A DNA stretch of 23,049 nucleotides from a virus, in IMG/VR virus record IMGVR_UViG_3300007539_000242, positions 1 through 23,049 of that record. One strand, written 5' to 3'. Shown piece by piece: positions 1 to 23,049 of the stretch. Numbering within the stretch: the first letter of the stretch is position 1; each line of letters begins with the position of its first letter. Position numbers and translations under genes: made by a program. The notes below the pieces were generated by a model. It was not told the DNA's origin, searched no databases, and saw only the letters and a list, made by a program, of their open reading frames with translations.

Positions 1-252
1 GCTTTGACGAAAGAAATGCTTGGTCACATTCGAGGTAAGTTTGGAGCTATTCCACTTCCCGGAGATCAAGTTACTTTGAACGCGGCAGAGCTTTTGTCTT
101 CATCAAAAGAAGAAATGACAAAACTAAAAGAAGAACTAAACAAGATCTTGGATGAAACAACTTATGACAAGCTGATTGAAAAAGAAGCTGCCATGTCTGA
201 GAACACTACAAAATTGTTTGATGACATTCCAGTTGGAATCTTCATGGGCTAA
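1..252 (+). CDS. C-terminal part of a neck protein, possibly gp13-like (partial)
   Basis: The reading frame is open from the first base, so the gene starts upstream and only the last 83 codons are present. The visible part has a charged helical stretch (roughly residues 35-70 of the fragment, rich in Lys and Glu) and ends in DIPVGIFMG. It lies directly before gp14- and gp15-like genes. In T4 and its relatives gp13 lies next to gp14, and short C-termini ending in a hydrophobic I-x-I/F-x-G pattern are what I remember of gp13-like neck proteins in marine T4-like phages. The function is inferred mainly from order: gp13 and gp14 form the collar that closes the filled head and accepts the tail. The next gene begins 12 bases after the stop with an AAGGAG site. 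It could instead be another head-completion protein. Confidence 0.4.
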   Translation, partial: ALTKEMLGHIRGKFGAIPLPGDQVTLNAAELLSSSKEEMTKLKEELNKILDETTYDKLIEKEAAMSENTTKLFDDIPVGIFMG

Positions 253-264
253 GGAGTTTAAACA

Positions 265-756
265 ATGTCAACAAAAAACAAATGGGAAAGACAAGATGCT
301 CCACCACCTCCTCTTTTCTTGGGGCAAAAAGAAAGAGATCTAGTTAAACAAGTCAATGACGAAGTTTTAGAAAGAGTCATTGGGCAAACTATCATCTATT
401 ATCCTATTGATCAAAACATAACACAGTTTCATAACCTCTATGGAGAAGCTATTGAAAAAAGTTATCTTCCTCCGATCAGAGTGCATGCTATGGTTAAGTA
501 CGATAGCCAAACAACTACAACTACCAGATATGGAATCGAAAGGTTGGAGTCTATTTCTGTTGGCTTTCATAAACGAAGATTGACAGAAGACCAAGATCTT
601 TATGTTCGTGAAGGTGATTTTATTCTCCATGGAGAGCTTTTCTATGAGATCACAACCCTAGCCGAACCTAAATGGCTTTTTGGAAGAACAGAACACAGAT
701 TTGAAATATCTGCAAAATGCAGAATAGCAAGAGAGGGTTTGTTCAATGGCAGATGA
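265..756 (+). CDS. Neck / head-tail joining protein, gp14-like
   Basis: A 163-residue protein. After a short proline-rich segment (PPPPLF, residues 13-18) it has a beta-rich body. The segment around residues 44-60 (IYYPIDQN, then LYGEA) and the segment REGDFILHGELFYEI near residues 115-129 follow the pattern of T4 gp14 (a YYVP motif, then EGD-x-I-Y-F-P and LFEI-x-W-x-EP). gp14 forms part of the connector between portal and tail. No membrane segment or signal peptide is seen. The start ATG has AAGGAG eight bases upstream. The stop overlaps the next gene by 11 bases, which suggests coupled translation. The match is by remembered sequence pattern and gene order, not by a search. Confidence 0.5.
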   Translation: MSTKNKWERQDAPPPPLFLGQKERDLVKQVNDEVLERVIGQTIIYYPIDQNITQFHNLYGEAIEKSYLPPIRVHAMVKYDSQTTTTTRYGIERLESISVGFHKRRLTEDQDLYVREGDFILHGELFYEITTLAEPKWLFGRTEHRFEISAKCRIAREGLFNGR

Positions 757-1690
757 CAATACTTTTGAATCTGATTGGGATCGCTTGCCTGATCAGGTTG
801 TTGACGAAAGAATCAAAGAAATTTGGAGAAAGTCTCAGTTAAAAGAACTTCACCCTTCAAATATTGAAAACATTGATGCAGCCCTTTATGAATGGTTGAA
901 CAACAAAATGGATCTTCATGCAGTTTCAAACAAAGGCGCAAAGAAAGTTCCTGTTATCTGGGCTGGAGCGGAAAGAACTCTGCAATCTAAAAGAGATCCA
1001 GAAGAAAGAAGACAAGACGGCGCTTTGATTTATCCCCTAATCACTTTGGAAAGAACTGCAATTTCAAAAAGTTTGACTAGAAAAGGAATCTATTACGGAG
1101 ATATTCCGCCAGAGAATGATTACAGAAAAGGATCAATAAAGATCTCTAGAAGAATCAACCAAGACAAAACACAGAACTTTGCAAACGCTGATGCTCGAAG
1201 GTTTGAAGGGGAAACTTCTGCCCCTGTTAAAAAAGGAATTATCAACTTTAAAACAAGAAAGAAAAACAACAAAATTGTTTTTGAAACTTTGACTGTTCCA
1301 ATGATTGTTTATGTTGACATTCAATATTCTATCAATATTCGAACAGAATATCAACAACAAATGAATGAATTAGTTGAACCTTTCTTGGTTTATACAGGTG
1401 GTGTCAACTATTTTGTATTAGAAAGAAACGATCATCGATACGAATGCTTTGTTCAAGAAGCATATACCGGCCAAAATAACTTGAACAGCATGGGCGATGA
1501 AGCTAGAAACTTTGAAACAAATATCAACATTAAAACTTTGGGATATGTTTTTGGTTCGGGAAATAACCAAGAAACTCCAAAGGTTACAAAAAGAGAGAAC
1601 GCAGTAGAATTCAAAATGCCTAGGGAAAGAGTTGTGGTTAGGCAAAGTCAAGAGTATAACGACATAACTAGATCTAAATATAAGATCTAA
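746..1690 (+). CDS. Tail completion / sheath stabiliser protein, gp15-like
   Basis: A 314-residue protein. The N-terminal third contains KKVPVIWAGAERT followed by LIYPLITLERT (about residues 66-103), a pairing typical of gp15-like tail terminators, where it compares with T4 VPITYASKE and ILPRINL. The centre has a beta strand (VPMIVYVDIQYSI) and a helix (YQQQMNELVEPFLVY) matching the gp15 pattern of an oligomerising strand followed by helix. gp15 caps the tail tube and sheath at the head-proximal end and joins it to the gp13/gp14 neck. The start overlaps the preceding gene by 11 bases. A 66-base gap with a candidate late promoter element separates it from the sheath gene. Family assignment is by pattern and position. 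Confidence 0.6.
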   Translation: MADDNTFESDWDRLPDQVVDERIKEIWRKSQLKELHPSNIENIDAALYEWLNNKMDLHAVSNKGAKKVPVIWAGAERTLQSKRDPEERRQDGALIYPLITLERTAISKSLTRKGIYYGDIPPENDYRKGSIKISRRINQDKTQNFANADARRFEGETSAPVKKGIINFKTRKKNNKIVFETLTVPMIVYVDIQYSINIRTEYQQQMNELVEPFLVYTGGVNYFVLERNDHRYECFVQEAYTGQNNLNSMGDEARNFETNINIKTLGYVFGSGNNQETPKVTKRENAVEFKMPRERVVVRQSQEYNDITRSKYKI

Positions 1691-1709
1691 TTCTATTGGT
1701 CTAATTTAG

Positions 1710-1726
1710 CACTATTTATATTTAAA
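1710..1726 (+). promoter_or_regulatory. Candidate late promoter element before the sheath gene
   Basis: CACTATTTATATTTAAA lies 31 bases before the sheath start. The same 17 bases occur at 6400-6416 before the tape-measure-like gene, and the core CTATTTAT recurs at 15263-15270. The bases TATTTATA are the exact reverse complement of the T4 late promoter core TATAAATA, so orientation is uncertain. Since all genes run on the + strand, a forward element is the simpler reading. Confidence 0.45.
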
Positions 1727-1756
1727 GTTCGTTCTCAATATTAAGGAGAAGATAGA

Positions 1757-4681
1757 ATGTCATCTAGAAAATTTAAATTTATTAGCCCCGGGGTTTTCAC
1801 TAGAGAAGTCGATCAGTCACAAGTGCCCTCCTTGGCTGATGGAATCGGCCCGGCGGTTATCGGCCTTGCAACAAAAGGCCCAGCACTTGTCCCAATCCAA
1901 GTGAGCAGCTACAAAGAATTTGTTGAAACATTTGGCGAGCCTTATCCTGCTTCCACTTATAGTGATGTTTGGCGAGAGCCCGGCTATGCAGTACCTTCTT
2001 ACGCTGCATATGCTGCAAAAGCTTACCTTCGCAATGGGGCTCCTCTCACTTTTGTTCGATTGCTAGGAGATAGGAAGCCTAGTTCTGAAACTGGTGCAGC
2101 TTCTTATGCTGGGTGGAAAATCGGAGAAGGAGCAACCACAGCAGCTTCAACCAATGGCGGAGCCTATGGTCTTTTTATTTTCCCTTCTGGTTCCTTGATC
2201 TCCGGTGCACCAACCGGTAAAAAAACCGCAACTTCACCCGGAGCCCTAGGAGCGGTTTTTTATGTTAATGCTGGTGGGATTGCTCTTAAGCACGAAGAGC
2301 AGACTCCTATGGGCTTGGCATCGGGTCAATCAACTGCTGCTCTGGTCTCATGTTCAGTGGCTTCACCTGCCGGGCCCGGCGGGGAGTGGGACATTAGTAT
2401 TTTTGATGATTCTGGGGCCAATACTGAAAATATTAAATTTAACTTTTCTAAGGATTCTCCAAAATATATTCGAAAAGTTTTCAACACTGATCCGACTAAG
2501 CTGAATAGTACAATTAACTCTTCTACCAAGACTTATTTCTTAGGTGAAACTTATGCTTCTCATTTGGAAGAGGTTGTTACTGCTGCTAGCGCTTCAAGTG
2601 GTAAATTATTTGCAACCATTTTGGCTTTGCAATCTGCTTCTGCTGACTATAATTATGCAGAAAAAAGAATGGGGCTAGCCCATGCTAGTACAGGGTGGGT
2701 CTTTTCTCAGGCAACCACCCTTGCACAGGCGATTCCGTCAGCTAACCAAAAATTGTTCAAGTTTCATGCGATCAACGCCGGCGATTATGATCAGTCTAAG
2801 ATCAAAGTTTCAATTGATAATATTAAATACTCGAAAAATCCGGATGCAACGCAGTATGGCTCTTTTGACGTTGTTGTTCGCCACATTGCCGACTTTGATC
2901 ATAAAAAAGTTGAGCTTGAAAGATTCTCAAACGTCAATATTAATCCAAGATCTGACAAGTATATTGCAAAAGTAATTGGAGATGTGTCGTATGAATGGGA
3001 TTATTCCCAAAGGCGATATCGCGAGCTTGGCAAGTTTGCTAATAACTCAAAGTATATTCGTGTTGAAATGAACGAAGATGTCGAAAAAGCCGCTGTAACT
3101 CAAGAGCTTCTACCATTTGGATATTATTCTGCCCCTAGGTTGAAAAACTTTACCCTTATGTCTGGTTCTACTAAAGTATTTACCGAAGGGCAGACGGACG
3201 TTGATAGTGGAACAGAATCGACATATCATTTTGCTTACGGTGCAGATGATATTTTCAAAGCCAAATATCTTACACATACCGGTCAGGATTTTATCTTTGT
3301 TGGTAACACATCTACTTTTACCGGTTCTGTTTCTTTTCCAAAACTTAAAAACCGAGTTAAAACAAACAACGATCTCAACTTGAGAAAAAGGACGGATGCT
3401 TATTTTGGATTTGATGTTCGAAAGTCTCAAACCAGCACTAGTCCAGTTTTTGATGAAGATGTTGTTGATATTTTAAGAAAACTTCCCGGAACTGTCCCGG
3501 CTGCATCGCAAGTTACAACGGACTATTTCTCATTGGACGAAGTAAAGCAAATTTCTTCAGATCCGGCAGAGTATGAGTGGGAGTTGGATTCATGGTTATA
3601 TACAACTTCATATACAAATGCTCAAGGCTCTTATAAAGCTATTTTGGATGTTGGTCATGACAAGTTCACCATGCCCCTGTTTGGTGGTTTTGATGGGTTG
3701 AATATTACTGAAAGAAATCCGTTCCGGAACAATCAGTGGACGTCAAACTCAAACGAACTTAATAGTTCCACGTTTAGTTCAGTTGTTCGAGCAATTGACT
3801 CTGTTTCAGATCCAGATGTTGTTGATATGAATATTCTTTCTGTCCCGGGGATTTGGAATGAGCAGCTAACTAACAAAGTTATCAATGTTTGTGAGCAAAG
3901 GCAAGATGCTCTTGGGATTATCGACATTGAGGGTGGATATACGCCTTCAACAGATACCTCCAGCGCAGAAACCAGCAGAACAGGCTCTGTTTCTGCAACT
4001 ACTTCTTCTATTGAGTCTCGAAGGTTAAACTCCAGCTTTGCTGCTGCTTATTATCCTTGGGTTTTGATTCGCGATGAATCAAACGGTTCGAATGTTTGGG
4101 TTCCGCCTTCGGTTGCAGCTTTGGGAACCATGGCTTACACTGAAGCTACTTCCGAGCTTTGGTTCGCCCCTGCTGGATTTAATAGAGGTGGCCTTTCCCA
4201 AGGTACTTCTGGTTTGACTGTTATTGGAGTTAGAGACAAGTTGACCAGCGATGATAGAGACGACCTCTACGCTGTTAATGTTAACCCCATTGCTTCTTTC
4301 CCCGCAGAAGGGATTGTTATCTTTGGTCAGAAAACTCTTCAAGCAACTCCAAGTGCTTTGGATAGAATCAACGTTCGAAGACTGCTTATCTTCTTGAAGA
4401 AGAGAATCTCTAGAATTGCAAATACCATTCTCTTTGACCAGAACGTTAAGCAAACTTGGGATCGATTCAAAGGCATTGTTGAGCCTTTCTTGGAGTCTGT
4501 GAAAAACCGACTTGGCTTGGCAGAATACAAACTGATTCTGGATGAAACCACAACTACTCCAGACCTTGTTGATAGAAATATTCTTTATGCAAAGGTTTAT
4601 CTTAAGCCGGCAAGAGCTATTGAATTTATTGCTTTGGACTTCTTTATTACAAACTCCGGAGCAAGTTTCGAAGACCTTTAA
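1757..4681 (+). CDS. 18: Tail sheath protein (gp18-like)
   Basis: A 974-residue contractile sheath subunit. The N-terminus has SPGVFTREVDQSQVP (residues 10-24), the usual opening of phage and pyocin sheaths, followed by GPAVIGLATKGPALVP. The last 105 residues carry the conserved sheath core: RINVRRLLIFLKKRIS near residue 870, then VEPFLESV, and AKVYLKPARAIEFIALDF before the end. This core contains the C-terminal arm that links neighbouring subunits. T4 gp18 has about 659 residues, so the central part here holds roughly 300 extra residues (Ser/Thr/Ala-rich, about 110-600), probably surface domains. The start ATG is preceded by AAGGAGA. It is followed by the tube gene, the expected partner. The identification is secure from both conserved ends and context. 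Confidence 0.95.
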   Translation: MSSRKFKFISPGVFTREVDQSQVPSLADGIGPAVIGLATKGPALVPIQVSSYKEFVETFGEPYPASTYSDVWREPGYAVPSYAAYAAKAYLRNGAPLTFVRLLGDRKPSSETGAASYAGWKIGEGATTAASTNGGAYGLFIFPSGSLISGAPTGKKTATSPGALGAVFYVNAGGIALKHEEQTPMGLASGQSTAALVSCSVASPAGPGGEWDISIFDDSGANTENIKFNFSKDSPKYIRKVFNTDPTKLNSTINSSTKTYFLGETYASHLEEVVTAASASSGKLFATILALQSASADYNYAEKRMGLAHASTGWVFSQATTLAQAIPSANQKLFKFHAINAGDYDQSKIKVSIDNIKYSKNPDATQYGSFDVVVRHIADFDHKKVELERFSNVNINPRSDKYIAKVIGDVSYEWDYSQRRYRELGKFANNSKYIRVEMNEDVEKAAVTQELLPFGYYSAPRLKNFTLMSGSTKVFTEGQTDVDSGTESTYHFAYGADDIFKAKYLTHTGQDFIFVGNTSTFTGSVSFPKLKNRVKTNNDLNLRKRTDAYFGFDVRKSQTSTSPVFDEDVVDILRKLPGTVPAASQVTTDYFSLDEVKQISSDPAEYEWELDSWLYTTSYTNAQGSYKAILDVGHDKFTMPLFGGFDGLNITERNPFRNNQWTSNSNELNSSTFSSVVRAIDSVSDPDVVDMNILSVPGIWNEQLTNKVINVCEQRQDALGIIDIEGGYTPSTDTSSAETSRTGSVSATTSSIESRRLNSSFAAAYYPWVLIRDESNGSNVWVPPSVAALGTMAYTEATSELWFAPAGFNRGGLSQGTSGLTVIGVRDKLTSDDRDDLYAVNVNPIASFPAEGIVIFGQKTLQATPSALDRINVRRLLIFLKKRISRIANTILFDQNVKQTWDRFKGIVEPFLESVKNRLGLAEYKLILDETTTTPDLVDRNILYAKVYLKPARAIEFIALDFFITNSGASFEDL

Positions 4682-4695
4682 TAAAATTGAAATGA

Positions 4696-4714
4696 TTTAC
4701 TAGTTAATAGTAAA
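4696..4714 (+). other. Small AT-rich hairpin between sheath and tube genes
   Basis: TTTACTA and TAGTAAA form a perfect 7-base stem with a 5-base loop (GTTAA). It lies between the sheath stop and the tube ribosome binding site (AGGAG, 4721-4725). There is no T-run after it, so it is not a standard terminator. It might influence stability or processing of the sheath-tube transcript. Confidence 0.3.
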
Positions 4715-4734
4715 ATTAAAAGGAGAACTTAAAA

Positions 4735-5376
4735 ATGGCATTCTGGACTCAGACAACGCCGGGAACGAGAGACCCAAAAAGAGATTTTAGATTTTTACTA
4801 CAAGTGCCCGGAGTCGCAGAACCATGGGCAGTTAAATCAGCGGCAAAACCTAATTGGACTGTAGGTGAAACTCCGCACAATTTTATCAACCATAAGTTTA
4901 AATTTCCGGGTAGAATTACTTGGAATGATGTTCAAGTAGTATTGGTCGACCCAATCGAGCCTTATGATACTACTCTGGGCGTTATGCAATGGCTTAAAAC
5001 TGCTGGATATAGAATTCCTACTACTGGCACTGCAAATGAGCCATATTCGCTGGCGAAGTCGAAAGCAGTATTCAACAACCCCGAACATCGCTTTGGCGCG
5101 CCTAATGGCCAAGGCCCAGCTTCAGGCGGCAACTTTGTTTTGAAGCAGATTGATGCGGAAGGAAATTCTGTTGATGAATGGACTCTTTTTAATGCATGGA
5201 TTAAAGGCTTTTCAGTCTCGCAAAGTAACTATGAAAGTGACAATATGCAACAGATCACTTTAACGATCGCATATGACTACGCAAACTATGAACACAAACT
5301 TAAGCAAGTTAATACTGCTTGGAAAGAAGAAGGTGTTCCAATCAATGATTATACCATCCCCGGAAACAAACAATAA
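4735..5376 (+). CDS. 19: Tail tube protein (gp19-like)
   Basis: A 213-residue protein of the T4-type tail tube family. Family features include DFRFLLQVPGV near residues 20-30, then FINHKFKFPGRITWNDVQVVLVDP (about 50-73), which matches the conserved tube pattern of a charged strand followed by 'W-x-x-V-x-V-x-L-x-D'. A long helix follows (TLGVMQWLKTAGY). The C-terminal GFSVSQSNYESDNMQQITLTIAYDYA is the typical closing sheet. The T4 protein has 163 residues; the extra length lies in the middle loop (about 95-140). Subunits stack into the rigid inner tube through which DNA passes. It directly follows the sheath gene, with AAGGAG before the ATG. Confidence 0.9.
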   Translation: MAFWTQTTPGTRDPKRDFRFLLQVPGVAEPWAVKSAAKPNWTVGETPHNFINHKFKFPGRITWNDVQVVLVDPIEPYDTTLGVMQWLKTAGYRIPTTGTANEPYSLAKSKAVFNNPEHRFGAPNGQGPASGGNFVLKQIDAEGNSVDEWTLFNAWIKGFSVSQSNYESDNMQQITLTIAYDYANYEHKLKQVNTAWKEEGVPINDYTIPGNKQ

Positions 5377-5388
5377 TAAGAGGAATAA

Positions 5389-6210
5389 ATGAGAAACAAC
5401 CAAGAAAGACTTAATCCCACCCAATTCCAACAACCACAACAGCCTCAGCCTCAAGGGGTTTTTTCCTTTGCAGTTCCAACAGAATTTGTTGAACTTCCTA
5501 GTAAAGGAAAGTATTATCCAGAGGGGCACCCTCTTCACATGGTTAAAGAGGTAGAAATCAAACACATGACAGCAAAAGATGAAGATATTTTGTCTTCGCA
5601 ATCTCTTATTGAAAGAGGGATCGCGCTAGAAAGGCTTCTTCAGAATATTTTGATCGATAAAAGGATTGATGTTAATTCACTTTTAAAAGGAGATAAAAAT
5701 GCTTTGCTGATCGCTTGTAGAAAATATGGGTATGGTGTTGACTATGAGGCATCGATTATTTGTAATGATTGTTATAAAAGTTCTTCTTTCTTCTTTGACA
5801 TATCCGGATGGAAAGCCAAAGAAAAGCAAGAAGATGAGCAATTTCAATACGTGGAAAAAGATTTACTTTTTCACACTCAACTTCCAAATTCGAAAGTTAA
5901 TGTTTCTTTTAAACTTTTAAATTCTATAGAGCAGAAAAGATTGGAACAAAAAATCCTAGACAATGATGGAGAAAATGGAAGTAATTTTCTTTTGTCAATT
6001 CTAAATTCAGTCGAAGAATATACAGATATTCAATCTTTTCGAAACTTTGTTGAGCATATTCCGGTTAAAGACGCTGTCTATCTTCGCTCATTGTACAAAC
6101 ATGTAGAGCCCAACATTGAAACCACTTCTCATTTTAAGTGCTCAAATTGTGGCCATGAAGAGGACGTGGAGGTTCCTCTAGGTGTTGGCTTTTTTTGGCC
6201 TGACATCTGA
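5389..6210 (+). CDS. 26: Baseplate hub assembly protein, gp26-like, with zinc-ribbon cysteines
   Basis: A 273-residue protein. After a Gln/Pro-rich leader (residues 10-22) comes FVELPSKGKYYPEGHPL (33-49) and IKHMTAKDEDIL (57-68), the signature opening of the T4 base plate protein family of gp26. Two CxxC pairs, C125/C128 and C251/C254, can form a zinc ribbon. The C-terminus VPLGVGFFWPDI is also family-like. In T4, gp26 acts in hub assembly. Here the gene lies between tube and tape measure, the place where tail assembly chaperones are found in other long-tailed phages. Near its end the message has a run of seven T (6190-6196), and a second open frame (+1) begins in the overlap. The ATG has AGAGGA five bases upstream. 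Confidence 0.75.
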   Translation: MRNNQERLNPTQFQQPQQPQPQGVFSFAVPTEFVELPSKGKYYPEGHPLHMVKEVEIKHMTAKDEDILSSQSLIERGIALERLLQNILIDKRIDVNSLLKGDKNALLIACRKYGYGVDYEASIICNDCYKSSSFFFDISGWKAKEKQEDEQFQYVEKDLLFHTQLPNSKVNVSFKLLNSIEQKRLEQKILDNDGENGSNFLLSILNSVEEYTDIQSFRNFVEHIPVKDAVYLRSLYKHVEPNIETTSHFKCSNCGHEEDVEVPLGVGFFWPDI

Positions 6211-6385
6211 ATATATGAAAAATGTTTATGAGCAATTTTTCTTTTTGCAATATCATGGGAATTGGTCATTTTTAGAAGCTTATAACCTACCTGTTGGTTT
6301 GAGGCGATTTTTTGTTGAAAAGTTAATGGAACAAAAAGAAGCCGAGGCCAAACCATTCGAAGAATCTTCAGAGAAGCTCTCCTAA
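6182..6385 (+). CDS. Small protein overlapping gp26; possible tail chaperone or frameshift extension
   Basis: A frame of 67 residues that overlaps the end of the gp26-like gene by 29 bases in the +1 frame. Its core (YEQFFFLQYHGNWS, then EAYNLPVGLRRFFVEKL) looks like a conserved folded domain and resembles short proteins seen after gp26 in marine T4-like phages, the place of T4 gp51. The start is uncertain. GTG at 6182 has GGAGG (6168-6172) nine bases upstream. ATG at 6215 has no visible ribosome binding site. The third option is no separate start: slippage on the T7 run would fuse this domain to gp26. The C-terminus is acidic and ends before a candidate late promoter. Function is inferred from position only. 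Confidence 0.55.
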   Translation: MLAFFGLTSEYMKNVYEQFFFLQYHGNWSFLEAYNLPVGLRRFFVEKLMEQKEAEAKPFEESSEKLS

Positions 6386-6399
6386 TTAAAATTTAAAAT

Positions 6400-6416
6400 C
6401 ACTATTTATATTTAAA
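6400..6416 (+). promoter_or_regulatory. Candidate late promoter element before the tape-measure-like gene
   Basis: A second exact copy of the 17-base CACTATTTATATTTAAA found before the sheath gene. It ends 20 bases before the ATG at 6437, with the core CTATTTAT 28 bases from it. Two identical copies, both in gene-free gaps, argue for a regulatory role. Confidence 0.45.
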
Positions 6417-6436
6417 AATAAGAAGGATCATGAGGA

Positions 6437-8083
6437 ATGGCCACAGCAGCAGAAGTAAATAAAGCTAGAAAAGTATTAAGAGCAGTTGAACTTAAAATTA
6501 TTCAACTTGAAAGCGATCTGAGAATTGAGCGAGAACCCGCCCGCCGGGCAAAATTGCAAGCGCAGCTTAAGCGGCAGCAAGCCAACCGTCAATCCATCAT
6601 TAATTATCTAGGCACCAGCGGTGGTAGTTTGAACATGTCAGATCTAGCAAGGGGTGTCGGGTCCGCAGCTGTTCTTTCCGGACCATCCTTGTTGAGAGGG
6701 GTAATTAGTAAGATTCCCGGCGTAGGAACAGCTTTAGAAAAAGGCTTGGAGCCGTTCACAGATATTACAAAAAGCATAACTGATGCCGGTAGGGCAGCAG
6801 CCGGCCTTCCTAAAATTTTCGATCGAATAAAACAGCCAGTTTCGAGCATTTCAAAAGACCTTGAGCCAATCGATAAACTTTTTGTCTCTTTAAGGAGAGG
6901 TACGATTGGAGCCGGAGACTTATCGAAAAGACTTATAGAACTTCGAAAAGACACTCTGGCTATCGGAGTATCAAATGAAGATTTAAGAAAAACATATGAT
7001 GCTCTTTTCAAAGCAAATTTAAGCTTTACAGAATATTTGGATAAAAAAGCAGCAGATTCTTTGGTGAAATATGTTTCAATATTAGAAAAATTCGGAGTTG
7101 CTGGAACTCTTACTGGTGATATCTCAAACACCTTATCAAAGCAGCTAGGCTTTGGAGCCACAAAAACAGAAAACTTTCTTAAAAAACTGGCCGGAACAGC
7201 AAAAAGTTTAGGACTTTCTTTGCCGAAGGCATTTCAAGACTTTAAACAAAGCGCCGATCGTTTTGTATTGACTGGAGTTGATCAAATGTCCAGTCGATTT
7301 GCAAAATTACAAGCCCTAACAAAAGCAACCGGGATCTCTACTGGTGATCTGGTTAATACATTTGGCAAAGCGACAGATACATTTGACGGCTCAGTTAAAA
7401 TTTCCGCTAGATTAAATGCAATGTTGGGAACAAATATTAGCGCAATGAAACTACTTCGGAACGATGCTGAACAAAACGTGTCTCTAATCGCAAAGGCTTT
7501 GCGAACTTCCGGAAAAACTTTTGACCAGCTTGGAAAGTTTGAAAAATTAATGCTAATGCAAGCAACTGGCATTAAATCAGCATCGCAGCTTAAATCTTTG
7601 ATGGAAATGTCTCCCGTTGAACTAGAACTTAAACAATTAAGAGGGCAGATGTCCAAAGCCGCTGGTCTTCAGGATGAACTGCGGACACGAGCGACAACTA
7701 GAGCCGAGCTAGTTAAAGGTGTTGGGGAGGTCATGCAAACCAAACAATTAAAGATGGTCTCAGATGCTTTAAAAAGCTCTTTTTCCGCTGCCATGACGGA
7801 TGTCAAAAAAGGCCAAAAACTAGGACAGGCTTTCTTCAGGCAGCAACTAAGAGACATGGAGATATTAACAAATGCTAGCGTTGCGACTCAGGAAACTCTG
7901 CTTTTAAAAACTTTCCCGGAAAAGTTTTCTGCCACAGTGACAAAAGCTCAAGCGCCTCTGGTCGCCGCTTTGAAGCTGCTAGCTAAATCTGTCAAAGTTA
8001 CTTTAGATGAGCCTAGAAGCAAATCTATCAAAGTTACTTCAGATAAGTCTAGAAGTAATACAAAAGTTGGCGGCAAAAATTAA
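6437..8083 (+). CDS. Probable tail tape measure protein (gp29-like position)
   Basis: A 548-residue, Lys- and Ala-rich, mostly helical protein. Residues 1-60 form a likely coiled coil (Arg/Lys/Glu/Gln-rich). Residues 68-115 are Gly/Ala-rich and hydrophobic (GVGSAAVLSG, IPGVGTALEKG), as in the membrane-interacting parts of tape measures. The remainder is helical with few cysteines or prolines. The length is close to T4 gp29 (590 residues), which would mean a tail of about T4 length. It sits after the tube and gp26-like genes and before a tube-cap-like gene, as gp29 does relative to gp48/gp54. A 36-base near-perfect tandem repeat lies at its 3' end. No catalytic motif is visible. Another baseplate or internal virion role is possible. 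Confidence 0.55.
   Translation: MATAAEVNKARKVLRAVELKIIQLESDLRIEREPARRAKLQAQLKRQQANRQSIINYLGTSGGSLNMSDLARGVGSAAVLSGPSLLRGVISKIPGVGTALEKGLEPFTDITKSITDAGRAAAGLPKIFDRIKQPVSSISKDLEPIDKLFVSLRRGTIGAGDLSKRLIELRKDTLAIGVSNEDLRKTYDALFKANLSFTEYLDKKAADSLVKYVSILEKFGVAGTLTGDISNTLSKQLGFGATKTENFLKKLAGTAKSLGLSLPKAFQDFKQSADRFVLTGVDQMSSRFAKLQALTKATGISTGDLVNTFGKATDTFDGSVKISARLNAMLGTNISAMKLLRNDAEQNVSLIAKALRTSGKTFDQLGKFEKLMLMQATGIKSASQLKSLMEMSPVELELKQLRGQMSKAAGLQDELRTRATTRAELVKGVGEVMQTKQLKMVSDALKSSFSAAMTDVKKGQKLGQAFFRQQLRDMEILTNASVATQETLLLKTFPEKFSATVTKAQAPLVAALKLLAKSVKVTLDEPRSKSIKVTSDKSRSNTKVGGKN
7985..8056 (+). repeat. Two tandem 36-base units inside the tape-measure-like gene
   Basis: Units 7985-8020 and 8021-8056 match at 31 of 36 positions by my count and encode two 12-residue units of the form KS-[VI]-KVT-x-D-x-x-RS. 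The repeat is in frame and close to the C-terminus. Confidence 0.85.
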
Positions 8084-8106
8084 AAACTAACCAAAGGAGA
8101 TAAAAA

Positions 8107-9042
8107 ATGTCAAGGAAATTTAATCCTTTTTCAAAAGAATATAGTTTAGATACCTTTGGGGATTTTTCAACTGCCAATGTGCGCGGTCAATACAATCTTT
8201 CAAACATTAAAAAGCAAATTATCAAAATTAAACACATGGCTTCCGGAGAAGAAGTACGATTTCAAGCTTTTGATCTTAATTTGTCCGATTCGTATGCCAT
8301 ATCATACCAAGCAAATCAAGTTTATGGAAGAATGGACCCAATTAAAACATATACCGGGACACAAAGAAGCGCAACGCTGAACTTTAAAATACCGGCAAAT
8401 AGCTTGGACGAAGCCCAAGAAAATCTTTTAAGAGCGCAAAAATTAGTTCAAATGCAATATCCAGTTTATGAGAATTTATACCCAAAAGGTCAAATATCAG
8501 CAACAACGATTAAAGCACCACCACTTTTAAGGGTAAAGGTCATGAACTTGGCCAGAGATGTTTCTACAATCTCTAATGAAAACAGCTTTTTCAGCCCCGC
8601 AGGTTTTGAAAAGGGAGATGGGCAAGGTTATGTTGTTGCTTTAAGCAGTTTAGCCGTTAACAATTTTGATGGGGATGCCGGCTTTCAAGATCCTAGGCCC
8701 GGTGTTATTTTTTCAAAGTCAATTGGAATCTCAATGAGTTTTGTAATATTACACACTCATCCTTTAGGTTATATTGAAAAATGCAACTCTAAAGGAGAAA
8801 AGCGAATTTCTTTCCGTCAGCCCAACTTCCCCTATGGATTGGACAACAATGAAGCGAAAGGCTTGAAAGATTGTGAAGTTAAAACACCGGTGGTGGAGAG
8901 TCCAAAGAAGACAACAAAAAAGCCGCCAACTAGGAAAAAGCCTCCGCTTAAAGAGAGAAAGGGCCCTAGGAAGACAACGACACCGGCACCGAAAAAACCA
9001 CCAGTAAAAAGACCCGGTCTGGGTCCGGGTGAAGGAACCTAA
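8107..9042 (+). CDS. Baseplate tube-cap / tube-initiator-like structural protein (gp48/gp54 position)
   Basis: A 311-residue protein. Residues 35-100 hold strands and the segment VYGRMDPIKTYTGTQRSATLNF (about 73-94). The GRMDPI-x-x-Y-x-GT pattern is shared by tube-like proteins at the baseplate end of contractile tails. A helix with DEAQENLLRAQKLVQ follows. The last 50 residues are unlike the rest: Lys/Pro/Thr-rich and probably disordered, ending GLGPGEGT. In T4 the two tube-cap genes 48 and 54 follow the tape measure gene, which fits this place. An AAAGGAG site precedes the ATG. The role is supported by motif memory and order only. Confidence 0.5.
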   Translation: MSRKFNPFSKEYSLDTFGDFSTANVRGQYNLSNIKKQIIKIKHMASGEEVRFQAFDLNLSDSYAISYQANQVYGRMDPIKTYTGTQRSATLNFKIPANSLDEAQENLLRAQKLVQMQYPVYENLYPKGQISATTIKAPPLLRVKVMNLARDVSTISNENSFFSPAGFEKGDGQGYVVALSSLAVNNFDGDAGFQDPRPGVIFSKSIGISMSFVILHTHPLGYIEKCNSKGEKRISFRQPNFPYGLDNNEAKGLKDCEVKTPVVESPKKTTKKPPTRKKPPLKERKGPRKTTTPAPKKPPVKRPGLGPGEGT

Positions 9043-9053
9043 AGGATTGAAAC

Positions 9054-9389
9054 ATGTCAAGATATAGAAAAACAGATTCATTTTTGAATGATGATCAGCT
9101 TTACGAGTCTCATTTCAAACAAAGAAGGTTAGGTGGTATTTTTCAATACGAAACAGCTTTCTTTCCTAAGATTACAGATGAAGAATATGAAGATACTGAT
9201 TCTATTCTGCATATTTGGAAAGTTGGTGATCGATATACAAAATTAAGTCAAATTTACTACAAAGACCCTCAATATTGGTGGGTTATCGCCCTTTATAACC
9301 AAAGACCAACAGAATCTCATGTTTCTGTTGGAGATGAGATTTATGTTCCAACGCCGCTAGAGACCGCTCTAGAGATTGTCGGAGAGTAA
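9054..9389 (+). CDS. LysM-like baseplate wedge protein, gp53-like
   Basis: A 111-residue protein. Residues 51-102 form a LysM-like module: HIWKVGDRYTKLSQIYYKDP, then WWVIALYNQRP, then VGDEIYVPTPL. The order 'G-D-x-x-x-K-L-a-x-x-Y-y-x-D-p-x-y-W-W-v-I-a-x-y-N' is the hallmark of T4 gp53 and of LysM-type baseplate proteins in other contractile tails. gp53 helps join baseplate wedges around the hub. It is shorter than T4 gp53 (196 residues), having only a 50-residue N-terminal part before the module. The start lies 11 bases after the preceding gene, and its stop is one base before the next ATG. Confidence 0.7.
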   Translation: MSRYRKTDSFLNDDQLYESHFKQRRLGGIFQYETAFFPKITDEEYEDTDSILHIWKVGDRYTKLSQIYYKDPQYWWVIALYNQRPTESHVSVGDEIYVPTPLETALEIVGE

Positions 9390-9390
9390 A

Positions 9391-12141
9391 ATGGCAGTTA
9401 AAAAGAAAACTGACAAGAAACCTAAAACAACTTCAAAAAAACAACCAGACGGCTGGATTGCGACCAATGATTGCCGATGGCAGAAAAAGGCCAGATATTT
9501 TCAAGAGCAATGCTTCTTGGTGGATCTTTGGTCAGGAGATTCCAGTAAATTTGAAAACTATTCAACCTCCTTGAGTGGAAAAAGCAAAAAGCAGAAAATA
9601 CAAATTGATCAAAACAAGCTGCATGGTTATAATAATTTTATTATTCTAGAATCTGGAGCACATGAAAAAGTTCTAGAATTGGTTATGGAAAACAAAGCAA
9701 AAGACATTCTTTCTTTTCAAAAGTTTAAGCCAGTTCACCTTTCAGCTTTGATTCCAAAACTGCGTTTATACAAAGTTTTGTATGATTCAAAAAAGAATCC
9801 TTTGATCAAAATACCTATCTTCTTTCCAACTAGTCTAGGTGTCCTTGATCCGAAAGAAGGGTCGAAAGAAGGGTCACTAGAGAAAGCTATCTTGGCCGGG
9901 GCCAGCACTGGGGGAGTTGGTTTAGAAAGTTTTAGCTGGAAGTTAAACGGTACAGATCCAGTTTCAGCAGACTTTGTTATTGAAGCTAATTTGAGTCTTT
10001 TCATGCAAAACCTAGGCGATCTTGAAACTCCACTTCCATTGGATTCTAGAACATTGTCCAAGCTAAAAAACGCAAAGGATTTTGCAAGTTATTCTCCTAA
10101 ATACAGAGATCTTCTTTTGCCTCCTGATATGGCAAAGTTTAAAACAACTTCACCCACTCCCGGTGGTAATCAAGAGCATATTCCAGATTATTTCCGGATA
10201 AAGGCCGAGGTTGGATGGAATTTGCCAACAAATCCAGAAGCTTTCTTTTCTGGTCTCTCAAAAGAAGAAGTCGAAGATTTCAAGCAAGCAGTTAATAATA
10301 CTTCGATCACTTTGGATTTGAACTTGATTGATCATACCATAAACTTTGGTCAAATGGGTGATTTAAAGATTAATATCTCTTATCATGCTGCTTTTGAAGC
10401 AAATATGTCTTCTCCAGATGCAGAACTCCTTATTGATTCAAAAATCAGAAAGGCAATCAATGAATATAACAAAGCTGAAAAAGAAGCTTTGAAAAAAATT
10501 AAAGATATCAAAAAAAGAGGTGTTTCAAAGGCTAAAAACAAATCTGAAATTGATAAAATTGATAAAACCTTTAAAAAAGTAAAAAAAGAATTAGAAGATG
10601 CTAAAAAAGAAAGAAAGTTTCACATCTATAAGCAACTAATTCAGAATATTGAAGACGAAGGAAGAGTATTTACTTGTCTTTATGATACAAAAGCAATTGC
10701 AGCTAAGTTTGATAATACCGGTGGAGATCCGAAACTTTTCCAAAACTTTTATTCAAAATACGCAGCAAAAATAAGAAATCAATACATCAAGTCCCTAGGA
10801 AAGCCATGGCCAAAGTTCTTGATTCAAAAAAGCAATGAAAACTTAACAGCAGTTGGCGCGCTTCAAAGAGAGAAAAGAAGAACAAAATTAAAAAAGCTTC
10901 TTGCAAGGAAAAACATCTCAGACAAACAAAAGCAAAAAATCAAAGAATCTTTGAAAAAGCTAGACATGGACAAGAACGCTAACGTGTCTGGTATAAGATG
11001 GGTTATTAAAAAAGAAAGAACTAAAGCCGGTAAAGGCAAAAAAGTTGGTCGACCCTTATATGAGTTGTCTTTTTTCTTTTTGGGTGATCTGATCAACTCT
11101 GCTTTGAAAATCGCAAAGTCAAATTCAGATGAAAACTCAAACTTTTTCGCAAACACAGAATTTATGTTCTCTGATGTTCAATACTTTGATCCTAGAGGCA
11201 ACGGTGGTCGTGGAGCAATTGTTTCTAAAAACTTGGCAGACATTCCTATTTCTTACTCTCTTTTTAGAGAATGGTTCAATGATAGCGTTGTCAAGAAAAA
11301 CTTGAATCGTTACAAGCTTTATGATTTCTTTAAGGATTTATTCTCTGGTCTTTTGAGTGACGCTTTGGGTGGGAAATGCTACGATGGTTTGAGCTTTGGT
11401 GCGAAGCCAAACACAGTTGGTATACACCATTTTACAACAAAAGTGCCAAATAAAAAATCATCAAAAGATCCTTTGAAAAACATTGGAACTAATCCCGCTT
11501 ATCTAACAGCTAGAGCTACGTATAATCGTTTAAATCTAGATTCTGGACTTATAAACAAGTTTCATGAAAATCTAGATCAAGGTGGAACATCGAAAACAAA
11601 AAACTGGATTGTCTTTTACGTTAGTAATAATTCTGTAACAAAAAGAACAGGAAACGTTACAGAAGATTATTTTTCGGGCATTCCACACTTCTATGTCGGC
11701 TCAGATACCGGTATTCTTAAAACAATGTCGTTTGCAAAAGAAAACTGGCAATATTATAAAGAACTTAGATTAACTCAGAAGTCTGGTTATTCTAAGTTAG
11801 GAACGCCTTATCAAGTTAATATTACAACGTTTGGACAGCCAAACTTCAAACCGGGCCAGTACATTTATATAAACCCAAGAAGGCCCGGGATCACCAGTAA
11901 TATCGGCAAAGAACTTCTTTTAGAAGGATATTACTTAATAATCTCTGTTGATTCAAATATCAGCGCTGGTTCTTTTGAGACAAAGTTTAATGCTAAATTT
12001 GAAACAACCGGCCGGGATCTTAAAACAATTGTCTACAATAGCAAGAACACTGAAGTTCCGGATATAAAAAGACAAAAGAAAACAGTATCACAAGTGCAAA
12101 GAAAGAAAACAACAAAAGTTCAAAAAGCTAAAAAGAAATAA
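9391..12141 (+). CDS. Large baseplate hub-like structural protein with coiled-coil insertion
   Basis: The start is taken at ATG 9391, four bases after GGAGAG (9381-9386), not the upstream in-frame TTG, giving 916 residues. The C-terminal 100 residues contain GTPYQVNITTFGQPNFKPGQYIYINPRRPG and a following LLLEGYYLIISVDSNIS, the pattern of the gp27/gpD-type tail hub barrel (a 'v-x-v-x-G-x-p-x-l-x-pG' strand pair, then 'G-Y-Y-x-I'). Two stretches (about 349-425 and 490-530) are very Lys/Glu-rich, probably coiled coils inserted between barrel domains. In a hub this protein would sit at the centre of the baseplate, joining tube and spike. No lysozyme active site was recognised. The exact T4 counterpart (gp27, gp5 or other) is not certain. 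Confidence 0.55.
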   Translation: MAVKKKTDKKPKTTSKKQPDGWIATNDCRWQKKARYFQEQCFLVDLWSGDSSKFENYSTSLSGKSKKQKIQIDQNKLHGYNNFIILESGAHEKVLELVMENKAKDILSFQKFKPVHLSALIPKLRLYKVLYDSKKNPLIKIPIFFPTSLGVLDPKEGSKEGSLEKAILAGASTGGVGLESFSWKLNGTDPVSADFVIEANLSLFMQNLGDLETPLPLDSRTLSKLKNAKDFASYSPKYRDLLLPPDMAKFKTTSPTPGGNQEHIPDYFRIKAEVGWNLPTNPEAFFSGLSKEEVEDFKQAVNNTSITLDLNLIDHTINFGQMGDLKINISYHAAFEANMSSPDAELLIDSKIRKAINEYNKAEKEALKKIKDIKKRGVSKAKNKSEIDKIDKTFKKVKKELEDAKKERKFHIYKQLIQNIEDEGRVFTCLYDTKAIAAKFDNTGGDPKLFQNFYSKYAAKIRNQYIKSLGKPWPKFLIQKSNENLTAVGALQREKRRTKLKKLLARKNISDKQKQKIKESLKKLDMDKNANVSGIRWVIKKERTKAGKGKKVGRPLYELSFFFLGDLINSALKIAKSNSDENSNFFANTEFMFSDVQYFDPRGNGGRGAIVSKNLADIPISYSLFREWFNDSVVKKNLNRYKLYDFFKDLFSGLLSDALGGKCYDGLSFGAKPNTVGIHHFTTKVPNKKSSKDPLKNIGTNPAYLTARATYNRLNLDSGLINKFHENLDQGGTSKTKNWIVFYVSNNSVTKRTGNVTEDYFSGIPHFYVGSDTGILKTMSFAKENWQYYKELRLTQKSGYSKLGTPYQVNITTFGQPNFKPGQYIYINPRRPGITSNIGKELLLEGYYLIISVDSNISAGSFETKFNAKFETTGRDLKTIVYNSKNTEVPDIKRQKKTVSQVQRKKTTKVQKAKKK

Positions 12142-12153
12142 TCGGAGTAGCAC

Positions 12154-13443
12154 ATGTCAATCAATGAAGACTTCATTATTGAAAACCTAACATCAGAAAA
12201 TGGCGCATCATCCGAAGATTACTTTGATGGTAGGTCAGTTTACAAAGCAGTCGCATATCAAGATGTGTCAATTGATGTTATAGATACTTGGGAAAAAAAG
12301 CCTTTTTATGGTTTGGTCAATGAAGATCATAATCCAATTTTGTTAAAAAGTCAAGAAAAACTTCAAGAAATCTCAGATGATGTATTTTGTTTGGATTTTG
12401 TGGCTTTGGCTTATAACGCTCTTAGAACCAACTGGCTTAATTTATTAAGGGCTGGTAGAGTATCTGATGAATCTAATTTTACAGAATTGATTCCTTTTAA
12501 AGCTTATGAAGAAATAAAACAAGATTATGAAGAATATTTAAATATCAATTTAGAAGAATATATAAATTATATTAAAGATAATATTAATATTAATTTTAGT
12601 ATTAATAATTTTAAATTCTTTATTAATTCTTTTAAAGAATTTTTAAAAGGTAATAATAAACCTTTTACTTTATCTTCTTTAATTCTTTCTAATTCTTTTT
12701 CTCAATTGAATTCTGGATTGGCTATTGAGATCTTTGAATTGGATTATTCAGATGATCAAAGAAAATATGAAGAAGTGATCTTAGATCCTAACTTTGAATA
12801 TTTCTGTTATCTAGCCAGAGACTATGGATTCAGAGTAGATAAGAATATTCCAAACAGAATTGTGGCAGATATTGGATCTCCTGAAATGCAGGAGTACATG
12901 AAGAAAGTAGGAATATCAGGAGAAACAGATTCTGTTCTTAAATCAAACTTTTTCAAAGAATATTATGATCTTGCTTATCTTGTTGAATACCCCATTATAA
13001 GGGATGCCATGCTGGAAGCTTACAATGAACTTGCAGATTCAGAACCGATTGTTGTGAAAAAAACATTTGACATTCAAGATAAATTTGGTAGAATGTGTAA
13101 AGCAAATAGGGCAATTCGAAGAAGATCAATGTCAAAAGATGTTTTTAACTTTGGGTATGGGGACAAATACTTTATTCAAATCTACGCTGAAATCAAAAAC
13201 GCAGAGATTCCAGACAAGAAAGAAAAGATGAAACTAGCTGAACTTAAAAAGAAATTGATTACACTCACTAAAAACAGAAAAAAAGAACTTGACATTGAAA
13301 GAGCCCTAAGCTATACTAACAGAGCATTTAAAAAATGTTTAGCTTTCAACTATGATCCAAACAGGGTCTTAACACACAGACAACTTAGGCTTCTGGAGGA
13401 AGAGTATGAAGACTTCTTCGAGGAGGAAAGAGAAGATGAATGA
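12154..13443 (+). CDS. Unassigned phage structural protein with an AT-rich central segment
   Basis: A 429-residue protein I do not assign to a known function. It follows the hub gene by 12 bases (with CGGAG) and overlaps the polymerase gene by four bases (ATGA), so it belongs to the structural transcript. The segment DPNFEYFCYLARDYGFRVDKNIPNRIVADIGSP (about residues 210-242) resembles a conserved stretch I associate with baseplate-adjacent virion proteins of marine phages. Residues about 125-190, encoded by 12530-12720, are extremely Asn/Ile/Phe/Lys-rich and coded almost only with A/T-ending codons. The C-terminus is strongly charged, ending in Glu/Asp. There is no membrane segment and no catalytic motif. 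Confidence 0.5.
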   Translation: MSINEDFIIENLTSENGASSEDYFDGRSVYKAVAYQDVSIDVIDTWEKKPFYGLVNEDHNPILLKSQEKLQEISDDVFCLDFVALAYNALRTNWLNLLRAGRVSDESNFTELIPFKAYEEIKQDYEEYLNINLEEYINYIKDNININFSINNFKFFINSFKEFLKGNNKPFTLSSLILSNSFSQLNSGLAIEIFELDYSDDQRKYEEVILDPNFEYFCYLARDYGFRVDKNIPNRIVADIGSPEMQEYMKKVGISGETDSVLKSNFFKEYYDLAYLVEYPIIRDAMLEAYNELADSEPIVVKKTFDIQDKFGRMCKANRAIRRRSMSKDVFNFGYGDKYFIQIYAEIKNAEIPDKKEKMKLAELKKKLITLTKNRKKELDIERALSYTNRAFKKCLAFNYDPNRVLTHRQLRLLEEEYEDFFEEEREDE

Positions 13444-14612
13444 TGTTCCAAACTTTTCAAAATCAAATGTTCTTCAAAGACAAATTCGTTCCATTCGAAC
13501 TTTCATCAATCACAACCAAAACATGGGGATACAACAAAAAGTTTAAAGGAAACAAAGTAGATTGTGCAGCTATCTGGGCTTCTGGTCAAAGCCCGGAAGA
13601 AGCTTGTCCTGAAACAATGCTGCAATCTTGGAAAAAAAGCAAAACGAAAATTGAAAGTATTTTGAAGTCTTATGTGAAAGTTGGAATCAATCCGTCAGAT
13701 ATCAATCTTAAATTAGCTGTCCCTGAAAGTATTTTAAAGAATTATTTTTGTTCTCTCGACAAGATCACTGAACATGTTTTCTTGTCTTATGAAAAGCCTT
13801 TGAATTATGATTTTATGTTTGATTTGCATTGGCTGGTCGCAGAAATTGCTGAACAGCATCTTAACTTTGATCTTTCTTTGATCCAAAGAAAAAGGTTCAA
13901 CACTTATTTCAAAAGAGTTGGAGACAACATTAAACTTGGAAAAACCAAAGTTAAATACAATCCTTATGGATCTGTCACAGGACGATTTGGATTGAAACAA
14001 GGTTCTTTTCCAATCATGAACTTGCCGAAAGAAGCAAGGTCTTCTATCATCCCAAACAACGATGCTTTTATTGAGCTAGACTTTAATGGAGCCGAGCTTC
14101 GCACTTTTCTACATTTGGCCGGCGAGGATCAGCCGGAAGGTGATCTTCATCAATGGATTTCAGATTCGATCTTCAAGGGCGAACTGAATCGTGAAAAAAC
14201 AAAACAAAAAGTGTTTTCATGGTTGTATGATCCAAACAAAAATGAAAAAGAACTAGAGAAAGTCTTTAAAAGAGGGGAAGTTCTGCAAAAGCATTTCGAT
14301 GGTTGTTTTGTTTCCACACCCTTTGGAAGAAAAATCAAATCTGATGATTATCATGCTTTGAATTATCTTATTCAATCAACTTCTTCAGACCTTTTTCTTC
14401 GACAAGTGATCAAGATCTTCAAGATGCTGGACGGTAAAAAATCAAAAATTGCTTTTACAATCCACGACTCCGTTGTTCTCGATTTTGCAAAAGAAGATCA
14501 AAATCTTTTGAAAGATTTGATCCAAGCGTTCAAAGAAACCAATTTTGGAATATTTAAAGTAAACATATCAGGAGGTAAGAATTTCGGTGAAATGAAAAAT
14601 ATTCCATTATAG
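13440..14612 (+). CDS. Compact family A DNA polymerase
   Basis: A 390-residue protein with the full polymerase active site of the Pol I family. Motif A is ELDFNGAELR with catalytic D214, steric-gate E219 and R221. Motif B keeps R251-x3-K255-x3-F259-x3-Y263, the same spacing as R754, K758, F762 and Y766 of E. coli Pol I. Motif C is IHDS with H342 and D343; the usual Glu after it is Ser. GSVTGRFG (177-184) and NYLIQSTSSD (308-317) fit the template-binding and pre-motif-C segments. There is no 3'-5' or 5'-3' exonuclease domain: only about 170 unassigned residues precede the palm, and the fingers are shortened. It overlaps the structural gene before it by four bases. It could be a repair or gap-filling polymerase or the replicase; a T4-like phage would normally use family B. 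Confidence 0.85.
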   Translation: MMFQTFQNQMFFKDKFVPFELSSITTKTWGYNKKFKGNKVDCAAIWASGQSPEEACPETMLQSWKKSKTKIESILKSYVKVGINPSDINLKLAVPESILKNYFCSLDKITEHVFLSYEKPLNYDFMFDLHWLVAEIAEQHLNFDLSLIQRKRFNTYFKRVGDNIKLGKTKVKYNPYGSVTGRFGLKQGSFPIMNLPKEARSSIIPNNDAFIELDFNGAELRTFLHLAGEDQPEGDLHQWISDSIFKGELNREKTKQKVFSWLYDPNKNEKELEKVFKRGEVLQKHFDGCFVSTPFGRKIKSDDYHALNYLIQSTSSDLFLRQVIKIFKMLDGKKSKIAFTIHDSVVLDFAKEDQNLLKDLIQAFKETNFGIFKVNISGGKNFGEMKNIPL

Positions 14613-14623
14613 GAGGGTTCAAA

Positions 14624-15262
14624 ATGCCAAAGTTGTTCAATCTTTCAAGAGTTCGTTGGAAATTAGAAAAGTTTATTATGGATGACATCCCAAACTTTGA
14701 GATCTTGTCGAAAAAAGAATCTTTTTTGATGAAAATGCTTTCTTTTGTTCTTTTTTTCAATCCATTGTTTATGAGTTCTTATGTTTCTGTGATTTATCCA
14801 AAGCTTTACGTACCCAGTCACCCATGGAAAGAAGATGATCACTATTCAGCTGTTTTGGTGCTTGCTCACGAGTGGGTCCATTTGAGCGATAGGAAGCGTT
14901 TTGGGCTTCTATTCGACATTGGATACCTTTTTCCACAATGCCTAGTCTTCCTGAGCCTCCTAGCCCCCTTCCTGAGTTGGTGGTGGCTTCTTTGTTTGTT
15001 GTTTTTGCTTCCTATTCCTTCTTTGACCCGCGCATGGTTGGAATACAGAGCTTATTCGGTGACAATGGCTTGCATGTGGTGGTTAAATGAGATTGAAGCC
15101 AATTATTATTGGATTGAAATTCAATTTACCGGAAGATGGTACTATTTTATGTGGCCTTTCAAGGGAATCATCCGAAAAATGTATGAAAGAAAGCTGGAAA
15201 TGATTAAAAAAGACCAACTAACCTCTCAAGAAAGAAAAATCAAAGAAATCATCTTTTCGTAG
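14624..15262 (+). CDS. Membrane-associated HExxH metallopeptidase-like protein
   Basis: A 212-residue protein. LAHEWVHLSDR (80-90) contains the zinc-protease motif HExxH with H82, E83 and H86. WLEYRAY supplies E140 as a likely third zinc ligand, with the glutamate in a helix after a hydrophobic hairpin. Residues 36-58 and about 98-131 are strongly hydrophobic (FLSWWWLLCLLFLLP), so the protein probably sits in the inner membrane with the active site near its surface. The C-terminus is charged. An AGGAGGG site precedes the ATG. It lies between the polymerase and the tubulin-like gene, and no function in phage assembly or lysis can be stated. The fold is inferred from the motif and the helical context; substrate unknown. 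Confidence 0.6.
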   Translation: MPKLFNLSRVRWKLEKFIMDDIPNFEILSKKESFLMKMLSFVLFFNPLFMSSYVSVIYPKLYVPSHPWKEDDHYSAVLVLAHEWVHLSDRKRFGLLFDIGYLFPQCLVFLSLLAPFLSWWWLLCLLFLLPIPSLTRAWLEYRAYSVTMACMWWLNEIEANYYWIEIQFTGRWYYFMWPFKGIIRKMYERKLEMIKKDQLTSQERKIKEIIFS

Positions 15263-15270
15263 CTATTTAT
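15263..15270 (+). promoter_or_regulatory. Third CTATTTAT candidate late promoter element
   Basis: The core CTATTTAT directly follows the stop of the metallopeptidase-like gene and is 28 bases before the ATG at 15298, the same distance as at 6402-6409 before its gene. The flanking bases differ from the two 17-base copies. Confidence 0.35.
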
Positions 15271-15297
15271 TTATGTGTCAATTTGAAAGGAGTTGAT

Positions 15298-15600
15298 ATG
15301 TCAAAAAATAAATACAGCAATCTCTCTTCTCGGCTTTCAGCCTCGGTAGAGAATGCGAAAGATATACTTTCTATGAGAAATCCTTGGATTGTGAATGACT
15401 TTGATACAGAATCTAGCAATGTCCACATGAATGACGAAGAAATTTATTATATTGCGGTTTTTGTTGCCGATTTGAAAACTTTGAAAGAACAAAGATCTGT
15501 TTTTGATATTGTTCATTTAAAATGTGATGATGATACCGTAGCGCGTTTCAAAACGCTTTTCTCAAATGAGAATTTAAACAAAATTATGTTTTCTTGTTGA
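15298..15600 (+). CDS. Small unassigned protein upstream of the tubulin-like gene
   Basis: A 100-residue protein with the start at ATG 15298, five bases after AAAGGAG. An in-frame TTG 15 bases upstream lies before that site and is rejected. The N-terminus is Ser-rich and probably flexible (SNLSSRLSASVENAKDIL). The second half (EIYYIAVFVADLKTLKEQ, then FDIVHLKCDDDTVARFKTLF) alternates strands and helices and may be a small alpha/beta domain. It has no membrane segment. It starts a short transcription unit with the FtsZ/tubulin-like gene 12 bases downstream, so it could be its partner or regulator, but this is only context. No family is recognised. Confidence 0.6.
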   Translation: MSKNKYSNLSSRLSASVENAKDILSMRNPWIVNDFDTESSNVHMNDEEIYYIAVFVADLKTLKEQRSVFDIVHLKCDDDTVARFKTLFSNENLNKIMFSC

Positions 15601-15612
15601 TCAGGAGGATCG

Positions 15613-16446
15613 ATGAACGTTGTCGGCCTAGGCAAGACTGCTTGCAACATTGCAAAAGAATTCCAAAAATACCCTCAATACAAAACTTTCTTTTTGAATT
15701 CAGAGAAGCTAGAAGAAAACAATTTCTTTCTTATTCCTAAACAAGATTCCCATGAGCTTTATGAAGAAAGATGCCCGGATTTGTCTTCCTTTTCTTCAAA
15801 GGTTGATGATGATGTTATTTTTATTGTGAATGGTGGAGGAACCATCACAGGATCTGTTTTAAGGATCTTGGAAAAGATCAAAGACAAAAAGATAACAATC
15901 ATCTTTTTGAAGCCTGAAGAAGCTTCTTTGACTTCTTTGAGAAAAACTCAAAATAAAGTTGTCTTCAATATTCTACAAGAATACACTAGATCTGGCTTGT
16001 TTGAGAGGATGTTTATTCTAGAATTAGATAAAGTAGAAGAAACAGTCACAGGAATTACGATCTTGAACAGGATCAAAAAGATCAACGAGTTTATTTGTGA
16101 TCTGATCCATACTGTGAACATATTCGAAAACACATCAGCAATCTTTGAAACGCCAAAAGAGAATGTTGACTTTTCAAGGATCTATTCTATTGGTATATAC
16201 GATTTTGAAAATAATTTAGAGAAAATGTTTTTTTCTCTTGACACTCCGAAAGAATTTTGCTATTATTACAACATTCCAATGAAAACGTTGGAAGAAGACA
16301 CTGAAATATTCAAAAGGATCACAAACAGAATGAAAGAAAAGACAAAAGAAAAAGAATGCCACATTTCCTATTCCATCTATGGAACTCACCACCAACAGAT
16401 ATACTCTTATGTTATATCCAATTCTCACTTAATTCAAAAATTTTAA
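15613..16446 (+). CDS. Divergent FtsZ/tubulin-like protein
   Basis: A 277-residue protein. The order of elements follows the FtsZ/tubulin GTPase domain. It has MNVVGLGKTACNIA (1-14) at the first nucleotide loop, and VNGGGTITGSVLRILEKI (72-89), compared with the signature GGGTGTG[AS] followed by a helix. Next is IIFLKPE (strand), then RKTQNKVVFNILQEYTRSGLFERMFIL, compared with the FtsZ segment before its 'VIPND' strand. An H7-like helix carries N158, and ENVDFSRI (183-190) matches the FtsZ T7 loop N-x-D-F-A-D. The T7 aspartate equivalent to E. coli D212 is Arg (R189), so GTP hydrolysis between subunits may be weak or absent. The C-terminal domain is short (about 85 residues). AGGAGG lies five bases before the ATG. 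Confidence 0.65.
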   Translation: MNVVGLGKTACNIAKEFQKYPQYKTFFLNSEKLEENNFFLIPKQDSHELYEERCPDLSSFSSKVDDDVIFIVNGGGTITGSVLRILEKIKDKKITIIFLKPEEASLTSLRKTQNKVVFNILQEYTRSGLFERMFILELDKVEETVTGITILNRIKKINEFICDLIHTVNIFENTSAIFETPKENVDFSRIYSIGIYDFENNLEKMFFSLDTPKEFCYYYNIPMKTLEEDTEIFKRITNRMKEKTKEKECHISYSIYGTHHQQIYSYVISNSHLIQKF

Positions 16447-16454
16447 AATAGTTC

Positions 16455-16483
16455 TTGACTTTCTGATTCAGATCGAATACAAT
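16455..16483 (+). promoter_or_regulatory. Sigma70-type promoter before the OMP decarboxylase-like gene
   Basis: TTGACT (16455-16460) and TACAAT (16478-16483) are separated by exactly 17 bases, in the gap after the tubulin-like gene and 23 bases before the ATG. The upstream context AGTTCTTGACTTT is shared with the promoter at 17453-17481. Confidence 0.75.
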
Positions 16484-16505
16484 TTAAAACATCAAAGGAA
16501 AGCAA

Positions 16506-17171
16506 ATGAAAAAGATTATCATCTCTTTGGATTGTCCACTGCAAAAAGCAGTTAAAATCATGAAGCAAACAGGCGAAATGGAACAAGTTTATGGATATAA
16601 GATTGGATTTCATCTTGTTTTTACATTTGGTTTGATTCGTTGTGTGAATGAGGTAAAGTTCAGAGCGCCAAACAAGAAAGTGATCTATGATCATCAAAAA
16701 GGAGGAAACGACATCCCACAAATGGGAATGAACTTTGCTTCTGCTATGAAAATGGCCGGCGTTGATGAAGCGATTCTGTTTCCTTTTGCCGGCCCTGACT
16801 CTTTGGATTTTTGGTTGAAAGAATTGAAAAAAAGAAACATTGAAACAATTGTTGGTGGTAAGATGACCCATCAAGGGTTTTCGAAAGAAGAAGGAGGTTT
16901 CTTTTCTGATGAAGATTCTTTGAAGATTTACAAGCAAGCTGCTGATTTTGGAGTGAATAGGTTTGTGCTTCCTCCTAATAAACACGACTTTTATGAAAAA
17001 GTTTCAAGTCATGTTGAAGGGAACAAGATTATCTATTCTCCCGGATTTGGAGCGCAAGGTTGCGAGGATAACTCTTATACAGATTATCCTATTATTGGAA
17101 GAAGCATTTATAACTCAGAAGATCCAAAAGAAAGTGTTTTGGAATGGTATGAAAAACTTTGTAAGGAATAA
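16506..17171 (+). CDS. pyrF: Orotidine 5'-phosphate decarboxylase-like protein
   Basis: A 221-residue (beta/alpha)8-type protein. The OMP decarboxylase would convert OMP to UMP in pyrimidine synthesis. Visible residues are D9 (ISLD), K32 (YKIG), and the catalytic array D62-H-Q-K65-x3-D69-I-P. The family usually has D-x-K-x-x-D-I-P; the D-x-x-K-x-x-x-D-I-P form has one extra residue on each side of the Lys and, as I recall, is found in some archaeal-type enzymes. Phosphate-binding elements are also present: SPGFGAQG (Gln) near 180 and IIGRSIY (Arg) near 198. It is of normal length for the family. It has its own promoter, and AAAGGA lies before the ATG. It probably helps feed nucleotide demand during infection. 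A related non-decarboxylating barrel cannot be excluded. Confidence 0.7.
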   Translation: MKKIIISLDCPLQKAVKIMKQTGEMEQVYGYKIGFHLVFTFGLIRCVNEVKFRAPNKKVIYDHQKGGNDIPQMGMNFASAMKMAGVDEAILFPFAGPDSLDFWLKELKKRNIETIVGGKMTHQGFSKEEGGFFSDEDSLKIYKQAADFGVNRFVLPPNKHDFYEKVSSHVEGNKIIYSPGFGAQGCEDNSYTDYPIIGRSIYNSEDPKESVLEWYEKLCKE

Positions 17172-17186
17172 ACTTAGGAGAGTAAA

Positions 17187-17438
17187 ATGAAGTTCAATGT
17201 TTATCACGGTTCGTTTAAAAAGAAAGATGGTTCTATTCGAAGTATGAGGTTTGTGAAGCTGGATGAGATTCCAAAAGAAGCTCTTCCCGAAGGGAAAGGC
17301 GGAAAGAAAGCAAAGCTCCAAGAAGGAATGGAGTTGGTTTGGGATATTGAGAACAATGGATACAGAGTGGTTAATCACAATACTCTATTGGGTGAATTGG
17401 TTTCTTATCATATGTCTGGAAATTTGAATTTGAAATAA
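17187..17438 (+). CDS. Small WYL_2/SH3-like protein
   Basis: An 83-residue protein with a probable small beta barrel: YHGSFKKKDGSIRSMRFVKLDEIP (6-29), then LQEGMELVWDIENNGYRVVNHNTLLGE. The 'KKDG-[ST]-x-R-x-x-F/M' opening followed by 'IP' resembles the WYL_2 (former DUF2693) family of phage proteins, thought to be Sm/SH3-like and possibly nucleic-acid binding. The ATG follows TAGGAG by six bases. It sits between the OMP decarboxylase-like gene and the promoter of the SSB gene, so it is likely co-transcribed with the former. The role is unknown. Confidence 0.55.
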   Translation: MKFNVYHGSFKKKDGSIRSMRFVKLDEIPKEALPEGKGGKKAKLQEGMELVWDIENNGYRVVNHNTLLGELVSYHMSGNLNLK

Positions 17439-17452
17439 TTTGAAAAAAGTTC

Positions 17453-17481
17453 TTGACTTTTTGAATTCGTTTTGATATGAT
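17453..17481 (+). promoter_or_regulatory. Sigma70-type promoter before the SSB gene
   Basis: TTGACT (17453-17458), a 17-base spacer and TATGAT (17476-17481). The match to the bacterial housekeeping consensus is one mismatch in each box. It lies 43 bases before the SSB start and shares AGTTCTTGACTTT with the other promoter. It would drive SSB, UvsX and the small gene up to the terminator at 19589. Confidence 0.8.
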
Positions 17482-17524
17482 ATTACACAAGCTCGAAGCT
17501 GTTAACAACACAAAGGAGAAAACA

Positions 17525-18256
17525 ATGGCTATTGACATGAAAAAAATGAGAGAAAAGTACAACCGTCTGAAAAACAAAGGAGGCGGTAAAGACAATCTTT
17601 TCTGGAAACCGGAAGATGGAGAGCAAACCATTCGTATTCTGCCCACTTCGGATGGCGATCCGTTCAAAGAGTTTTGGTTCTATTACGGACTGGACAAAGC
17701 TCCGACTCTTTGCCCGAAGCGTAACTTTGGTGATGAGTCCCCTGTTTTGGACTTTGCTTCCGAACTTTATCGCGAAGGCACTCCGGAGTCTATTGAAATG
17801 GCTAAAAAGCTGTTTCCAAAGCAAAGGTTCTTCTCGCCTGTCCTCGTTCGAGGAAAAGAAGAAGAAGGTGTGAAAATTTGGGGTTACTCCAAAACTGTTT
17901 ATGAGCAACTGCTTCAATTGGTTTTGAACCCCGACTACGGTGATATTACCGATACTGACACTGGAACTGACTTGGTTCTTGCTTATGGTAAAGCGCCGGG
18001 AGCAATGTTCCCCTCTACCACTCTTACTCCGAAGCGTCGAGCTTCGAAAGCATGCGAAGATGGTGATGAGGAATGCGCTCAACTTCTGGAAGCTATTCCG
18101 GACTTTGATGGCCTTTTCGAAAGAAAAACCACACAAGATGTTCAAGCACTGCTTGATAGATATCTTGCTGGTGGTGACAAAGACGAAGTTGAGAAATACT
18201 CTTCTAATGTTGAAGACAAAGTTGGAAAGGCTTTCAACGAACTTCTTGGAGGTTGA
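17525..18256 (+). CDS. 32: Single-stranded DNA-binding protein (gp32-like)
   Basis: A 243-residue protein; the start is ATG 17525 after AAAGGAG (17512-17518). An in-frame ATG 48 bases upstream overlaps the -10 box and is rejected. The N-terminus is basic (KKMREKYNRLKNK, 6-18), matching the gp32 cooperativity region. Residues 24-62 (LFWKPEDGEQTIRILPTSDGDPFKEFWFYYG) follow the gp32 OB-fold pattern. T4 gp32 has about 301 residues and a zinc site of His plus three Cys. Here only C63 lies in the core, so zinc binding is not evident. The C-terminus is charged. gp32 coats single-stranded DNA in replication and recombination and works with UvsX, which is encoded next. Only three bases separate the two genes. 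Confidence 0.85.
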   Translation: MAIDMKKMREKYNRLKNKGGGKDNLFWKPEDGEQTIRILPTSDGDPFKEFWFYYGLDKAPTLCPKRNFGDESPVLDFASELYREGTPESIEMAKKLFPKQRFFSPVLVRGKEEEGVKIWGYSKTVYEQLLQLVLNPDYGDITDTDTGTDLVLAYGKAPGAMFPSTTLTPKRRASKACEDGDEECAQLLEAIPDFDGLFERKTTQDVQALLDRYLAGGDKDEVEKYSSNVEDKVGKAFNELLGG

Positions 18257-18259
18257 TAA

Positions 18260-19342
18260 ATGACCGCTGGCAAAGTAGACATGGATGTGTACCGCAAGCT
18301 GCTGAATAAAAAGGTGGGCATGACGGTTGCACACAACCTCAACAAAGAAAATCCAACAGAAGTCAAAGAATGGATTCCCACCGGCTCACGCTGGTTGGAC
18401 TCTATCATTTGCAGAGGCCAATTGGCTGGCATTCCTGTTGGAAAAATCACGGAGATTGCAGGACTTGAAGCTAGTGGGAAAAGCTTCATGGCTGCACAAA
18501 TTGCTGGTAACGCACAAAAGATGGGCATTAGAGTTGCTTACTTTGACGCTGAATCAGCAATTGATCCTACTTTCTTGGCAAAAGCTGGTTGCAATGTTGA
18601 TGACTTGCTTTATGTCCAAGCAGCATCTGTTGAAAAAGTATTCGAAATGATTGAAACTCTTTTGGCAGATGAAGAGAAATGGCTGTTTATTTGGGATTCC
18701 CTAGCGCACACTCCTGCGGAGAAAGATGTTGAAGGTGACTTCAACCCTCAATCTTCTATGGCAATGAAAGCTAGGATTCTTTCCAAAGCCTTCTCTAAGG
18801 TGACGATTCCTTTGGCAAATACACAATCAACTTTCTTGATTGTTAATCAGCTTAAAACGAATATCACCAGTAATATTGCAGAAGCTTTGACTACTCCTTA
18901 TTTCACACCGGGAGGTAAAGCTGCTCATTACACCTATTCTTTGAGAATCTGGCTTACCGCCAGAAAAGCAAAGGCTGCTTACATTTTGGACTCCAATGGG
19001 GTCAGGATTGGTTCCGAAGTGAAAGTCAAACTTGAAAAGTCTCGCTTTGGCTCCGCCGGAAGGACTTGCAACTTTAAGTTGCTTTGGGGTCAGCAAGTGG
19101 GAATTCAAGATGAGGAAAGTTGGCTTGATGCCATCAGAGGCTCTGAAAGGTTGAAAACCGCAGGGGCTTGGTACACTCTAACTTCGAAAGAAGGAAGAGA
19201 GTTTAAGTTTCAATTGAAACAGTGGGTCGAGAAACTTCAAGACCCAGAGTTTAGACAAGTTATCTTTGACGTTATGGATGAGCATGTAATCTATAAGCCA
19301 GCCGAAGATAACGAAGACGCATTACAAACACAGGAGGATTAA
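18260..19342 (+). CDS. uvsX: UvsX/RecA-like recombinase
   Basis: A 360-residue strand-exchange protein. The Walker A motif is GLEASGKS (68-75). YFDAESA (94-100) holds the catalytic glutamate E99, as in RecA. Walker B is LFIWD (142-146). NQLKTN (196-201) begins the L2-type DNA-binding loop, and TPYFTPGGKAAHY follows it. The length is close to T4 UvsX (about 391). It forms filaments on ssDNA and drives recombination-dependent replication and repair with the gp32-like protein upstream. GGAGG lies before its ATG in the end of the SSB gene, which suggests coupled expression. I noticed no AUA codon in it, in contrast to the glycosyltransferase genes downstream. Confidence 0.92.
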   Translation: MTAGKVDMDVYRKLLNKKVGMTVAHNLNKENPTEVKEWIPTGSRWLDSIICRGQLAGIPVGKITEIAGLEASGKSFMAAQIAGNAQKMGIRVAYFDAESAIDPTFLAKAGCNVDDLLYVQAASVEKVFEMIETLLADEEKWLFIWDSLAHTPAEKDVEGDFNPQSSMAMKARILSKAFSKVTIPLANTQSTFLIVNQLKTNITSNIAEALTTPYFTPGGKAAHYTYSLRIWLTARKAKAAYILDSNGVRIGSEVKVKLEKSRFGSAGRTCNFKLLWGQQVGIQDEESWLDAIRGSERLKTAGAWYTLTSKEGREFKFQLKQWVEKLQDPEFRQVIFDVMDEHVIYKPAEDNEDALQTQED

Positions 19343-19343
19343 A

Positions 19344-19574
19344 ATGCGAAGTAAAAACCCATATGAATTGAGATTTGATATCTTTCATGCTGCCCAGAGC
19401 AGGAAAATGGATCAATATTACGAAAGTATGACTGACTACCGTCAAGCGTGGAACCTTTCTCAAGAAGGCCGTTCGGTCGATGTTCCAGTCCGTCCAGAAT
19501 TTCCCACCTTGGACGAAGTCTTCAACGAAGCTTATCGCATCAAAGCTTTTGTAGAAGAGCGCGAAGATAACTAA
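19344..19574 (+). CDS. Small conserved-looking phage protein after uvsX
   Basis: A 76-residue acidic, helical protein starting NPYELRFDIFHAAQSRKMDQYY and ending with PEFPTLDEVFNEAYRIKAFVEE. Proteins with this opening and a C-terminal 'P-T-x-x-E-[IV]-x-x-x-A' helix occur, as far as I recall, in many T4-like marine phages, but I know of no function. The ATG is one base after the uvsX stop, with AGGAGG (19332-19337) inside the end of uvsX. It is the last gene before the terminator, so it is in the SSB-uvsX transcript. It could be a regulator or small accessory factor of recombination; nothing in the sequence shows this directly. Confidence 0.65.
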   Translation: MRSKNPYELRFDIFHAAQSRKMDQYYESMTDYRQAWNLSQEGRSVDVPVRPEFPTLDEVFNEAYRIKAFVEEREDN

Positions 19575-19588
19575 TATCTTCCAAACCT

Positions 19589-19610
19589 GAAGCCCGAAAG
19601 GGCTTCTTTT
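19589..19610 (+). terminator. Intrinsic terminator after the recombination genes
   Basis: GAAGCCC and GGGCTTC form a perfect 7-base stem with a GAAA tetraloop, followed by TTTT. It lies 15 bases after the stop of the 76-residue gene and directly before the first tRNA. Confidence 0.85.
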
Positions 19611-19684
19611 CGACTCGTAGCTCAGCAGGTAAGAGCGCACAACTTATAATTGTGAGGACGAGGGTTCAAATCCCTCCGGGTCAA
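19611..19684 (+). tRNA. tRNA-Ile (anticodon UAU)
   Basis: A 74-base cloverleaf. D stem GCTC/GAGC; anticodon stem CACAA/TTGTG with loop CTTATAA, anticodon TAT; T arm GAGGG-TTCAAAT-CCCTC. The acceptor pairs six of seven positions; the first pair would be C1-A72. The discriminator is A, and CCA is not encoded. It reads AUA isoleucine codons. Its 5' end touches the T-run of the terminator. Confidence 0.85.
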
Positions 19685-19688
19685 TTTT

Positions 19689-19761
19689 TCCGATATAGCT
19701 CAGTTGGTAGAGCAGGTGGCTGTTAACCACCTTGTCGCAGGTTCGAGTCCTGCTGTCGGAG
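19689..19761 (+). tRNA. tRNA-Asn (anticodon GUU)
   Basis: A 73-base cloverleaf with a fully paired acceptor TCCGATA/TGTCGGA (one T-G pair), D stem GCTC/GAGC, anticodon stem GGTGG/CCACC with loop CTGTTAA, and T arm GCAGG-TTCGAGT-CCTGC. The discriminator is G. No encoded CCA. It starts four bases after the Ile tRNA. Confidence 0.95.
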
Positions 19762-19769
19762 CAAATTTT

Positions 19770-19851
<82 letters not shown>

Positions 19852-19876
19852 CTAATTTCCAACAAAGGAGAATAAA

Positions 19877-20128
19877 ATGTCAAAGATTAAAATCACAGAA
19901 CACCCTGAATTAACCTTACTTTGTAAACAATACATTGATGGAGATAGAGAAGATAAGCAGATTGTTTGGATGGAGATGGCCGATCTTTGTTTGGAAAAGA
20001 GTCTGAACCATCATCTTTTCTTTGAAGAGTATTGCAGAGTTCACGGAGTTGGTCTTTTTGAAGGTCAAAAAAAGAAAAAGAAAGCCAGACCATCTAACAG
20101 AGAAATGAAAAGGATGAAGAAAAGATGA
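19877..20128 (+). CDS. Small protein with Lys-rich tail after the tRNAs
   Basis: An 83-residue protein. The N-terminal 55 residues are a probable helical domain (LTLLCKQYIDGDREDKQI, then LCLEKSLNHHLFFEEYC). The C-terminus from residue 65 is very basic (Lys/Arg, ending MKRMKKR), which suggests nucleic-acid contact. The ATG follows AAAGGAG. The stop overlaps the next ATG as ATGA. A partial second copy of its 3' third lies at 21995-22078, showing that this junction was duplicated when the glycosyltransferase genes arrived. No family recognised. Confidence 0.65.
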   Translation: MSKIKITEHPELTLLCKQYIDGDREDKQIVWMEMADLCLEKSLNHHLFFEEYCRVHGVGLFEGQKKKKKARPSNREMKRMKKR

Positions 20129-20150
20129 AACCAAACGACTTATCTATCAA
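20030..20150 (+). repeat. Left copy of the direct repeat flanking the glycosyltransferase cassette
   Basis: It covers the 3' third of the 83-residue gene, its ATGA junction and the first eight codons of the next gene. It matches 21995-22100 apart from two gaps (3 and 12 bases, both whole codons) and scattered changes. The block CCAGACCATCTAACA and the block AAGAAAAGATGA are identical in both. Confidence 0.85.
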
Positions 20151-21216
20151 TGAAAGTAGCGAAAAACTAAGAATAGGCTATCTTGCTATGAGTAAGAGGA
20201 TAGAATCAGGTTCTTACCGCATATGGGTTCATGATTATAATCAGTATTTTAAAGATATCGGAGTTGACTCAGAGATAATTCTAATTTCTGAAGACAACGC
20301 AGTTGAAAAAATAGGTAATCGTGACATTATAATCATAGGCAAATGTCTTCACCATAATCTTAGTTCTATAGTTGGCTACATAAAGAGTGTTAATTCTAGC
20401 ATTGTTATTGGAACAATAAATCCTCCTAGAAACGCTAGTCCGGATGGAATTGATTTTGCCATGGTAGGTTCCATGGAGGAGTTTGATAGCTTATCATTTT
20501 ACAAAAATGTAATTTTGATTCCACTTATAGAATCGATCTATCACTATAGTGAGATTAAAAAACATAAAAAAGAAGATATTTTAAAGATATGCTACCATGG
20601 CTGGACTCCTCACCTTTTTTCTTTTGTGTGCGGATTGAAGGAAGCATTAGAGAGATTTTCAAAAGAAAGAAAAATTGAACTTCATATTATTTCTGAAAAA
20701 TCGCAAAATGAATTTAACTGGCGACATGAAAATGGATTGCCAGAAGGCATATCAGTCTTGTTTAAAAAATGGAATATTAATACAGTAAAAGAAAATTTGC
20801 AATCCTGTGACATAGGAATATGTCCCGGTGTATATGATATGACAGATGTTGAGCTTACCGTTAACAATAAGGTTGGTAAATTTTCAACCGATTACGTAAT
20901 GAGATACAAAAATAAAACAAATAACGGGCGAGCCTTAGTTTTTATGTCTTTGGGGGTGCCGGTTGTTTCAGATTTTAGTCCTAGTAATTTTCATCTATTC
21001 GGAGACTCAATCGCCGGCGCAGTTGCTCATACACCCCTAGGGTGGTATAAGGCATTAAGTAGATTTAGTGATCATAATGAAAGAAATAAGACTTCTGAGT
21101 ATGCAAAAAAGTTTTTAGAAAAATATTATAACCCTCATGTGTGGGCAAGGAGGTGTTATGAACAGATGTTGAGAATATGGAAAGAAAAAAATAATAGTTT
21201 AATTATTGGAGCTTAG
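20125..21216 (+). CDS. Glycosyltransferase, GT-B fold (GT4-like)
   Basis: A 363-residue protein. After the first eight residues (MKPNDLSI, see the repeat) a Rossmann-like N-terminal half begins with LRIGYLAMS. The C-terminal half has YHGW (157-160), CDIGICPG (228-235) and NNGRALVFMSLGVPVVSDFSPSN (267-289), the donor-binding part of GT4-type transferases where 'R-A-L-E-x-M-x-x-G-x-P-V-V' is the usual pattern. It would transfer a sugar from an activated donor; the acceptor (phage DNA, a virion protein or host surface sugar) cannot be seen. It has about 16 AUA codons, against none that I noticed in uvsX, so it looks newly acquired. Its start overlaps the 83-residue gene (ATGA). Confidence 0.75.
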   Translation: MKPNDLSINESSEKLRIGYLAMSKRIESGSYRIWVHDYNQYFKDIGVDSEIILISEDNAVEKIGNRDIIIIGKCLHHNLSSIVGYIKSVNSSIVIGTINPPRNASPDGIDFAMVGSMEEFDSLSFYKNVILIPLIESIYHYSEIKKHKKEDILKICYHGWTPHLFSFVCGLKEALERFSKERKIELHIISEKSQNEFNWRHENGLPEGISVLFKKWNINTVKENLQSCDIGICPGVYDMTDVELTVNNKVGKFSTDYVMRYKNKTNNGRALVFMSLGVPVVSDFSPSNFHLFGDSIAGAVAHTPLGWYKALSRFSDHNERNKTSEYAKKFLEKYYNPHVWARRCYEQMLRIWKEKNNSLIIGA

Positions 21217-21220
21217 TAAG

Positions 21221-21979
21221 ATGGATAAATTAGATAAAGGTTTTTTATATATTGCTTTCGGTGATTCTTTTACAAAAGAGGCTTTAATGTCTATCAAGTC
21301 ATTAAAGAGGTTTAATGATGAACCGGTCGCTTTATATACTGATCAGGAATTGCCTAATGATATAAAAAGTTTAGTCGACTTATACGCCAAAATAGAACCT
21401 AGGCATATAAGGGCTAAGGTTGATTTTATTGATAAGACACCGTTTAAGAAAACCGTATACCTAGACTCTGATACTGTGATAGCAAGAAACATATCAGATA
21501 TGTTTGAGATATTAGAACGTTTTGATGTAGGCCTAGTCCATGATTATGCCAGAAAAAGATTAAAATACTCTAAATTAGTTCCTGAATATGCTAATATACC
21601 TTACGCTTTTTCTGAATTTAACGGTGGTATTATGGCATACAATGACTCTGAAAGTTCTACAATGTTTTTGAATAGGTGGAAAGAGTATTTTTATAAATAT
21701 TACCAACAGACTAGTGGGTGGGATCAGGTTAGCTTAAGGGTTTCCTTGTGGGAGAGTGATGTAAGAATACACACGTTTCCTTTTGAGTACAACATAAGAG
21801 GGAAATCTACTAGGGAAAAAGTTAGAAATTTAAAAGGCGAGTTTGGAGATGATCATTTAGAGCCTAGAATATACCACGTACACTATGATAGGGAAGTTCA
21901 TTTCGGCAAGTTTCAATATACCTTAAATGACCTTGATGAGTTTGAGAAAAAGATAAAAAATCAATGCATGGACTACTAA
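21221..21979 (+). CDS. Glycosyltransferase, GT8-like
   Basis: The start is taken at ATG 21221, nine bases after GGAG in the end of the preceding gene, giving 252 residues; an earlier in-frame TTG is less likely. The GT-A pattern is clear: VYLDSDTVIARN (79-90) contains the metal-binding D82-S-D84. FNGGIMAYN (133-141) and GWDQ (166-169) fit the GT8/glycogenin acceptor and catalytic loops. IYHVHYD (217-223) supplies a likely third metal ligand. It would work with the upstream GT-B enzyme to build a short glycan. It has about 11 AUA codons. Both genes lie between the direct repeat copies, forming one cassette. Confidence 0.75.
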   Translation: MDKLDKGFLYIAFGDSFTKEALMSIKSLKRFNDEPVALYTDQELPNDIKSLVDLYAKIEPRHIRAKVDFIDKTPFKKTVYLDSDTVIARNISDMFEILERFDVGLVHDYARKRLKYSKLVPEYANIPYAFSEFNGGIMAYNDSESSTMFLNRWKEYFYKYYQQTSGWDQVSLRVSLWESDVRIHTFPFEYNIRGKSTREKVRNLKGEFGDDHLEPRIYHVHYDREVHFGKFQYTLNDLDEFEKKIKNQCMDY

Positions 21980-21994
21980 TCTTCACCAGACACA

Positions 21995-22078
21995 TATAGA
22001 GCTCATGGAGTTAGTCTTTTTGAAGGTCAAAAAACCAGACCATCTAACAAAGAAATGAAAAAAATGAAGAAAAGATGA
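21995..22078 (+). pseudogene. Remnant copy of the C-terminus of the 83-residue gene
   Basis: In frame it reads HGVSLFEGQKTRPSNKEMKK and on to MKKR-stop, matching HGVGLFEGQ...RPSNREMKRMKKR at 20042-20128. It lacks any start and the N-terminal two thirds, and has a 12-base in-frame deletion in the Lys run. Its TGA overlaps the ATG of the next gene exactly as in the intact copy. Confidence 0.8.
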
Positions 22079-22100
22079 TATCAAAAAACTTATCTATTAT
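21995..22100 (+). repeat. Right copy of the direct repeat flanking the glycosyltransferase cassette
   Basis: It covers the gene remnant and the first codons of the 220-residue gene (MISKNLSI, compared with MKPNDLSI at the left copy). The two ATG codons are 1950 bases apart. This is the probable original junction, now separated from its upstream gene. Confidence 0.85.
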
Positions 22101-22737
22101 TCGAGAAGAGCTTTCCAAGAAGACTCCAGACTTTAGGCTTGTTCACGAACTTTCTAAGAGAGATCAGATGCTAATAGATTATGTTGAGCGGCATCTTATA
22201 GATCTTGGAATCAGAAAGCAACTGTTGGATGATTGTTGTAAAAATATGACCATCTTCCCATCTTTTGAAAGTTACACAGAGATCGAAGAAACTTACCTGA
22301 AAGCTTTAGGATGGAGAAAAAGACAATTAAAAGTAAGGTGGACAAAGGAACTGTCACAGGATCTTTTTGCATTCCATGGGATCGAAATGAATGAAGTTGA
22401 AACAAACGACAACTTTAGCGGCATTGGTGCATACTGGGAGCGAGTATCGAAAGAGGAGTCTGTAGACTTTTATGACCTTCGAGAACATAGACGAGGCTAT
22501 AGTGACGGAAAGAATGATTGCCATGCTAATTCTCCCTTTGAGATTAGGCACGACAAATGGAGCTTTAATGGCACTGTAAGCGGACATATAGTTAAAGTAA
22601 GACCAGACGGAAACTTCTGGAGCACCACACCAGAACCCACTAGGGGAACTAGCCCAGAGTACATTAGTGGCTACCGAGAAGGTTATGAAGAAACCAGAGA
22701 AAGCTTAAGAGATTCTTTAAGGGCGGAAAGGTGGTGA
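22075..22737 (+). CDS. Unassigned 220-residue phage protein
   Basis: A soluble, charged protein. Residues 10-60 are helical (Lys/Glu/Arg-rich, then LIDYVERHLIDLGIRKQLLDDCC). Residues 60-140 contain short aromatic segments. The C-terminal part has repeated Gly/Tyr motifs (RRGYSDGKND near 140, GYREGYEETRESLRD near 200), which may be helix-capping turns. It has no membrane segment or recognised catalytic motif. It begins by overlapping the remnant of the 83-residue gene (ATGA), so it was probably the natural neighbour of that gene before the glycosyltransferases were inserted. The next gene follows after seven bases. I do not recognise the family. Confidence 0.6.
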   Translation: MISKNLSIIREELSKKTPDFRLVHELSKRDQMLIDYVERHLIDLGIRKQLLDDCCKNMTIFPSFESYTEIEETYLKALGWRKRQLKVRWTKELSQDLFAFHGIEMNEVETNDNFSGIGAYWERVSKEESVDFYDLREHRRGYSDGKNDCHANSPFEIRHDKWSFNGTVSGHIVKVRPDGNFWSTTPEPTRGTSPEYISGYREGYEETRESLRDSLRAERW

Positions 22738-22744
22738 GGAGAAA

Positions 22745-23049
22745 ATGAGAACAAAAGAGATCAACAAGTGGCTTAAAGAAGGGGGTGAATTCCCAATATC
22801 TTTACTCTCCGAAGTAGAACTTTTAAAAGAGAATGATATCAAAATCGTCAAAGAAGACAGTGACTATTACATGACCCACTACCACCCCCATAGGGTAGTG
22901 TATCAAACTGTGGGTGAGAAACTTCATGGAGAACATAATTTCTATTCCAGAAAAGAAGGGACATTGATGCTTCAGGAGAGAACAAGCTATCTACACGGCG
23001 AGGTTGTCAAAACAGAAGGGTGGTGGGATAACGGACAGAAGAGATATGA
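22745..23049 (+). CDS. Partial gene, possibly MORN_2-repeat protein
   Basis: An open frame of 101 complete codons from ATG 22745 (GAGGAG just before it) that runs off the window end with no stop. The N-terminus is helical (RTKEINKWLKEGG, residues 2-14). From about residue 55 the sequence alternates Gly/Tyr segments (GEKLHGEHNF, then YLHGEVVKTEGWWDNGQKRY). The 'W-[YW]-x-NGQK-x' unit is typical of MORN_2 repeats. Such repeats occur in YwqK-type and other bacterial proteins and do not by themselves give a function. The C-terminal part is outside the window. Confidence 0.6.
   Translation, partial: MRTKEINKWLKEGGEFPISLLSEVELLKENDIKIVKEDSDYYMTHYHPHRVVYQTVGEKLHGEHNFYSRKEGTLMLQERTSYLHGEVVKTEGWWDNGQKRY

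Follow-up and report, generated by a model that had tools for sequence, protein, structure and literature searches.

A predicted tubulin/FtsZ-fold protein family within the replication gene cluster of uncultured T4-like phages

The open reading frame at positions 15613-16446 of the analysed window (the whole stretch of DNA, 23,049 nucleotides in length) encodes, on the forward strand, a protein of 277 amino acids for which structure prediction gives a complete two-domain tubulin/FtsZ fold, and which represents an undescribed and unnamed phage family, here called fam0. The frame is an ordinary reading of this stretch and a genuine gene: it opens with an ATG at 15613, its stop codon ends at 16446, and a ribosome-binding site, AGGAGG, lies 4 bases 5′ of the ATG (15603-15608). 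Values of dN/dS between 0.05 and 0.22 among close relatives indicate that the gene is under purifying selection.

Predicted fold and relationship to known tubulins

In the AlphaFold2 model of the window protein, built with 42 family sequences (pLDDT 95.1, pTM 0.92), as well as in a separate model of the divergent member L047 (pLDDT 95.5), a Rossmann-like GTPase domain and the long helix H7 are combined with a C-terminal alpha/beta domain, which in the window protein comprises residues 190-271, from S7 to S10 (16180-16425). All 50 matches listed by Foldseek for the window model against the PDB were FtsZ or TubZ chains, with a best E of 2.8e-12, TM-scores of about 0.7 and an identity of about 11%, and the model of L047 again retrieved FtsZ/TubZ. 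In a library of viral structures, the best match was an uncultured-phage protein annotated as FtsZ, and PhuZ of phage Noxifer was also among the matches. A plain NAD-type Rossmann enzyme, at which some weak matches had hinted, was rejected because the Foldseek matches to FtsZ/TubZ extend across both domains.

The FtsZ-like order of elements which the original prediction had read along the whole protein is borne out by the model and by the fold search, and the motifs it cited are all present and correctly placed in the predicted structure. G5-x-G7 is located at the end of strand S1, in the T1 loop (residues 5-14, GLGKTACNIA; 15625-15654), while GGGTITGS (residues 74-81; 15832-15855) belongs to the T4 loop, between strand 67-73 and helix 77-88. 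LKP is found at the end of strand 93-100, N158, at a nucleotide-contact position, within the long helix 153-173 that corresponds to H7 (16084-16086), and NVDFSR (184-189) in the loop joining H7 and strand 190-197, which is the T7 region. With the tubulin core present and GGGTITGS at the nucleotide site, the structure prediction and fold search left the proposed fold unrefuted.

At the level of single sequences, searches with the window protein (Pfam, PHROGs, phmmer against the PDB, and a tblastn search of 50,697 phage records) yielded no convincing relative, and matches to cysteine synthase, TrkA_N, terminase and gas-vesicle proteins were dismissed as weak local similarities. The Pfam profile PF00091 gave no match to the window protein itself and was matched weakly, below the gathering cut-off, by six of 42 family members (best E 0.0064). 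The profile-profile comparison with FtsZ and tubulin families that had been suggested at the outset gave alignments in register. By hhalign, the closest match of the fam0 profile was a second phage tubulin described below (E 4.5e-7, probability 92.6%, spanning T1 to T7), followed by PhuZ (E 3.9e-5 over the first 100 columns) and FtsZ (E 0.0015 over 259 columns). Control profiles, both reversed and from eleven neighbour families, reached E 0.08 or worse, and column shuffles 0.06 or worse, save for one of 15, an FtsZ shuffle, at 0.011. The profile scores for the second phage tubulin and for PhuZ far exceed the reversed, shuffled and unrelated controls, while the FtsZ value would be marginal by itself and ceases to be so once combined with the fold. 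The link between fam0 and FtsZ is based on the fold and on the profile-profile evidence, since hmmsearch with the fam0 profile against PDB sequences found no FtsZ.

Conserved and missing elements of the family

One distant IMG/VR relative led, through an alignment-based scan, to 60 loci whose proteins align with the window protein at about 27-39% identity. The family grew further when the neighbouring polymerase was used for scanning, and 104 members of IMG/VR type were left after clustering at 80%. The expectation of a widespread, unnamed phage family was thereby supported on 104 non-redundant members, with T7 altered throughout. No member was found in the bacterial and archaeal genomes scanned with the family, and no relative of the gene in the cultured-phage collection. 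In a PHROGs search of the family alignment, four members matched phrog_24038, a group of unknown function (best E 7e-5), which may contain a distant cultured-phage relative.

Most known phage tubulins come from nucleus-forming jumbo phages and from plasmid-like phages. In the literature, papers on Far-T4 phages mention neither tubulin nor FtsZ in their main text (PMC4360716, PMC7198788), tubulin comes up in surveys of huge phages and of marine jumbo phages only as PhuZ-type homologues (PMC7162821, PMC9123017), and a recent paper on FtsZ/tubulin evolution does not mention phage proteins (PMC9871819). No publication describing fam0 was found among the open-access journal papers searched.

Judging from the alignment, the family seems to keep much of the nucleotide pocket, namely the T1 glycines and the T6 and H7 asparagines. 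G5 and G7 of T1 are kept in 99% of the 104 members, G74 of T4 in 95% and D29 in 79%, while the T6 asparagine (residue 138) is present in 84 (81%) and the H7 asparagine, N158, in 90 (87%). The window protein is itself atypical at two of these conserved positions, carrying N29 and, at the T6 position (16024-16026), L138. The most conserved residues of the family are others, Q122 and R126 (104/104 each) and S127 (103/104), which form the end of helix H5 as QxYxRS (QEYTRS at residues 122-127 of the window protein; 15976-15993). They are not an FtsZ signature, and the end of H5 that carries them presumably faces away from the nucleotide, if the known tubulin fold is followed.

The elements associated with catalysis in FtsZ, where the T7 aspartates and helix H8 act on the GTP of the adjacent subunit, show a different state. 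GGGTITGS had been taken for the FtsZ signature; it does sit in the T4 loop, but as a string it is nearly private to the window, as GGGT-x-[TS]-G occurs in two of the 104 members, the canonical GGGTGTG or GGGTG[ST]G in none, and the family form is G-x-G-x-I-S-G. In a similar manner, the claim that the T7 aspartate is replaced by arginine is supported by R or K at residue 189 in 97/104 members (residue 186 being acidic in 64), but NVDFSR is not a family motif and the loss includes H8 as well. Which FtsZ residue R189 replaces depends on the alignment: read by motif, it takes the place of the second aspartate of T7, but in the hhalign alignment with the second tubulin residue 186 comes near that place. 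The NxDxxD motif of T7 is absent from all 104 members, and in 103 of them exactly 21 residues run from N169 in H7 to R189 ahead of S7, a uniform segment that leaves no space for H8, which is therefore missing throughout the family. Accordingly shortened in the window protein is the T7 region at residues 174-189 (16132-16179), and neither of the two AlphaFold2 models has a helix at the H8 position. Poor GTP hydrolysis, as originally expected, is in keeping with the lack of both NxDxxD and H8. Since GGGTGTG, NxDxxD and H8 are all missing, fam0, although tubulin-like, is probably not a hydrolysing filament.

Differences extend to the C-terminus. The FtsZ tail peptide binds FtsA/ZipA; fam0 proteins end from a few to about 25 residues past the last strand, with neither the FtsZ C-terminal linker nor the conserved tail peptide, and in the window protein no FtsZ-type tail follows the C-terminal domain. 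In summary of the comparison with FtsZ, fam0 shares the two-domain fold, the order of elements, the T1 glycines and the position of the H7 asparagine, but differs in its low identity, in the absence of GGGTGTG, NxDxxD, H8 and the tail, and in scoring below the Pfam cut-off. With PhuZ of the nucleus-forming jumbo phages, which have a chimallin shell, it has the phage tubulin fold in common, as reflected in the hhalign score, but it lacks the T7 motif and the C-terminal tail, and it is found behind polA in a T4-like replication cluster and not in a jumbo-phage genome.

Replication cluster and a second tubulin

In the window, the surroundings of the gene include, all on the forward strand, a family-A DNA polymerase consisting of the polymerase domain only (polA, 390 aa, 13440-14612; Pfam DNA_pol_A 1.9e-13 and synteny), a conserved gene without Pfam match directly 5′ of polA and overlapping it (12154-13443), whose homologues directly precede polA in 52 contigs, a gp32-like single-stranded-DNA-binding protein (17477-18256; Pfam gp32 1.3e-8, above cut-off) and a UvsX-like recombinase (18260-19342; PHROG 97 7.9e-58, Pfam RecA). 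Two extra genes separate polA and the fam0 gene in the window. One of them (14624-15262) encodes a membrane-like protein of 212 aa that carries an HExxH motif (HEWVH) and has no Pfam match. The other, a 105-aa frame directly 5′ of the fam0 gene (15283-15600), shows weak similarity (E 7e-4) to the 3′-5′ exonuclease domain of family-A polymerases and seems to end ahead of the second exonuclease motif. Further observations in the window are an Orotidine 5′-phosphate decarboxylase/HUMPS-family protein (16506-17171; Pfam 5e-11), for which tblastn found no relatives in the cultured-phage collection, and three tRNA genes (19610-19852) for Ile (anticodon TAT), Asn and Tyr. PADLOC gave no defence match.

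In related loci, a large gene comes first, followed by a gene of unknown function with about 480 codons, polA, fam0, sometimes a WYL_2-like gene, gp32, uvsX, a 5′-3′ exonuclease and a helicase, with dCMP deaminase and other nucleotide-metabolism genes within the cluster of some members. There, the fam0 start in most cases overlaps the polA end, by 1 to 13 bases, which suggests translational coupling. Among the polA-type contigs examined that have room for it, the fam0 gene lies downstream of the polymerase in 76 of 77, a count biased by the polymerase profile having been built from fam0-carrying contigs and by the restriction to the 80 best among at least 405 relatives. The sole exception, L276, has other genes at that place. 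Such a position behind polA and before gp32 and uvsX points to a putative role in DNA replication. Operon position by itself does not prove a function shared with the replication proteins, and distance correlations, being high for all neighbouring genes, are not taken as proof of a functional tie.

The cultivated Flavobacterium phage immuto and Microcystis phage Mel-JY01 have a related cluster, sharing the family-A polymerase, gp32, UvsX, 5′-3′ exonuclease and helicase, but differ in the absence of the fam0 gene. In immuto, two small genes separate polA from gp32, and the possibility that they hold a split or hidden copy was tested and rejected. As the two cultivated phages do without it, replication of this type does not require fam0. 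On the basis of the cluster shared with immuto, we infer that the fam0-carrying phages would belong to the Far-T4 group. The contigs with the gene, which reach at most about 204 kb, are presumably of marine origin, to judge by the IMG sample numbers. The polymerase scan of bacterial and archaeal genomes gave one match with the gene nearby, a phage piece with polA, fam0, gp32 and uvsX and with runs of N in its vicinity, within a WOR-3 bin (L287, CP070664.1). The piece was probably mis-scaffolded into the bacterial bin, and is perhaps a hint at the host.

Furthermore, the fam0 profile found a second open reading frame in one genome (L080:1475-2611, genome G007), which passes the Pfam cut-offs for Tubulin (1.8e-9) and TubZ-like_C (1.6e-7). 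This second tubulin, of about 350-380 aa, also occurs in L089, L090, L091 and L097-L176. At least 95 IMG/VR loci encode it, and no record of it was found in the cultured-phage collection at this sensitivity. It has the same fold as fam0 and shares some genomes with it, but, in contrast to fam0, it keeps the glycine-rich T4 and the acidic T7 residues, has a longer body and is recognised by Pfam. The premise that these T4-like phages are free of known tubulins consequently did not hold, since some of them also encode a canonical TubZ-like protein. Among 27 contigs with the second tubulin, all 13 that are long enough to show it have the fam0 gene as well, about 29-33 kb downstream, while the other 14 end before the fam0 site, as reckoned from coordinates. 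On the other hand, the second tubulin was not detected in the 123-204 kb fam0 contigs G002, G004, G005 and G063-G067. An obligate pair of the two proteins was rejected because of these large contigs carrying fam0 alone, which also argue that fam0 has a use of its own.

Possible roles

Our preferred reading, held tentatively and with slightly less than even confidence, is that fam0 could be a scaffold or adaptor within the machinery that replicates the phage DNA, binding a nucleotide and working without filament-driven hydrolysis. The protein would bind GTP or a related nucleotide without hydrolysing it in filaments, it would be made by translational coupling with the DNA polymerase, and its role would be structural or that of an adaptor, for instance as a scaffold or anchor by which replication forks are arranged or held in place, with QxYxRS at the end of H5 as the contact site for a partner. 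The more specific version, in which a tubulin fold devoid of its hydrolytic end is co-translated with the polymerase as a part of the replication machine and organises or anchors the forks through its nucleotide state, is possible but somewhat more doubtful. The leucine that the window copy has in place of the T6 asparagine counts against nucleotide binding by the scaffold. Because the catalytic motif is missing, a nucleotide-sensing structural part of replication is more probable than an ordinary GTP-driven filament.

It could also be that fam0 forms a GTP-dependent filament of the PhuZ/TubZ kind, which positions or segregates phage DNA and, with slow or no hydrolysis, is very stable. TubZ partition systems consist of TubZ with an adjacent DNA-binding adaptor, TubR, and centromere repeats. 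The neighbours of fam0 are the polymerase, gp32 and uvsX. The common fold and the mostly kept nucleotide-pocket residues agree with a filament, and a stable one is conceivable given that PhuZ D190A, a mutant unable to hydrolyse GTP, nonetheless forms polymers with it (PMC4244570). The loss of H8 in addition makes it less likely: one longitudinal contact face of FtsZ is built from T7 and H8, both of which every fam0 member lacks, and the PhuZ/TubZ-type C-terminal tail is absent too. We regard such a filament as unlikely.

Phage inhibitors of FtsZ exist, such as Gp0.4 of T7 and Kil of lambda, and the original prediction had considered capping or interference with division. In this scenario, fam0 would be an early host-takeover factor whose intact nucleotide face binds the bottom face of host FtsZ and stops division, and an FtsZ-like fold with one changed face would fit a dead-end subunit. 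However, host inhibitors are usually accessory genes, while fam0 is near-universal in its clade and fixed between the polymerase and gp32, and an identity to FtsZ of only about 11% also speaks against it. A poison of host FtsZ is thus possible but less favoured than a replication role, given the place of the gene directly behind the polymerase in nearly all related contigs with room, and we consider it somewhat less likely still than a stable filament.

There is a small chance that fam0 caps, nucleates or regulates the second tubulin; the presence of both genes in every second-tubulin contig of sufficient length, as well as the profile similarity of the two proteins, would be compatible with this, but not the large contigs in which fam0 occurs and the second tubulin was not detected. 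Just as improbable is a reuse of the fold, with Q122, R126 and S127 as active-site residues, in an enzyme or nucleotide sensor that takes part in the nucleotide metabolism of the phage, for, despite these almost invariant polar residues off any FtsZ signature and the dCMP deaminase-type genes in some clusters, the matches to enzyme families are weak and chance-like, and we know of no tubulin-fold enzyme with a similar Q/R/S site.

With fam0, a tubulin-fold protein occupies a fixed spot among the replication genes of a T4-like phage clade, and a gene conserved in a widespread group of uncultured viruses gains a testable function. With the catalytic end uniformly gone and another face almost invariant, the family raises the question of whether a tubulin fold can serve replication without a GTP-driven filament. 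If the replication reading is true, the tubulin fold would be used outside GTP-driven filaments.
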